Assembly (NCBI GenBank): GCA_902622805.1
Contig: CACNRG010000005.1
Coordinates: 1 to 64,000, forward strand
DNA from: an uncultured Pelagibacteraceae bacterium
GTDB taxonomy: Bacteria; Pseudomonadota; Alphaproteobacteria; Pelagibacterales; Pelagibacteraceae
DNA: 64,000 nt
Reading direction: 5' to 3'
Positions 1 to 64,000 of this stretch are shown one piece after another. The translations under genes were made by a program, and so were the position numbers. The stretch's first letter is position 1, and every line of letters starts with the position of its first letter. The notes below the pieces were generated by a model. That model was not told the origin of the DNA. It was given only the letters and a program-made list of their open reading frames with translations, and ran no database searches.

Positions 1-1
1 G

Positions 2-2106
<2,105 letters not shown>

Positions 2107-2126
2107 TAAAAGCCTAAGAAAAACTA

Positions 2127-3038
2127 ATGGGTAATTCAAGGATAAAAAAAAGAAGCTTAAGTCAGGAAGATTTATTTAATTTCTCTGAATTGTTTAAATT
2201 AATGAAGCCTAGAGTAATGTCACTAGTGATTTTTACTTGTGCAGTTGGGTTATTAACCTCGCCAAATTTTATATCAACAAAAGATTCTATTATAGGAATT
2301 TTGTTAGTTTCTCTAGGAGCTGGTGCAGCCGGAGCACTTAATATGTGGTATGAATCTGACCTTGATGCTTTAATGACAAGAACTTGTTTAAGACCTATAC
2401 CGACTGGAAAGGTCAACAGAAACCAAGCTCTTATTTTTGGAGTTACACTATCTATTATTTCTGTAGTAGCATTAGATTTTTTTACCAATAGAATTTCAGC
2501 AGCTATTCTTCTTTTAACAATTTTATTTTACGTTTTTGTTTACACAATTTGGTTAAAAAGAAGGACTCCACAGAACATAGTTATCGGGGGAGCCGCAGGT
2601 GCTTTTCCTCCTGTTATTGGATGGACTATAGCTACAGGGTCTTTATCTATCGAACCGTTAGCTTTTTTCTTAATAATTTTTTTTTGGACGCCTTCACATT
2701 TTTGGGCTTTAAGCTTGTATAAATCAAATGATTATAAAAAGGCTAAAATACCTATGCTACCATTAACCAATGGTGTTGAAAGTACTAAAATATATATATT
2801 CGTCTATTCATTGTTAATGTTGCCTGTCATTATTTTTCCTTTCTGGATTAATTTTGTTGGTTTAGCTTTTTTGCTTCCTGCATTGTTATTAACTGTTTAT
2901 TATAATTTTTTATGTTATGAGCTTTATAAATTTAAAAAAAATAAATTTGACCCCAAAAAAGCTAAATCAATATTTGGATACTCTATTTTATATTTATTTT
3001 TGATTTTTGTACTTTTTCTGATAGATAAAATTTTATGA
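2127..3038 (+). CDS. ctaB: Protoheme IX farnesyltransferase (heme O synthase)
   Basis: This UbiA-type membrane prenyltransferase converts heme b to heme O by adding a farnesyl group, the first step toward the heme A of the oxidase encoded upstream. The 303-residue protein has about nine hydrophobic segments. The first aspartate-rich motif is seen in NMWYESDLDALMTRT followed by RPIPTG, and FFWTPSHFWALSLY is the other family hallmark. It starts 20 bases after ctaD. Its stop codon overlaps the ATG of the next small gene (ATGA), which suggests translational coupling. Confidence 0.96.
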   Translation: MGNSRIKKRSLSQEDLFNFSELFKLMKPRVMSLVIFTCAVGLLTSPNFISTKDSIIGILLVSLGAGAAGALNMWYESDLDALMTRTCLRPIPTGKVNRNQALIFGVTLSIISVVALDFFTNRISAAILLLTILFYVFVYTIWLKRRTPQNIVIGGAAGAFPPVIGWTIATGSLSIEPLAFFLIIFFWTPSHFWALSLYKSNDYKKAKIPMLPLTNGVESTKIYIFVYSLLMLPVIIFPFWINFVGLAFLLPALLLTVYYNFLCYELYKFKKNKFDPKKAKSIFGYSILYLFLIFVLFLIDKIL

Positions 3039-3160
3039 TTATACCTGATAAAAAAATGAAGAAAAAAAATATAATAACTGCTTTAGTAATAATTGCTTTT
3101 ATGATCTTTCTCTTCTTTTTTACACTCTACAATACGGGGGTATTTGATAGATCAATATGA
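3035..3160 (+). CDS. Small single-span membrane protein in the oxidase operon (CoxF-like position)
   Basis: A 41-residue open frame sits exactly between ctaB and ctaG and overlaps both with ATGA junctions (start in the ctaB stop, stop in the ctaG start), which is strong evidence that it is translated. It has a basic N-terminus (DKKMKKKN) and one hydrophobic segment of about 20 residues (near residues 14-33). It ends in a short polar tail, YNTGVFDRSI. Many alphaproteobacteria carry a small gene here, sometimes called coxF and presumed to assist oxidase assembly. I infer the same role from position and topology, not from clear sequence similarity. Confidence 0.75.
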   Translation: MIIPDKKMKKKNIITALVIIAFMIFLFFFTLYNTGVFDRSI

Positions 3161-3690
3161 TGCAAAAAAATAAACTTACTCCTTTAATATTATCAGGAAT
3201 TTTTATCTTAATGTTAGGCCTGTCATATGCAGCAGTGCCTCTGTATGATTTGTTTTGCAGAGTGACTGGTTTTGGGGGAACTACTCAAGTTTCTAACAAC
3301 GCTCCAAAAATAGTGCTTGATAAAATAGTGAGCGTTAGATTTGACACTAACGTAAATAATTTACCTTGGGATTTTAAAGCTAAAACAAATGTTATTGATG
3401 TAAAAGTTGGTCAGGTTAATAAAATTGAGTTTATAGTTGAAAATTATAGTAACGAACCAACAGCTGGTGTCGCTAGTTTTAATGTTTCACCGTCAAGTTT
3501 TGGAAAATACTATAGTAAATTAGGTTGCTTTTGTTTTGAAAAGCAAGAATTAAAAGCTGGAGAAAAAGCGAAGTATGTGATGACTTTTTATTTAGACCCC
3601 GAAATGGTCAATGATCCAACCGTAAAAAACTTAGAGGATGTAACTATGTCTTATACTTTTTTCTCGACAGATTATTATAAACAATCATAA
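3157..3690 (+). CDS. ctaG: Cytochrome c oxidase assembly protein CtaG (Cox11 family)
   Basis: Cox11/CtaG is a copper chaperone anchored in the inner membrane that delivers copper to the CuB site of subunit I from the periplasmic side. The 177-residue protein has one N-terminal membrane segment (about residues 9-27), then the conserved YDLFCRVTGFGGTTQ, and then an immunoglobulin-like copper domain. The copper motif CFCFEKQELKAGE is intact. Its ATG overlaps the stop of the small upstream gene. Subunit III begins 8 bases downstream. Confidence 0.97.
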   Translation: MMQKNKLTPLILSGIFILMLGLSYAAVPLYDLFCRVTGFGGTTQVSNNAPKIVLDKIVSVRFDTNVNNLPWDFKAKTNVIDVKVGQVNKIEFIVENYSNEPTAGVASFNVSPSSFGKYYSKLGCFCFEKQELKAGEKAKYVMTFYLDPEMVNDPTVKNLEDVTMSYTFFSTDYYKQS

Positions 3691-3698
3691 TCTAAAAA

Positions 3699-4487
3699 AT
3701 GTCCGCTGAAAAAAAACACGATTATCACTTGGTAGACCCTAGTCCTTGGCCTATTTACGTTTCATTTTCATGTTTAGTTCTTGCTTTGGGATCGGTTTAT
3801 TATCTACACGCAGATGTTTCATGGGGCATGTATCTTGGTTTTGCACTTTTGATATATGGGGCTTATATGTGGTTTAGAGATGTTGTGATTGAAGCTGAAC
3901 ATAAAGGACATCATACTCAAGTTGTTCAAATACATCATCGATATGGAATGACTTTGTTTATAGCTTCTGAGGTAATGTTTTTTGTAGCATGGTTTTGGGC
4001 TTATTTTGATGTTAGTCTTTTTCCAAATGAGTTTGTGGGAAATGTTTGGCCACCTAAAGATATAGAAACTTTTGATCCTTGGGATATTCCTTTAATAAAT
4101 ACTTTGATTTTGCTTTTATCAGGAACTACAGTAACATGGTCACACCATGCGCTGATTGAAGGTGATAGAAAAAGTTTTATTCAAGGTTTATGGCTAACTG
4201 TTATTTTAGGTTTTTGCTTTACTCTATTACAAATTTATGAGTATCAACATGCATCATTTTCTTTTTCAGATCACATTTATGGATCAGTATTTTATATGGC
4301 AACAGGATTTCACGGGTTCCACGTACTTGTTGGGACAATATTTTTAGCGGTGTGTTTGTTTAGAGGTAAAAGAGGACACTTTACTAAAGATCATCATTTT
4401 GGTTTTGAAGCAGCGGCATGGTATTGGCATTTTGTTGATGTGATTTGGTTATTCTTGTTTGCAGCAATCTATATCTGGGGAAGTTAA
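3699..4487 (+). CDS. ctaE: Cytochrome c oxidase subunit III
   Basis: Subunit III stabilises the catalytic core of the aa3 oxidase and supports sustained proton uptake. The 262-residue protein shows the seven membrane helices typical of the family. Diagnostic stretches are YHLVDPSPWP at the N-terminus, EVMFFVAWFWAYF, the TVTWSHHALIEGD segment, ATGFHGFHVLVGT and the C-terminal AAAWYWHFVDVIWLFLF. It lies between ctaG and SURF1 in the operon. Confidence 0.97.
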   Translation: MSAEKKHDYHLVDPSPWPIYVSFSCLVLALGSVYYLHADVSWGMYLGFALLIYGAYMWFRDVVIEAEHKGHHTQVVQIHHRYGMTLFIASEVMFFVAWFWAYFDVSLFPNEFVGNVWPPKDIETFDPWDIPLINTLILLLSGTTVTWSHHALIEGDRKSFIQGLWLTVILGFCFTLLQIYEYQHASFSFSDHIYGSVFYMATGFHGFHVLVGTIFLAVCLFRGKRGHFTKDHHFGFEAAAWYWHFVDVIWLFLFAAIYIWGS

Positions 4488-4497
4488 TTTTTGACAT

Positions 4498-5151
4498 TTG
4501 AAACATAAGTTCTTATTTTCGGTTTTCATAATTTTTTTTATTCTTGTTTTTATTGCCCTAGGCACTTGGCAAATAATTCGCTTGAATTGGAAGAATAATC
4601 TCATTTTAGAAATTGAAAATTCATTAAAAAAACCTCCAGTTCAACTTTTGCAATCTAACCAACAAAATTATCTCAAAATCAAAACGTCAGGTCGTGTTGA
4701 TTTTGAAAAACAAATTTACTTATATAATTTGAATGACTCTGGAACACCTGGGTTTGAAGTTTTAAACCCAATTTTAATAGATGGTGAAAATTATTTACTC
4801 AATAGAGGATGGATACCATTTGAAAAAAAAGATACACCAGAGATAAATATATTGGATCAAAATAATATAGAAGGAACTCTTAAAACACAGGGAAGAAAAA
4901 ATATATTTAAACCAGATAATGATATTAAAGAAAATTACTGGTTTAGTTTGAATAGAGAAGATATTTCAAAATTTACCGGTAAAAAATTTTCCAAGTACAT
5001 AATATATTTAGATGGAAATTATCAGTTTCCAAGACCAAAAAAAATTACTGCTAATATTTCCAACAATCATAAAAAATATGCAATGACATGGTTTTCATTA
5101 GCGATTTCAATTCTTTTGCTATATCTATATTTTAGAAAAAAGAATTATTAA
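4498..5151 (+). CDS. SURF1 family oxidase assembly protein
   Basis: SURF1 proteins help insert or stabilise heme A in subunit I during oxidase assembly. The 217-residue protein has the family layout. An N-terminal membrane segment is followed by LGTWQIIRLNWKN, then a periplasmic domain containing LLNRGWIPF, and a C-terminal membrane segment begins KYAMTWFSLAIS. The start is a TTG codon 10 bases after the subunit III stop, and no ATG lies near it. It is the last oxidase gene; thrC follows with no spacer. Confidence 0.93.
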   Translation: MKHKFLFSVFIIFFILVFIALGTWQIIRLNWKNNLILEIENSLKKPPVQLLQSNQQNYLKIKTSGRVDFEKQIYLYNLNDSGTPGFEVLNPILIDGENYLLNRGWIPFEKKDTPEINILDQNNIEGTLKTQGRKNIFKPDNDIKENYWFSLNREDISKFTGKKFSKYIIYLDGNYQFPRPKKITANISNNHKKYAMTWFSLAISILLLYLYFRKKNY

Positions 5152-6525
5152 ATGAATTATATTAGTACAAGAAATAATCAGAAAAACTTTACTTTTAAAG
5201 ATGTTTTCCTCAAAGGTTTGGCAGATGATGGGGGGCTATTTGTACCTAAATCAATTGAACCATTTAAAGAAGAGGAATTAGATAATTTAAAAACCCTTAG
5301 TTACAATGATTTAGCGTCTAAAATAATTTATCCATTTATAGGAGATTTCATGTCTAAAGATGATCTAATCTCTATTATTTCAAAATCATATTCAAATTTC
5401 AGATCTGATGATGTTGTTAAAATCTCAGATCTAGGAGATTTAAAAGTGTTAGAACTATTTCATGGACCCACGCTTGCATTTAAAGATATCGCAATGCAAC
5501 TAATAGGTAATTTTTATCAATATCATTTAAGTCGTGATCAAAAAAAAATTAATATAATAGTAGCAACTTCAGGTGATACAGGTGCAGCTGCCATAGACGC
5601 TTTAAAAGGAAAAGATAATTTAAATGTTTTTGTATTACACCCCAATAATAAAATTTCACCGGTACAAAGAAGACTAATGACAATACATGAAGAGACTAAT
5701 GTATTTAATATTGCGGTTGATGGTAATTTTGATGATTGCCAAAATTTAGTAAAAGCAATGTTTAATGACGAAAAATTTTCTAAAGCAATTAATATGTCGG
5801 GTGTAAATTCAATTAATTGGGCAAGAATAGTTGCTCAATCGGTGTATTATTTTTACGCTTACTTTAAAGTTGGAAATGCTCAACCTTTATCCTTTTCTGT
5901 TCCAACAGGAAATTTTGGTGATATTTATGCTGGTTACTTAGCAAAAAAACTAGGTCTTCCAATTGATAAACTAATCGTAGCTACAAATAAAAATGACATA
6001 TTACACAGAGCTATATCTGGTGGTGATTATACTCAAAAGAAAGTTGAGGAAACAAACACTCCAAGTATGGATATACAAATAGCAAGTAATTTTGAAAGGC
6101 TTTTATATGATGTAAAAGATTGTAACTCAGAAATTACAAAAGATGTAATGGCTGAAATAAAAGATAATACCTATAAAATTGATAAAAACGATTTAGATAA
6201 AATAAAAAAAAATTTTGTGTCTGAGATGCTTGATGAAAATGAAACTATTGAGATGATAAAAACAATTAATGATAAGCATCAGATGGTAGTTGATCCACAT
6301 ACAGCAGTTGGTATTGGCGCCGTTAGAAAATTAGGATTGGAAAAAAATTGTGTTGTATTATCAACCGCACACCCATGCAAGTTTCCAAAAGTAATAGAAG
6401 ATGCAATATCAAAAACTGAAAATTTACCAGAAAGTCTTAAATATGTTAATGATAGAAAAGAGAAATTTGAGCTTCTTTCTAATGATATTGAAAAAGTTAA
6501 AAAATATATAATGAATTCGATATGA
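5152..6525 (+). CDS. thrC: Threonine synthase
   Basis: This PLP enzyme converts O-phospho-L-homoserine to threonine, the last step of threonine synthesis. The 457-residue length fits the long bacterial (E. coli-like) class. The PLP lysine lies in GPTLAFKDIAMQ, the phosphate loop region is ATSGDTGAAA, and SVPTGNFGDIYAGY is another family signature. It begins directly after the SURF1 stop and overlaps the peroxiredoxin gene by an ATGA junction. The preceding enzyme, homoserine kinase (thrB), lies nearby on the opposite strand. Confidence 0.97.
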   Translation: MNYISTRNNQKNFTFKDVFLKGLADDGGLFVPKSIEPFKEEELDNLKTLSYNDLASKIIYPFIGDFMSKDDLISIISKSYSNFRSDDVVKISDLGDLKVLELFHGPTLAFKDIAMQLIGNFYQYHLSRDQKKINIIVATSGDTGAAAIDALKGKDNLNVFVLHPNNKISPVQRRLMTIHEETNVFNIAVDGNFDDCQNLVKAMFNDEKFSKAINMSGVNSINWARIVAQSVYYFYAYFKVGNAQPLSFSVPTGNFGDIYAGYLAKKLGLPIDKLIVATNKNDILHRAISGGDYTQKKVEETNTPSMDIQIASNFERLLYDVKDCNSEITKDVMAEIKDNTYKIDKNDLDKIKKNFVSEMLDENETIEMIKTINDKHQMVVDPHTAVGIGAVRKLGLEKNCVVLSTAHPCKFPKVIEDAISKTENLPESLKYVNDRKEKFELLSNDIEKVKKYIMNSI

Positions 6526-7010
6526 AACTTCAAATAAATGATCAAATACCAGATACGGAGATTTTTCAACTGGTTGATGGAGAGCCTCAAAAAAGTAACT
6601 TAAGAGAAATCATAGGTAATGGAAAAATTGTTTTGTTTGGTTTACCTGGAGCATTTACATCAACTTGCTCCAAACTTCACTTACCAGGTTTTGTAGCAAA
6701 TGCAGATAAAATCAAAGCAAAAGGAATAGAAAATATATTTTGTTTATCAGTAAATGATCCTTATGTGATGAATGGCTGGGGAGAGATTAATAACATTGGA
6801 GATAAAATAAAAATGTTGTCTGATCCATATTTGTTATTTACGAAAGCAATTGGTGCAGAAGTTGATCGAAATTCAAAAGGAATGGGAATTAGATCAAATC
6901 GTTATTTAATGGTGATTGAAAATTTCACAATAATTAATATTCATGTGGAAAAAGAAACTAAGGAGTGTGGTTTAACTTCAGCAGAAAATTTACTGAATAA
7001 TTTATTATAA
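6522..7010 (+). CDS. Peroxiredoxin, Prx5 type
   Basis: Thiol peroxidase of the Prx5 group, reducing hydrogen peroxide and alkyl hydroperoxides with a cytosolic thiol donor. The peroxidatic cysteine lies in PGAFTSTCSKLHLPGF, the diagnostic form for this subfamily. A second cysteine near the C-terminus (KECGLTSAENLL) sits where a resolving cysteine is found in some Prx5 proteins, which is an inference. At 162 residues it has the usual length. It overlaps thrC at its start, and its last six bases overlap the convergent rnhA gene. Confidence 0.93.
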   Translation: MKLQINDQIPDTEIFQLVDGEPQKSNLREIIGNGKIVLFGLPGAFTSTCSKLHLPGFVANADKIKAKGIENIFCLSVNDPYVMNGWGEINNIGDKIKMLSDPYLLFTKAIGAEVDRNSKGMGIRSNRYLMVIENFTIINIHVEKETKECGLTSAENLLNNLL

Positions 7011-7427
7011 GTCGGCTGCATCTCTAGCTAGTAAATCTACCTCATTATTTAATTCATCAGTTGAGTGAGCTTTTACCCAATTCCAACTTATTTCAAATTC
7101 ATTATTTAGTAGATCTAATTCTGTCCAAAGTTCTTTATTGCTTACATCTTTTTTGTTTGCCGTTTTCCATCCATTTTTTTTCCAATTATGTATCCACTCT
7201 GTTATTCCAGATTTTACGTATTTAGAGTCTGTAAAAATTTGGACTTTGCTACCCTTTGGAATTTCTTTTAAAGCTTTTATAGGTGCTAATAATTCCATCT
7301 GATTATTTGTTGTATCTTTTTTACCTCCTTTTATCTCAGTTTTCTTACCATCAATGAATATAATTGCTGCCCAACCACCATTACCTGGATTTCCAATACA
7401 TGAGCCATCAGTATAAATTTTTATCAT
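7005..7427 (-). CDS. rnhA: Ribonuclease HI
   Basis: RNase HI cuts the RNA strand of RNA-DNA hybrids, removing R-loops and primer remnants. The 140-residue protein carries all catalytic carboxylates in their contexts: Asp in IYTDGSCIGNPG, Glu in NNQMELLA, Asp in IFTDSKYV and Asp in NEVDLLARDAA. It is the last gene of the long minus-strand run, 3 bases after thrB. The ispH-thrB-rnhA order is common in alphaproteobacteria. Confidence 0.97.
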   Translation of the reverse strand: MIKIYTDGSCIGNPGNGGWAAIIFIDGKKTEIKGGKKDTTNNQMELLAPIKALKEIPKGSKVQIFTDSKYVKSGITEWIHNWKKNGWKTANKKDVSNKELWTELDLLNNEFEISWNWVKAHSTDELNNEVDLLARDAADL

Positions 7428-7430
7428 AAA

Positions 7431-8393
7431 TTAGAAATAATCTTTGTAAGTTTTTAATTTATTATGAGTTACTAACTTTTGGTAATATTCTCTTGGATTC
7501 TTAATCTTTATTAGTGCTGTTTTAGGTGTATTTGTATAATCGTAGAGTCTAGTCAGAAAATATCTTAGAGCAGCACCTCGACAAAGAACATTCAATGATC
7601 TTTTTTCTCTAATTGAAATTTTCCTTATTTTTTCATATCCCCTGACTAAGTTTGCCACCTTTTTCTTATTAAGGTAAAATTTGGAATTTAATTGGTCAAA
7701 ACACAATGCATTTATACAAATTGCTATCTCGTACATAAAAAAATCATTTGCAGCAAAATAAAAATCAATTAACCCAGATAATTTATTGTTTTTAAAAAAA
7801 ATGTTATCAATAAACAAATCTCCATGAATTATCCCTTTTGGTAACTTTTTGGGCCAATTTTTTTTAATATTTTGAAAGTTAATTTTTAAAAATTTTTCTA
7901 AGTTTTTAAAATCTCTTGATTTGAACTTAATCTTATTAAGTAATGGCTTAAGTTTAACCACACCCATAGAATTAAATCTATAAAGATTTATTCTTTTCGT
8001 AGATAAATGCATTAGAGCGATTGCTTTTCCTATTTCATAACAATTTTTATAATTTAATTTTTTTTTATCTTTCCCGTTTAAAAATGTGACAATACAAGCT
8101 GTTTTGTTTTTTAATTTTATCAAAAATTTTCCATTTTTATTTTTGAGTGGTTTAGGGCAATTTATTTTTAGATCACTTAGTTGATCCATTAATTTCATAA
8201 AAAAGGGTATTTCTTTTTTTAAAACTCTTTTTTCAAAGATTGTAAGAATAAATTTTTTATTTTTTGACCTTAATAAATAGTTAGTATTTTCTATTCCTTG
8301 TTTAATACCTTTAAAGCTTTTAATTTTTTCTATTTTAAATTTCTTATTTATATAAGAAATATCCTTATTAGTTATTTTTGTATATACAGCCAT
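7431..8393 (-). CDS. thrB: Homoserine kinase (aminoglycoside/choline kinase fold)
   Basis: Phosphorylates L-homoserine to O-phosphohomoserine, the substrate of the thrC product encoded at 5152-6525. It belongs to the protein-kinase-like class found in alphaproteobacteria, not the GHMP kinase class. The 320-residue protein shows the catalytic loop IIHGDLFIDNIFF and the metal-binding LIDFYFAANDFFMYEIAI. The N-terminal part (GIENTNYLL) fits the nucleotide-binding loop. It starts one base after ispH ends. The protein is unusually rich in lysine and asparagine, as expected for such A+T-rich DNA. Confidence 0.94.
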   Translation of the reverse strand: MAVYTKITNKDISYINKKFKIEKIKSFKGIKQGIENTNYLLRSKNKKFILTIFEKRVLKKEIPFFMKLMDQLSDLKINCPKPLKNKNGKFLIKLKNKTACIVTFLNGKDKKKLNYKNCYEIGKAIALMHLSTKRINLYRFNSMGVVKLKPLLNKIKFKSRDFKNLEKFLKINFQNIKKNWPKKLPKGIIHGDLFIDNIFFKNNKLSGLIDFYFAANDFFMYEIAICINALCFDQLNSKFYLNKKKVANLVRGYEKIRKISIREKRSLNVLCRGAALRYFLTRLYDYTNTPKTALIKIKNPREYYQKLVTHNKLKTYKDYF

Positions 8394-8394
8394 T

Positions 8395-9339
8395 TTAGTT
8401 TAATTTTTTTGGGACTTTAAAAACAACGTCTTCTTTAATGATTTCCACTTCATCTATTGTGACTGTAAATCTATTTTTTAATTCATTTATAAAATTATCT
8501 ACTAAAACTTCTGGAGCAGATGCTCCTGACGAAATACCAATTGTGTTAGAATTTTTTATTAAATCAAATGGAATTTCACTTTTTGAATGTATTAACTGAG
8601 AATTAGAACAACCAGATTTTTTAGCAACTTCTACTAATCTCACTGAATTAGACGAATTTCTACTACCTATTACAAAAAATAAATCACACATTTTTGCAAT
8701 ATTTTTAACTGCCATTTGTCTGTTTGTCGTGGCATAGCAAATGTCTTCCTTCACTGGTTCTTTTATATTAGGAAATCTATCTTTTAAGATTTGAATTATA
8801 TCTTTTGTATCATCAACAGATAATGTTGTTTGCGTAACATATGAAATTTTTTTATCATTTTGAGCTTTGTATTCTTTTGCCTCTTCCTCATTTTGAACTA
8901 GATCAATAGATCCTTTAGGTAATTGACCCATAGTGCCAATAACTTCAGGGTGATTTTGGTGTCCTATTAAAATTAAATGATACCCAGCTTTATGAAGATT
9001 TTCAGCTTCTCTGTGTACTTTTGATACTAATGGGCATGTAGCATCAACATAAGTCATATTATAATTCTTAGCATCCTCTGGTATTTTTTTTGGAACACCG
9101 TGTGCTGAAAAAATAACTGGTCTTGTTTTATCTTTAATCTCTTCAAGTTCTTCTACAAAAATAGCCCCTTTATTCTTTAAATCATCAACAACGTATTTAT
9201 TATGTACGATTTCATGACGAACATAAACTGGAGCACCATATTTTTGAATGGATTTTTCGACAATTTCTATAGCTCTCTCAACACCTGCACAAAAGCCTCT
9301 TGGCGCAGAAAGTAATATCTTTAAGCTCTTATTTTTCAT
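8395..9339 (-). CDS. ispH: 4-hydroxy-3-methylbut-2-enyl diphosphate reductase
   Basis: The last enzyme of the MEP isoprenoid pathway makes IPP and DMAPP from HMBPP with a 4Fe-4S cluster. The three cluster cysteines are in PRGFCAGVERAI, DATCPLVSKVH and EDICYATTNRQ, and the substrate histidines are in VRHEIVHNKYVV and SAHGVPK. I chose the ATG at 9339 over a TTG three codons upstream. Either start overlaps the end of blh, so the two are probably coupled. The position next to the carotenoid genes is sensible, since IPP and DMAPP feed carotenoid synthesis. Confidence 0.96.
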   Translation of the reverse strand: MKNKSLKILLSAPRGFCAGVERAIEIVEKSIQKYGAPVYVRHEIVHNKYVVDDLKNKGAIFVEELEEIKDKTRPVIFSAHGVPKKIPEDAKNYNMTYVDATCPLVSKVHREAENLHKAGYHLILIGHQNHPEVIGTMGQLPKGSIDLVQNEEEAKEYKAQNDKKISYVTQTTLSVDDTKDIIQILKDRFPNIKEPVKEDICYATTNRQMAVKNIAKMCDLFFVIGSRNSSNSVRLVEVAKKSGCSNSQLIHSKSEIPFDLIKNSNTIGISSGASAPEVLVDNFINELKNRFTVTIDEVEIIKEDVVFKVPKKLN

Positions 9340-10264
9340 TTTTTTCAATTAAATATTCAAGCAATATATGTGGAAAGGTTAAAGACGCCAAACCTATAAA
9401 TATAATTTTAAGAATTGAACTATTAAAATTATAAGTATTACTTAGGAAATAAAGCCCAATTAAACAAAAAATAGTAGTTAGAATTGTTAGGGGTAAAGCC
9501 TTTTTTGTAAAAATTTTAAAACCATTTTTTAGATCATTATTATCTAACTCAGACATCAATGAAATAATATGCCTAATGGAATGCAAAAAACAGAAATAAA
9601 TCGTAAAAGCTACTAACGGAGAGAAATAGAAGTTGATTATAATTATAGAAAAATAATCTAAAAAAATCGTGAAATTTTTTAATTCAAATTTTTGAGTAAA
9701 AAATAAAATATTGGATAAAGTTGATAGAATTATACCATAAAGCAATACATTGTTAGCTTCTACAAAATTTAAAAAATTATAAAAAGATTCATTATCAATT
9801 AATAATAATTTGAAAATTGAAATTGTTTCATCGAAGTGAAAATATAATGGAGCAAAAATAATCAAAGATCCTTTAAGAAAAAATAATAATTGATTAAAAT
9901 TAGAATTCTCAGAAATTAAAAATTGAGTGTCTTCTTTCCCAAAATGGTATGAGGCTACTATTAAAAAAATTATTAAAGAAATATAAGGTATGATTATCCA
10001 TAAAATTATTATTAACAGAGCAATTAAAATATAAGACAAATAGAAAAATAAAAAATTGTTAAACCCCAGAATTTGAAAAAGTTTTTTTCCTTTTAAATTA
10101 TCAAGAGAACCATGAGATATACCAATGCTCAAAATTAAAAATAAGCAGATTATTGGAGAAACTGTAAGAATATTAAATTTAAAGGCTATTAAAGTAAAAA
10201 CATTACAAAGTAAAAAAAAAACAAAAGAATGATTAAAGTTTATTTTTTTAATTTTGTTATTCAT
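9329..10264 (-). CDS. blh: Brp/Blh family beta-carotene 15,15'-dioxygenase (retinal-forming)
   Basis: Brp/Blh proteins cleave beta-carotene into two molecules of retinal in the membrane and serve bacteria that have rhodopsins. The 311-residue protein is almost wholly hydrophobic, with about eight to ten membrane segments. Conserved histidines presumed to bind the catalytic iron are seen in GISHGSLDN, ASYHFGKED, LHSIRHI and PHILLEYL. It lies 12 bases after crtY and overlaps ispH. The cluster context (crtI-crtB-crtY-blh) supports the assignment strongly. No opsin gene is in the window. Confidence 0.92.
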   Translation of the reverse strand: MNNKIKKINFNHSFVFFLLCNVFTLIAFKFNILTVSPIICLFLILSIGISHGSLDNLKGKKLFQILGFNNFLFFYLSYILIALLIIILWIIIPYISLIIFLIVASYHFGKEDTQFLISENSNFNQLLFFLKGSLIIFAPLYFHFDETISIFKLLLIDNESFYNFLNFVEANNVLLYGIILSTLSNILFFTQKFELKNFTIFLDYFSIIIINFYFSPLVAFTIYFCFLHSIRHIISLMSELDNNDLKNGFKIFTKKALPLTILTTIFCLIGLYFLSNTYNFNSSILKIIFIGLASLTFPHILLEYLIEKNEK

Positions 10265-10276
10265 TTGTGTACATGA

Positions 10277-11344
10277 CTAGTAAAATAATGCTTTAATAAA
10301 AGTTAATTTAGGCATTCTAAAAATTATAGATAATTCCTCAAAAAAATTACTTTTATTAGATAAAAATTTTATAACAGTCTTTGGTGAAGCCTTAAACATT
10401 TTAAAAAATATATCAGGCATTTTTTCAGGATGTCTTTCAAGAACTCTTAGAAATATTTCATCTAGAAATTGATATTTTGGATCAATCTTATATTTTTTAA
10501 CATTGGAAATATTTTCAATATTCTCTCTAATATATTTACTGTGCTCTTGTATATTAAGAAATGTGTAACCTGTACTTAATCTTGTCATGCCACCAGCGGT
10601 CCCAATATTTATTTTGTTTTTTTCATTTTTATTTATTGGATAAAATAAGGGTATGGCGCCTTCCTCTCTATAAATTATTTTGTAATTTTTTAAATTTAAA
10701 TGATTTTCAATATAGTCTTTAATTTGTTTATCATAATCTTTTTTAGAATTATCATTTACTTTAGATAACCAAGTTGTTTCAACTAAGGCTGTATTTTTGG
10801 AGTAGGGCAATGTATAAAAAAAATGAACACTTTCTCTCTGATCACAGTCAAAGTCCATAAGATTAAAAATTTCATCATCAAAAAAATTATCTTGAGTTTC
10901 AATTTCTACACCACAAAAATGTTGCCAAAGATTTCGATGATCTTCTTTAATAGATGGAACACTATTAAAGATAAAACAATTTTTTAGATTGATTTCGCTT
11001 ATATCTTTAAAGAAGAAAATATTTTTATTTTCTTTCAATTTATTATTAATTTTTTCATAGAATAATCCACTGTCAATACTTTGATAAGGAAAATTTTTAC
11101 ATTCTAAATAATTAGTTTTGTTTGGAATATTAATTGAAAAGTTTTTCCAATTCTTCTTTACACAATCATCAAAGTTGTGAGATGTAACTTTCCAAAAAGA
11201 CCATGTTTTATCTCTTTTGTATTCATCTCTAGGTTCTATAATTGCTAAAGATTTATCTTTAAGTTTTTCGTGAATTTCTAATTCGTATGCTAAAGATAAA
11301 CCAGCACAGCCGCCACCAATAATGACATAGTCAAATTCTCTCAT
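10277..11344 (-). CDS. crtY: Lycopene beta-cyclase (CrtY)
   Basis: Flavoprotein that closes both ends of lycopene to give beta-carotene. The 355-residue protein begins with a dinucleotide-binding motif, DYVIIGGGCAGLSLAYEL. It contains the cyclase signature NIGTAGGMTRLSTGYTFLNI near residue 265, and RDKTWSFW, a typical CrtY segment. It overlaps crtB by 14 bases and precedes blh. It is the true bacterial CrtY type, not the heterodimeric or fused type. Confidence 0.94.
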   Translation of the reverse strand: MREFDYVIIGGGCAGLSLAYELEIHEKLKDKSLAIIEPRDEYKRDKTWSFWKVTSHNFDDCVKKNWKNFSINIPNKTNYLECKNFPYQSIDSGLFYEKINNKLKENKNIFFFKDISEINLKNCFIFNSVPSIKEDHRNLWQHFCGVEIETQDNFFDDEIFNLMDFDCDQRESVHFFYTLPYSKNTALVETTWLSKVNDNSKKDYDKQIKDYIENHLNLKNYKIIYREEGAIPLFYPINKNEKNKINIGTAGGMTRLSTGYTFLNIQEHSKYIRENIENISNVKKYKIDPKYQFLDEIFLRVLERHPEKMPDIFFKMFKASPKTVIKFLSNKSNFFEELSIIFRMPKLTFIKALFY

Positions 11345-12182
11345 TTAAATTTATTTCCTCACTAATTAAAGAATGATCATGTTGAATTTGATCTTCATCA
11401 ATATTTGTTAAAGATAAATTTATAAGATCAAAAATTGCAAAGATAGTCTCAATAATTTTTTCAATATTTGATACATGAATTTTTCCTGCATTTTGATAGT
11501 TTTCAAATGTTTTTTTATTAAGAATATTATAGCCTATTTTTCGGTAGATCCTTCTAGCGACTAAAATTGAAAATCTAAAACTTATTGGGATGTTTTTTAT
11601 AGAGTAAAAAGAATTCTTATAAAAAGTATCTGCAAGGTCTATAGTTGATGAAATTTCCTCAAAATTATTATTTATATAAAATCTATTTATTTTTGAATCT
11701 TCAATCACATCTCTTGATATATTTGTAAGTTGCATAGCAACACCAAGATCAATAGCTGATTTAAGTGAGCTTTTTTTATTAACTTTTAAAATTTTTGCCA
11801 TCATTAAACCAACAGTCCCGGCGACTCTGTAAGAGTAAATTAAAAGGTCTTTTTTTGAATTTAATATTACCTTCTCTTTAATATCTGATCTTATACCATC
11901 TAATAGATCCTCAATAATTTTTACTGAAATTTTAAACTCATCAATAAGATTCCACATATTCTTAACTATTGGATTATCAAAATTTTTTTGTGTAAAATCT
12001 TTTTCAAACTGATTGAATTTAATTTCTTTAAATTCTAATTTTTCGTTATCATCTGCGATGTTGTCGGCAACTCTACAAAAATCATACAATGCAGAACATT
12101 TATTATATGTTTTTTTTGGTAAAAAAAAACCAGCCCAATTAAAAGATTTTGCGTAAATTGATAAGTAGCTTTTATTAGACAT
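11331..12182 (-). CDS. crtB: Phytoene synthase
   Basis: Condenses two geranylgeranyl diphosphates head to head to phytoene, the first committed carotenoid step. The 283-residue protein has both aspartate-rich metal sites: FCRVADNIADD near residue 35 and LTNISRDVIED near residue 155. The second is followed by NRFYI, as in other CrtB proteins. It shares one base with the crtI stop. Its substrate requires a GGPP synthase (crtE), which is not in this window. Confidence 0.95.
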   Translation of the reverse strand: MSNKSYLSIYAKSFNWAGFFLPKKTYNKCSALYDFCRVADNIADDNEKLEFKEIKFNQFEKDFTQKNFDNPIVKNMWNLIDEFKISVKIIEDLLDGIRSDIKEKVILNSKKDLLIYSYRVAGTVGLMMAKILKVNKKSSLKSAIDLGVAMQLTNISRDVIEDSKINRFYINNNFEEISSTIDLADTFYKNSFYSIKNIPISFRFSILVARRIYRKIGYNILNKKTFENYQNAGKIHVSNIEKIIETIFAIFDLINLSLTNIDEDQIQHDHSLISEEINLNERI

Positions 12183-13642
12183 TATAAAATTTTATCTAAC
12201 ACTTTTGCAGACGAGAGCACTCCTGGCACACCAGCTCCTGGATGAGTACCAGCTCCTACAAAATAAAGACCTTCATATATTTCAGATTTGTTGTGAAATC
12301 TAAAGTAAGCTGATTGAGAAAATTTCGGTTGTATTGAAAAACCAGATCCATATTTAGTGTTTAAATCTTTTTCAAAATAATCAGGTGTTAAATAAAAATC
12401 TTCAACAATATTTTCTCTAAGATTTGGCATTAAATCTCTTTCCATTTTATCTATTACTAAATTTTTCATTTTTTCACCTTCAGTAGACCAATCAATTTTT
12501 GACTGATTATTAGGCACTGGAACTAAAACATAAAAACAATCTTGTCCTGAGGGCGCCATAGATTTATCGGTAGCAGATGGTCTATGGAGATAGTAACTTA
12601 TATCGTTATTTAATTTTTTATTTTCAAATATATCATCAAGATGCTCTTTATATTTGCTTCCAAATTTTATTGTATGATGTTCTATATCATTATAAGTTTT
12701 TTTGGTTCCAAAATAATAAACAAATAATCCCATTGAGTATTCCATCCGACTTTTTTTCCATTTGAACAGAAATGAATTATTTTTACTTCCATTTAACATT
12801 TTTTCGTAAACTGCAGGCGGGTCCGCGTTACAAATAACATTATTAGATTTTATTATAGTCTCATTATCTAGTTGAACACCAGTAACTTTTTTTTTATCCA
12901 AAATAATTTTTTTAACTTCTTGACCCTTAATTAATTTAACTCCTACCTCATTCATCAATTTTTCAAAACCTTTTATAATATTTCCAGTTCCCTCCATTGA
13001 ATAATGAATTCCCCATTTTTTTTCTAAGTATAAAATGAGTCCGTAAATTGAAGTAGTTGTAAATGGATTTCCCCCAACCAAAAGTGGATGCATACTTAAC
13101 ATTCTTCTTAATTTTTCATTTTTAATATAAGATGAAACTAGTGAGTAAACCGATTTATAGCTTTTAAGTTTTAATAGAGCGGGTAATTGCTGAACCATTA
13201 CAAATGGCCTATCAAACGGTACATCAGCAAGTTCAGTAAAACCTTTATCGAATATTTTTTTTGTAAAACTTACTAACTTTTCATAACCTATCACATCATC
13301 TTTATTAATCTTTTTAATTTGACTTTTCATTTCAATTTCATCACCTGAGTAATTAAATTTAGTTTTATCCTCAAACACAAATTGATACCAAGTCTTAAGA
13401 GGAGAAAGTTTTATATAATTTTTTGGATCTTTTTGAAATAATTCAAATAATTCATTTATTAAGTAAGGCGCAGTAATAACAGTTGGTCCACCATCAAATG
13501 TAAAACCGTTTTTTTTAAAAACTCTTGCTCTTCCGCCTAAGTCGGTATGTTTTTCTATAAGTGTAACATCATGATTTTTTGCTTTTAAGCGAAGGGCTGC
13601 TGCAATACCACCAAATCCAGAGCCAATGATAATAGATTTCAT
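12182..13642 (-). CDS. crtI: Phytoene desaturase
   Basis: FAD enzyme that desaturates phytoene in several steps to lycopene. The 486-residue protein starts with IIIGSGFGGIAAALRLKAK and has LIEKHTDLGGRARVF shortly after. The C-terminal carotenoid desaturase signature is VGAGTHPGAGVPGVLSSAK. A GTG lies two codons upstream (13648); I prefer the ATG at 13642, which gives the usual N-terminus. Only 38 bases separate it from the end of atpF, with no convincing terminator, so transcription from the ATP synthase genes may continue into it. Confidence 0.95.
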   Translation of the reverse strand: MKSIIIGSGFGGIAAALRLKAKNHDVTLIEKHTDLGGRARVFKKNGFTFDGGPTVITAPYLINELFELFQKDPKNYIKLSPLKTWYQFVFEDKTKFNYSGDEIEMKSQIKKINKDDVIGYEKLVSFTKKIFDKGFTELADVPFDRPFVMVQQLPALLKLKSYKSVYSLVSSYIKNEKLRRMLSMHPLLVGGNPFTTTSIYGLILYLEKKWGIHYSMEGTGNIIKGFEKLMNEVGVKLIKGQEVKKIILDKKKVTGVQLDNETIIKSNNVICNADPPAVYEKMLNGSKNNSFLFKWKKSRMEYSMGLFVYYFGTKKTYNDIEHHTIKFGSKYKEHLDDIFENKKLNNDISYYLHRPSATDKSMAPSGQDCFYVLVPVPNNQSKIDWSTEGEKMKNLVIDKMERDLMPNLRENIVEDFYLTPDYFEKDLNTKYGSGFSIQPKFSQSAYFRFHNKSEIYEGLYFVGAGTHPGAGVPGVLSSAKVLDKIL

Positions 13643-13680
13643 AAACACAATCTATAGTTTTTTAAAAAATTGTAAAACTC

Positions 13681-14178
13681 TTATGAATTAATTTTTTTTA
13701 ACTCTTTTTTTGTTTCTTCTAAATTTTTTTGAAATAAATTATCAAGTTTTGATGTGTCTACAGACGTAGTTATTATTTTTTTTACAGAGTCCACAGCTAT
13801 TTTAATTGACGCATCCCTTATTTCTTTAATTGCATTTTCTTTCATTTGATTAATCTTATTTTCAGCTAAATTCTTTTTTAAATCAGATGACTTATGAAAT
13901 TTATCATTTAATTGAATAATTAATCTATCACTATCTTTTTTCGCTTGATCTAGAATTTCTTTTTTTACATTTTGAGCTGTATCTAGTTTATTTTGAGCTT
14001 TATCCAATAATGTTTTTGCCTCAGCTCTCAATTTTTCACTTTCATCAATTTCATCTTTAATATCTGAGATAAGTTTATTTAGTATTTCATTAATTTTATT
14101 AGGTATTTTTAAATATATTAAGCCCCCAAAAAAAATAACAAATGAAACTGCTACCCAAAATGTTGAATCAATTGCCAT
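13681..14178 (-). CDS. atpF: ATP synthase F0 subunit b
   Basis: Peripheral stalk subunit linking F0 to F1. From the ATG at 14178 the protein has 165 residues: one N-terminal membrane segment (about residues 5-24) and then a long charged coiled coil without proline-rich breaks. The frame is open upstream to 14214. That start would overlap the preceding gene by 47 bases and add a polar N-terminus, so the internal ATG (MAIDSTFWVAV) is favoured. It is the last gene of the F0 group, which ends with paired b-type subunits as in other alphaproteobacteria. Confidence 0.9.
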   Translation of the reverse strand: MAIDSTFWVAVSFVIFFGGLIYLKIPNKINEILNKLISDIKDEIDESEKLRAEAKTLLDKAQNKLDTAQNVKKEILDQAKKDSDRLIIQLNDKFHKSSDLKKNLAENKINQMKENAIKEIRDASIKIAVDSVKKIITTSVDTSKLDNLFQKNLEETKKELKKINS

Positions 14179-14758
14179 AATATTTGTCTCTATTTTTTTT
14201 TGATAAATCGTCAACTATTGCAGAAATACTGCTGTTATTAACATCAGCACCAATTAGTTTTTGAGTAAGCTCTGAAGCTGTTTCGATTGCAATCTTTGTG
14301 ATTTTTGCAGGAGCATCCTTTCTTAATTGATTTATCTCATCTTCAACTTTTTTAATTTCCTCATCAATTTGCTTATCTAAAACCTCTCTTTTAGCATTAA
14401 TATTTTTTAATGCTTTTTCTTTAGCTTGATCAAAAATATTTTTTGCCTCACTTTTACTTTGAGAGATAATTTTTTCGTACTCTTTTAATTTTTCTTCACT
14501 CTGTTGTCTTTTCTTGTCTGCTGCCTCAATGTTATCTGAAATTTGTGATTTCCTAGATTCTAAGTTTGCACTAATTTTTGGCAGTATTATTTTTGATAAA
14601 ATTAAATACAAAGCACCAAAAGTTAGAGTTAACCAAAAAATCTGAGAAACCCAAAATTCAGGATTTAATTGAGGCATACCTCCACTTTCAGCTGCAAAAA
14701 CCTTCTTTATTGAAAGAAAGCTAAAAAAAAATAACTGAAAAACGATTTTTTTAATCAT
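14168..14758 (-). CDS. atpG: ATP synthase F0 subunit b'
   Basis: Second b-type stalk subunit (b'), which pairs with the b subunit encoded next. The 196-residue protein has a hydrophobic N-terminus (residues 4-20). A second hydrophobic stretch, FWVSQIFWLTLTFGALYLI, is followed by a long helical region rich in lysine, glutamate and alanine. The QLNPEFWVSQIFWL segment is typical of alphaproteobacterial b'. It lies between atpE and atpF. The gene name varies (atpF' or atpG). Confidence 0.88.
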   Translation of the reverse strand: MIKKIVFQLFFFSFLSIKKVFAAESGGMPQLNPEFWVSQIFWLTLTFGALYLILSKIILPKISANLESRKSQISDNIEAADKKRQQSEEKLKEYEKIISQSKSEAKNIFDQAKEKALKNINAKREVLDKQIDEEIKKVEDEINQLRKDAPAKITKIAIETASELTQKLIGADVNNSSISAIVDDLSKKNRDKYYGN

Positions 14759-14764
14759 TCAAAT

Positions 14765-14992
14765 TTAAAATGCAAAAAGAATAATTAGCGCAACAACCAA
14801 TCCAAAAAGACCAGTTGCTTCTGCAAGTGCAAATCCTAACAATAAATTTGGAAACTGTTTTTGTGCTGCAGATGGATTTCTCATCGCACCTGACAAATAA
14901 TTTCCAAAAATTATTCCAATTCCTACACCGGCACCAGCTAGAGCAATTGCCGCTAATCCTGCACCGATCATTTTTGCTGCTTCTAATTCCAT
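14765..14992 (-). CDS. atpE: ATP synthase F0 subunit c
   Basis: Forms the proton-driven rotor ring. The 75-residue protein is two hydrophobic helices joined by the polar loop AMRNPSAAQK. The ion-binding glutamate lies in GFALAEATGLFGLV in helix two. The surroundings of that glutamate look like a proton-type site, not a sodium-type site, which is an inference. The gene has an unusually good ribosome binding site (see 14998-15003), which suits the need for many copies per complex. Confidence 0.97.
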   Translation of the reverse strand: MELEAAKMIGAGLAAIALAGAGVGIGIIFGNYLSGAMRNPSAAQKQFPNLLLGFALAEATGLFGLVVALIILFAF

Positions 14993-14997
14993 TATAT

Positions 14998-15003
14998 CCT
15001 CCT
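14998..15003 (-). promoter_or_regulatory. Strong Shine-Dalgarno sequence of atpE
   Basis: On the minus strand AGGAGG lies five bases before the atpE ATG, a full match to the anti-Shine-Dalgarno core. Most other starts I inspected in the window have no such sequence (for example ctaD, rplY, petA, rpoD and uvrB), so this one stands out. It fits the high translation needed for subunit c. Confidence 0.8.
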
Positions 15004-15010
15004 ATATTAA

Positions 15011-15745
15011 TTAATGGTGTAAATTTAATGCATCATTTAAGTAGATGCAGGTTAAGATTGCAAAAACATATGCCTGAAGAAAAGCAACTAATATCTCCAA
15101 ACCTGTTAAAGCAACCGAAAAACTTAGTGGAAGCCATCCACCAACTATTCCGAGACTTATTACAAAGCCTCCGAAAACTTTCATCATTGTATGACCAGCC
15201 ATCATATTGGCAAACAATCTAACTGATAGACTTACTGGTCTACTCAAATAGGAAATTATCTCAATAACAACAATAAGCGGAAGTAGAACAGCAGGTACTC
15301 CACTCGGAACAAATAATTTTAAATAACCAAAACCATGTTTTATAAAACCAATGATCGTAACCCCTATAAAGATGAATGCTGCAAGCATAAAAGTTACAAT
15401 AATGTGGCTAGTGACAGTGAAAGTGTAAGGTATCATGCCAAACATATTACAAAACAAGACAAACATAAATAAAGAAAATATGAATGCAAAATATGGTCTT
15501 GCTTTTGATCCAGCGGTATCACCAATCATTTTTGATATAAACGTATAGCTCAGTTCGGCCAATAATTGAATTTTATTTGGTATAAGAGAATTCTTCTTCG
15601 ATCCCAGATTGAAAATTATTAAAATTGCAAGAGAACTTACAACCATAAACAAACTTGCGTTTGTAAAAGATACATCAAATGTGCCAACTTTTATTTCAGG
15701 ACCAATTCTATAAACTTCGAATTGTGTCATTGGGTTTGCTGCCAT
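15011..15745 (-). CDS. atpB: ATP synthase F0 subunit a
   Basis: Stator channel subunit that passes protons to the c-ring. The 244-residue protein has five to six membrane helices. The essential arginine is in SLSVRLFANMMAGH, and the conserved C-terminal helix carries LEILVAFLQAYVFAIL. The start at 15745 gives the N-terminus AANPMTQFEVYRIGP, a normal form for alphaproteobacteria. It follows atpI by 8 bases and precedes atpE by 18. Confidence 0.97.
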   Translation of the reverse strand: MAANPMTQFEVYRIGPEIKVGTFDVSFTNASLFMVVSSLAILIIFNLGSKKNSLIPNKIQLLAELSYTFISKMIGDTAGSKARPYFAFIFSLFMFVLFCNMFGMIPYTFTVTSHIIVTFMLAAFIFIGVTIIGFIKHGFGYLKLFVPSGVPAVLLPLIVVIEIISYLSRPVSLSVRLFANMMAGHTMMKVFGGFVISLGIVGGWLPLSFSVALTGLEILVAFLQAYVFAILTCIYLNDALNLHH

Positions 15746-15753
15746 ATAAAAAT

Positions 15754-16029
15754 CTATTTTTGCATTTTTTTTGCTGATTTGACCACGTTAATTATACCTG
15801 CGATTACACCAACAAAAAAAAATATTATAATTAACCAGGGCTTAGTACCAAAGGTCTTGTCTAAAATAAACCCAATAATTGCCCCAACAGCGACAGCGGA
15901 GACTAATTCAGTGCTTAATTTAAAAGCGGCACCAATAGAGGTAGTATTTTCACTATTATCTCTTAAATTTTTCTTTGAAAGCTTCTCTTTTGCAATCTGT
16001 AAGCGAGTTTTGAACTGATCTTTTGGCAT
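15754..16029 (-). CDS. atpI: ATP synthase accessory protein AtpI
   Basis: Small membrane protein encoded at the head of F0 operons; in other bacteria it assists c-ring assembly or magnesium uptake. The 91-residue protein has a basic, polar N-terminus and two hydrophobic segments joined by a short loop (DKTFGTKPW). The second segment is VGVIAGIINVVK, as in the AtpI/Q-like family. It is the first F0 gene here and starts 6 bases after the smc stop. Confidence 0.88.
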   Translation of the reverse strand: MPKDQFKTRLQIAKEKLSKKNLRDNSENTTSIGAAFKLSTELVSAVAVGAIIGFILDKTFGTKPWLIIIFFFVGVIAGIINVVKSAKKMQK

Positions 16030-16035
16030 TCAGTT

Positions 16036-18432
16036 TTAGGCAACCATACTCTCTGCTTTTTGAAGGTCTACAGCAACTAGTTGGCTTATTCCCTTTTCCG
16101 GCATAGTTACACCATATAGCCTGTCCATTTTAGACATAGTTAAAGCGTGATGCGTAACAATTATAAATTTCGTGTTAGTGATTTTTGTTAGTTCTTCTAA
16201 AAGGCTGCAAAATCTAGTTACATTCGCATCATCCAATGGTGCATCAACCTCGTCTAAAACACAAATAGGAGAAGGATTAGTCAAAAAAACTGCAAAAATA
16301 AGCGATAGCGCAGTTAAGGCTTGTTCGCCTCCAGACAATAATGTTATTGATTGTAACCTTTTTCCCGGCGGGCTAACCAACATTTCCAATCCTGCTTCTA
16401 GGGGATCTTCAGAGTCAACCAACTCTAGCTTTGCACTACCACCATTAAACAATTTTGTGTAAACCTCATTAAATTTTCTATTAACCTTTTCAAATGCTTC
16501 AATTAATCTCTCTCTACCTTTTTGATTTAACTCATTAATACTATCTTTAAGTTTGATTATAGCAGTAACCAAATCTGCACGATCTTGTTCCATTTTCTTT
16601 ATTTCAACCTCATATTTGTTTGTCTCCTCGTCAGCTTTTAAATTAACTGATCCTAGCTTTTCTCTTTCTTGTTTTTTTTTATCAAGTAAATCTTCTTGAT
16701 TGACTGCATCTGGAAGTTCTTCTTTTCCATACAAATTAGAATTTTCTAAAATATTTTCTTCAGTTAAATTCAGCTCTGAATTTATTCTATCCACCAAATC
16801 ATTTTTTCTTTTTTTTAATCCCTCAATAGTGGCACCTGAACTTGCTTTCCTTTCTCTAATTTGAATTGATTGTTCTTGAATTTCATTTAGCTGAACTCGC
16901 AAAGATTCTATTTTTTCATCTGTTAAATTAATAATAGATTCATTTTCTACTTTTTCCTTTTCAGAAATTCTTAGTCCCTCTGAAATTTGACCTTTTTTTT
17001 CAGCTTGTTTTTCTGGTTGTCTGTCTAATTGTTCTAATTGTGAATTTAACTTACTTTTTCTCTCGGTTAATTCATTTACCATTTTTTCCGAATTTGATAA
17101 TAAATTTTTCCAGCTCCCAATTTCTTGATCAATAATATTTATTCTTTCATTTCTTTTGACAGACTCTTTTTTTATGCTTTGGTTTTTGCTATAACTATCA
17201 GCATATTCTTCGATAATTATTTTGCAATTATCAAGAACTTTAATTGCTTCCTCATTTTTTTGCAGTTTGATTAATTCTTTTATCTGATCAATTTCTAATT
17301 TTAATTTATTTTTTGTATTATTTAAATCCTCATTAGATTTCTTCTCAGTCTCATAATATCGTGAGTCTATTTCAATCAGCTCTCCTTTTTCTTCCTTAAG
17401 TCTTTTTTCATTTGATTTTGCATCAATTACAATTCCTTTTTCCCTGCTTATATCGTCATCAAATGTACGAAGAGATTTTTTTATATTTTCTATCTCATCT
17501 TGAATTCTTGTATTTTCCTCATCTAAACTTTGAAGTTCTAAGTTTAGTCTTTGTATTTTAGATAAATTTTCAATATTTTTTTCTCTTAGTGGTGTGACTT
17601 TGTCAGTTTCAGATTTGATTAAGTTATCAATCGCAGAAATCTTATCATTAAAACCACTAACTTCACCTTCAGCCTCAGTATTAATTTCATTCTCAACTCT
17701 AATCTCTTTATCTATTTCTAATAATTTTAAATAATATAAGCCAGCCTCTACCTTTTTTATTTCATCAGATATATTTTTATATTTAGTGGCTTCTTCTGCC
17801 TGTTTCTGAAGATTTGCTAATTGTTTTTCCTGCTGTCTTCTTAATTCATCTGCTCTCTTTAAATTATTTTCTGCAGCACTTAATCTTAATTCGGCCTCAT
17901 GCCTTCTTACATGTAAGCCTGATATTCCTGCAGCCTCTTCTAAAATAGCTCTTCTATCTGTCGGTTTTGCAGTAACAAGCGCCCCAATACGACCTTGACT
18001 AATCATTGAAGGCGAATGAGCGCCAGTTGAAAGATCAGCAAAAAACATTTGAGCATCTCTTGCTCTTACTTCTTTGTCATTGATAAAAAATTTTGATCCT
18101 TTGTCTTTTTCAATTTTTCTTCTAACATGAACTTCTTCTAATTCTCGATATTGAACAGGGCCTTCATTATTGGGATTGCTAACTGATATAGATACTTCAG
18201 CGATATTTTTTGATGTTTTATTTGAAGTTCCAGAAAATATTACATCTTCCATTCCTGAACCTCTCATACTTTTTGCTGATGTTTCACCCATAACCCATCT
18301 TAGAGACTCAACAATATTTGATTTACCACAACCATTTGGACCAACAATTCCGGTCAGACCATTTTCAATCAAAAAATTTGTCTTATCAGCAAAAGATTTA
18401 AATCCATTAAGTTGGATTTTTTTAAACTCCAT
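16036..18432 (-). CDS. smc: Chromosome segregation ATPase SMC, short form without a recognisable hinge
   Basis: SMC proteins form ring-shaped ATPases that compact and align chromosomes. The two halves of the ATPase head are intact: Walker A GPNGCGKSN at residues 31-39, signature LLSGGEQALTAL near 698, and Walker B VCVL-type ICVLDEVDAPLDDAN near 724. Between them lies a coiled coil of only about 475 residues. The protein has 798 residues, whereas usual bacterial SMCs have about 1150-1200. I cannot find the globular hinge with its glycine motifs in the middle region (about residues 330-460), which stays charged and helical. No frameshift is visible. It lies between atpI and a dsbA-like gene, a known alphaproteobacterial neighbourhood. 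Confidence 0.93.
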   Translation of the reverse strand: MEFKKIQLNGFKSFADKTNFLIENGLTGIVGPNGCGKSNIVESLRWVMGETSAKSMRGSGMEDVIFSGTSNKTSKNIAEVSISVSNPNNEGPVQYRELEEVHVRRKIEKDKGSKFFINDKEVRARDAQMFFADLSTGAHSPSMISQGRIGALVTAKPTDRRAILEEAAGISGLHVRRHEAELRLSAAENNLKRADELRRQQEKQLANLQKQAEEATKYKNISDEIKKVEAGLYYLKLLEIDKEIRVENEINTEAEGEVSGFNDKISAIDNLIKSETDKVTPLREKNIENLSKIQRLNLELQSLDEENTRIQDEIENIKKSLRTFDDDISREKGIVIDAKSNEKRLKEEKGELIEIDSRYYETEKKSNEDLNNTKNKLKLEIDQIKELIKLQKNEEAIKVLDNCKIIIEEYADSYSKNQSIKKESVKRNERINIIDQEIGSWKNLLSNSEKMVNELTERKSKLNSQLEQLDRQPEKQAEKKGQISEGLRISEKEKVENESIINLTDEKIESLRVQLNEIQEQSIQIRERKASSGATIEGLKKRKNDLVDRINSELNLTEENILENSNLYGKEELPDAVNQEDLLDKKKQEREKLGSVNLKADEETNKYEVEIKKMEQDRADLVTAIIKLKDSINELNQKGRERLIEAFEKVNRKFNEVYTKLFNGGSAKLELVDSEDPLEAGLEMLVSPPGKRLQSITLLSGGEQALTALSLIFAVFLTNPSPICVLDEVDAPLDDANVTRFCSLLEELTKITNTKFIIVTHHALTMSKMDRLYGVTMPEKGISQLVAVDLQKAESMVA

Positions 18433-18440
18433 ACACTATG

Positions 18441-19028
18441 TTATATCAGTTTTTCTAGATTTTTTTTTAAATTTTTATAATTAAGAGATTTTTCAAACTT
18501 TTTATCATTAATTATAATCGTAGGAGTAGCATTTACTTTGAATTTTTTTACCCCTTGGATACGATCATTTAAAATGAAATCTTCTATAGTTTTATCTTTT
18601 GTGCATTTATCAAAATCAACATCTATATTCTCTGAAACTAAAAATTTTTTTAAATTTTCATTAACTTCTTCAATTGTTTTACCTTTGACCCATTTAGTTT
18701 GATTGAGATATAAACTATCTAAAATTTCCGATTTACCGTCATTCCTACATTGAGCAATTTTTGATGCATTTAAGGCAACTGCATCTAATGGAAAATGTCT
18801 AAATTCTATTCTAACAAGACCGATATCAATATATTCTTTTTTTAAATCTGGAAGAATATTTATGTGAAATTTCGCACAATGGCTACAAGTAAGAGATTCA
18901 TAAACTATAATAGTTATTTTTGCATTATCTTGACCAATTTTAATTCTTTTAATTTTTTTTGAGCTATCAGCGTTTATAACTGAAGTCTGAAATAAAAGAA
19001 TAAAAAAAAGAATAATTAATTTTTTCAT
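18441..19028 (-). CDS. DsbA-family thiol:disulfide protein, secreted
   Basis: Periplasmic thioredoxin-fold protein of the DsbA/DsbG-like group, probably acting in disulfide bond formation. The 195-residue protein has an N-terminal signal peptide (MKKLIILFFILLF, cleavage probably near residue 20). The active-site motif CSHC is in SLTCSHCAKFH. The cis-proline loop is seen in VNATPTIIIN. It overlaps the DUF721 gene by ATGA and precedes smc, as in many relatives. Whether it is an oxidase or an isomerase cannot be judged from sequence. Confidence 0.88.
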   Translation of the reverse strand: MKKLIILFFILLFQTSVINADSSKKIKRIKIGQDNAKITIIVYESLTCSHCAKFHINILPDLKKEYIDIGLVRIEFRHFPLDAVALNASKIAQCRNDGKSEILDSLYLNQTKWVKGKTIEEVNENLKKFLVSENIDVDFDKCTKDKTIEDFILNDRIQGVKKFKVNATPTIIINDKKFEKSLNYKNLKKNLEKLI

Positions 19029-19507
19029 TTTTGTTTAAAAACTTTTGTAAGTTCTAATAAAGATTTTTTAATTTTTTCATTATTAATGTTATTAATCTTT
19101 TTTTGATATTTCTTAATTGTCACATTTTGATCTCTAGTTTCCGAAGTAGATAGAAAATTCTGATCATTGTCAAAACTAATAAATTTAAGTTTTTCAACTA
19201 CAGGGTATCCAAAAAAGCTGTTCATTTTATCAATAATTTTTTTTTTCGAATATTCTAAATCAACCTCATGACCTCTTTTGACCATTATTATTAAAGTGCT
19301 TACACCAAATCTATTTGAATTTTTAAAAGATTTTGGGTAGCAAAACCTGAAGAAATCTTCGCCAACAATATATTTCCAATTATTTAAAGTTTCAGAGTAA
19401 ATATGTCCTTTTTTATTTATAATCTTTTTTATATTTTTTGGTAAAGTGTCTTTAAATGATCTTAAGCCTTGAACGTTTCTCTGCTTAGAACTATTTTTAA
19501 ATTGCAT
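19025..19507 (-). CDS. DUF721 (DciA-like) protein
   Basis: DUF721 proteins include DciA, which loads the replicative helicase in bacteria lacking DnaC or DnaI homologues. The 160-residue protein shows the family pattern of a basic N-terminus, then W-x-x-IVG in NWKYIVGEDFFRFCYP, and a strand-rich KH-like part (STLIIMVKRGHEVDLEY). I chose the ATG at 19507. Its start codon touches the mutY start codon on the other strand, so no spacer exists. Function in helicase loading is inferred from the family only. Confidence 0.8.
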   Translation of the reverse strand: MQFKNSSKQRNVQGLRSFKDTLPKNIKKIINKKGHIYSETLNNWKYIVGEDFFRFCYPKSFKNSNRFGVSTLIIMVKRGHEVDLEYSKKKIIDKMNSFFGYPVVEKLKFISFDNDQNFLSTSETRDQNVTIKKYQKKINNINNEKIKKSLLELTKVFKQK

Positions 19508-20488
19508 ATGAAAGATCAAATAATAACAAAAAAAATTCTCAATTGGTATGATTTAAATAAAAGATCATTACCGTGGCGAAAAAATGTTTCACAATCAAAA
19601 AAACATTATTATACGTTAGTAAGTGAATTTATGTTGCAGCAGACTCAGGTTGTAACTGTAATCCCTTATTTTAAGAGATTTATAAATAAAATTCCAAATC
19701 TTAAAAAACTCTCAACAATCCAGGACAAAGAATTGATAAAACTTTGGGAGGGTCTTGGATATTATTCAAGAGTAAGAAATCTAAAAAAAACTGCTAAAAT
19801 CATAATTAGTAAATATCATGGAAAAATTCCAAATAATTATGAGGATTTAATATCTTTACCTGGCATTGGTAATTACACAGCTAATGCAATCTTAGCTATT
19901 GCCTTTAACAAATCTTTTATACCTTTAGATGGAAATATTGAAAGGGTTTTAAAAAGATATCTTTATTTAAAAAAAGAAAAGGAAATACAAAAAGATAATC
20001 TAATACAAAAAAAATCTATTTTTGGAATTTCATCAAGAGCAAGTGATTATGCTCAGGCTTTGATGGAATTAGGAGCAATGATATGCAAACCAAAAAATCC
20101 TGAATGTAGCGGATGTCCTATCCCAAAAAGTTGCAAGTCTTATAAAAAGAAAGATTTTGATTTAACTAAAATTACAAAAAAAAATAAAGAAAAATATTTT
20201 ATTCTTAAAGTTTATAAAAAAAATCAAAAATACTTGTTAGTTAAAAACACAAAATTTAATTTTCTTAAAAATTTATCAATTTTTCCGATGGAAGAATTGT
20301 ATAAGCCGAAAAATTTTAATGAAAATCTTAATTTTAAAATGTCAAACATGAATATGAATATAAAAATTCAATATCTCAAGAACGTGAAAAGATTTCCCTC
20401 ATCTTATTGGTTTGATAAAAGAAAATTAGACAATTATATGCTTCCAACATTTACTAAAAAAGTGGTCAAATATTTAGACAAAAATTAA
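19508..20488 (+). CDS. mutY: A/G-specific adenine DNA glycosylase
   Basis: Removes adenine mispaired with 8-oxoguanine. The catalytic Glu is in SEFMLQQTQV, the helix-hairpin-helix is SLPGIGNYTANAILA, and the catalytic Asp is in PLDGNIERVLKR. The 4Fe-4S cysteines have spacing C-x6-C-x2-C-x5-C (CKPKNPECSGCPIPKSC). A NUDIX-like C-terminal domain follows. The ATG at 19508 gives the expected N-terminus (KILNWYDLNKRSLPWR). An ATG at 19469 would run 39 bases into the divergent DUF721 gene. The length is 326 residues. Confidence 0.95.
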   Translation: MKDQIITKKILNWYDLNKRSLPWRKNVSQSKKHYYTLVSEFMLQQTQVVTVIPYFKRFINKIPNLKKLSTIQDKELIKLWEGLGYYSRVRNLKKTAKIIISKYHGKIPNNYEDLISLPGIGNYTANAILAIAFNKSFIPLDGNIERVLKRYLYLKKEKEIQKDNLIQKKSIFGISSRASDYAQALMELGAMICKPKNPECSGCPIPKSCKSYKKKDFDLTKITKKNKEKYFILKVYKKNQKYLLVKNTKFNFLKNLSIFPMEELYKPKNFNENLNFKMSNMNMNIKIQYLKNVKRFPSSYWFDKRKLDNYMLPTFTKKVVKYLDKN

Positions 20489-21633
20489 TGAAAAAAATAG
20501 CTGTAATTGGTGCTGGTATTTCAGGGCTGTTCATTGCCAATTTATTTAAGAGAGACAAAAAATATCAAGTAACTATTTTTGAGAGAAATAGCTTAATTAA
20601 TTTAAATGAAGGGTACGGTATTCAATTATCTGTCAACAGTATCAAACTTTTAAATAAAATTCAGTTTGATAAGTTAGAAAATAATAAGAAATTTAATCCA
20701 GATAAAATCAATTTTTACTCAATTAAAAATTCTAATAAGATATGTGAATTAAATATATCAGATTTTAATACTGAAAATTGTAAATATACTACTCTTAAAA
20801 GATCATCACTTATTAATTTTTTAAAAAAAGATTTAGAAAAAGAAATAAAATTTGATTACATTATTTCAAAGATAGAACAAATAGATCAAATCGTTAAAAT
20901 CACTTTTGAAAATAATGAAATTCATGAATTTGACTATTTAATTATTTCAGATGGAGTCTTCTCAAAGAGTAAAAATCTGTTATCAAAAAATCAAATTGAA
21001 CCAAAATTTAATGATACGCTGGCTATTAGAGGAATAATACCAAGCCATTCAAACATAACTGATAAAAAAAATATCTCATTATTTTTAGGTTCAAATTTTC
21101 ATTATGTTATTTATCCAGTATCTCCTGATGGAGATTTAAACTTTATAGCTATAATGAAATATCAACTTTCAGAGGATGAGCAAAAAGATTACTCGTTGTT
21201 TAATGATAATATTTTTATTGATAAGATTTTAGAAAAAGTTCCGCACTTAAATAAAAAATTTTTTGATAGTATTAATGATTTAAAGATATACCCAGTATTT
21301 GTAAGTAGAGATTTTTTTGAAGTTAATAACAATAATATTCATTTAATAGGAGATGCTTTTTTTGCTTTTCCACCCTCATTTGCTCAAGGTGCATCACAAT
21401 CAATAGAGGGCGCATATGAGTTATTTGAGAATATAGAGAATAATACTGAAAGTAATTTTTTTAGAAATAGAGTTAATAAAACAAAAATGGTAAATAATCG
21501 CTCAAAATTTAATCAATTCGCTTTTCATTTATCTAATCCCATAAATATATTTTTTAGAAACATCTTTCTGAAAAGATTAGTAAAAAACAAAAAGTTTTTA
21601 GAGGGCTATCTAGGAAAAATATATAAAAACTAA
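20488..21633 (+). CDS. FAD-dependent monooxygenase (PHBH-fold family)
   Basis: Flavoprotein hydroxylase of the UbiH / salicylate hydroxylase superfamily; the substrate is unknown. The 381-residue protein has the FAD-binding N-terminus KIAVIGAGISGLFIANLF, an internal DYLIISDGVFSKS corresponding to the DG motif, and a second FAD site in HLIGDAFFAFPPSFAQGAS. That last motif departs from the common GDAAH-x-x-x-P form. It starts in the mutY stop (TAATG) and shares four bases with the convergent ccrM gene. A ubiquinone ring hydroxylase role is possible, but nothing in the sequence shows it. Confidence 0.82.
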   Translation: MKKIAVIGAGISGLFIANLFKRDKKYQVTIFERNSLINLNEGYGIQLSVNSIKLLNKIQFDKLENNKKFNPDKINFYSIKNSNKICELNISDFNTENCKYTTLKRSSLINFLKKDLEKEIKFDYIISKIEQIDQIVKITFENNEIHEFDYLIISDGVFSKSKNLLSKNQIEPKFNDTLAIRGIIPSHSNITDKKNISLFLGSNFHYVIYPVSPDGDLNFIAIMKYQLSEDEQKDYSLFNDNIFIDKILEKVPHLNKKFFDSINDLKIYPVFVSRDFFEVNNNNIHLIGDAFFAFPPSFAQGASQSIEGAYELFENIENNTESNFFRNRVNKTKMVNNRSKFNQFAFHLSNPINIFFRNIFLKRLVKNKKFLEGYLGKIYKN

Positions 21634-22700
21634 CTATTAGAAATCAATCTTTGTCTTAAATGATCGATAGGGACTGCGTTTCCATTCAAGTTGTAATACC
21701 AATAGGTCCATCCATTACAGCTTTCAGCACCTAAAATTGTAGCTGCTACTTTATGGATTGAGCCCTCAGTTTGAGCGTGTTTGATGCTGCCATCAGCCAT
21801 AATTTTTGCACTGATTTTCTTTTTATTATCAAAAATTATGGTGCCTGGTCTAATTATTCCCAATTCAACCAATGACCCAAAAGGTATTCTTGGTTTAGAT
21901 CTACCATTTTGCAAAGTATCTAAATAATCATCTTCTATAGGTTTTGCTTTCTTTAATCTTTGTTCGGCAGCTTTAAAATAGGTCTTCTCTTTTTCAATCC
22001 CACAATAATTTCTACCTAATTTTTTTGCTACTGTTGCTGTTGTTCCTGATCCTAAAAAAGGATCTAAAACTAAATCATTTTTATTTGTCGTTGCTAATAA
22101 AATTCTGTGAAGTAGAGCCTCAGGTTTTTGGGTAGAATGCACTTTTTTACCATTCTTTTTTAGTCTTTCAGAACCATTGCAAATCGGCAATTCCCAGTTA
22201 GATCTCATTTGAAGATCATCATTTAAACACTTTAAGGATTGATAATTAAAAGTGTATTTTGATTTTTCAGACTTTGATGCCCAAATTAAAGTTTCATGGG
22301 CATTTGTGAAACGTGTTCCTCTAAAATTTGGCATGGGGTTTTTTTTATTCCAAATGACGTCATTTAAAATCCAAAAACCCAAATTTTGAATTGCTGTTCC
22401 AACTCTAAAGATATTGTGATAACTACCAATTACCCAGATAGCCCCATCTTTTTTTAAAATTCTTTTACATTCGTTTAACCATGAGTATGTAAAGTCATCA
22501 TACTTTTTAAAATTTTCAAATTGATCCCATTTATCATTTACTGCACTTACTTTAGATCTATCAGGTCTTGTTAATTCACTTTTTAGTTGCAGGTTGTAAG
22601 GAGGGTCAGCAAAGACTAAATCAAAAGTTTCATCAGGAATTTTTTTTAATTCCTCTAAACTGTCTCCATTGATTAATTTATTTTCTAAATTAAAAGTCAT
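21630..22700 (-). CDS. ccrM: CcrM-type DNA adenine-N6 methyltransferase (GANTC specific)
   Basis: Cell-cycle DNA methyltransferase of alphaproteobacteria that methylates adenine in GANTC. The 356-residue protein has beta-type order: catalytic motif DPPYNLQ near residue 31, then target-recognition sequence, then the AdoMet motif DPFLGSGTTATVAKKLGR near residue 215. A C-terminal RAMA-like domain (AESCNGWTYWYYNLNG) is typical of CcrM and absent from most other adenine methylases. GANTC specificity is inferred from the family. Its own promoter holds two GANTC sites. It sits next to rnhB and mutY, a known alphaproteobacterial neighbourhood. Confidence 0.95.
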   Translation of the reverse strand: MTFNLENKLINGDSLEELKKIPDETFDLVFADPPYNLQLKSELTRPDRSKVSAVNDKWDQFENFKKYDDFTYSWLNECKRILKKDGAIWVIGSYHNIFRVGTAIQNLGFWILNDVIWNKKNPMPNFRGTRFTNAHETLIWASKSEKSKYTFNYQSLKCLNDDLQMRSNWELPICNGSERLKKNGKKVHSTQKPEALLHRILLATTNKNDLVLDPFLGSGTTATVAKKLGRNYCGIEKEKTYFKAAEQRLKKAKPIEDDYLDTLQNGRSKPRIPFGSLVELGIIRPGTIIFDNKKKISAKIMADGSIKHAQTEGSIHKVAATILGAESCNGWTYWYYNLNGNAVPIDHLRQRLISNS

Positions 22701-22712
22701 TTATAAAATTAA

Positions 22713-22741
22713 ATTAGACTCTAAAAAGATTCTTGGGTCAA
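22713..22741 (-). promoter_or_regulatory. Predicted ccrM promoter with two GANTC sites
   Basis: On the minus strand TTGACC (22741-22736) and TCTAAT (22718-22713) are separated by exactly 17 bases, a good sigma-70 promoter. The start of transcription would fall only a few bases before the ATG at 22700. GAATC (22732-22728) lies in the spacer and GAGTC (22721-22717) overlaps the -10 box. These are the only two GANTC sites in the 118-base gap, and they allow methylation-dependent autoregulation. Confidence 0.6.
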
Positions 22742-22818
22742 CTTACGATTGAATTATATAAGTCAAAATTGTGTAATGAATTTTATAGATAACAAGATAT
22801 AGTGTTTCTACGTGAAAC

Positions 22819-23379
22819 CTAACTTAATTTGTTAATTGGTGAAAAAGTTTTTCTATGTTGAGTTGTAATACCTAATTTTTTAATAGCTTTTAAATGTTCT
22901 TTAGTTCCGTATCCATAATTTTGACTCCAATTATAACCTTTAAACTTTTTTCCAAGTTTAGTTAGCATCTTGTCACGTGAAACTTTAGCAATTATAGATG
23001 CTGCAGAAATTGATGGTATTTTTTTGTCACCTTTTATTATTGGTTTAAGATTATAATTCTTTATTCCAGGAACTTTATTTCCATCAATTAAGACAAGGGC
23101 AGGTTTTATTTTTAGTTTTTTTATTGCTCTTTTCATGGCTAGTAAGCTTGCATGAAGAATATTAATTTTTTCAATTTCTTTAACGGAGGCTTTGCCAATT
23201 GCCCAAATAGAATTTTTTTTGATATATTTTGACAACATCTCTCTTTTAGATTTTTTCAAACTTTTTGAGTCCTTTAATAATTTTTTATTTATAGATTTGT
23301 TCAAAATTACTGCTGCTGCATATACGGGTCCAGTTAAACTACCTCGACCCACCTCATCAACTCCAGCAACAATTTTCAT
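22819..23379 (-). CDS. rnhB: Ribonuclease HII
   Basis: Removes single ribonucleotides and RNA primers from DNA. The 186-residue protein has the catalytic DEVGRG motif in AGVDEVGRGSLTGPV, the third acidic residue in ALVLIDGNK, and the late Asp region in SAASIIAKVSRD. The C-terminal YGTKEHLKAIKKLG matches the family. It starts one base inside the end of the UDG-like gene and lies upstream of ccrM on the same strand. Confidence 0.96.
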   Translation of the reverse strand: MKIVAGVDEVGRGSLTGPVYAAAVILNKSINKKLLKDSKSLKKSKREMLSKYIKKNSIWAIGKASVKEIEKINILHASLLAMKRAIKKLKIKPALVLIDGNKVPGIKNYNLKPIIKGDKKIPSISAASIIAKVSRDKMLTKLGKKFKGYNWSQNYGYGTKEHLKAIKKLGITTQHRKTFSPINKLS

Positions 23380-24098
23380 TAAATCTTAATATTTAAATCT
23401 CGGATTTTTTGTCTTATTTTTTTTAAATCTTCCCAGGCAAATTTTTTATTTTCTGGAAATCTGATTAAATAAGAGGGACTAAAAGTTATCATTAAAGGAT
23501 AAGTTTTATTTTTTAATATTATCTCTTTCCATTTCCCCCTCTCATTGGAAATTCTTTCACTTGTCGAAGTAACCGACTCCATTGCAGTGCTTCCAAACAG
23601 AATCACAATTTTTGGATCAATTATTGAAATATGTTCTTTTAAAAATACTGAGTATCTTTTAATTTCTTGAGTTGTTGGCTTCCTATCCTCTGGTGGTCTA
23701 AAATTTATAGCATAACCAGAATATATATGTTCCTTTTGTATATTAATTGCATTAAACATTTTTTCTAGTAATGCGCCAGATTCCCCCTGAAAAGTTTTAC
23801 CAGTTTTTTCTTCCTCTAGCCCTGGTGCCTCACCAATAATCATTATTGGACTGCTAATGTTGCCGTCTCCTAAAATCAAATTTTGAGAGTTATTTCTTAG
23901 ATTACAATTTTGAATTGAATTTATAAGTTTTTTAAGTTCAATAATTTCTGCATTTTTATCAAAATTCTTTTTATTATTCACAACTTTTTTAGTTTTAAAT
24001 CTATTTATAGAATTTTTGCTAAAAATGAAATTTGGCTCTATTGAATTCAATAACTCTTCTCTATAAGACATATTTTGATCTGAATATTTTTTGGTCAT
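23379..24098 (-). CDS. Uracil-DNA-glycosylase-like protein (family 4 relative) lacking Fe-S cysteines
   Basis: The 239-residue protein has the family 4 uracil-DNA glycosylase frame: motif 1 GEAPGLEEEKTGKTFQG, then FRPPEDRKPTTQE, and motif 2 as SPSYLIRFPENK. Family 4 enzymes bind a 4Fe-4S cluster with four cysteines; this protein has only one cysteine (in IQNCNLRN). The motif 2 histidine (normally HPSYLLR) is serine. It may act with altered chemistry or be a non-catalytic DNA-binding relative. A second start (MSYREELL, 24071) is possible. The divergent TPR gene begins 14 bases away. Confidence 0.75.
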   Translation of the reverse strand: MTKKYSDQNMSYREELLNSIEPNFIFSKNSINRFKTKKVVNNKKNFDKNAEIIELKKLINSIQNCNLRNNSQNLILGDGNISSPIMIIGEAPGLEEEKTGKTFQGESGALLEKMFNAINIQKEHIYSGYAINFRPPEDRKPTTQEIKRYSVFLKEHISIIDPKIVILFGSTAMESVTSTSERISNERGKWKEIILKNKTYPLMITFSPSYLIRFPENKKFAWEDLKKIRQKIRDLNIKI

Positions 24099-24112
24099 AT
24101 TCTTTTGCTTAT

Positions 24113-25798
24113 ATGTTTAAAAAAAAAATAACAATTATATTTATCTCAGCTCTATTGTACCAGAGCCCATTATTTTCTAAAAGCACTAGTTTTAATGATT
24201 TTAATTCCAAAAACTTGTCAAAATATTTTTCTGGTATCATAGCTTATGAGAACAAAAATAATTCTCAAGCATTAGATTTTTTTAATTCTTCCAAAATATT
24301 ATTAGATCGACATGAGCCATATTTAGAGAAGTTAGTGATGTCTCTAGTCTTAGAAGGTAAAGTTGTTCAAGCAATCAATATTATAAAAACCAATGATAAG
24401 AAAAATAATTCGCAATTTATTGAAGCTTATATTTTGTTAGCTTTAGATAGTTTGAAAAAGAATAATATCAATAAAGCAATTAAAATTTTATACTCAATAC
24501 CCGAAAATCTTCAAAAGGATAGATTTAATTTTATAATTGTAAATTCACTAATTCAGTATGCTGATGTTTTTAAGAATAAAAGAATAAATAACAAAAAAGA
24601 AGATTTTGGGACATTATCTTCAATTTCTGATACTTTTCAAAGGTGTTATTTAGATGATAAAAATACTGATTCTTTTTTCTTAAATTTAATTAACGACAAT
24701 CAAGCTGACTACTCAAGATACATCTTTTTTTATTTAACTTATTTGATAGAAAAAAATAGGATAGAGGATGCAAAAGCTATTACAAAAGGAATTAATTATA
24801 TCAATACAACTTTATTATTATCTCAAGGAAAGAGTTGGATAGAGAAGAATCAAAACAAAGAATTCAGTAAAATTTTTTCGTGTAATAATCAAAATGATAT
24901 TATAGCTGAGTTTTTATTCTTAATTTCCAACTTATTTTCATCTCAGAATGAATATGAAAAATCGAATATTTACTTAAGCTTATCAAATTATTTAAATCCT
25001 AAATTTGTTTTTAACTTATCATTAGAAGCTGAAAATTTATACATGAATAAAAATTATGAAAAGTCAAAAAATGTTTTGAAAAATTTTAATAAAAATCAAG
25101 ATTTTTATTATTGGTATAGGTTAAAAAAAGAAGCTCAAATAATTACCAAAAAAAGAAGTCAAGATGAAGCTTTGAATTATATATCTTCAAAGTTTGAGAA
25201 AATTAAAGAACCTAATAATAAATTTATATTTGATATTGCAAATTTTTATAAAAATTCAAAAAAATATGAGGAAGCAATAAAATATTATTCTTTAATTATT
25301 GACAAGTTAGATAATGATAATCAGGTAAAAGCAGACTTGCTATATCGAAGAGGTGGAAGCTATGAGAGACTTAAAGATTTTGAAAAAGCAGATGAAGACT
25401 TACAAAAATCTTTAATGCTTGAACCAAATGATGCCTATGTATTAAATTACTTAGCCTATTCTTGGCTTGAAAGGGATCATAAGATTAATGAAGCAATTCA
25501 AATGTTAGAAAAAGCCTATGAACAAAAAAAAAATGATCCATACATAATTGACTCTATAGGATGGGCTTATTATTTGGTTGATGATTATATTAAGGCAGAA
25601 GAGTTTTTAAAAAAAGCAGTTCAATTAATGCCAGACGATCCTATAGTTAATGATCACTATGGAGACATTCTTTGGAAATTAGATAGAAAAATACAGGCAC
25701 GTTATTTTTGGTCAATGGTTTTAAAAATGGGAGATGCAGAGGAAGATTTATTAGAAAAAATTAAGGTTAAATTAATCTCTGGATTACAAAATACTTAA
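24113..25798 (+). CDS. Secreted TPR-repeat protein
   Basis: A 561-residue protein with an N-terminal signal peptide (KKKITIIFISALLYQ, cleavage probably near SKS) and helical repeats throughout. Clear TPR units lie near the C-terminus: LYRRGGSYERLKDFEKADED, YVLNYLAYSWLERD and PYIIDSIGWAYYLVDDYIKA. Such proteins scaffold complexes in the periplasm. A homologous TPR gene precedes ispE in many alphaproteobacteria, and no function is established. The ATG at 24113 is chosen because the upstream ATG at 24032 would run into the UDG-like gene and bury the signal peptide. It ends in the ispE start (TAATG). Confidence 0.82.
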   Translation: MFKKKITIIFISALLYQSPLFSKSTSFNDFNSKNLSKYFSGIIAYENKNNSQALDFFNSSKILLDRHEPYLEKLVMSLVLEGKVVQAINIIKTNDKKNNSQFIEAYILLALDSLKKNNINKAIKILYSIPENLQKDRFNFIIVNSLIQYADVFKNKRINNKKEDFGTLSSISDTFQRCYLDDKNTDSFFLNLINDNQADYSRYIFFYLTYLIEKNRIEDAKAITKGINYINTTLLLSQGKSWIEKNQNKEFSKIFSCNNQNDIIAEFLFLISNLFSSQNEYEKSNIYLSLSNYLNPKFVFNLSLEAENLYMNKNYEKSKNVLKNFNKNQDFYYWYRLKKEAQIITKKRSQDEALNYISSKFEKIKEPNNKFIFDIANFYKNSKKYEEAIKYYSLIIDKLDNDNQVKADLLYRRGGSYERLKDFEKADEDLQKSLMLEPNDAYVLNYLAYSWLERDHKINEAIQMLEKAYEQKKNDPYIIDSIGWAYYLVDDYIKAEEFLKKAVQLMPDDPIVNDHYGDILWKLDRKIQARYFWSMVLKMGDAEEDLLEKIKVKLISGLQNT

Positions 25799-26640
25799 TG
25801 AAAAATTTTAAAATTAAATCTCACGCAAAGATTAATTTAGCTTTAAATGTAGTTGGTAAATCAAAATCGCTTCATAGAATTGAGAGTGTTGTAAGTTTTT
25901 TAGATTTATATGATGAAATAAAGATAAAAAGAATTGAGGACAAAAAACATGAAATTATCTTCAAAGGAAAATTTTCTGATGGGATTAAACCCAAAAATAC
26001 CATATCCCAACTACTTTATAATATTGATAAGAAAAGATTACTTAAAAAAAAATATAAAATAATTATAAAAAAAAATATTCCTTCTAAAGCTGGTCTTGGA
26101 GGAGGTTCTATGAATGCAGCAAATATTTTAAACTTTTTTGTAAAAAAAAAATTAATTAAATTAAAAAAAAAGGAGATGGCAGAAATATCTAATTCTGTTG
26201 GATCTGATGTTATTTTGGGACTCTACTCAAAAAATTTACTTTTAAAAAAAGACAATCTAATTAAAACATTACCCTTAAAAAAAATTTTCCATATTTTAAT
26301 TGTTAAACCAGATTTTGGATGTTCAACAAAAAAAATCTATTCAAAAGTTAAAAAATTTTCTAAACCAGAATTCAACTCAATTCCTAAAAATATATTTAGC
26401 ATCAAGTTTTTAAAAAAGAAGAAAAATGACTTAGAAGTTTTAGCGCTAAATGAATACCCGAAGTTAAAGAATCTAAAGAATTTTTTGGACAATCTTTCTA
26501 ATGTTGAATTTACAAGAATGACAGGTTCTGGTTCAGCAATAATTGCTTATTTTAGCTCAGCTAAAAAGTGTGATGAAGCCCAAAAAAAAGTGAAAAACAA
26601 ATTTAGAAATTACTGGTGCAAGACATCAAAAACTATATAA
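25798..26640 (+). CDS. ispE: 4-diphosphocytidyl-2-C-methyl-D-erythritol kinase
   Basis: GHMP-family kinase that phosphorylates CDP-methylerythritol in the MEP pathway, which also uses the ispH product encoded at 8395-9339. The 280-residue protein has the substrate motif KSHAKINLALNV, the ATP loop PSKAGLGGGSMNAANIL and the third GHMP motif MTGSGSAIIAYF. It is strikingly lysine-rich. It is coupled to the TPR gene and is followed by tRNA-Gln after 33 bases. Confidence 0.95.
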   Translation: MKNFKIKSHAKINLALNVVGKSKSLHRIESVVSFLDLYDEIKIKRIEDKKHEIIFKGKFSDGIKPKNTISQLLYNIDKKRLLKKKYKIIIKKNIPSKAGLGGGSMNAANILNFFVKKKLIKLKKKEMAEISNSVGSDVILGLYSKNLLLKKDNLIKTLPLKKIFHILIVKPDFGCSTKKIYSKVKKFSKPEFNSIPKNIFSIKFLKKKKNDLEVLALNEYPKLKNLKNFLDNLSNVEFTRMTGSGSAIIAYFSSAKKCDEAQKKVKNKFRNYWCKTSKTI

Positions 26641-26673
26641 ATTAATTTTTTTTGTGTTATACGAAGATATTAT

Positions 26674-26747
26674 TGGGGCGTAGCCAAGCGGTAAGGCACG
26701 GGTTTTTGGTACCTGCATCCTAGGTTCGAATCCTAGCGCCCCAGCCA
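26674..26747 (+). tRNA. tRNA-Gln (anticodon TTG)
   Basis: The sequence folds as a full cloverleaf. The acceptor stem is TGGGGCG with CGCCCCA, the D-arm is GCC-AAGCGGTAA-GGC, the anticodon stem is CGGGT/ACCTG with TTG in the seven-base loop, and the T-arm has the normal loop TTCGAAT. The terminal CCA is encoded (26745-26747). The CCA-adding enzyme gene begins only four bases downstream, so both are probably on one primary transcript, perhaps with ispE. Confidence 0.97.
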
Positions 26748-26751
26748 ATAT

Positions 26752-28026
26752 ATGATTAAATTTTTAGACAAATTAATTAGAAGAACTAATAATCTTAACG
26801 AAGTTTCTAAAAAAATAAAAGATCTATCTAAAAATTTTCCAGTTAAAAAAATTTTTAATTGTATAAATAATTATTTACCTGATTCAGAAATTAGATATGT
26901 AGGTGGATGTATAAGAAAAATTATTAAAGAAGAACTAATTGATGATATTGATTTAGCAACAAATTTAAATCCACAACAGGTTTGTGATGCTTTAAAAAGT
27001 AATAATATAAACTTTTATGAAACAGGAATTGAACACGGAACAATTACTGCTGTTATAGAGGGTTATAATTTTGAAATAACAAGTTTGAGAGAAGACACAG
27101 AAACTGATGGCAGACATGCTAAAGTAAAATTTTCAAAAGATTGGAAAAAAGATGCCTCAAGACGAGATTTCACAATTAATGCAATTTACTCAGATATTGA
27201 CGGAAATTTATTTGATCCGTTTGACGGTAAAGAAGATTTAAAGAATGGCATTGTAAAATTTATTGGTGATCCAGAGCAAAGAATTAAGGAAGATTATTTG
27301 AGAATACTTCGTTATTTAAGATTTTATTTAAGTTATTCAAATTACAAACATGAATTTGCAATATCTAAACTAATAAAAAAAAATATAGTTGGCATTTCTA
27401 ATTTATCCAAAGAAAGATTATTAGATGAATTGAAGAAATTTTTTAAATTAAATATTTTATCAAAACTTTCAAAAGATAAATTTTCATTGGAATTATTTGA
27501 AATCATCTTCCCTCAACTTAGAAATTTTAAAATATTTTCAAATTTAAATAATTTTGCAAAAATTAAAATAGAGGAGGCGGATTTTACTTTTTTACTCTCA
27601 CTTTTGATAATTGATGGGACTGATAATGTTGATTATTTTTTATACAAATTTAATATTTCTAAAAAACAACAAAAACGACTAAAAATAATAGACGACTTTT
27701 ATAGAGGAAAAATTTTCTCAAAGTCTTTTTCTGAAAAAAATTTAAATAAAATATTTTATTATAAAGGAAAACAGTCCTTGATTGATATTTTAAGTTTTCG
27801 GATTTTTACCTCAAGAAATATTGATATAAAACTTATAAAATTAATTGAAAATTTTCAATCTAAAGACTTACCCTCGATGCCATTCGGTGCAAAATTTTTA
27901 ATGAAAAAATATCAAATTCCTGAGGGAAAAGTTCTTGGAAATAAAATTAAAAGTATTGAAGAAGAGTGGGTTAATAATAATTTTAATTTATCTCAAAAAC
28001 AAATTGATAAAATCATAAGTCGCTAA
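26752..28026 (+). CDS. cca: CCA tRNA nucleotidyltransferase / poly(A) polymerase family
   Basis: Adds or repairs the CCA end of tRNAs; close relatives are poly(A) polymerases. The 424-residue protein has the nucleotidyltransferase motif [12 protein letters not shown] with catalytic acids in [20 protein letters not shown] and the RNA-binding [17 protein letters not shown] segment follow. The C-terminal half is variable and lysine-rich. The ATG lies four bases after the encoded CCA of tRNA-Gln, so no ribosome binding site remains after tRNA 3' processing. The last four bases overlap the greA stop. Confidence 0.92.
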
Positions 28027-28499
28027 ATATATTTAACATCTATAATTTCAAAATTTTTTTTACCGGCTGGAGTATTAATTTCAACAAGATCCTTTTTATT
28101 CTTTCCAATCAGCCCTCTTCCAATTGGAGACTGAAAATATATAAGTTTATGTTTTAAATCTGCCTCGTCTTTGCCAACAATTTTATAACTAATTTTTTCG
28201 CTCGTATCCAAATTTTCAAGAAAAACTGTAGAACCAAAAATAATTTTACCATCATTATTTAATTTGGTTACATCAATTACATTTGCTCTTGCAATTATAT
28301 CGTTAATCTCAGTAATTCGTCCTTCATTGTGAGATTGTTCTTCTTTTGCAGCATGATATTCGGCATTTTCTTTTAGGTCCCCATGAGATCTTGCCTCTGC
28401 AATTGCTTCAACTATTTCAGGTCTTTTTTTTTCTTTTAGGTAAACTAATTCTTCTTTTAGTTTTTCTAATCCATTAAGAGTTATAGGTTCCTTATCCAT
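28023..28499 (-). CDS. greA: Transcription elongation factor GreA
   Basis: Rescues backtracked RNA polymerase by stimulating transcript cleavage. The 158-residue protein has the N-terminal coiled coil with the acidic tip ([17 protein letters not shown]) and a C-terminal FKBP-like domain with [18 protein letters not shown]. The length is standard. It begins one base after hemF ends upstream on the minus strand and shares its stop region with the convergent cca gene. Confidence 0.97.
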
Positions 28500-28500
28500 T

Positions 28501-29328
28501 TCATTTCCATTTTGCTACTGGTGGAAGAGACATCAAAATTCCCTCCACATTGCCTCCAGTTTGTAATCCAAACTTGGTACCTCTATCATATAATAAATTA
28601 AATTCAGCATATCTACCTCTTTTAACATATTGTAATTCTTTATCAGACTTAGACCATTTTTTTTTTAATTTTTTTCTTATAATTTTATTAAATAGCATTT
28701 GAAATGTGATCCCAACATCTCTTGTAAATTTAAAATCTTTTTCAAAATTATCTTTTTTATAATCAAAAAAAATGCCACCTATACCTCTAGGCTCCCTTCG
28801 ATGAGGCAAATAAAAATATTCATCACACCATTTTTTATATTTATTGTAATAATTCTTATTATGTTTATTACACATTTTTTTTAATGTTTGATGAAAATAT
28901 TTTTTTTCTAATTCATCTTTTTTAGATGGTGTTACATCCATACCACCACCAAACCATTGTTGAGTAGTAGATATAAATCTAGTGTTAAAATGCATTGCTG
29001 GAATTAATGGATTTTTCATGTGCATTACAACCGATATACCAGATGCCCAAAATCTTGGATCTTTATTTGCACCTAGAATATTTTTTTGAAATTCTTTAGG
29101 AAATTTTCCGTAAACTTTCGAATAATTTACACCTACTTTATCAAATACTTTTCCACCTTTAAGTATTTTATATTCCCCGCCACCTTCATCTTTGTTTTTA
29201 TTTCTTTTCCAAGTAGTGGATTTAAATTTTGTTTTATGATTTTCTAAATCACTAATATCGTTACAAAATGCATTTTGAAGTAACTTAAACCAGTTACTTA
29301 TTAAATCTTTTTTAATATCTAAGTCCAT
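28501..29328 (-). CDS. hemF: Oxygen-dependent coproporphyrinogen III oxidase
   Basis: Aerobic heme synthesis enzyme that decarboxylates coproporphyrinogen III. The protein has 275 residues from the ATG at 29328. Family signatures are [48 protein letters not shown] and [16 protein letters not shown]. Another ATG at 29346 would overlap trmL by 28 bases; the inner one overlaps by 10. Heme made here would supply the bc1 complex and oxidase in this window. Confidence 0.95.
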
Positions 29329-29792
29329 TTTGTTTGTTTTAAACATTCTGCTAAAATAATTGCAACAGATGATGCTAAATTTAATGAACGTTTATTATTC
29401 TCCATAGGTATTTTGAGTCTATTTTTAATTATTTTGTGTACTTTTTCTGGCACTCCTGCACTTTCTCGTCCGAATAAAATTGTATCATTTTTTTCAAATT
29501 CAAATTTTGTATAAGATATAGAAGCTTTAGTTGTCATCAATATGACTCTTTGATCTTTTTTAGAGTTAAAAAAAGAATTGGCACTTTGGTAAAAATTGAT
29601 ATCTTTTTTATCCATATAATCCATCACAACCCTTTTAAATCTTTTGTCAGTTAGTAAAAATCCACATGGTTCAATTATTTCAAGTTTAGCCCCAAGACAA
29701 GCACATGTTCTAATTATTGCAGCAGTATTTTGTGGAATATCTGGTTCAAATAATGCAATTTTAGGCCCTAGTTTTGTTAAATTATGTGTCAT
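29319..29792 (-). CDS. trmL: tRNA (cytidine(34)-2'-O)-methyltransferase TrmL
   Basis: SPOUT-family enzyme that 2'-O-methylates the wobble base of certain leucine tRNAs. At 157 residues it is the short, single-domain type. The knot motifs are EPDIPQNTAAIIRTCACLGA, LFGRESAGVPE and RSLNLASSVAIILAE. It is the first gene of a minus-strand group (trmL, hemF, greA) and diverges from petABC across 92 bases. Confidence 0.93.
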   Translation of the reverse strand: MTHNLTKLGPKIALFEPDIPQNTAAIIRTCACLGAKLEIIEPCGFLLTDKRFKRVVMDYMDKKDINFYQSANSFFNSKKDQRVILMTTKASISYTKFEFEKNDTILFGRESAGVPEKVHKIIKNRLKIPMENNKRSLNLASSVAIILAECLKQTKWT

Positions 29793-29798
29793 TCTATC

Positions 29799-29853
29799 AG
29801 TAGAAAAATTACTATTTTATATTATATGAACTCATATATTAAGTAGAAAAATT
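29799..29853. repeat. 12-base direct repeat in the trmL/petA divergent region
   Basis: AGTAGAAAAATT occurs exactly at 29799-29810 and at 29842-29853, offset 43 bases, close to four turns of the DNA helix. Both copies lie between the divergent trmL and petA starts, where a shared regulator could bind. No clear -35 and -10 pair is seen in this region. The repeat is A-rich, so chance is not excluded. Confidence 0.45.
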
Positions 29854-29884
29854 CAAAATTAAGTATATTTAGTTAAAGTTACTG

Positions 29885-30394
29885 ATGTCTGAAAAAAAAA
29901 CTAACAGAAGAGATTTCTTGTTTACAGCAACTTATGCTGTAGGAGCTGTAGGAGTAGGTGCAACGGTTTGGCCTATGATTGACCAAATGAATCCAGACGC
30001 GTCAGTTAAAGCTTTGGCTAGCACCGAAGTAGATGTAAGTTCCGTTATCCCAGGAAACACAATTACAGTTCTGTGGAGAGGGAAACCAGTTTTTATTAGA
30101 AGAAGAACAGAAGATGAAATTGCTGAGGCCAAATCTGTAAGTTTGAAAGATTTAAAACATCCTGAAAAAGATGAAGATAGAGCAAAAAATCCAGAATGGC
30201 TTGTCATGTTAGGAGTTTGTACCCATTTAGGCTGTGTGCCTTTAGATCAAAAAGGAGATTATAACGGATGGTTTTGTCCGTGTCATGGTTCTCACTATGA
30301 TATATCAGGTCGAATAAGAAAAGGTCCTGCTCCAACAAACATGGAGATACCAGAATATAAATTTGTTGATGCAAACACAATTAAGATTGGATAA
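29885..30394 (+). CDS. petA: Ubiquinol-cytochrome c reductase Rieske iron-sulfur subunit
   Basis: Rieske protein of the bc1 complex, taking one electron from ubiquinol to cytochrome c1. The 169-residue protein has an N-terminal twin-arginine-like signal and anchor (NRRDFLF then a hydrophobic run, residues 8-30). The 2Fe-2S ligands are in [10 protein letters not shown] and CPCHGSHYD, followed by GRIRKGPAP. It is the first gene of petABC. Confidence 0.97.
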
Positions 30395-30399
30395 TTTTT

Positions 30400-31665
30400 A
30401 TGAGTGAACACGAATACACACCGAAGTCAAAATTTGGAAAGTGGTTTAATGATAGGTTGCCGCTTTTAACTTTAGCAAATCATTTAACAGATTATCCAAC
30501 ACCGAAAAATTTAAATTATTGGTGGACTTTTGGAGGAATTCTTACCTTCTGTTTGATTACTCAAATTGTTACAGGATTAGTTTTAGCTATGCATTATATT
30601 GCTCATGCTGACATGGCATTTGCAAGTGTAGAGCATATTATGAGAGATGTAAATTATGGATGGCTGATTAGGTATATACATGCAAATGGTGCGTCTATGT
30701 TTTTTTTAGCAGTTTATATTCACATATTTAGATCTTTATTTTATGGATCTTACAAATCTCCAAGAGAAATAATATGGATTATTGGGATAATTATTTATCT
30801 TTTAATGATGGCAGCGGCGTTCCTAGGCTATGTTCTGCCATGGGGACAAATGAGTTTCTGGGGTGCCACTGTTATTACAAATTTATTCAGTGCAATTCCT
30901 TTAGTAGGTGAGGGAATTGTAACTTGGTTGTGGGGTGGCTACTCGGTTGACAATCCAACATTAACAAGATTTTTTACTTTACATTATTTAATACCTTTTT
31001 TAATTTTAGGATTAGTAGTTTTGCACATCTGGGCATTACATGTTCCTGGGAATAACAATCCTGTAGGAATAGATATTAAAAAACCTTCAAAGGATACTGT
31101 TCCATTTCATCCATATATTGTGATTAAAGATGGATTTGCTTTGCTAATGTTTATGATCGTATTTGCATTTTTTGTTTTTTATACGCCAAATATTTTAGGC
31201 CATGCTGATAATTATATTGAGGCAAATCCATTAGTAACGCCAGCACATATTGTTCCCGAATGGTATTTGCTACCTTTCTACGCAATCTTGAGATCAGTTC
31301 CTGACAAACTTTTGGGTGTCATAGCGATGTTGTCAGCAATTCTTATATTAGCTGCATTACCTTGGTTAGATACATCAAAAATTAGATCTGCAGTTTTTAG
31401 ACCAATGTATAAACAGTTTTATTGGATTTTAGTGGCTGATGTTTTAATTTTGGGTTATGTGGGAGCGATGCCTGCAGAAGGGTTATATTTATTAATAGCT
31501 AGAATTGCAACGGCATATTACTTTATACATTTTCTTGTAATTCTACCCATCTTAGGGTTTAGAGAAAGAACTATACCTGTTCCTCTCAGTATTACAGAGT
31601 CAGTTCTTGGTGGATCCCCAAACCTTGCTGTAGCCAAAAAAAAGGATAATTTTCAAAGTCAGTGA
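30400..31665 (+). CDS. petB: Ubiquinol-cytochrome c reductase cytochrome b
   Basis: Membrane core of the bc1 complex with two b hemes and both quinone sites. The 421-residue protein has eight membrane helices. Heme histidines occur in the second helix ([19 protein letters not shown]) and fourth helix (HYLIPF and [10 protein letters not shown]). The Qo-site motif is [14 protein letters not shown]. It begins 5 bases after petA and ends in the petC start (GTGA). The C-terminal extension (after [10 protein letters not shown]) is normal for alphaproteobacteria. Confidence 0.98.
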
Positions 31666-32441
31666 AAAATTTTTTTAGAATAGCATTTTTAGCAGTATTA
31701 TTATTTGGATTTCAATTTAATTCTAATGCTGCTGAAAAAGTTGAGTATTTGAAGACTGATTGGAGTTTTAAGGGTCCTTTTGGTAAGTTTGATCGAGCAG
31801 CACTTCAAAGAGGATATCAAGTTTATCAAGAAGTATGTTCATCCTGCCATTCAATGAAATATTTGAGTTATAGAAATTTAGTACAAGAGGGTGGACCTGA
31901 ATTCTCAGTGGATCAAGCAAAAGCCATTGCCGCTTCGTTTGAGGTAAAAGATGGACCAAATGCGGATGGTGAAATGTTTATGAGACCAGGGAGGCTGTCA
32001 GATAAATTTGTAATGCCATATGATAATGAAAAAGCTGCTCAAGCTGCTAACGGTGGTGCATATCCTCCCGATATGACTGTTTTAGCAAAAGCTAGAGGTG
32101 GTGGGGTTGACTATATATACTCTCTTCTCCAAGGATATGAAGATCCACCAGTTGGTGTAACTTTAGACGATGGTGTTTATTATAATAAATATATGTATGG
32201 AAACAAAATTAAAATGTCTAATCAACTCTCAGATGGTTTAGTAGAATACTCAGACGGCACTAATGCAACTGTTGAGCAAATGGCGAAAGATGTTTCAACA
32301 TTTTTAATGTGGACAGCTGAACCTCATTTAGAAACTCGTCACAAAATGGGATTTAAAGCAATTGTTTATTTAATAATATTAACAATATTAGTATATTTTA
32401 GTATGAAGAAAATCTGGTCACGTATTGAAACGGAAGTTTAA
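31662..32441 (+). CDS. petC: Ubiquinol-cytochrome c reductase cytochrome c1
   Basis: Periplasmic c-type cytochrome of the bc1 complex, passing electrons to soluble cytochrome c. The 259-residue protein has a GTG start overlapping the petB stop, a signal peptide (residues 1-23), and the heme motif CSSCH in [18 protein letters not shown] methionine ligand candidate lies in [16 protein letters not shown]-terminal membrane anchor ([13 protein letters not shown]) is present. The last 24 bases overlap the convergent ychF gene. Confidence 0.97.
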
Positions 32442-33491
32442 TACATCTCCATCTTTTACGATATAATCTTTACCTTCAAGTCTCATTTTTCCATTAGTTT
32501 TAGAATTGACCCATCCTTCATTAGCAACAAAATCTTCATAAGATATTGTCTCAGCTCTTATGAAACCTTTTTCAAAATCAGTGTGAATTTCACCTGCAGC
32601 TTTTGGAGCTGTGCAATTTTTTTCAATAGTCCAAGCTCTGGTTTCTTCAGGACCAGAAGTAAAATAAGTATCCAGCTCTAAAATTTTATAACCTTTTTGT
32701 ATTAACAAATCTAAACCTGTCTGATTTTGACCAATCATTTCCATATAATTTTTACGTTCTTCCTTCTCTAATTCATTTATTTGATTTTCTATGTCTGCAG
32801 ACACAATTAAAGTATTTTTTTCACCATATTTATTTATAAAATCTTCAGTATATCTATTTCCATTTTGAATACTTTTTTCGTCGACATTACAAACAAAAAT
32901 TCTAGGTTTTATAGATAATAATCCAGTTTGATTAAGAGTTTTTTTATCAAATTGTTCATTTAAAATTGATAATTCTTTATTGTTATCTATACAATTTTTA
33001 GCTATTTCTAAAATTTTTAATTGTTCATCATCAACGTTTTTTTTATTATTTTTTTCTAATCTTTTTTGAATAGATTCTAAGTCTGCTAACATCATTTCTG
33101 TTTCAATTATTTCTAAATCCCTAAGAGGATCTACTGTTGGATTAACGTTTTGAATATCATCTGAGTCAAAACATCTAATCATATGTATTATGGCATCCAC
33201 TTCTCTAATGTGGGATAAGAATTTATTTCCTAATCCTTCTCCCTTAGAGGCTCCTTTTACCAATCCAGCTATATCAACAAAAGATATTGTTGTATTAATA
33301 ATTTTTTTTGACTTTGATATTTTGGCAAGATTATTTAACCTTCGATCAGGTACTGGAACAACACCCACATTTGGATCAATTGTACAAAATGGAAAATTTG
33401 CAGCTTGTGCTTTACTTGAATTTGTTAACGCGTTAAAGAGAGTAGATTTACCAACATTGGGTAAACCTACTATTCCACATTTAAAACTCAT
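32418..33491 (-). CDS. ychF: Redox-regulated ATPase YchF (Obg family)
   Basis: Ribosome-associated P-loop NTPase; family members prefer ATP although they look like GTPases. The 357-residue protein has Walker A GLPNVGKSTLFNAL near residue 8, the switch region FVDIAGLVKGASKGEGLGN, and a C-terminal TGS domain (KNCTAPKAAGEIHTDFEKGF). A helical hairpin lies between. It shares one base with pth (TAATG). The 24-base tail overlap with petC means no separate terminator exists there. Confidence 0.96.
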   Translation of the reverse strand: MSFKCGIVGLPNVGKSTLFNALTNSSKAQAANFPFCTIDPNVGVVPVPDRRLNNLAKISKSKKIINTTISFVDIAGLVKGASKGEGLGNKFLSHIREVDAIIHMIRCFDSDDIQNVNPTVDPLRDLEIIETEMMLADLESIQKRLEKNNKKNVDDEQLKILEIAKNCIDNNKELSILNEQFDKKTLNQTGLLSIKPRIFVCNVDEKSIQNGNRYTEDFINKYGEKNTLIVSADIENQINELEKEERKNYMEMIGQNQTGLDLLIQKGYKILELDTYFTSGPEETRAWTIEKNCTAPKAAGEIHTDFEKGFIRAETISYEDFVANEGWVNSKTNGKMRLEGKDYIVKDGDVLNFRFNT

Positions 33492-34051
33492 TATTTGTTA
33501 TTTACGGTGCTTGAAAATAAATCTAATTTTTTTTTAATTAGATCACCAATTGATTCTGTTATATTTTCCGAAATTCTATTTATACCATCAAGTTCATCAT
33601 CATCAAAATTTTGCAAAACATAATCACTAATTTCTATTGGAGTTTTTGGTTTACCGATGCCTATCCTAACCCTTGAGTAATCTTTTCCAATAAATTTATC
33701 AATTGATGCAATTCCATTATGACCAGCACTAGAACCACCAAATTTAGCTTTGATTTTACCAAACTCTACATCTAGATCATCGTGAAATACAATTACATCT
33801 GCAGCATCAAATTTAAAATATTCTAAAAGTTCTCTTATACAAATTCCAGAATTGTTCATAAATGTTAATGGTTTAATTGCATAAATTTTTTGACCTTCAA
33901 TATTGCCCGTTGTTAATAATCCCTTAAACTTAGGTTTTTGTTTTGATAAGCTAAATTTTTTATTAATTGAATCTATAATTTTAAAACCAACATTATGTCG
34001 ATTATTTTCACTGTCAGGAGTTGGATTTCCAAGACCTACGAATAAAAGCAT
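33491..34051 (-). CDS. pth: Peptidyl-tRNA hydrolase
   Basis: Frees tRNAs from peptidyl-tRNA dropped by ribosomes. The 186-residue protein has the N-terminal GLGNPTPDSENNRHNVGF with the catalytic His in NRHNVGF. KPLTFMNNSG and the Asp-containing VFHDDLDVEFGKIK follow, then GGSSAGHNGI. It lies between rplY and ychF, a very common bacterial order. It starts 35 bases after rplY ends. Confidence 0.97.
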   Translation of the reverse strand: MLLFVGLGNPTPDSENNRHNVGFKIIDSINKKFSLSKQKPKFKGLLTTGNIEGQKIYAIKPLTFMNNSGICIRELLEYFKFDAADVIVFHDDLDVEFGKIKAKFGGSSAGHNGIASIDKFIGKDYSRVRIGIGKPKTPIEISDYVLQNFDDDELDGINRISENITESIGDLIKKKLDLFSSTVNNK

Positions 34052-34086
34052 AAATTTTATTAAAATTTAAATTTCAGGTTAGTTGA

Positions 34087-34821
34087 TTATTTTTTTGGTT
34101 CAGCAGCTTTTTTATCTGCAGGTTTTTTATCATCACCTTCTTTTTTTTCACTTTCCACTGCAGGTTTTTCTCCATCAGCTGCTGCAGCTTCAGCACCACC
34201 CTCAGCACCACCCTCAGCACCTTCTTCCACCTCTGCTTCAGCTGGTTTCTCAGGTTCTTTCATTACTGTAGGAGCTGCCAAAGTAGCAATAACAAAATCT
34301 CTCCCTTGAATAGTTGGAACTACATCACTTTCTAATTTTACTGATGAAATTTTAAAGCTTTCCCCAATATCTACATCATTAAGATCAATAGTTAATTTTT
34401 CAGGAATTTTTTCACTTGGACATTTAAGCTCAACTTTTCTTCTTACAATATTCAGTACACCGCCTCTTTTAAGTCCTGGAGATTTATCGTGATTTATAAA
34501 CTCTACTGGAACTTCAATTCTTATCTTAACTCCTGGCACTACTCTTAAAAAATCAATGTGAATTGGCTCATCGGTTAGCACATCGTAAACTACTTCTCTT
34601 GGTAGAACGTTTTGGTTTTTACCATTAATTGAAAGCGAGATTATATTTGATAAGAAATTTTCTTTTTCTATCGCTGATTTAAGGATTTTTTTAGAAATAG
34701 AAATCTTTTCATTTTTATCTTTTCCACCATAAATTATTGCAGGCACATTTCCACCATCTCTAATGGCACTTAACTGACCTTTAGTTGTATTATTTCTAGC
34801 AGTAGCATCTAATGAAATCAT
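34087..34821 (-). CDS. rplY: 50S ribosomal protein L25 (CTC/general stress type)
   Basis: Binds 5S rRNA in the large subunit. The 244-residue protein has the L25 domain (residues 1-95, with GNVPAIIYGG and VYDVLTDEPIHIDFLRV), a second beta domain, and a low-complexity tail of about 55 residues. The tail is rich in Glu, Ala, Gly and Lys, with GGAEGGAE repeats, and its codons are G+C-richer than the surroundings. A hairpin fills the leader right up to the ATG. Order rplY-pth-ychF is typical. Confidence 0.95.
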   Translation of the reverse strand: MISLDATARNNTTKGQLSAIRDGGNVPAIIYGGKDKNEKISISKKILKSAIEKENFLSNIISLSINGKNQNVLPREVVYDVLTDEPIHIDFLRVVPGVKIRIEVPVEFINHDKSPGLKRGGVLNIVRRKVELKCPSEKIPEKLTIDLNDVDIGESFKISSVKLESDVVPTIQGRDFVIATLAAPTVMKEPEKPAEAEVEEGAEGGAEGGAEAAAADGEKPAVESEKKEGDDKKPADKKAAEPKK

Positions 34822-34848
34822 AAAAACACAGGTTTTTAGCCCATGTTT
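34821..34848 (-). terminator. Hairpin between prs and rplY (terminator or leader structure)
   Basis: On the minus strand AAACATGGG (34848-34840) can pair with CCTGTGTTT (34832-34824) around a seven-base loop CTAAAAA, with two G-U pairs. A run of T follows and runs directly into the rplY ATG at 34821. It could end the prs transcript or act as a fold in the rplY leader; it leaves no space for a ribosome binding site. The stem is only moderately stable. Confidence 0.45.
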
Positions 34849-34866
34849 ATGAATAACTCAAGGTAA

Positions 34867-35799
34867 TTATTTAAATAAATCTGATACTGAAGTTGAATTA
34901 GATATTCTCTTAATAGCTTCTCCCATTAATCCATTAATCGACAAAACTTCAATATTTTTAGCACTTTTAACTTTTTCTAAATTGTCGATTGTATCTGTGA
35001 TTACTAAATTTTTAATAACTGAATTTTGAATTTTTTTTACAGCATCTCCACTAAGTACGCCGTGGGTAATGTAAACATAAACTTCTTTTGCTCCTCTAAC
35101 TTTTAGAGCCTTAGCTGCATTGATAATCGTTCCACCTGAATCAATTATGTCATCAACAATTATACACGTTTTATCTTTAACATTACCGATCACATTCATC
35201 ACTTGGGATTGTCCAGGCTTTGGCCTTCTTTTATCTACAATAGCCAAACCAACATTTAGTAATTTTCCTAGTGCTCTTGCTCTTTCAGTCCCACCAACAT
35301 CTGGAGCAACACAGATTAAATTTTTATTTTTTATTTTTTTCTTTACATGTCTTGCAAATATCGGCGTTGAAAATAAGTTATCGACTGGTATATCAAAAAA
35401 TCCTTGGATTTGACCTGCATGTAAATCAACAGTAACTACTCTATCTGCACCAGCTTTCGTTATTAAATTAGAAACTAGTTTTGCTGAAATAGAAGTTCTT
35501 GGAACAACTTTTCTATCTTGTCTTGCATATCCAAAGTATGGAATAACAGCCGTGATATTTTTGGCAGAAGATCTCTTGAGTGCATCAATGCAAAGTAATA
35601 GTTCCATCAAATTATCATTAGCAGGTGAAGAGACTGATTGAATAATGAATATACTATTACCTCTTATATTTTCATTTATTTCTATGTAAATTTCTCCATC
35701 AGAAAATTTTCTAATACTAGAATTTACAAGCTTTGATTTTAAAAACTTAGCAATTTTCTTAGATAAAGGTTTATTACTATTTCCAGATAATAATTTCAT
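34867..35799 (-). CDS. prs: Ribose-phosphate pyrophosphokinase (PRPP synthetase)
   Basis: Makes PRPP from ribose 5-phosphate and ATP for nucleotide, histidine and tryptophan synthesis. The 310-residue protein has DLHAGQIQGFFDIPVDNL, the flexible loop region GYARQDRKVVPRTSIS and the PRPP site CIIVDDIIDSGGTI. The length is normal for class I enzymes. It follows pgeF by 7 bases. PRPP-dependent pyrimidine synthesis also uses the carAB products encoded later in the window. Confidence 0.97.
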   Translation of the reverse strand: MKLLSGNSNKPLSKKIAKFLKSKLVNSSIRKFSDGEIYIEINENIRGNSIFIIQSVSSPANDNLMELLLCIDALKRSSAKNITAVIPYFGYARQDRKVVPRTSISAKLVSNLITKAGADRVVTVDLHAGQIQGFFDIPVDNLFSTPIFARHVKKKIKNKNLICVAPDVGGTERARALGKLLNVGLAIVDKRRPKPGQSQVMNVIGNVKDKTCIIVDDIIDSGGTIINAAKALKVRGAKEVYVYITHGVLSGDAVKKIQNSVIKNLVITDTIDNLEKVKSAKNIEVLSINGLMGEAIKRISNSTSVSDLFK

Positions 35800-35806
35800 T
35801 GATTAC

Positions 35807-36568
35807 TTAATTAATCATAATTACGGATATATTTCTACCATAATCGGCATCTTTAAGTTCTAAAGATTTTCTGGCACTAAAAAAATTATTTTTTTGGTCA
35901 AATGTATCAATATTTATTAGATCAATTTTATTTATCGAATTCAAATTAATTAGATTTTTAATATAAGCCTTTAAATCAAAATTAATTTTATTTTTTTTGG
36001 TAGTGAAAAACTTAATATTTTTTTTATCTTTTTTTATAAATTTTTTTTTAAATCTCAACTTCACTTCATAGCTCTTTTTAGATATAGAGGGACCGATAGC
36101 AGCAATCATATTTTGTGGCTTACATCCTTTTTTGAACATAAATTGAATAACTTTTTCAACTATACCTTTGTAAGCTCCACGCCATCCAGCATGAATAGCT
36201 GCTATCATTTCTTTCTGCTTATCATAAATTAAAATCGGAACACAATCAGCAGTTAAAATCGCAATTGGTATTCCTTTTCTTTCACTAACAATTGCATCTC
36301 CTGCTATACTTCTAGTTTTAATATTAGATTTCTTATCTAAAAAAATAAATTTATTACTGTGGAATTGTTTAACTAAAAAAATTTTTTTTGATTTTAAACC
36401 CATCTTATTCCTTACGATTTTTAGGTTTTTTTCAACATTGATTTTTTTATCTTTTGAACCAATTCCGCAATTTAAACTTTTATAAATTCCACTAGAAACT
36501 CCTCCTTTTTTATTAAAAAAACCATGTTTAATTTTTGAGAAGCAAGATAGTTTTTGCGATTTTATCAA
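35807..36568 (-). CDS. pgeF: PgeF/YfiH laccase-domain protein
   Basis: Multi-copper-like 'polyphenol oxidase' fold; E. coli YfiH acts in peptidoglycan editing and other members are purine nucleoside phosphorylases. The metal residues are visible in VKQFHSNKF, TADCVPILIYD and AIHAGWRGAYKG. The 253-residue protein starts with TTG at 36568 in a TTGA overlap with the midA stop. The order lgt-midA-pgeF is common in alphaproteobacteria. Confidence 0.92.
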   Translation of the reverse strand: MIKSQKLSCFSKIKHGFFNKKGGVSSGIYKSLNCGIGSKDKKINVEKNLKIVRNKMGLKSKKIFLVKQFHSNKFIFLDKKSNIKTRSIAGDAIVSERKGIPIAILTADCVPILIYDKQKEMIAAIHAGWRGAYKGIVEKVIQFMFKKGCKPQNMIAAIGPSISKKSYEVKLRFKKKFIKKDKKNIKFFTTKKNKINFDLKAYIKNLINLNSINKIDLINIDTFDQKNNFFSARKSLELKDADYGRNISVIMIN

Positions 36569-37614
36569 TTTTGAAATCCAACTAGTGATTTAATATTAGA
36601 ATTTTTTATTAGCATTACTTTAAATAAATTTCCCATATGATTTTCATCAGTTAGTCTTTTAACTCTATAAAATATATCAGCTTTTTCAGTAAATGATTTA
36701 TTTTTACCTAAGATTTCAGCTCTATGAAAGATACCCAGGTTGGTCAAAAATTTTTTTTGGGTAGTATAATTTTTTGTTAAATTTTTGTAATTATTCACAA
36801 ACTTATCAAACAAATAATAATTTATATTATAAGTAATGTCTGATTTTCCAATATTATCTAAAAAATTTGAGTGTTTTTTATTATAAATTGCTTTAAGTGT
36901 ATTTTTAAATTTCCTATCATAATAACCATAATCAATAATTAATAATCCACCTTGATGATTATTAATAATTTTTATGATTTCTTTGAAATATTTTATTCCT
37001 AATGGAGAATATTCAATAAAATTTTGTTTATCAAAAATATTAAAATGAACTTTTTTTTTTAAATTTTCAATATTTACTTTTCTTTTATCAAAGTTAAGAT
37101 TTTTCTTATTAAATATTTTTATCAATCTTTCATACCAATGATTTCCTTCCTTTATATATTGTTTAATTGGTATTGCATCAAAAAATTCGTTTGCTAAAAA
37201 AATATTTGGAAATTTATTTAAATTTTTAAAATTTTTTATCCATTTAATTTTTTTATATTGTATTTTTTTTTTCTGTATCATAATTAATTTTGGACTTTTT
37301 TCGTGTATAATAATATTGCAGTTATTTAAAAAGGATGGAAATTTTTTAAAACTTTCAATCATAACTTTCATCATTTCTCCATTTCCTGCTCCTAGTTCAA
37401 TTAAATTAAATTTTCTAGGACATCCCAGACTTTCCCAAAAACTAATCGCCCAAATAGCTATCATTTCAGAATATAATCTTGAGATATTTGGTGCTGTAAC
37501 AAAATCACCTTTTACGCCAAATGGATTCTTTATCATATAATATCCATTTTTTTTGTCATACAGACAATAATCAATAAATTTGTCGAGAGTTATACTATGA
37601 TTTTTTTTGAGCAT
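36565..37614 (-). CDS. SAM-dependent methyltransferase, MidA/NDUFAF7 family
   Basis: Homologues methylate an arginine of a complex I subunit during assembly (NDUFAF7/MidA). The 349-residue protein has FIDYCLYDKKNGYYM at the N-terminus, an AdoMet loop NLIELGAGNGEMM near residue 70, LANEFFDAIPI near residue 145 and LLIIDYGYYD near residue 224. The last two are strong family hallmarks. It overlaps lgt by 20 bases and pgeF by 4. Confidence 0.92.
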   Translation of the reverse strand: MLKKNHSITLDKFIDYCLYDKKNGYYMIKNPFGVKGDFVTAPNISRLYSEMIAIWAISFWESLGCPRKFNLIELGAGNGEMMKVMIESFKKFPSFLNNCNIIIHEKSPKLIMIQKKKIQYKKIKWIKNFKNLNKFPNIFLANEFFDAIPIKQYIKEGNHWYERLIKIFNKKNLNFDKRKVNIENLKKKVHFNIFDKQNFIEYSPLGIKYFKEIIKIINNHQGGLLIIDYGYYDRKFKNTLKAIYNKKHSNFLDNIGKSDITYNINYYLFDKFVNNYKNLTKNYTTQKKFLTNLGIFHRAEILGKNKSFTEKADIFYRVKRLTDENHMGNLFKVMLIKNSNIKSLVGFQN

Positions 37615-38374
37615 TAATTTTTGTATATAATAAAAATAAACCCGCAGAAAAAAATATTAAACTAATAAGTTGACCCATGGTAGCATTAAAAACTAAGTAG
37701 CCTAATTGTTCATCTGGCACTCTAAAATACTCAATAGTAAATCTAAAAATTGAGTAGAAGATAAGAAATAAAGCAGATAATATTCCAGGTATTTTTAAAT
37801 TATCTTTTCTACTAAAAAATAAAAGTATTAAAAATAATATGATGCCTTCAAAAAATGCTTCATATAACTGAGTTGGGTGTCTAGATAAATCGTCTACTTG
37901 GACAAACTTTACTCCCCATGGCATGTTAGTTTCATGGCCGTAAAGTTCAGAATTAATAAAATTTGCTACCCTTCCAAAAAAAATTCCAATTGGAGAAACT
38001 AATGCTACTACATCAAGGTATTCAAAAACATTATCAAGATTTCTTTTAGCAAAAAATATACTTGCTAAAATTATTCCTATAACACCTCCATGAAATGACA
38101 TGCCGCCTTGCCATAATTTGATTATGTCGAGAGGATTGTCGATATAATAATCAAAATTATAAAACAAAACATATCCAAATCTACCACCTAAAATTAATCC
38201 AATAATAACGTAAGTTATATAATCATCAAATTTAGTATAAATATTTTTACTTATAAAAAATCTTTTTGCTAAGTACCAACCTATTAATATACCTATTATA
38301 TATGCAAGAGAATACCAGTGTATTTTTAATGAAAAAATTTCTATTGCAACTGGGTCAAAATTATTAATTAACAT
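37595..38374 (-). CDS. lgt: Prolipoprotein diacylglyceryl transferase
   Basis: Transfers diacylglycerol from phosphatidylglycerol to the lipobox cysteine of prolipoproteins. The 259-residue protein has seven hydrophobic segments and the signatures GGMSFHGGVIG, FGRVANFINSELYG and HPTQLYEAFFEG. The ATG at 38374 is right; the frame is open upstream to 38587, but that extension would be antisense to ubiK and lacks family features. MlaA, encoded at the end of the window, is normally a lipoprotein and would be a client. Confidence 0.96.
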   Translation of the reverse strand: MLINNFDPVAIEIFSLKIHWYSLAYIIGILIGWYLAKRFFISKNIYTKFDDYITYVIIGLILGGRFGYVLFYNFDYYIDNPLDIIKLWQGGMSFHGGVIGIILASIFFAKRNLDNVFEYLDVVALVSPIGIFFGRVANFINSELYGHETNMPWGVKFVQVDDLSRHPTQLYEAFFEGIILFLILLFFSRKDNLKIPGILSALFLIFYSIFRFTIEYFRVPDEQLGYLVFNATMGQLISLIFFSAGLFLLYTKINAQKKS

Positions 38375-38418
38375 TATAAATATAAGATATAAATATATTA
38401 AGATTATATATAAATATA
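38375..38418. repeat. Three TATAAATATA copies between lgt and ubiK
   Basis: The 43-base divergent gap is pure A+T except for two G and holds TATAAATATA at 38375-38384, 38388-38397 and 38409-38418. The last copy enters the ubiK ATG. It may supply -10 elements in both directions or be low-complexity sequence only. Confidence 0.4.
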
Positions 38419-38669
38419 TGAAAAATTCTAAATTTGTATTTGATAAAATTACAAAACTTTTTGAACAAGGCTTAATTTCATCAAGAGATTTAGCAAATGA
38501 ACTAATGACAATTTTAAAATCTAAAAGAGATGAAATTGTTTTTAAAATGGAACTTACAGGAAAAGATGAGTTTGGAGTTTTAGCCAAAAGAGTTGAAAAT
38601 TTGGAAAAAAAACTTGCAAAACTACAGCCCCAAAAGAAAAAAAAAATTAAACGGGCAAAAAGATCCTGA
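38418..38669 (+). CDS. ubiK: Ubiquinone biosynthesis accessory factor UbiK (BMFP family)
   Basis: Small coiled-coil protein that binds lipid and assists the ubiquinone biosynthesis complex in other proteobacteria. The 83-residue protein has an amphipathic N-terminal half, then FKMELTGKDEFGVLAKRVENLE, the BMFP hallmark split here for length as FKMELTG and DEFGVLAKRVENLE, and a very basic tail (KKKKIKRAKRS). It diverges from lgt, as in many alphaproteobacteria, and overlaps the convergent kinase gene by 23 bases. Confidence 0.88.
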   Translation: MKNSKFVFDKITKLFEQGLISSRDLANELMTILKSKRDEIVFKMELTGKDEFGVLAKRVENLEKKLAKLQPQKKKKIKRAKRS

Positions 38670-39966
38670 CCTCAAGACCATTTAATTTAGATTTTTCTAA
38701 TTTTATATTTCCACCATGTGAACGAATTATATCTGAGGCAATAGAAAGCCCTAAGCCAACACTAGATTTTGTTTCACCTCTACCTTTATCAATTTTATAA
38801 AATGGTTTAAATACATTATCATATTCTTTCTCTGGTATTCCTGGACCATCATCTTCAATTTTGATGAATATGTTTGTATTTTTTTTTGATAATTCTACTT
38901 TTACATTTTTTCCATATTTTAATGCATTATCAATTAAATTATTTATACACCTATTAATTAAATTTTTCCTTCCATTAAAATGAACCATTTCAACAATATT
39001 TTTTGAAATATTTTGATTATTATACTTTTGAATAATTTGGTTTAATAATTCACTTAAGTTGAAAATTTCATCTTTTTCAAGAAAGGTTGAACTAGTAAAC
39101 TGAAGATATTCGTTCAACATTTTTTCCATCTCATTTATATCTTCCACTAATTTATTAGAAATACCCTTATCTTTAATAAAAGCTGTTTGTAATTTCATTC
39201 TAGTTAAAGGAGTCCTAAGATCGTGACTTATTCCAGATAACATTTCAGATCTTTGATTAAGATGCCTTAATATCCTTTTTCTCATTCGGTCAAATTCTAA
39301 ACCAGCCTGTCTTATTTCCGATGCTCCTGAAGGTTTAAATTCCTCAATTTCTTCTCCTTTACCAAATTTTTCAGCAGCCTTAGCAAGAGCGGTAATAGGT
39401 CGAGTTTGATTTTTTAAAAATATTAAAGATATGATTATCATTATAAATGCTGGAACTGTAATCCATAAACCAAAAATTCTTGCAGATGAGCTAGTTAATC
39501 TATCTTTTGGAACCAAAAATTTAAAATAACCATTTTGGTGTCGAATTCTTACATCAATTAATTCTTTATAATTTGTAGTATTAAACCAATATTCCCCAAG
39601 GCCAAATCTCGATTTTAATTCTCTTCTAAGTGTTCTGTCAATCGGACTGAACCATCTTTCATCATAACGGTAATCAAACGTTTCATCCTGAATAAACTCG
39701 ATATTTAAATCTTGATAAACTGAAAAAAGATTAGTGATTTCATTTTTGTCATAATTGTCATTCTTATAAACTTCAATAAAAGTTTTGATTTCATTTACTA
39801 GTGCTCTCGTCATACCCTGATTAGTTTTTATCCAAAGACTGTCGAAAAAAACAATAGTGATTATTAATTGAATTACTATTACTGGAACAGCTACGATTAA
39901 AAGGGCTCTATAAAATAATCTTTTAGGTAATAGATCTTTTATAAATTTATTTAATCCATAAAACAT
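38647..39966 (-). CDS. Sensor histidine kinase, EnvZ-like
   Basis: Inner-membrane sensor kinase pairing with the response regulator encoded just upstream. The 439-residue protein has a first membrane segment (about residues 20-45), a periplasmic domain of about 110 residues, a second segment (about 165-185), HAMP, the phosphoacceptor box GISHDLRTPLTRMKLQ, N-box NRCINNLIDNALKYG, and the G boxes DDGPGIPEKEY and VGLGLSIASDII. All kinase motifs are intact. It overlaps the regulator gene by 20 bases. The signal is unknown. Confidence 0.94.
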   Translation of the reverse strand: MFYGLNKFIKDLLPKRLFYRALLIVAVPVIVIQLIITIVFFDSLWIKTNQGMTRALVNEIKTFIEVYKNDNYDKNEITNLFSVYQDLNIEFIQDETFDYRYDERWFSPIDRTLRRELKSRFGLGEYWFNTTNYKELIDVRIRHQNGYFKFLVPKDRLTSSSARIFGLWITVPAFIMIIISLIFLKNQTRPITALAKAAEKFGKGEEIEEFKPSGASEIRQAGLEFDRMRKRILRHLNQRSEMLSGISHDLRTPLTRMKLQTAFIKDKGISNKLVEDINEMEKMLNEYLQFTSSTFLEKDEIFNLSELLNQIIQKYNNQNISKNIVEMVHFNGRKNLINRCINNLIDNALKYGKNVKVELSKKNTNIFIKIEDDGPGIPEKEYDNVFKPFYKIDKGRGETKSSVGLGLSIASDIIRSHGGNIKLEKSKLNGLEVRIFLPV

Positions 39967-40624
39967 AACCAGCCCCTCTTATTGTTTGCAGAAATTTTGG
40001 ATTTTTTGGATTTAATTCAATTTTTTTTCTCAACCTTGTAATAATCACATCAATTGATCTTTCTTTATCTAAATCAATTAATTTTCCTATTTCCATTCTC
40101 TCAAAAGTTTTACCTGGATTATTAATCATTTTTTCTAAAATAATTTTTTCCGTATTGTTTATTTTATATTCTGTTTTATTTTTTAATATTAACTGTTTAT
40201 TGAGATCAATTTTAATATTTTCAAATTCTATAACTCTTCTTAGTTCTATTTTTTTTGTTTTATCTAGAATATTTTTTATCCTTAAAAGTAACTCTTTTGG
40301 CTCAAAAGGTTTCGGCAAATAATCATCTGCACCAATCTCTAAACCTTGTACTCTCTCATCAGATTGACCTTTTGCTGTTAATAAAATTACAGGTGTATCA
40401 AGATCTTTTTTATTTTCTTTAATAAATTCTAAACCACTTTTACCAGGCATCATAATATCCAGAATTATTAGATCAAATTTTATTATTTTTATTTTTTCAT
40501 AAGCATCCTCTGCACTCTTAGCTGTATTAATTAAGTATTGATTTTCATTTAAATATTTTTTTACTAATGATCTTATTCCCTCATCGTCATCAACCACAAG
40601 AATATGTGCTAAAAAATTATCCAT
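39947..40624 (-). CDS. OmpR-family response regulator (PetR-like)
   Basis: DNA-binding response regulator. The 225-residue protein has the acidic pocket VVDDDEG, phosphoacceptor Asp56 in LIILDIMMPG, the Thr in LLTAKG, and Lys in YLPKPF. A C-terminal winged helix follows (RSIDVIITRLRKKIE then TIRGAGYVL). It overlaps both the kinase gene and the MarR gene. In Rhodobacter a MarR-OmpR pair called petP-petR lies near the bc1 genes; this pair resembles that arrangement, an inference from family and order. Confidence 0.94.
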   Translation of the reverse strand: MDNFLAHILVVDDDEGIRSLVKKYLNENQYLINTAKSAEDAYEKIKIIKFDLIILDIMMPGKSGLEFIKENKKDLDTPVILLTAKGQSDERVQGLEIGADDYLPKPFEPKELLLRIKNILDKTKKIELRRVIEFENIKIDLNKQLILKNKTEYKINNTEKIILEKMINNPGKTFERMEIGKLIDLDKERSIDVIITRLRKKIELNPKNPKFLQTIRGAGYVLWIK

Positions 40625-41054
40625 TTATTATTTTGTGTAGTACAGTATCAAAGTTTAATACCTCCTCTGATTTAGAGTTTAATAAAGCTTTGTAAATTCT
40701 TTTTTTTTGAGTTTGAAATATTTCATTAGAAATATTTTTGCCTTTTTGGCTTAAAAAAACATGTTTAATTCTTGTATCTTGTTCGTCCTTTCTAAATTCA
40801 ATAGCTTCTAATTTAATCAAATCCTTAAGTACTCTATTAAGACTTTGTTTTGTAACTTTTAGTCTCTTTAGTAACTCAGAAATTGAAATACCTTCGTACA
40901 TTGATAATAAATGAATGACTTTATTATGAGCTAATCCAATTGAATATTTATCAAGTACATTTTTAGAGTCCGAAAATATCTCTTTATATCCTACAAAAAA
41001 TTTTTCGATTAGATCCTTAAGTTGATCATCTTTTAAATATAAAAGTTCTTTCAT
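40617..41054 (-). CDS. MarR-family transcriptional regulator (PetP-like position)
   Basis: A 145-residue winged-helix regulator. The recognition part is SISELLKRLKVTKQSLNRVL, followed by the wing with KDEQDTRIKHVFLSQKG, a normal MarR pattern. It is the first gene of a three-gene minus-strand unit with the response regulator and kinase, overlapping the regulator by 8 bases, so the three are likely coexpressed. It diverges from ilvE across 69 bases. No effector can be named. Confidence 0.9.
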   Translation of the reverse strand: MKELLYLKDDQLKDLIEKFFVGYKEIFSDSKNVLDKYSIGLAHNKVIHLLSMYEGISISELLKRLKVTKQSLNRVLKDLIKLEAIEFRKDEQDTRIKHVFLSQKGKNISNEIFQTQKKRIYKALLNSKSEEVLNFDTVLHKIING

Positions 41055-41069
41055 GATTGGTAAGTTATA

Positions 41070-41098
41070 TTGACATATTACAGATACAAAGATATTTT
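41070..41098 (+). promoter_or_regulatory. Predicted ilvE promoter
   Basis: TTGACA (41070-41075) is followed after 17 bases by TATTTT (41093-41098), giving a start of transcription about 20 bases before the ilvE ATG. The -35 box is a perfect consensus. The same 69-base region must also hold the promoter of the divergent MarR gene. Confidence 0.55.
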
Positions 41099-41123
41099 TC
41101 AGTAAGAATATTTATTTCATAAC

Positions 41124-42005
41124 ATGATACCCTACGATAAAAGATCAGGAAAAATATGGTACAATGGTGAATTGGTTGATTGGTCAGATGTTAAAGTTCA
41201 CGTATTAAGTCATGGCCTTCATTATGCAAGCTGTGTATTTGAGGGTGAAAGAGTTTATGATGGATCAATATTTAAATTAGAGGAACATACTTCAAGGTTA
41301 TTTTATTCAGCAAAAAGGATGGGCTTTGAAATACCTTACAGTGAAAAAGAAATTAATTTAGCATCTAATAAAATAATCTCTACTCAAAAAGTTAAAAATG
41401 GTTATGTAAGACCTGTTGCTTGGAGAGGAAGTGAAATGATGGCAATTTCAGCTCAACAAACTAAAATTCATGTAGCAATTGCAACATGGGAATGGGGCTC
41501 TTACTTTGATCCAAAATTAAAAGTAGAAGGGATAAGATTAAATATTTCTAATTGGAGAAGGCCTGCCCCTAACACAATTCCTTGGGATACAAAAGCATCT
41601 GGGCTTTATATGATTTGTACACTCTCTAAACATGAGGCAGAAAAACAAGGTTATGCAGATTCTCTTATGTTAGATTATGAAGGAAATGTTGCAGAAGCTA
41701 CTGGAGCAAATATTTTTTTTAAAGATAAAAATGGAGATTTGCACACACCAATTCCAGACTCTTTTTTGGACGGAATTACACGAAGAACAGTTATAGAGAT
41801 TGCAAAATCAAAAAATATCAAAGTTCATGAAAGAAAAATTAAACCTTCAGAACTTTCTAGTTTTGTTGGATGTTTCTTAACTGGAACAGCAGCAGAGGTG
41901 ACACCAGTATCTTGCATCGCTGAAAATAAATTCAAAGTATGTGAAATGATAATTGATTTAAATGAGAGTTATCAGGCCCTGGTAAAAAAGAAAAAAGCTG
42001 CTTAA
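41124..42005 (+). CDS. ilvE: Branched-chain amino acid aminotransferase
   Basis: PLP enzyme that makes or degrades leucine, isoleucine and valine. The 293-residue protein has the PLP lysine in WDTKASGLYM, the class IV signature in SLMLDYEGNVAEATGANIFF, and the early HVLSHGLHYASCVFEG. It lies alone on the plus strand between a divergent regulator and the convergent pgsA, with which it shares the palindromic stop TTAA. Confidence 0.95.
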   Translation: MIPYDKRSGKIWYNGELVDWSDVKVHVLSHGLHYASCVFEGERVYDGSIFKLEEHTSRLFYSAKRMGFEIPYSEKEINLASNKIISTQKVKNGYVRPVAWRGSEMMAISAQQTKIHVAIATWEWGSYFDPKLKVEGIRLNISNWRRPAPNTIPWDTKASGLYMICTLSKHEAEKQGYADSLMLDYEGNVAEATGANIFFKDKNGDLHTPIPDSFLDGITRRTVIEIAKSKNIKVHERKIKPSELSSFVGCFLTGTAAEVTPVSCIAENKFKVCEMIIDLNESYQALVKKKKAA

Positions 42006-42586
42006 TCTTTATTGTCCTCAGATATAGCGTGATCTATTCCTTTACGCATATATTCGTAACCTGTAAAAAGTGTAAGAGCTGCAGAGAGCCATAAAAAAAT
42101 TATTCCGATAGTCTGTGCGTTATAATCTTGAAAATTTATTATTTTATTTCCAGTTTCTCCAGAAAGTAAAAGAGCAATAGATACCATTTGTAATACAGTT
42201 TTTAATTTTGCTAAATTTGAAACAGGAAGCTTTATTTTTCCTTTGGCTAGAAATTCCCTTAAACCTGATATTAATATTTCTCTTGTTAAAATGATTATTG
42301 CTGCAATCACCTCATAATTTCGAATGGTACCATCCATTACTAATAGAATAAGAGCTGTCGCTACAATAATTTTATCAGCTATTGGATCAAGTAATTCACC
42401 AAGTTTCGATTCTTCTCCAAGCAATCTTGCTAGCATTCCATCTAAAAAATCTGTGAAGGATGCAACTATAAATAAAATTAGAGCAGTTAAATCTCCATAA
42501 AATCCTGGCAAGTAAAAAGCTAAAACAAAAAAAGGAACAATCAGTATTCTTCCCACTGTCAATATATTCGGTATTTTTTTAAGCAT
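42002..42586 (-). CDS. pgsA: CDP-diacylglycerol--glycerol-3-phosphate phosphatidyltransferase
   Basis: Makes phosphatidylglycerol phosphate, the precursor of the main anionic phospholipid. The 194-residue membrane protein has the CDP-alcohol phosphotransferase motif in DGMLARLLGEESKLGELLDP with the closing ADK (D-G-x2-A-R-x8-G-x3-D-x3-D). It follows uvrC by 5 bases, a conserved order. PG is also the lipid donor for Lgt encoded at 37595-38374. Confidence 0.95.
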   Translation of the reverse strand: MLKKIPNILTVGRILIVPFFVLAFYLPGFYGDLTALILFIVASFTDFLDGMLARLLGEESKLGELLDPIADKIIVATALILLVMDGTIRNYEVIAAIIILTREILISGLREFLAKGKIKLPVSNLAKLKTVLQMVSIALLLSGETGNKIINFQDYNAQTIGIIFLWLSAALTLFTGYEYMRKGIDHAISEDNKD

Positions 42587-42591
42587 ATTTT

Positions 42592-44427
42592 TTATTCATG
42601 AAAAAAATTATATATCTTTTTTGCTACTTTTACTTCAACACCTTCAACTGATTTTATTTCATCAAGACTAGCAGATTCTACTGCCCTTGCTGATCCAAAA
42701 TGGTTTAATAATGCTCTTTTTCTTATAGACCCAATACCATCAATTTGATCAAGTAATGATTTGCTAATACCTTTTTTCCTTTTAGCTCTATGAGCACTTA
42801 TTGCAAATCTATGAGCTTCATCGCGCACTCTCTGTAAGAAAAAAAGTGTAGGATCGTTTTTTGTAAATTTAAACTCTTTACCATTGTGAAAAAATGTTTC
42901 ATTCCCGCTATTTCTATGTCTCCCTTTTGCTATTGCTATTATGGGAATTTCATTTAATCCCATTTCGTTGAGTGTTTCTCTAGCTGATGAATATTGTCCT
43001 TTTCCGCCATCTACAAGAACTAAGTCTGGAAAGCTTAGATAGTTTCCTTTTTCTTGTATTGCCCTCTTAAATCTTCTTCCTAAAACTTCTCTAATCATTC
43101 CGTAGTCATCCTGTTTAAAATTTTTGTTTTTAATATTAAATTTTCTATATCTTTTCTTAATAAAACCTTCTTCGCCATAAGTAATTAACGCCCCAACACT
43201 GTTTGTGCCTTGAATGTGGCTGTTATCATAGACTTCAATAAGGCTTATAGTATTTTCAATTTTGAATTTTTTCGAGATTTTATTAAGCAATTCCTTATTA
43301 TTTTGATTTTCATAAAGATTTCTACTTAAACTATTTTTAGCATTTTTTATTGCAAGATTTATTACTTTAAGTTTTGATCCTTTTTTTGCAATAGAAATAT
43401 TTATTTGCTTATTTTCTTTTTTCGAGAGAGTTTTTTCAATTAATTTTTTTTCTTTAATCTCTTCACTAAGAATAATTGATTGTGGAACAGCTTTATTTTC
43501 GTAAAACTGAGATACAAAAGAATTTAATATGTTACTTAACTTTTCGTCAGGATCATGTTTTGGAAAAAAAGCTTGATTACCCCAATTTTGCTTTGATCTA
43601 TAGAAAAATACTTGGATACAAGTTTTGCCTGACTCTTTATACCCAGCAATTACATCTGCTTCAGTCAAGTTTATATCACTTATTGTTAAGGATGATTGAA
43701 TAATATTTAATGATTTTATTTTGTCTCTTACTATCGCAGCTTTTTCAAAATCTAATTCTTCACTTGCATTTTCCATTTGTGATGAAAGAGTTTCCTGAAT
43801 CTTTCTAGACCTACCTTTGCTTAAAAACTCGTCAGCTGCTTCTACTAATTTAGAATAATCTTCTTTATTTATCTTTCCACCACAGGGGCCAGCACATCTT
43901 TTCAAAAAATAATTAAAACAAGTTTTATCTCCTGCCTCAACTTGTTTGTCGGTACACGATCTCAACAAAAATATTCTTTGAAGAGTTTTTATTGCACTAT
44001 TAACTGCAAGTGAACTTGCGAAAGGCCCATAATACTTACCTGGTTTATTTTTAGCTCCTCTATACCTTTCTATACGAGGAAACTCATGATCAGAAATAAA
44101 TATATACGGAAAAGATTTATCATCTTTAAGCAATATATTAAATTTAGGTTTATGTTTTTTTATCAAATTAGCCTCTAGCAATAAGGCCTCACTCTCATTT
44201 GTAGTAGTTGTAATTTCAAGTCTAACGGTTTGTGACAACATTCTTTCAGTTCGAATGATATGATTTTTTTCAGAGACATAACTTTTAAGTCTATTTGGTA
44301 AATTTTTTGCTTTTCCTACATAAAGAATATCTCCTTTATCGTTTAACATTCGATAAATGCCAGGTAGATTGGGAATTAATGGAAGTTCTTTTTTTATTAC
44401 TTCTTTTCCAACTTCAGAACTTATCAT
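42592..44427 (-). CDS. uvrC: Excinuclease ABC subunit C
   Basis: Makes both incisions in nucleotide excision repair. The 611-residue protein has an N-terminal GIY-YIG nuclease domain ([28 protein letters not shown]) and a cysteine cluster ([24 protein letters not shown]). A UVR domain ([17 protein letters not shown]), an RNase H-like nuclease domain ([19 protein letters not shown]) and a helix-hairpin-helix end ([13 protein letters not shown]) follow. The ATG at 44427 is preferred to a TTG at 44457 with a longer overlap. UvrB is encoded in the same run. Confidence 0.96.
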
Positions 44428-44839
44428 GACTTCTTTTTTTGGTAATTTGAATACCAACTGATGAACATTCTTTTAAAATTTCTAGCTTTTCAATTTTTAA
44501 CATTATTTTACCTATTCTCTTATCTTTGAAAAGTTCATCAAAAACAGCTTCGGCCAAAGTTTCTAAGAAATTATAATGCTTCTTTTTTATAAGTTTTTTA
44601 ATTAATTTTACAATTGTTGCATAATTTACTATTGATCTTAGATCTTTATCATTTGAAGGCTTTTTGTCCTGATAATCAATTTCTAGACTAAATTTTACTC
44701 TTTGTGCTTTCTCTTTTTCAAAATCGTAATATCCAAGTTTTAAATCAAGAATTAATTCATTAATAAGAATTTTTTTCTCATAGTTAAATAAGCTTTTATT
44801 TTTATCTATTTTTACAACTTTGAGATTATTTTTTTTCAC
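44414..44839 (-). CDS. folB: Dihydroneopterin aldolase family protein
   Basis: Folate pathway aldolase/epimerase fold. The 141-residue protein has [22 protein letters not shown] (shown in parts: [11 protein letters not shown] and [10 protein letters not shown]) near residue 30, [11 protein letters not shown], and [15 protein letters not shown], all matching FolB. I chose GTG at 44839, which gives a four-base GTGA overlap with the SDR stop; a TTG at 44872 would overlap by 37 bases. It lies next to a pteridine-reductase-like SDR, which supports a pterin role. Confidence 0.85.
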
Positions 44840-45591
44840 TCTTTCCCTTTTAGTATATCTGGTGTTTGCCAATTTAAACTTTGACCACTATCTATTGCCA
44901 AAATTTGGCCTGTAATAGAACTGTTTTTAATAAAAAAGTCAACTGCATTGCAAATCTCATTTGTATCAACCTGTTTTTTAAGTGGTGTAGCTGAATATTG
45001 TCTTTTGAAATGTTTTTCTGATTGTCTTTTATTTTTAATTGTTGGTCCTGGCGCTATCCCATTAACTCGTATATTTGGTGATAGGCTCATTGCACTAGTT
45101 TTTGTTAGAGTATATAGACCTGTTTTACTTAATGTATATGAAAAAAAATATGGAGTTAATTTGAATATTCTTTGATCAATTATATTAATAATATTGTTAT
45201 TTTTACCTCTTACATTTTTTGAAAATTCTTTTGACAAAAAAGCAGGTGCCTTAAGATTTGTAGAAATATGTTTCTCCCAACTGTTAGAGCTAAAATTTTC
45301 TAATTTATCATTTTCGAACAATGAAGCATTATTCACAAGACAATCAAAATATTTTAATTTAAATTTAGAGAATTTAATTATTTTTTGTATATCTCTCTCT
45401 TTACTTAAATCACCTCTAACTAAATAAACTTTTGTTCCAAACTTTTGTAACTTTTTCTTTAAACTTTCTGCTTTAGATTTTGATTTATTGTAATGAATAG
45501 TAATTTCTACATTTGGACCAGATAATTTCTCAGCAATTGCAGCACCTATTCTGGTAGCTCCACCGGTAATAATTATCTTCCGTGCTTCCAC
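44836..45591 (-). CDS. Short-chain dehydrogenase, FolM/pteridine-reductase-like
   Basis: NAD(P)H-dependent oxidoreductase of 251 residues. The cofactor motif reads [13 protein letters not shown], with arginine in place of the usual glycine (TGxxxRIG), the form seen in pteridine reductase and Fol[10 protein letters not shown] corresponds to NNAG, and the catalytic Tyr and Lys are in YTLSKTGLY. The tail [14 protein letters not shown] is also FolM-like. Adjacency to folB supports reduction of dihydropterins. The start is GTG at 45591, 19 bases inside uvrB. Confidence 0.85.
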
Positions 45592-47747
45592 TTTTTATCC
45601 TTTTTTTTGGTTACTCTTGTACCAGGCATACCTAAAGTAGATCTTCCCTTTGGGTAAATTTTATTTTTTACATCATACTGTCTAATTTTAGGGTTTAAAG
45701 TTATTTCAAGTTCAGTACTTTGCAATTTTCTTATTTCATCTCTAATTTTTGCAGCTTCTTCAAATTCAAGGTTTGAGGCTGACTCTTTCATTTTTTTATC
45801 TAAAGCTTTAAGATGTTTTTTCAGGTTTCCACCTACGTTAGATCCCTCACTAATTTTTACATAATCTTTTTCATAAACACTCTCTAAAATATCACTAATT
45901 TCTTTTTTAACAGTTTTAGCATCTATCTTATGTTTCTTATTATAAGCAAGTTGAATAGATCTTCTTCTATCAGTTTCTTGCATAGCTTTTTTAATACTTT
46001 TGGTTTCTTTATCAGCATATAAAATAACTTTTCCTTCTACATTTCTTGCCGCTCGACCAATCGTTTGTATTAATGAAGTTTCAGATCTTAAAAAACCCTC
46101 TTTGTCTGCATCTAAAATTCCAACCAATGCACACTCGGGTATATCTAAACCTTCCCTCAGAAGGTTTATTCCAACCAAAACATCAAATACACCCATTCTT
46201 AAATCTCGCATAATTTCGATTCTTTCAAGAGTATCTATATCAGAATGCAAATATCTCACTTTTACTCCATTTTCATGAAGGTATTCTGTTAAATCCTCAG
46301 CCATTTTTTTTGTAAGAGTTGTAACAAGGACTCTGTGATTTTTTTCGACAACTTTTTTACATTCATGCATAAGATCATCAACTTGATTTTTTGCAGGTCT
46401 AATTTCAACTGGTGGATCTATAAGGCCTGTAGGTCTAATAACCTGATCTATATATTTTCCTTTAGTCTGTTTTAACTCCCAAGGACCTGGTGTTGCTGAA
46501 ACAAATACTGTTTGTGTTCTCATTAAATCCCATTCTTCAAATTTTAAAGGTCTATTATCCATACATGACGGAAGCCTAAAACCATACTCAGCCAGAGTAC
46601 TTTTTCTAGATCTATCTCCTTTATACATCCCATTTAGTTGAGGAACTGTGACATGACATTCATCGACAAAAATTAATGTATTATCCGGAAAGTACTCAAA
46701 AAGAGTAGGAGGTGGTTCACCTGGTTTTCTTCCAGATAAAAATCTTGAATAATTTTCAATACCAGCACAAGATCCAGTTGCTTCTATCATTTCAAGATCA
46801 AATTTAGTTCTTTCCTCTAATCTCTGAGCTTCAAGTAATTTATTTTCAGACCTGTGTTTTTTAAGTGTTATTTCTAATTCTTTTTTTATATTGAGGACTG
46901 CTTGTTCTACTGTTGGTTTTGGAGTAATGTAATGGCTATTAGCATAGACTTTAACTAAACTTAAATCTCTAACTTGATCTCCAGTGAGAGGATCAAATTC
47001 TTCAATTTTTTCAAGCTTATCTCCAAACAAACTTAACCTCCAAGCTCTATCTTCTAAGTGTGAAGGAAATATTTCTAGATATTCTCCTCGAGCTCTAAAA
47101 GTTCCTCTATAAAAATTCTGATCATTTCGTTTATATTGTAAAGCTACTAGAGATTTAATTATTTGTTCTCTATTATAATCATAGTTTTTTTGAAGAGTTA
47201 AAGTCATTTTACTATAAGCTTCAACTGAACCTAAACCGTAAATACAAGACACACTCGCTACAATTAGTACATCATCTCTCTCAAGTAAGGATCTTGTAGC
47301 TGAGTGTCTCATTCTATCTATTTGTTCATTAATAGAAGCTTCTTTTTCAATATAAGTATCTGATCTAGGTACGTATGCCTCAGGGGTATAATAGTCGTAA
47401 TAAGAAACAAAATATTCAACTGCGTTATCTGGAAAAAATGTTTTCATTTCACCATAAAGCTGGGCGGCTAGGGTTTTATTTGGAGCTAAAATTAGCGCAG
47501 GTCTATTTGTAGCCTCAATAACTTTTGCCATAGTAAAAGTTTTTCCAGATCCAGTAACACCAAGTAATACTTGGTTAAATTCATCTTTTTTTGCACCATT
47601 AACTAGTTTCTTTATAGCCTCTGGCTGATCACCTGCAGGTTTAAAGTCAGACTTAATTTTAAATTTTTTACCACCCTCAAGTTTTCCACTGATTTTAGGA
47701 TTTTTACTTTGAATATCTGTAATTAAATCTTGATAAGTATTTTCCAT
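45573..47747 (-). CDS. uvrB: Excinuclease ABC subunit B
   Basis: Damage-verifying helicase-like subunit of nucleotide excision repair. The 724-residue protein has Walker [15 protein letters not shown] near residue 62, the beta-hairpin region [20 protein letters not shown], the DECH-type [16 protein letters not shown], helicase motif [16 protein letters not shown] and motif [17 protein letters not shown]-terminal UVR domain ([17 protein letters not shown]) binds UvrC. A short basic tail follows, as in relatives. It heads the run uvrB-SDR-folB-uvrC-pgsA. Confidence 0.97.
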
Positions 47748-47783
47748 ATATTAAAGAACGTATTAGAATAAATTTATATTTCA

Positions 47784-48971
47784 ATGAGCATAATATCTGA
47801 CAATTTAAAAAAAATTAAACCATCTCCTACTATTGTCGTTACTCAAAAAGCTAGGGAAATGAGAGCAGCTGGAAAAGATGTAATTGGATTAGGAGCTGGA
47901 GAACCTGATTTTGATACTCCAAATAACATCAAAAATGCAGCGATTAAAGCAATTAGAAGTGGCGATACAAAATATACAGCGGTAGACGGAACCCCAGCTT
48001 TAAAGAGAGCAATTATAAAAAAATTTAAAAGAGAAAATAATTTAAACTTTTCTCTAGATCAAATAACAGTCGGCACAGGAGGTAAACAAGTTTTATATAA
48101 CACTTTTATGGCAACGTTAAATAAAGGTGATGAGGTAATTATTCCAGCACCGTTTTGGGTTTCATATCCCGATATGGTTTTGTTAGCTGGAGGAAAACCA
48201 AAAATAGTTAAGTGCACAGAGAAAGAAGGATTTAAACTAACACCAAAAAAATTAAAAAAAGCTATTACAAAAAAATCAAAATGGTTAATTTTAAATTCAC
48301 CATCAAATCCTACTGGTGCAGGGTATACAAAAAAAGAAATTCAAGCATTAGCAAAAGTTTTATTGAGAAATAAGAAACTTTTTATTTTGAGTGACGATAT
48401 TTATGAACATGTTAGATATGATAACTTTAATTTTTTCACAATTGCACAAATTTCAAAATTAAAAGAAAGAACTCTCACGTTGAATGGGGTAAGTAAATCT
48501 TATGCGATGACAGGATGGAGAATTGGATATGCTGCAGGACCAAAAGATATAATTAAAGCGATACGTAAAATACAATCTCAGTCTACTTCAAATCCATCGT
48601 CTATAAGCCAGGCAGCAGCGGTTGAGGCATTAAATGGTAAACAGGGGTTTATAAAAAAGAGGGCCAATGCGTTTAAGAAGAGAAGAAACTTTGTTGTAAA
48701 AAATCTAAATGAAATAAAAGGAATTAATTGTCTAACGCCTAATGGTGCATTTTATGTTTTTCCTAGTTGCAAAGATTTTTTAAATAAAAAAACAAAATTA
48801 AAAAATGACAGTCAATTTGTAAATATGTTACTTGAAAGATCTAAAGTTGCAGTTGTACAGGGGTCAGCATTCGGTTTAGACGGATACTTTAGAATTTCAT
48901 ATGCTACATCAATGAAAAACTTAAAAAAAGCTATGGATAGAATTAAATCTTTTTGTGAAAGCTTGACATAG
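47784..48971 (+). CDS. aspC: Aspartate aminotransferase, class I/II
   Basis: PLP aminotransferase of the AAT Ib group common in alphaproteobacteria, acting on aspartate and 2-oxoglutarate. The 395-residue protein has GLGAGEPDFDTPNNI, the NSPSNPTGAGYT segment, LSDDIYEHVRY and the PLP lysine in LNGVSKSYAMTGWRIGY. It diverges from uvrB with only 36 bases between starts. Prephenate-aminotransferase activity is possible in this subfamily and cannot be excluded. Confidence 0.92.
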   Translation: MSIISDNLKKIKPSPTIVVTQKAREMRAAGKDVIGLGAGEPDFDTPNNIKNAAIKAIRSGDTKYTAVDGTPALKRAIIKKFKRENNLNFSLDQITVGTGGKQVLYNTFMATLNKGDEVIIPAPFWVSYPDMVLLAGGKPKIVKCTEKEGFKLTPKKLKKAITKKSKWLILNSPSNPTGAGYTKKEIQALAKVLLRNKKLFILSDDIYEHVRYDNFNFFTIAQISKLKERTLTLNGVSKSYAMTGWRIGYAAGPKDIIKAIRKIQSQSTSNPSSISQAAAVEALNGKQGFIKKRANAFKKRRNFVVKNLNEIKGINCLTPNGAFYVFPSCKDFLNKKTKLKNDSQFVNMLLERSKVAVVQGSAFGLDGYFRISYATSMKNLKKAMDRIKSFCESLT

Positions 48972-48977
48972 ATTATA

Positions 48978-49925
48978 TTATTTTTGTTTTAATATTTTTC
49001 TAGCAGGTGCAGTTTTTCTTATCCAAGATTTTGGGATAGTATTGACTCCTTTTAAAGCAGCAAAATAGGCTCCAATAAAATTAACTCTTGAACAATTACA
49101 GCCACCAGCTTTAATTGTTCTTAAAATTGCACTTTTGTAATTTGTTGAATTAATAATTGAGTGAATTGAGCTATTAAAAGTTCCAGGATAGCTACATGCC
49201 ATTCCTAATTTTTTTACTACTTTTGGGTGAGGTTTTGATTTTAATTTTTTTACCTTTTTTATATCTTCAACAATATTTTTAAAATATGAGTCATTTTTGA
49301 ATTTTTTTAAAAATTCATTAATGGGATCTTTGGCGCCTTTAAGAGCTAAATTTATGAGATGAAACTTAGCTAAAGCATACTTAAGGCTTATTTTCGAAAC
49401 AGTAATAGTTGAGATCATTTTTTTTAATGTGTTAAAATCATAACCATATAAAAAATAGGGTAGAGTAGCACAATAACCATCAGATTCATTTACCTTAGCG
49501 CCACCTGTTAATTTTTTTTTAGTTTTAATATTTCTAACTGTTTCAATAATATTTTGATGTATCCAAGGTCCTTTAATTATACCTCGCCAATCTTTAACTT
49601 TTCTATATTTGGCTCTAAGATTGAGATTTTTCCAATACACACTTCCAGGACCAAAGTTTTTAGTAATATTTTTTTTAAATCTTTCTTCTATATTTTCGTG
49701 TCCTTCAGTTAGTGTTTTGAACATTACCTGGCCAACATCATTGTAGCCTGAAACCTTTCCGGTTTTAATATTATAAAAAGGACTTTTATTTTTTTTTAAG
49801 AAAGTAAAATCTTTCTTTCCTTTAATATAACTAAATAGTTTTTTTTGATTATAAACCCAGTGTAAAGGTCTAGCTGCAGCATCAGCTACAGTTGCTCCTA
49901 AAAAAACATGTAAATTATTTCTCAC
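48978..49925 (-). CDS. ADP-ribosylglycohydrolase superfamily protein (J1-crystallin-like)
   Basis: All-helical protein related to ADP-ribosylglycohydrolases and jellyfish J1 crystallins. Family-like segments are FLGATVADAAARPLHWVY at the N-terminus and AGGCNCSRVNFIGAYFAAL near the C-terminus. In active hydrolases the second motif is GGDTDT with metal-binding aspartates; here the aspartates are Cys and Ser, so the metal site is altered. I chose GTG at 49925, one base after trxB; a start at 49958 would overlap trxB by 32 bases. The substrate is unknown. Confidence 0.75.
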   Translation of the reverse strand: MRNNLHVFLGATVADAAARPLHWVYNQKKLFSYIKGKKDFTFLKKNKSPFYNIKTGKVSGYNDVGQVMFKTLTEGHENIEERFKKNITKNFGPGSVYWKNLNLRAKYRKVKDWRGIIKGPWIHQNIIETVRNIKTKKKLTGGAKVNESDGYCATLPYFLYGYDFNTLKKMISTITVSKISLKYALAKFHLINLALKGAKDPINEFLKKFKNDSYFKNIVEDIKKVKKLKSKPHPKVVKKLGMACSYPGTFNSSIHSIINSTNYKSAILRTIKAGGCNCSRVNFIGAYFAALKGVNTIPKSWIRKTAPARKILKQK

Positions 49926-49926
49926 T

Positions 49927-50874
49927 TTACTTATGTGAAAGATGTTTTTCAGCCTCAAGTGCAGCCATACATCCCATGCCAGCAGCAGTTACGGCTTGTC
50001 TAAAAGTTTTGTCCTTAACATCTCCAGCAGCATAAACTCCAGGGATATTAGTTTCAGTAGAGTCAGGTTTGGTGATTAAATACCCTTCATTATCCATATT
50101 TAATTGATCTTTAAATAATGACGTGGCTGGGTCATGACCTATTGCAACAAACAAACCATCAACTTTGATTTCTTCAATTTTATTTGTTTTTACATTTTTT
50201 ATTTTTATACCTTTTACATTTTTAGGTTCTGTGTCTCCAAATACATCTTCGACAACAGAATCCCAAATTATCTCAATCTTTTTATTTTCCATTAGTTTTT
50301 TTTGTAGTAATTTTTCTGCTCTTAAACTATCTCGTCTATGAATTAATTTTACTTTCGAGGCAAACTTTGTAAGAAACATTGCTTCTTCGACAGCAGCATT
50401 ACCACCACCGACAACTGCAACCTCTTTTTCTTTAAAGAAAAACCCATCACACGTAGCACAAGCAGAAACACCAAAACCTCTAAATTCTTGTTCTGAGTTT
50501 AGATTTAACCACCTAGCCTGCGCACCAGTTGAAATAATTATACTGTCAGCGGTATATTTTTGACCACTATCTCCAACCGCTTCAAAAGGTTTAGATTTTA
50601 AATTTACAGAATTTATATGGTCTTCAATCATTTCCGTTCCAACTGCTTTTGCTTGATCTTTCATTTGGTCCATTAACCAAGGTCCTTGAATGACATCAGC
50701 AAACCCAGGATAATTTTCTACATCTGTAGTTGTTGTTAATTGTCCTCCAGGCTCAGACCCATAAACTAAAATAGGATTCAGCATAGCTCTAGCTGCATAA
50801 ACTGCAGCAGTATATCCAGCTGGACCGGATCCAATTATTAACACTTTTGTGTGTTTAGTTGGATTTTGACTCAT
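49927..50874 (-). CDS. trxB: Thioredoxin-disulfide reductase
   Basis: NADPH flavoenzyme that keeps thioredoxin reduced, supporting peroxiredoxins and ribonucleotide reductase. The 315-residue protein has the FAD motif IIGSGPAGYTAAVYAARA, the redox pair in SACATCDGFF, the NADPH motif VVGGGNAAVEEAMF and the closing GVYAAGDVKDKTFRQAVTAA. It diverges from the ELM1-family gene across 21 bases. Reduced thioredoxin could serve the peroxiredoxin encoded at 6522-7010. Confidence 0.96.
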   Translation of the reverse strand: MSQNPTKHTKVLIIGSGPAGYTAAVYAARAMLNPILVYGSEPGGQLTTTTDVENYPGFADVIQGPWLMDQMKDQAKAVGTEMIEDHINSVNLKSKPFEAVGDSGQKYTADSIIISTGAQARWLNLNSEQEFRGFGVSACATCDGFFFKEKEVAVVGGGNAAVEEAMFLTKFASKVKLIHRRDSLRAEKLLQKKLMENKKIEIIWDSVVEDVFGDTEPKNVKGIKIKNVKTNKIEEIKVDGLFVAIGHDPATSLFKDQLNMDNEGYLITKPDSTETNIPGVYAAGDVKDKTFRQAVTAAGMGCMAALEAEKHLSHK

Positions 50875-50895
50875 ATGAAAGCTATATAGTAATTA

Positions 50896-51840
50896 ATGAA
50901 CAAATTAAAAGGTATATTATTAACTCAAGGTATGCATGGTATGATCAGCCAAGTAGAGGGATTAGCAAAAGCTTTAGATATTGAATTTACTCACCAGAAA
51001 GTTGAACTAAATAATTTTTGGAAAATGATTCCTCCAAAATTTACTCCAATTTCACAAAGTGTTTATAAAAAAATTAACCAGTCCGAGTTTGATATAATTA
51101 TTTCTTGTGGACGTAAAAGTGTAATTCCTTCAATTCACTTAAAAAATAACTCAAAAAAAAAAATAATTAATATTCATATTCAAGATCCAAAAGTAAACTT
51201 TAATCATTTTGATTTTATTGTTGCTCCTGAGCATGATTTTATAAAAGGTCGAAATGTAATTAATACAAAAGGTGCAATTCACTATCTTACAGATGAAGAA
51301 ATTATTAAAAATAAAGATTATTTAAGTTCATTCATTAAAAATGACCATAGAAAAATTTGTTCATTAATTTTGGGTGGTCCAACTAAGTATTATGATTATT
51401 CTTTAGAGAATATAAAAAATATTTTTTTCATTTTAAATAATTTACTAAAAAAAAATGATCTTCAGCTTGTTGTAATACCATCGATGAGAACTCCAAAAAA
51501 CACAATTGATTATGCTAAAGAATATTTTGGAGAAAATCATACAATTATAAGTAATGTAGATAAAAAAGCCTATTTATCAGCTTTATCTAGATCTAATAGT
51601 ATAGTTGTTACCTGTGACTCAAGCTCAATGATTTCGGAGGCAGCATTAACTGGAAAACCTATTTATGTCGCAAATATTTTGCCCAAAAAAAATGATAAAA
51701 GATTTCAAGAATTTAGAAATTTATTTAGAGAGCTAAATATAATAAGAAATTTAGGTGAAGATGTGGAAAATTGGAGCTATAAAAAACTAGATGAAACGAA
51801 TAGAGTAGCAAATATTATTAAACAAAAAATTAATTCTTAA
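50896..51840 (+). CDS. ELM1-family (DUF1022) protein
   Basis: Protein of the mitochondrial fission ELM1 family, which is widespread in alphaproteobacteria and has a glycosyltransferase-like (GT-B) fold. The 314-residue protein shows GILLTQGMHGMISQVEGLAKAL at the start (parts LLTQGMHG and QVEGLAKAL), ISCGRKSV, HIQDPKVNFNHFD and VVTCDSSSMISEA. These are typical for the family. The biochemical role in bacteria is not established. Its stop overlaps the ATG of the 2OG oxygenase gene (TAATG), so both are probably made together. Confidence 0.85.
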   Translation: MNKLKGILLTQGMHGMISQVEGLAKALDIEFTHQKVELNNFWKMIPPKFTPISQSVYKKINQSEFDIIISCGRKSVIPSIHLKNNSKKKIINIHIQDPKVNFNHFDFIVAPEHDFIKGRNVINTKGAIHYLTDEEIIKNKDYLSSFIKNDHRKICSLILGGPTKYYDYSLENIKNIFFILNNLLKKNDLQLVVIPSMRTPKNTIDYAKEYFGENHTIISNVDKKAYLSALSRSNSIVVTCDSSSMISEAALTGKPIYVANILPKKNDKRFQEFRNLFRELNIIRNLGEDVENWSYKKLDETNRVANIIKQKINS

Positions 51841-52505
51841 TGTCTTTTTTAAATTCAATTAAAGATCAATCTAAAAAATATAGATTTCCCTTTGATCATT
51901 GGGAGTACAGTAATGCTCTTACAAATGAAGCAATAGAAGAAATTATTAAGGCAGATATTCCAGATGTTAGTAAACATAATCTTAGTTATGATGGAACAAG
52001 AGCTATTGACGGTGGTGCTGCAGAGTTTAGAGAAGGAATTGCGTCTGGAGGTAAAGCAATTAAGTTTAGATGTTTCGTAACAAAAGAAAATGCATCACAA
52101 TTTCCAAACTTGGTAAAATTTATTAAGGAACTTCAATCTAGAGAGGTACATGAAACTATTTCAAAAATGATTAATAAAAATTTGTCAGGCTCATATGTTA
52201 GAGTGGAGGTAATTTGTGATAGAGAGGGTTTTTGGCTAAAGCCTCACTGTGACATTAAAGAAAAGTTAATGTCAGGTTTAATTTTTGTGAATAACGCAAA
52301 CGAGTCATTGGAGCTTGGGACAGATTTTTATAATGAAAAATTGGAAAAAGTAAAAACAGTTCCTTATAAACATAATTATGGATATCTTTTTACAAGTGGG
52401 CCTAATACATGGCATGGAATGGAAAAAAAGAAAATAGTTAAAGAAAGAAGATGTATACAAGTAAATTATGTAACTTTTGAGACAGATTGGAAAGTAAATA
52501 TTTAA
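51840..52505 (+). CDS. 2OG-Fe(II) oxygenase family protein
   Basis: Probable iron- and 2-oxoglutarate-dependent dioxygenase of 221 residues. The iron ligands are visible as His and Asp in [18 protein letters not shown] and a second His in TWHGMEKKK; an Arg suited to bind 2-oxoglutarate follows in [10 protein letters not shown]. The substrate is unknown. It is coupled to the ELM1-family gene and shares the palindromic stop TTAA with carB. A role in modifying a sugar, lipid or protein product of the partner is speculation. Confidence 0.82.
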
Positions 52506-55500
52506 ATATCTTGAAGTGATGTAACTTCTAACTTTCTAGTTTTTAGAGATCTTATTGCTTCCAAACATGCTAGAGCAGTTGACATATTAGTACAATAAGG
52601 AACTTTATTTTTCAGAGTTCCTCTTCTTAGAGCAATTGCATCATTTAACCTGTGCTCAGAATTTCCTCCACCAGTATTAATTACCAAAGCAATTTTTTTA
52701 GAGTCTAATACATCTACTATGTGGGGAGATCCACTACTTACTTTATTTATAATTTTACATTTCATTTTATGTTTTCTAATATATTCAGCAGTTCCTCTTG
52801 TTGCACACAATGTAAAATTTAATTTTATAAGTTCTTTGGCCAAACCAATTCCTTCATCTTTATGTGAATCCTTTAAAGATATAAAAGCAAGACCATGTTT
52901 TGGTAAAGAATTTGCAGAAGCTATTTGACTTTTAGCAAATGCCATTCCAAAGTTTTTATCAAAGCCCATCACCTCACCAGTTGACTTCATCTCAGGACCT
53001 AAAAGTAAATCACTGTTAGGGAATTTATTAAAAGGAAATACAGCTTCTTTAACTGCATACATTCCCTTAGAATTATCTTTTAAATGAAATTTAGATAATT
53101 TTTCACCTGCCATTACTCTTGATGCAATTTTAGCAAGAGGCAGACCTTTTGCTTTTGAGACAAATGGTACCGTTCTACTTGCTCTAGGATTTACTTCGAT
53201 TACAAAAATTTCATCTTTTTTGATTGCAAACTGAACATTCATGAAACCTTTAACTTTTAAAGCCAAAGCTAATTTTTTAGTTTGATTTTCAATTTCTTTA
53301 ATCAAGTATGGTTTGATAGATATTGGAGGTAAACTACAAGCAGAGTCGCCTGAGTGAATTCCAGCCTCTTCAATGTGCTGCATGATACCAGCTACATGGA
53401 CTAGTTTTCCATCAGATATTGCATCAACATCAACTTCCATTGCATGATTAATAAACTTATCAACTAAAATCGGATTTTTCTCAGCTGCTTTAAATGCCTC
53501 CTCAACAAAATTTTTAAGCTGGTTTTTTTCATGGACTATTTCCATTGCTCTTCCACCAAGAACGTATGATGGTCTAACCATCAAAGGTAAACCGATTTTA
53601 TCAGCTATTTGAATAGCTTGTTTAAAATTTTTTGCAATTCCACTTTCAGCCTGTTTAAGCCTCAACCTACTAAGTAAATTTCTAAATCTGTCTCTGTCTT
53701 CTGCTAAATCAATTGATGTATATTGTGTTCCCAAGATTGGAAGCCTGTTATCATGTAAAAATTTTGCAAGTTTAATAGGGGTTTGGCCACCAAATTGAGC
53801 AATAACCCCAACTAAGTTACCTTTTTCTTTTTCTTTCTTGATTATATTAAAAACATATTCTTCTTTGAGTGGTTCAAAATATAATCGATCGCTAGTATCA
53901 TAATCTGTTGAAACTGTTTCAGGATTACAATTAACCATAATCGTCTCAAATCCAGCTCCTTTTAACGCAAAACTAGCCTGGCAGCAGCAATAGTCAAATT
54001 CTATTCCTTGTCCAATCCTATTAGGACCTCCGCCTAGAATAATAATTTTTTTCTTCATTGATGGATTTGCTTCACATTCTGAATTGATTGAGAAATTTCT
54101 TTGATATGTTGAGTACATGTAGGGTGTGAAAGATTTAAATTCAGCCGCACAAGTATCAACTTTTTTAAATACTGGTAAAATTTTAAGTGCAGTTCTTTTT
54201 TGTCTTATTATATCCTCTGATGTATTTGTTAACTCTGCTAATTTTTTGTCAGAAAAGCCTATCGATTTAATTTTATTAAATTCATTAAAATCTTTTGGCA
54301 ATCCTTTATTTTTAATCTTAATTTCATTCTCTACTATTTCTTTAATTTGTCCAAGAAACCAAGGATCGATTTTGGATAATGTATAAATTCTTTTTAAATC
54401 TATTTTTTTCCTTATTGCTTCAGCAACAAGTAAAAGTTTGTTAGGAATATTTTCTTTAAGTTTTTTTTCAATTTGTTTTTTACTTAAATCAAATATTCTA
54501 TCAAATCCTGAAAAACCAGTTTCAAGGGATACAAGTGCTTTTTGAACAGACTCTTTAAAGTTTCTTCCTATAGCCATAGCTTCACCTACTGATTTCATTG
54601 ATGTGCCTAAGGTAGCAGGGGAAGTTGAGAATTTTTCAAAAGTAAATCTTGGAATTTTTGTTACCACGTAATCAATACTTGGTTCAAATGATGCAGGTGT
54701 CACTTTGGTGATTTCATTCTTCAATTCATCCAAGGTGTAACCAACCGCAAGTTTTGCAGCAACTTTTGCAATCGGAAATCCAGTTGCTTTTGAAGCAAGT
54801 GCTGATGATCTTGAAACTCTAGGGTTCATTTCAATCACAACCATTCGGCCATTTTTAGGATTGATTGCAAATTGAACATTTGATCCACCTGTCTCAACAC
54901 CAATTTTTCTTAAACATGCAATGGAGGCATTTCTCATTATTTGGTATTCTTTATCAGTTAATGTAAGCGCTGGTGCAACAGTTACTGAGTCGCCAGTATG
55001 TATTCCCATCGGATCAACATTTTCAATTGAACAAATAATGATACAGTTATCTTTTTTATCTCTTACAACTTCCATCTCAAATTCTTTCCAGCCCTCTAAA
55101 CATTCTTCAACTAATACCTGACTAACCGGAGATTCATGAAGTCCGCTTTTAATTATTTTAAGATAGTCTTTTTTATTTTTAGCTATACCACCTCCTAAAC
55201 CTCCAAGTGTAAATGCAGGTCTTATGATTGCTGGAAGACCAATTTTTTTTAAAACTTTGGGTGCTTTATTGATGGAATTTACAATTTCAGATTTGGGTAA
55301 ATCTAACCCAATATCAATCATATTTTTTCTAAATTTCTTTCTATCTTCAGCATTAGCAATTGCTTTAGAGTTTGCCCCTATGAGTTCAATTTTATATCTT
55401 TTTAAAATTCCTTTCTTCTCAGCTTCCATTGCGAGATTAAGTGCAGTCTGACCTCCCATAGTTGGAAGAATTGCATCTGGTGTCTCTTTTTTAAGAATTT

Positions 55501-55726
55501 TTTCTAAAATTTCTAATGTTATTGGCTCTATATAAGTTTTATCTGCAACATCTGGATCAGTCATTATAGTTGCAGGATTTGAGTTTATTAAAATTACTTT
55601 ATAACCCTCATCTTTTAAAGCTTTACAAGCTTGTGTACCTGAATAATCAAATTCACATGCTTGACCAATAACAATGGGTCCAGCTCCTACAACTAATATT
55701 TTTTTAATATCTTTTCTTTTTGGCAT
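52502..55726 (-). CDS. carB: Carbamoyl-phosphate synthase large subunit
   Basis: Makes carbamoyl phosphate for arginine and pyrimidine synthesis from bicarbonate, ammonia and two ATP. The 1074-residue protein has two homologous ATP-grasp halves. The first begins [20 protein letters not shown] with GGLGGGIA and the second [39 protein letters not shown] and [18 protein letters not shown] are the metal-binding repeats. An allosteric MGS-like domain forms the C-terminus. It overlaps carA by 23 bases. Confidence 0.98.
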
Positions 55727-56897
55727 TTTTTTTCATATAGTTAATAAATTCTTGAAACAAATAGACACTATCCTGTGGCCCAGGGTTTGACTCTGGATGA
55801 TACTGAACTGAAAATATTGGTTTGTTTTTAAGTTTAATTCCTTCAATCGTATTATCAAAAAGTGACTTATGAGTTACCTCTATTTTTTTTGGCAAAGTTT
55901 CTTCAACAACTACAAAACCATGATTTTGACTGGTGATTTCAACTTTATCATGCACTAAATTTTTGACAGGATGGTTTGCACCTCTATGTCCTAACTTCAT
56001 TTTTTTTGTTTTTCCGCCTAAAGCTAATGCTAAAATTTGATGACCTAAACATATTCCAAATACAGGTAAATTTTTTTTAATTAATTTATTTAGTATTTCT
56101 ATTGCATATTTTCCTGTTGCTGCAGGATCACCAGGACCATTGGATAAAAATATTCCATTCGGTTTAAGATCTAATATTTTTTCAGCAGAAGTTTTGCAAG
56201 AGACGACTGTTACTTTACATTTGAAGTCTGAAAAATATCTTAAAATATTCTTTTTAATTCCATAATCAATTGCAACAACATGAAAAGAATTTTTTGTATT
56301 TTTTTTATATCCTGTTTCTTTCTTCCAAGTTTTAAAACCTGTCCAAACATAGTTTTTTGAGGTTGTTACAGATTCTGCAAGATCAAGATTTTTTAATCCA
56401 CTCCATTTAATAGTTGAGTTTGTTAATTTGCTAACATTAAATTTTCCATTTTTTGAATAAGAAATTGTTCCTTTAGGCGCCCCTTTATCTCTTATTAAGT
56501 TTGTCAAACTTCTTGTATCTAGCCCTGTAATTCCAACAATCTTATTTTTTTTCAGCCAGGAATCTAAATGCAAAAATGCTCTATAATTTGAAGGAGAGGT
56601 TATTTCAGAATTAAAGATCACACCTCTTGTCCAGATTTTGTCAGACTCAGTATCCTCTTTGTTAGTACCAACATTTCCAATATGTGGAAATGTAAAGTTA
56701 ATAATCTGACCTGCATAAGAAGGGTCAGAAATAATTTCTTGGTATCCTGTTAAAGAGGTATTAAAGCAAACCTCACCAGTTGCTTCTCCTTGATATCCAA
56801 TTCCAATACCTTTAAAAACTCTCTTGTTTTCAAGAACTAAAACGCCTGTGTGATTTTGAGATTTTTTTGAGTTTGTTTTTTTTGCTTTTTTGATCAA
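55704..56897 (-). CDS. carA: Carbamoyl-phosphate synthase small subunit
   Basis: Glutamine amidotransferase subunit supplying ammonia to CarB. The 397-residue protein has [20 protein letters not shown] at the N-terminus, the nucleophilic cysteine in [16 protein letters not shown], and the catalytic His and Glu in [13 protein letters not shown] stop codon lies directly upstream of the TTG at 56897, the first plausible start, so initiation at TTG is likely. It diverges from yqeY across 126 bases. Confidence 0.96.
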
Positions 56898-56961
56898 TTA
56901 CAACTCATAAGTTAAAGGTTAATACAATAATTGATTTATTATCGCAACAGAGATGTATTAT

Positions 56962-56983
56962 AAAATTGTAAAAAAACAATTTT
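56962..56983. repeat. Inverted repeat in the carA/yqeY divergent region
   Basis: AAAATTGT (56962-56969) and ACAATTTT (56976-56983) form a perfect 8-base inverted repeat around six A. It lies in the 126-base gap between the divergent carA and yqeY starts. TATAAT on the minus strand (56962-56957) touches it and could be the carA -10 box, although no good -35 box is seen. It may be an operator or a small hairpin. Confidence 0.4.
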
Positions 56984-57023
56984 TCTTTTGAAGATTTTTT
57001 TCATTGCAGTAGATTAAAAAAAT

Positions 57024-57485
57024 ATGCCATTAAAAGAGACAATCGAAACTGAATATAAAAACGCCTTAAAAGCCAAAGATAGAACAAAAATATCAACTTA
57101 TAGGTTAATTTTATCATCAATAAAGGATCTGGATATTTCAAATAGATCTGGCCCAAATAAAAAAGAAACAGATGATGAAGACATAAAAAAGCTTTTGAAA
57201 AAAATGGTCAAACAAAGATCCGAATCGATCGATATCTACAAAAAAAACAATAGGACAGATCTTTTAGAGGTAGAACAAAATGAATATGATATTTTAACAA
57301 GCTTTTTACCTAAGCAACTTGGAGACGAAGAAACAAAAAAAATATGTTCTGAATTAATTTCTAGGTTAGGAGCAAGTTCAGTAAAAGATATGGGCAAAGT
57401 TATGGGAGAATTAAAAAAATTACATTCAGATGAAATTGATTTTGCAAAAGCTGGTCCTCTCATTAAAGAATTATTAAATAGTTGA
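57024..57485 (+). CDS. yqeY: GatB/YqeY domain-containing protein
   Basis: Small helical protein with the tRNA-binding tail domain also found in the GatB amidotransferase subunit. The 153-residue protein shows YKNALKAKDRTKISTYRLIL, DDEDIKKLLKKMVKQRSESI and EYDILTSFLPKQL, all typical of YqeY. No enzymatic role is established. It precedes dnaG and rpoD, a conserved alphaproteobacterial order, and overlaps the dnaG start. Confidence 0.93.
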   Translation: MPLKETIETEYKNALKAKDRTKISTYRLILSSIKDLDISNRSGPNKKETDDEDIKKLLKKMVKQRSESIDIYKKNNRTDLLEVEQNEYDILTSFLPKQLGDEETKKICSELISRLGASSVKDMGKVMGELKKLHSDEIDFAKAGPLIKELLNS

Positions 57486-59260
57486 TGAAATATCCTAAAG
57501 AATATCTTGATGAAATTAAAACAAGGTTAAAAGTTTCAACTGTTGTATCAAAGTCTGTTGTCTTAAAAAAAAGAGGAAAAGAGTTTGTTGGTTTGTCTCC
57601 TTTTAAAAATGAAAAAACTCCATCATTTACAGTCAATGATGAAAAAGAATTTTATCATTGTTTTGCAACATCAGAACATGGAAACATTTTTGATTTTGTA
57701 ATGAAAATTCAAAATCTAAAATTTGGCGAGGCAGTAAAGCATTTAGCTCAATTAGCTGGAATGCAACCTTATATATTTTCAAAGCAAGATGAGGAAAGAG
57801 AAAAAAAGTGGAAGGAGTACCAATCAATCTATAGTCAATATGTAGATTTTTACCACAACGAATTATTAAAAAACGAAAGTTATTCTATTGCGAGAGACTA
57901 TTTAAAAAATAGATCTTTAACTAAAGAAGAGGTTAAAAAATTTAAAATTGGATACATACAAAAAAATCCAAATTTCTATGAAAAATTAAAAGATCATTAT
58001 AGTGAGAAAACTTTAGCTGAAACTGGTTTGTTTTATTTAGATGAAAAAAAGAAAATTTATGTTGAAAGATTTAGAGGAAGATTAATTTTTCCAATTAATA
58101 ATATTTCAGGTCAACCTATTGCATTAGGTGGAAGAATAATTGAAAATCTAGACTATTTAGCTAAATATATAAATTCACCTGAAACAAATTTTTTTAAAAA
58201 AGGATCCAATCTATATAATTTAGATGTAGCCCGAAAACTTTCTAATAAAATAGATCACATCTATTTAGTTGAGGGTTATATGGATGTAGTTGGTTTAAGT
58301 AAAAATGGTGTCGACAATGTAGTTGCAAATCTTGGAACTTCTTTAACAGATAAACAAATTTTAACTCTTAACCAATTTTTTGAAGATATTATTATTTGCT
58401 TTGATGGTGATGAAAGTGGTTATAAAGCAGCATTAAGAGCAGCAGAGAATTCTATTAAAGAATTAAAACCTGAAAAACAAATCTCATTTTTATTTTTACC
58501 GGACAAGGAAGATCCAGATAGCTATGTAAATAAAAATGGTAAAGTCAATTTTGTAAATTTTACAAAACAAAGCAAGTTATCTATTCATCAATTTATTTTT
58601 AGTCATTATAAAAAACAAACAGAAAATAATCCCTCATCATTGGCAATTTTTGAAAAAAAACTAAGGAGTATATCTAATACAATAAAAGATGACTTTATAA
58701 AAAAATATGTATTAGAATATTTTTTAGAAAAAATTGCAGAATTAACACCTCATTCTAACGAAAAACAAAAAAGGTTTTATGTTAAATCAATTAAGTCATT
58801 AGCTTCTACTAAAAAACATTATAATGAAAGCCAATCTTTAACTGGTGTGGAGCTTAAAGAATTTTCTTTATTATATTTAATTATGAATAATTTGAAATTA
58901 ATACAAACAAATATCCATTTAATTGAAAATATTAAGTTGTTTACGGAGGTAAATAAGCAAATATTTGAATTAATCATTGAAAAATTAAAATCATCAAAAC
59001 TAACTAATATTAAGGATTTAAATCTAGACAAACAACTTTTGGATAAGATAAATAAATTTGCACCAATCAAGCATATTTTAAAAAATAAATCTGATGATGA
59101 TCATGAAGTTATTGAGTTGCTAGAAGATACAGCTCGAGATCTAATGAACTATGACCTTGAATTCAGAATTCAAGAATTAGAATCGAAGTTTTCTAAAGAT
59201 TTGAGTGAAGCAACATTTAATGAGCTAAAAGAGCTTAAAAAAAAGCAAAATATCAATTAA
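57485..59260 (+). CDS. dnaG: DNA primase with a degenerate zinc ribbon
   Basis: Makes RNA primers for replication. The 591-residue protein has an N-terminal CHC2-type domain, a TOPRIM core (YLVEGYMDVVGLSKNGV, then FDGDESGYKAALRA) and a C-terminal helicase-binding region. In the zinc ribbon, the usual CPFH is SPFK in GLSPFKNEKTPSF and the second CxxC is reduced to one Cys in YHCFATSEHGN. Thus only one of four ligands remains. The ATG at 57485 is preferred to a TTG one codon upstream. Confidence 0.96.
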   Translation: MKYPKEYLDEIKTRLKVSTVVSKSVVLKKRGKEFVGLSPFKNEKTPSFTVNDEKEFYHCFATSEHGNIFDFVMKIQNLKFGEAVKHLAQLAGMQPYIFSKQDEEREKKWKEYQSIYSQYVDFYHNELLKNESYSIARDYLKNRSLTKEEVKKFKIGYIQKNPNFYEKLKDHYSEKTLAETGLFYLDEKKKIYVERFRGRLIFPINNISGQPIALGGRIIENLDYLAKYINSPETNFFKKGSNLYNLDVARKLSNKIDHIYLVEGYMDVVGLSKNGVDNVVANLGTSLTDKQILTLNQFFEDIIICFDGDESGYKAALRAAENSIKELKPEKQISFLFLPDKEDPDSYVNKNGKVNFVNFTKQSKLSIHQFIFSHYKKQTENNPSSLAIFEKKLRSISNTIKDDFIKKYVLEYFLEKIAELTPHSNEKQKRFYVKSIKSLASTKKHYNESQSLTGVELKEFSLLYLIMNNLKLIQTNIHLIENIKLFTEVNKQIFELIIEKLKSSKLTNIKDLNLDKQLLDKINKFAPIKHILKNKSDDDHEVIELLEDTARDLMNYDLEFRIQELESKFSKDLSEATFNELKELKKKQNIN

Positions 59261-59292
59261 TCACACTAAATTAATAATGGATTTTTACAAAT

Positions 59293-59323
59293 TTGACACT
59301 ATATAAGACTCTTCAAATTATAT
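59293..59323 (+). promoter_or_regulatory. Possible rpoD promoter overlapping the coding start
   Basis: A perfect TTGACA (59293-59298) is followed by A+T-rich candidates for a -10 box, such as ATTATA (18-base spacer) or TTATAT (19-base spacer, 59318-59323). Transcription would begin at about the GTG at 59328, giving a nearly leaderless message, or favour the in-frame ATG at 59364. One GANTC site (GACTC, 59306-59310) lies in the spacer. Confidence 0.4.
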
Positions 59324-59327
59324 AGCT

Positions 59328-61151
59328 GTGGAAAGAATAATTACAAAATCATTTGCAAGATTAATGGGTCGTGGAACTCACAGGGGCTTTATAACTTACG
59401 AAGAATTGAGCAAATCTTTAGGAAAAAGAAATCTTTCGGGTCAAAACTTATCACAAGCATTTATTCATATACTAGATGAAGGAGTTACTCTTGTAGAAAA
59501 AAAGTCTGATTATAAAATTTTAAGAAAAAAAGAATCCTCCTCAAAAGAAGAAGGCAAGACAATTGAAAAGAGCGATGACCCTATTAGAATGTATCTTCGA
59601 GAGATGGGAGGTGTTGAGCTTCTTTCAAGAGAGGGTGAAATTGCTATTGCAAAAAGAATAGAAGCTGGAAAAGATGTGATGTTGATAGCATTATCTCAAA
59701 GCCCAATTACAGCCCAGCAGTTCTTTGAATGGAATAATCAATTACAAAAAGATGAAATTTTAGTAAGAGAAATTATAGATATTGATACAAATTACATGGA
59801 AGATGAAAGCACGGGACCTAGCGCTAAACAAAAAAATGCAGGTGAGACGGATAAAGAGGATGGATCATCTGATGATGATGATGATTTTAATCCCACGCTT
59901 GCGGCTATGGAAACAGAAATTAAACCTAAAGTACTTAAGACAGTCCAAACACTAACTAAGGAATACAACAAATTAATTAAATATCAAAAAGAAAAACTTG
60001 AGTGTGCATTAAACTCACAAACTTTTTCACTGGCTAAGGAAAAGGGTTATGAAAAGATTGTTAATGATATTTTAGAAAATATTAAATCTCTTCAATTATC
60101 CCCTTCAGTTTTGGAAGAACTTGTTCAAAAACATTACGTTGAGAACAAAAAAATTATTTCTTTAGAGGGAAATTTATTAAGATTAGCGATGGATCATAAA
60201 ATTTCGAGAAATGAATTTATTAAGTTTTATATTGGAAATGAAATAAACCCTAATCTTAAAAAATTTTTGGATACCAATTCAGTTTGGAAACAATTTTTTG
60301 CAAAAAATAAAGATGAATTCAAGAATATTAGAGAAAGATTGATTGAAATTAGCTACAAACTTGGAATGTCCGTAACTGATTTTAAAAAATTAGTTAGCAG
60401 AGTTCAAAAGGGAGAAAAAGAGTCAAGGATTGCAAAAAAAGAAATGGTTGAAGCAAATTTAAGATTGGTAATTTCAATCGCTAAAAAATATACTAACAGA
60501 GGTCTTCAATTCCTAGATTTAATTCAAGAGGGAAATATTGGGTTAATGAAAGCTGTTGATAAATTTGAATATAGAAGAGGCTACAAGTTTTCAACATATG
60601 CGACTTGGTGGATTAGACAAGCAATAACGAGATCAATTGCAGACCAAGCAAGGACTATTAGAATTCCAGTTCATATGATCGAGACAATTAATAAGATTGT
60701 AAGAACTCAAAGACTTATTTTAAGTGAATTTGGTAGAGAAGCTACTCCAGAGGAATTGGCTCAAAAATTAAGAATGCCTCTAGATAAAGTAAGAAAAGTT
60801 TTAAAGATTTCTAAAGAACCAGTTTCATTAGAAAAACCAGTAGGCGATGAAGAGGATAGCAGTTTAGGAGATTTTATAGAGGATACAAAAGCTCTTGCGC
60901 CTTTAGAGCAAGCTATTAAATCAAATTTAGGTGAAGCAACAACAAAAATTTTATCCACTTTAACACCAAGAGAGGAAAGAGTTTTAAGAATGAGATTTGG
61001 TGTAGGGATGAATACTGATCACACATTAGAAGAGGTTGGACTTCAGTTCTCTGTAACCAGAGAACGAATTAGACAAATTGAAGCTAAAGCCCTAAGAAAA
61101 TTAAAGCATCCAAGCAGGTCCAAACAATTAAAAAGCTTTCTAGAAAGTTAA
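59328..61151 (+). CDS. rpoD: RNA polymerase primary sigma factor (sigma-70)
   Basis: Housekeeping sigma factor. The 607-residue protein has region 1.1 ([11 protein letters not shown]), region 1.2 ([20 protein letters not shown]), a non-conserved region with an acidic run (DDDDDFNP), region 2 ([48 protein letters not shown]), region 3, and region 4 ([36 protein letters not shown]). The GTG at 59328 is used; an ATG at 59364 is possible. It ends the carA-yqeY-dnaG-rpoD neighbourhood. Confidence 0.97.
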
Positions 61152-61165
61152 CTAAATTTAATGTG

Positions 61166-61193
61166 AATATATTTTTTATCTAAAAGATATATT
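61166..61193 (+). terminator. A+T-only hairpin after rpoD
   Basis: Fourteen bases after the rpoD stop, 61166-61177 can pair with 61182-61193 in a 12-base stem with one T-G pair and a four-base loop ATCT. A T-rich stretch follows. It may end rpoD transcription or slow mRNA decay. The stem has no G-C pair, so its strength as a terminator is doubtful. Confidence 0.4.
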
Positions 61194-61221
61194 TTGTGAT
61201 TTTTTATTAATATTAATACGA

Positions 61222-62469
61222 ATGACAGATCATAAATTTATATATAATTATTTTCTAATTTTATTTTCTATTATTCCAATAACATTTTTAATAGGACCTG
61301 CTATTTCGCTTAGTAATGTCATTTTAATAGATTTATCATTTATATTATTGATAATTTATAAGAAAGATTACTTTTTTTTAAAAAGTAAACCAATAAAATA
61401 TTTGTTAATCTTATATCTATATTTCATAATAAATTCATTTTTATCAGTCGATTACTCTATTGGGCAATATAGAAATTTTGGTTTTATAAGATTAATAATA
61501 TTATTTGTAGCTTTTAACTATTTTTTTTTCCAAAAATCATTTTTTAAAAAAATGCTGACTTCTTGGTCAATAGTTTTATTTATTGTTTTAATAGATGTTT
61601 TTATAGAGCAATTTACAGGGACAAATATTTTAGGGTATAATTTTGGTGAAAGATTTTATATTGACCAAGTTCAATACGGAAGAATAGTGAGTTTTTTTAA
61701 GGATGAACCAATTGTAGGTGGTTACTTATTTGGATTTTATTTAATACTCGCAGGCTTTTTGCTAAATGAGTTTAAAGATAAAAAAATATTATTTGTCTTT
61801 GCTCTTATGATCCTGGTTTTATTTACCATAATATTAACAGGCGAGAGATCTAATAGTATAAGAGCTTTTTTTGGTTTTGGATTGATTATTTTGTTTATGA
61901 GTAAGTTTGATTTAAAATCAAAAATTATATCATTATCGTCAGTTGTAATTTTAATTATGCTTTTAATTCCAAATATTAAATATTTAGAAATTAGATTTAT
62001 TAACAATGTAAAAGATGTATTTTCAAATTATTCAGTTTATTTTGATATTTATAAATCAGCCTCTCAAGTTTTTGAGAATAATAAAATTTTTGGAGTTGGA
62101 AACAAAAATTATAGAGTAGAAACTTGTAACACAAAACGTACGAAAGAAGATAATACGGAATTGTATCATTGCCAAACTCATCCTCATCAATTTTATTTAG
62201 AATTAATATCAGAGCATGGAATTGTGGGCTCCCTTTTGATTTTATTTATTTTGTTTAAGCTTATTTTTTCGAAAATAATAGAAACTTTTAAAAAGGATAA
62301 CTATTTGAGATTGGGCTCACTAATATATATGTTACTTATGTTTATACCACTATTACCAACAGGTGCTTTTTTTGGTGATTTTTTACTTACAATTTTTATA
62401 ATAAACCTATCCATTTTTTATGCATCAGATAAAAGTTCAAATATATTTTTTCAAAAAAATAATAAATAA
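61222..62469 (+). CDS. O-antigen polymerase/ligase-like membrane protein
   Basis: A 415-residue protein with about eleven hydrophobic segments and one longer periplasmic loop. The loop holds EPIVGGYLFGFYL and the Wzy/WaaL-type signature HCQTHPHQFYLELISEHGIVGS, given here in parts as CQTHPHQFYLEL and SEHGIVGS. Such proteins polymerise or ligate surface polysaccharide at the periplasmic face. Nothing separates ligase from polymerase in the sequence. It stands alone between rpoD and two tRNA genes, away from other polysaccharide genes, and is even poorer in G+C than its neighbours by eye. Confidence 0.8.
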   Translation: MTDHKFIYNYFLILFSIIPITFLIGPAISLSNVILIDLSFILLIIYKKDYFFLKSKPIKYLLILYLYFIINSFLSVDYSIGQYRNFGFIRLIILFVAFNYFFFQKSFFKKMLTSWSIVLFIVLIDVFIEQFTGTNILGYNFGERFYIDQVQYGRIVSFFKDEPIVGGYLFGFYLILAGFLLNEFKDKKILFVFALMILVLFTIILTGERSNSIRAFFGFGLIILFMSKFDLKSKIISLSSVVILIMLLIPNIKYLEIRFINNVKDVFSNYSVYFDIYKSASQVFENNKIFGVGNKNYRVETCNTKRTKEDNTELYHCQTHPHQFYLELISEHGIVGSLLILFILFKLIFSKIIETFKKDNYLRLGSLIYMLLMFIPLLPTGAFFGDFLLTIFIINLSIFYASDKSSNIFFQKNNK

Positions 62470-62478
62470 GTTTTTTTG

Positions 62479-62553
62479 GGGCCGTTAGCTCAATAGTAGA
62501 GTACTGCATTGACATTGCAGGGGTAGTTGGAGCGTAACCAACACGGCCCACCA
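62479..62553 (+). tRNA. tRNA-Val (anticodon GAC) with an atypical D-loop and T-loop
   Basis: The cloverleaf is well formed. The acceptor stem is GGGCCGT/ACGGCCC, the D-stem is GCTC/GAGT, the anticodon stem is CTGCA/TGCAG with loop TTGACAT, the T-stem is GTTGG/CCAAC, and CCA is encoded (62551-62553). The D-loop is AATAGTA, so position 18 is A where G is normal. The T-loop is AGCGTAA where TTCGAAT-like sequence is normal: positions 54, 55 and 58 are A, G and T. C56 and G19 are kept. The gene begins 9 bases after the preceding stop codon. Confidence 0.93.
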
Positions 62554-62570
62554 TTAAATATTTTCTTTAA

Positions 62571-62597
62571 TTGATAACTATAAAAAAATGATATACT
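62571..62597 (+). promoter_or_regulatory. Possible promoter of the CAT-anticodon tRNA
   Basis: TTGATA (62571-62576) and TATACT (62592-62597) lie 15 bases apart in the 57-base gap between the two tRNA genes. Transcription would begin about 7 bases before the mature 5' end. The spacer is shorter than ideal, so the two tRNAs may instead share an upstream transcript. Confidence 0.4.
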
Positions 62598-62610
62598 TAG
62601 CTATATGTTT

Positions 62611-62687
62611 GGGCCTGTAGCTCAGTTGGTTAGAGCAGTACACTCATAATGTATTGGTCCCAGGTTCGAGTCCTGGCGGGCCCACCA
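62611..62687 (+). tRNA. tRNA with CAT anticodon (elongator Met or Ile2)
   Basis: The cloverleaf has acceptor GGGCCTG/CGGGCCC with one T-G pair, D-arm GCTC-AGTTGGTTA-GAGC, and the anticodon stem GTACA/TGTAT with loop CTCATAA. The T-loop is the normal TTCGAGT, and CCA is encoded. It is not the initiator, since the first base pair is G-C. The GGGCCTG acceptor resembles the isoleucine tRNA that TilS modifies, but elongator methionine tRNA cannot be excluded from sequence alone. Confidence 0.92.
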
Positions 62688-62704
62688 AAATTTAAACTGA
62701 TAAT

Positions 62705-63292
62705 TTAATTATTTGTGAAATCCTCTAAAACTTTAAAAAGAGCTATGATGTCACCATTATTACCACTTAAAACTGAAGCAAATTCCTCTTTTTGTGTTCT
62801 TGCTAAACTTAAACCTTCAATGATTAAATCTCTAATTAATGGTTGATCTGGATTTTTCGTGTAAATTCTCCAATCAATTTTAATCTCTGGTCGTTCTTTA
62901 GTAGCTTTTAAAGTACTGTTAACAATAGTGTAGTTTTTATTCAAAATTTCTTTTGAAAACACATCAATTTCTGGATTTGTGTATTCAGCCAATCTACTAG
63001 CAAAACTTTTCAAAAAATAATTTTCAAATTTTTCTGAATATTCTTTTTTTTCACTTTCGCTTAGATTTTTTCTAGCTGCACCAAGCGTATAAAAACCAAT
63101 ACCTTTAATGTCAACAGTATCTTTAGCTATTTGTTTTAATTTTTTTATTTTTTCTTCTTTAGATATATCTTCAGACAATAGTTTTGAAGCCCTGTTAACT
63201 GTTGATTGAACAAATATATCAGGTTCTAATGCAATTGAATTATTGATAAAGAAATTTAAAATAAAAATTATGCTTAATAATTTTTTTATCAT
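62705..63292 (-). CDS. mlaC: MlaC-family phospholipid-binding periplasmic protein
   Basis: Carries phospholipid between MlaA at the outer membrane and the MlaFEDB transporter at the inner membrane. The 195-residue protein has a signal peptide (residues 1-21, ending near SIALE). The MlaC/Ttg2D pattern includes FYTLGAARKNLSESEKKEY, FENYFLKSFASRLAEY, and the C-terminal GLSLARTQKEEFASVL. It follows mlaA by 18 bases on the same strand. The transporter genes are not in the window. Confidence 0.92.
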   Translation of the reverse strand: MIKKLLSIIFILNFFINNSIALEPDIFVQSTVNRASKLLSEDISKEEKIKKLKQIAKDTVDIKGIGFYTLGAARKNLSESEKKEYSEKFENYFLKSFASRLAEYTNPEIDVFSKEILNKNYTIVNSTLKATKERPEIKIDWRIYTKNPDQPLIRDLIIEGLSLARTQKEEFASVLSGNNGDIIALFKVLEDFTNN

Positions 63293-63310
63293 AATTTATT
63301 GTAAATTTTT

Positions 63311-64000
63311 TTAATTTTCTATTTCTTCCCAGTCGCTATCATCTTGAGTATCTACTATTGCTTTGGCATTTAGAATTCTTTTTTGTCTATCTTGAAGATA
63401 TAAACTTTTTACAGATGCATAAAAATCTATTGAATTTTTTTCTACGTTTTCAATGGAGTCATAATTTTTAGCTCTAAAATCTACTCCTGATGTTACTTTT
63501 GAGGCGTAATAGTCAAAATCAGTAAAATACCTTGTATCATTTTGAACTGTAACATTATACCAAGCATCTCCTCCAACAAAATTAACAACTGAGGCTACCG
63601 TATCTCTTGCAGTGCTTGGTCCTAATACTGGGAGCACTACGTAGCAACCAGGGCCTGCACCATGAACTGCTAGTGTTTGACCATAGTCCTCTTTTACATA
63701 TTCCTCAAAACCTATTAATGATGCAACATCGACTAAACCTAAAATACCAATTGTAGTATTAATGACAAACCTGCCAGTATTTACTACTGCTTCATTAAAT
63801 TCTCCTTGAAGTAAGTTATTGGGGATTGTGACTAAGTTAGATAGATTATCTAAAGAGTTACTTACCCCGCTTTTGATTGGAGTTGGTAATTTTCTGTAAA
63901 CACTTGAAACTGGTTTAAAAATTATTTTGTCTAGACCTTGATTTAATGCAAATGAGGCTCTATTAAAGCCTTCCCAACATTCTTTTATCTCAGAGGGATC
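63311..64000 (-). CDS. mlaA: MlaA (VacJ) family outer-membrane lipid asymmetry protein, 5' part outside window
   Basis: Partial gene running off the right edge; the frame stays open from 63311 to 64000. Visible segments match MlaA: EGFNRASFALNQGLDK near the edge, RFVINTTIGILGLVDVAS, EDYGQTLAVHGAGPGCYVVL and PVLGPSTARDTV. The N-terminal lipoprotein signal is not visible. MlaA removes misplaced phospholipid from the outer leaflet of the outer membrane and passes it to MlaC, encoded next. An internal ATG at 63637 is not the true start. Confidence 0.94.
   Translation of the reverse strand, partial: DPSEIKECWEGFNRASFALNQGLDKIIFKPVSSVYRKLPTPIKSGVSNSLDNLSNLVTIPNNLLQGEFNEAVVNTGRFVINTTIGILGLVDVASLIGFEEYVKEDYGQTLAVHGAGPGCYVVLPVLGPSTARDTVASVVNFVGGDAWYNVTVQNDTRYFTDFDYYASKVTSGVDFRAKNYDSIENVEKNSIDFYASVKSLYLQDRQKRILNAKAIVDTQDDSDWEEIEN

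Follow-up and report, generated by a model that had tools for sequence, protein, structure and literature searches.

The tRNA-Val(GAC) gene of an uncultured SAR11 bacterium appears, from sequence comparison across its relatives and phages, to be a genuine variant of the tRNA fold, conserved and functional, with an alternative elbow. The G18-Psi55 and T54-A58 contacts are textbook invariants of that fold, and Psi55 is usually called universal. The near-universal G18, T54, T55 and A58 are missing from this gene, which has A18, A54, G55 and T58 instead. It lies in the window, by which we mean the whole stretch of 64,000 nucleotides that was analysed, from a SAR11 genome (G000) of 0.94 Mb in 33 contigs that is 82% complete.

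The tRNA-Val(GAC) gene and its SAR11 orthologs

The gene was found on the forward strand by both ARAGORN and Rfam (62479-62553/62550), with an Rfam score of 53.6 bits against a gathering score of 29 and an encoded CCA end at 62551-62553. It folds into a cloverleaf with a 7-nt anticodon loop and a 7-nt T-loop, in which all 21 stem pairs are formed, with a single G-U at 10-25. The D-loop, AATAGTA (62492-62498), is numbered A14, A15, T16 (62494), A18 (62495), G19 (62496), T20 and A21, and since a loop of 7 nt permits only one placement of positions 18 and 19, the assignment of A18 is unambiguous. The T-loop with which it is coupled, AGCGTAA (62531-62537), supplies A54 (62531), G55 (62532), C56 (62533), G57 (62534), T58 (62535), A59 (62536) and A60 (62537), while G19-C56, G57 and G53-C61 are kept. 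An earlier note on this DNA had described these loops, with G19 and C56 retained, and its description proved exact; it had also called the loops of the other two tRNAs in the window normal, and tRNA-Gln and tRNA-Met are indeed both canonical. The latter, tRNA-Met(CAT) (62611-62687, forward strand; ARAGORN and Rfam), adjoins tRNA-Val(GAC) and is also its neighbor in several relatives (L032, L047, L227 and L507). A promoter and terminator scan of the sequences flanking tRNA-Val(GAC) gave nothing above shuffled sequence. Elsewhere in the window, Rfam reports a bablM sRNA (RF01784) on the minus strand at 22697-22765 (57.1 bits against a gathering score of 38).

The form of the gene is conserved far beyond chance, an identical or nearly identical copy being found across most genomes of the genus. 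Among the 150 nearest genomes, most genus members have the gene, mostly at 98-100% identity, and in a family-wide scan the pattern AATAGTA...GGAGCGTAACC was matched in 89 of 198 genomes, 85 of them in the genus of the window. Eleven genus members were without an exact match, and at least two of these (G585 and G636) have one-base variants of the same form. In seven diverged SAR11 alleles from several genera, 11 of the 21 stem pairs are altered on both sides and none of the 147 stem cells is unpaired, while the loops are invariant except for a joint switch of T16/A59 to A16/T59. Compensated stems together with constant loops argue for purifying selection on structure rather than decay, which bears out the earlier view that perfect stems make decay unlikely. 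A further sequence resembling the alternative form (G618:C1:61700-62200, L502) has T in place of C56, a mismatched T-stem and no ARAGORN call, and is possibly a decayed copy.

Two genus members, G037 and G065, carry a normal tRNA-Val(GAC), and canonical genes were also found in genus g281 and in one sampled member (G134) of the sister family f2. The canonical gene of G065 is identical to the alternative form in its T-stem and anticodon arm, and that of G037 in its acceptor stem and anticodon arm; G065 and G000 thus provide an orthologous canonical and alternative pair that differs in the loop bases and a few stem pairs. Because stems and anticodon arm are held in common with the canonical SAR11 orthologs, the alternative gene most likely arose at this locus from a normal valine tRNA of SAR11. 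The earlier note had regarded a normal T-loop in relatives as evidence against a functional alternative elbow. Such a loop does occur in a few genus members (G037 and G065) and is absent from most, a distribution which suggests that the locus switches between two intact forms and is not decaying.

Covariation of the elbow positions in viral and cellular tRNAs

The 17-mer of the T-arm occurs in 46 viral contigs, often in phage tRNAs specific for other amino acids, and A18 is present in the tRNAs retrieved with it. We assembled 1,705 unique viral tRNAs with 7-nt T-loops, in which G55 is accompanied by T54-A58 in 107 cases and by A54-T58 in 83, and T55 by T54-A58 in 1,410 and by A54-T58 in 41. 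In the subset chosen by no pattern and having unambiguous D-loops, G18 is present in 320 of 323 tRNAs with T54/T55/A58 and in 11 of 11 with A54/T55/T58, and A18 in 31 of 36 with T54/G55/A58 and in 11 of 11 with A54/G55/T58. Position 18 thus follows position 55 in both states of 54/58, and 54 follows 58, so that there are two independent pairs. After similar sequences had been thinned from the unselected tRNAs, G55 was found in 40 of 41 tRNAs with A18 compared with 5 of 239 without it (Fisher, 1e-41), and among thinned viral tRNAs T58 was found in 44 of 59 with A54 compared with 2 of 815 without it (Fisher, 1e-58). A matched test in viral contigs gave the same picture: the A18 D-arm GCTC-AATAGTA-GAGC goes with G55 in 31 of 32 tRNAs and never with T55, whereas the G18 D-arm GCTC-AATGGTA-GAGC goes with G55 in none of 87. 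As a rough figure for phage tRNAs, G55 is present in 15 of 687 (2%) other tRNAs at the loci picked by the canonical D-arm. The coordinated change at 18/55 and 54/58 that the earlier note had claimed for a single gene is therefore recovered in a large viral set as strong covariation, and the two pairs are mutually independent.

These data speak against a double helix between D-loop and T-loop with A18-U58 pairing as a general rule, because 18 follows 55 and not 58; T54-A58 loops with G55 have A18, and A54-T58 loops with T55 have G18. A contact between positions 16 and 59 alongside the A54-U58 loop may be suggested, positions 16 and 59 being Watson-Crick in 49 of 53 tRNAs of a pooled set in which much of the signal comes from pattern selection; in the 11 unselected tRNAs of the same class, the association is not separable from chance. 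In viral tRNAs, the 19-56 pair can also switch to A-U or, in rare cases, to another Watson-Crick pair. At the viral loci L091 and L070, several tRNAs per phage have T56 with A19 (T-loop TTTGAYY), and one has G56 with C19.

Both forms can be seen among phage homologs of a single tRNA. Phage tRNA-Phe is canonical in LR756502 (L621), where AACTTGGTAGA accompanies TTCGAAA, and swapped in L055 and others, where AACTTAGTAGA accompanies AGCGTAA. The tRNA-Met of Acinetobacter phage Ac42 has exactly the D-loop AATAGTA and T-loop AGCGTAA of SAR11 tRNA-Val(GAC), although it is another isoacceptor and its sequence gives no sign of common descent with the SAR11 gene; the tRNA-Met genes of Acinetobacter phage 133 and Pseudoalteromonas phage XG4, which were also checked, have canonical loops and no swap. 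In cells, the same elbow was found in a chromosomal tRNA-Thr(GGT) in four genomes of the alphaproteobacterial family f10 (L229-L232; G285, G384, G151 and G465). A tRNA-like sequence in a tRNA array of Pseudomonas phage PE09 (L620, 29439-29500) has the D-loop ..AGGTAG.. and the T-loop CTCGATA; it is unannotated in the record and receives no ARAGORN call.

Sole decoders and the probable loss of T-loop modification

Nearly all relatives have one Val(GAC) locus per genome, as judged by a search with a canonical allele as the query. The complete genomes G012 (32 tRNAs) and G082 (30 tRNAs) each have one alternative Val(GAC) and one canonical Val(TAC), and no second canonical Val(GAC) gene, which the earlier note had thought could speak against function, was found, these two genomes included. 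With its G34 anticodon, tRNA-Val(GAC) would be the one decoder detected for GUC and, through wobble, for GUU. Of the 967 valine codons in the long open reading frames of the window, 561 are GTT or GTC.

The earlier proposal of an alternative elbow in tRNA-Val(GAC) is supported, and the elbow extends beyond that gene to tRNAs for Phe, His and Thr in SAR11 and to phages. In the single tRNA-Phe(GAA) of G000, G012 and G082, positions 18 and 55 are A and G, and T54-A58 is normal; in G000 this gene lies on a separate contig from the window (G000:C10:13021-13095). The single tRNA-His(GTG) of G082 (G082:C1:1045078-1045148) has the full AATAGTA/AGCGTAA elbow and was missed by ARAGORN, although Rfam scores it at 50.6 bits (see also L233, L521, L524 and L539); the same swapped tRNA-His(GTG) recurs in 16 genomes of the genus within the family sample. 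The tRNA-Thr(GGT) of G012 has A18/G55. That of G082 (G082:C1:1040281-1040351, L555) has the T-loop GTCAGTA, with G54/G58 and normal G18/T55, and this combination appears to be another natural 54-58 replacement. Since the tRNAs for Phe and His are the sole decoders of their codons, the swapped elbow must work in translation. These sole decoders are the strongest argument for function, and one that is independent of whether tRNA-Val(GAC) is essential.

The pseudouridine synthase TruB recognizes the motif 53-GUUYRANYC-61 (PMC7912444), which is absent from tRNA-Val(GAC), where the same positions read 53-GAGCGUAAC-61; the bases for m5U54 and Psi55 are both lacking. The Pfam TruB_N domain was absent from all nine genomes of the SAR11 genus that were tested first, five of them single-contig or nearly so, and matched in 14 of 14 controls. 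TruB was not found in any of 23 genomes of the SAR11 genera g1, g281, g282, g283 and g287, several of which are complete, whereas it was found in their sister genera g12, g284 and g288, in nine of ten f2 genomes, in f10 and in most other Alphaproteobacteria. The TrmFO model gave only partial, below-threshold matches in the nine SAR11 genomes, to long proteins (624-640 aa), the outcome to be expected from the paralog MnmG. The claim that this tRNA would not be a normal target for T54 methylation or pseudouridine 55 synthesis therefore holds at two levels, the target bases being absent from the tRNA and neither TruB nor an above-threshold TrmFO being detectable in the genome.

The swapped Phe(GAA) occurs in 14 of 19 TruB-negative genomes and in none of 10 TruB-positive ones (Fisher, 2e-4, a value that ignores relatedness). 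In SAR11, TruB is missing from most of the genomes that have a swapped elbow, but the link between the two is not strict, and there are exceptions both ways. TruB coexists with swapped tRNAs in f10, in g12 and in two g288 bins, and a strict TruB rule was therefore rejected; the swapped tRNAs of TruB-positive genomes include the Thr(GGT) of f10, the His of G241 (A18/G55) and the Val of the bins G540 and G559, which possibly contain misbinned contigs. Conversely, G037 is TruB-negative, yet its Val, Phe and His tRNAs are all canonical. Phages with swapped tRNAs presumably infect TruB-positive hosts.

Origin and significance of the alternative elbow

The explanation that we consider probable is that tRNA-Val(GAC) is a working elongator tRNA, the elbow of which would be a second self-consistent set of tertiary contacts, fixed after the loss of T-loop enzymes. 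As the covariation suggests, A18-G55 would replace G18-Psi55 and A54-U58 would replace T54-A58, probably joined by a 16-59 contact, while G19-C56 would still close the outer corner and G53-C61 would be retained. The tRNA is presumed to be expressed and charged. Selection for U54 and U55 was probably relaxed when TruB and the m5U54 enzyme, for which the TrmFO model was examined, were lost, as the co-occurrence of these losses with the swaps suggests. Such a loss would remove both the benefit of these bases and the cost of losing them, so that compensated swaps could become fixed tRNA by tRNA, and the alternative set would have been fixed repeatedly in SAR11, in Val, Phe, His and Thr. The link to the loss of T-loop modification is plausible but unproven.

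A different driver is conceivable but rather unlikely, namely that the elbow is functional and was selected by phages or by tRNA-cutting defense or toxin enzymes that read the standard elbow, and not by enzyme loss. Phage tRNA arrays often contain the swapped form, which is also present in TruB-positive cells, and changes in the anticodon loop are reported to let phage tRNAs evade tRNA-cutting defenses (PMC10264068). However, that study is silent on D- and T-loops, no nuclease that reads 18/55 or 54/58 was identified, and the main SAR11 pattern tracks the TruB-negative genera. Phages could also have supplied the gene itself, a captured phage tRNA having displaced the native Val(GAC) and brought the loops with it, and the identical loops in many tRNAs of viral contigs and in the Ac42 tRNA-Met are what such a capture would leave. 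We regard this as improbable. The anticodon arm is that of the canonical alleles in the SAR11 genomes G037 and G065, with which the acceptor stem (G037) and the T-stem (G065) are also shared, and a BLAST search of 50,697 phage records with the gene as query gave no match covering even half of it, let alone 80%; by these comparisons its closest relatives do not lie in phages, as those of a recently captured phage tRNA would. Moreover, the Phe, His and Thr swaps in SAR11 would require several separate captures.

The remaining alternatives deny the gene a role in translation or a role at all. The staphylococcal cell-wall type of tRNA-Gly also departs from the standard G18 and T-loop bases, and by analogy tRNA-Val(GAC) could be an aminoacyl donor or regulatory RNA that its odd elbow bars from the ribosome. 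This is very doubtful, since tRNA-Val(GAC) is the only G34 valine tRNA found in the genome, a single gene with no canonical companion rather than the extra isoacceptor expected of the staphylococcal type; it retains G19-C56 and an encoded CCA, and the only Phe and His tRNAs, which necessarily translate, have the same elbow. It is similarly hard to believe that the gene is decaying into a pseudogene, or that it is only loosely constrained as a second isoacceptor that can be dispensed with. The canonical Val(TAC) is present and might read GUU and GUC, and with them all four valine codons; against this stand near-identity throughout the genus, compensated stems and an unchanged loop signature, where a pseudogene would have broken pairs or drifting loops, and the same signature is borne by Phe and His tRNAs that are not dispensable.

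Compared with a canonical bacterial tRNA-Val(GAC), the SAR11 tRNA is alike in its cloverleaf, anticodon, U8, A14, A21, G19-C56, G53-C61, CCA and standing as the sole G34 valine tRNA. The canonical tRNA has G18, T54/Psi55, A58 and usually a pyrimidine at 60, whereas the SAR11 tRNA has A18, A54/G55, U58 and A60 and cannot carry m5U54 or Psi55. Altered D/T-loop contacts reportedly supported translation in suppressor tRNAs selected in the laboratory by Steinberg and co-workers between 2003 and 2007; to our knowledge, those studies include no natural, conserved case of alternative elbow pairs, and the SAR11 elbow differs in being both natural and conserved. Eukaryotic initiator tRNA and tRNA-Ala(AGC) likewise have A54 and show natural 54-58 variation in working tRNAs, but they keep A58, whereas SAR11 tRNA-Val has U58 together with the 18/55 swap; the report describing A54-A58 in eukaryotic tRNA-Ala states that its unusual pairs are unseen in bacteria or archaea, and makes no mention of A18 or G55 (PMC7566577). 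tRNA-Pyl also works in translation without the G18 G19 and T54 Psi55 C56 signature, but it has lost G19/C56 as well, its D-loop is shortened and its stems are unusual, whereas the SAR11 tRNA is an ordinary cloverleaf changed at 18/55 and 54/58 only; the review of non-canonical tRNAs in which it is treated deals with tRNA-Pyl, tRNA-Sec and mitochondrial tRNAs and leaves phages unmentioned (PMC7609411). A study of SAR11 tRNAs does not mention D- and T-loops (PMC3937112), and we found no prior report of the loop sequence, of A18 with G55 or of 18-55 covariation in the open-access literature.

In summary, we lean towards the broader view that there is a second natural elbow state, in which A18-G55 and A54-U58, the latter with a 16-59 contact, are adopted independently of each other. 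It would have emerged on many occasions in phages and on several in cells, and SAR11 bacteria without Psi55 would run essential Val and Phe tRNAs on it, and locally those for His and Thr. Natural covariation of 18/55 between two states provides direct evolutionary evidence on how this contact is built and what may replace it, and for tRNA engineering the swapped elbow offers a ready-made module. Because ARAGORN missed the SAR11 tRNA-His, some tRNAs may be lacking from the inventories of SAR11 and phages. SAR11 bacteria rank with the most abundant cells of the ocean, and where essential tRNAs lack U54 and U55 and no TruB is detectable in the lineage, the purpose of Psi55 becomes testable in a free-living cell.
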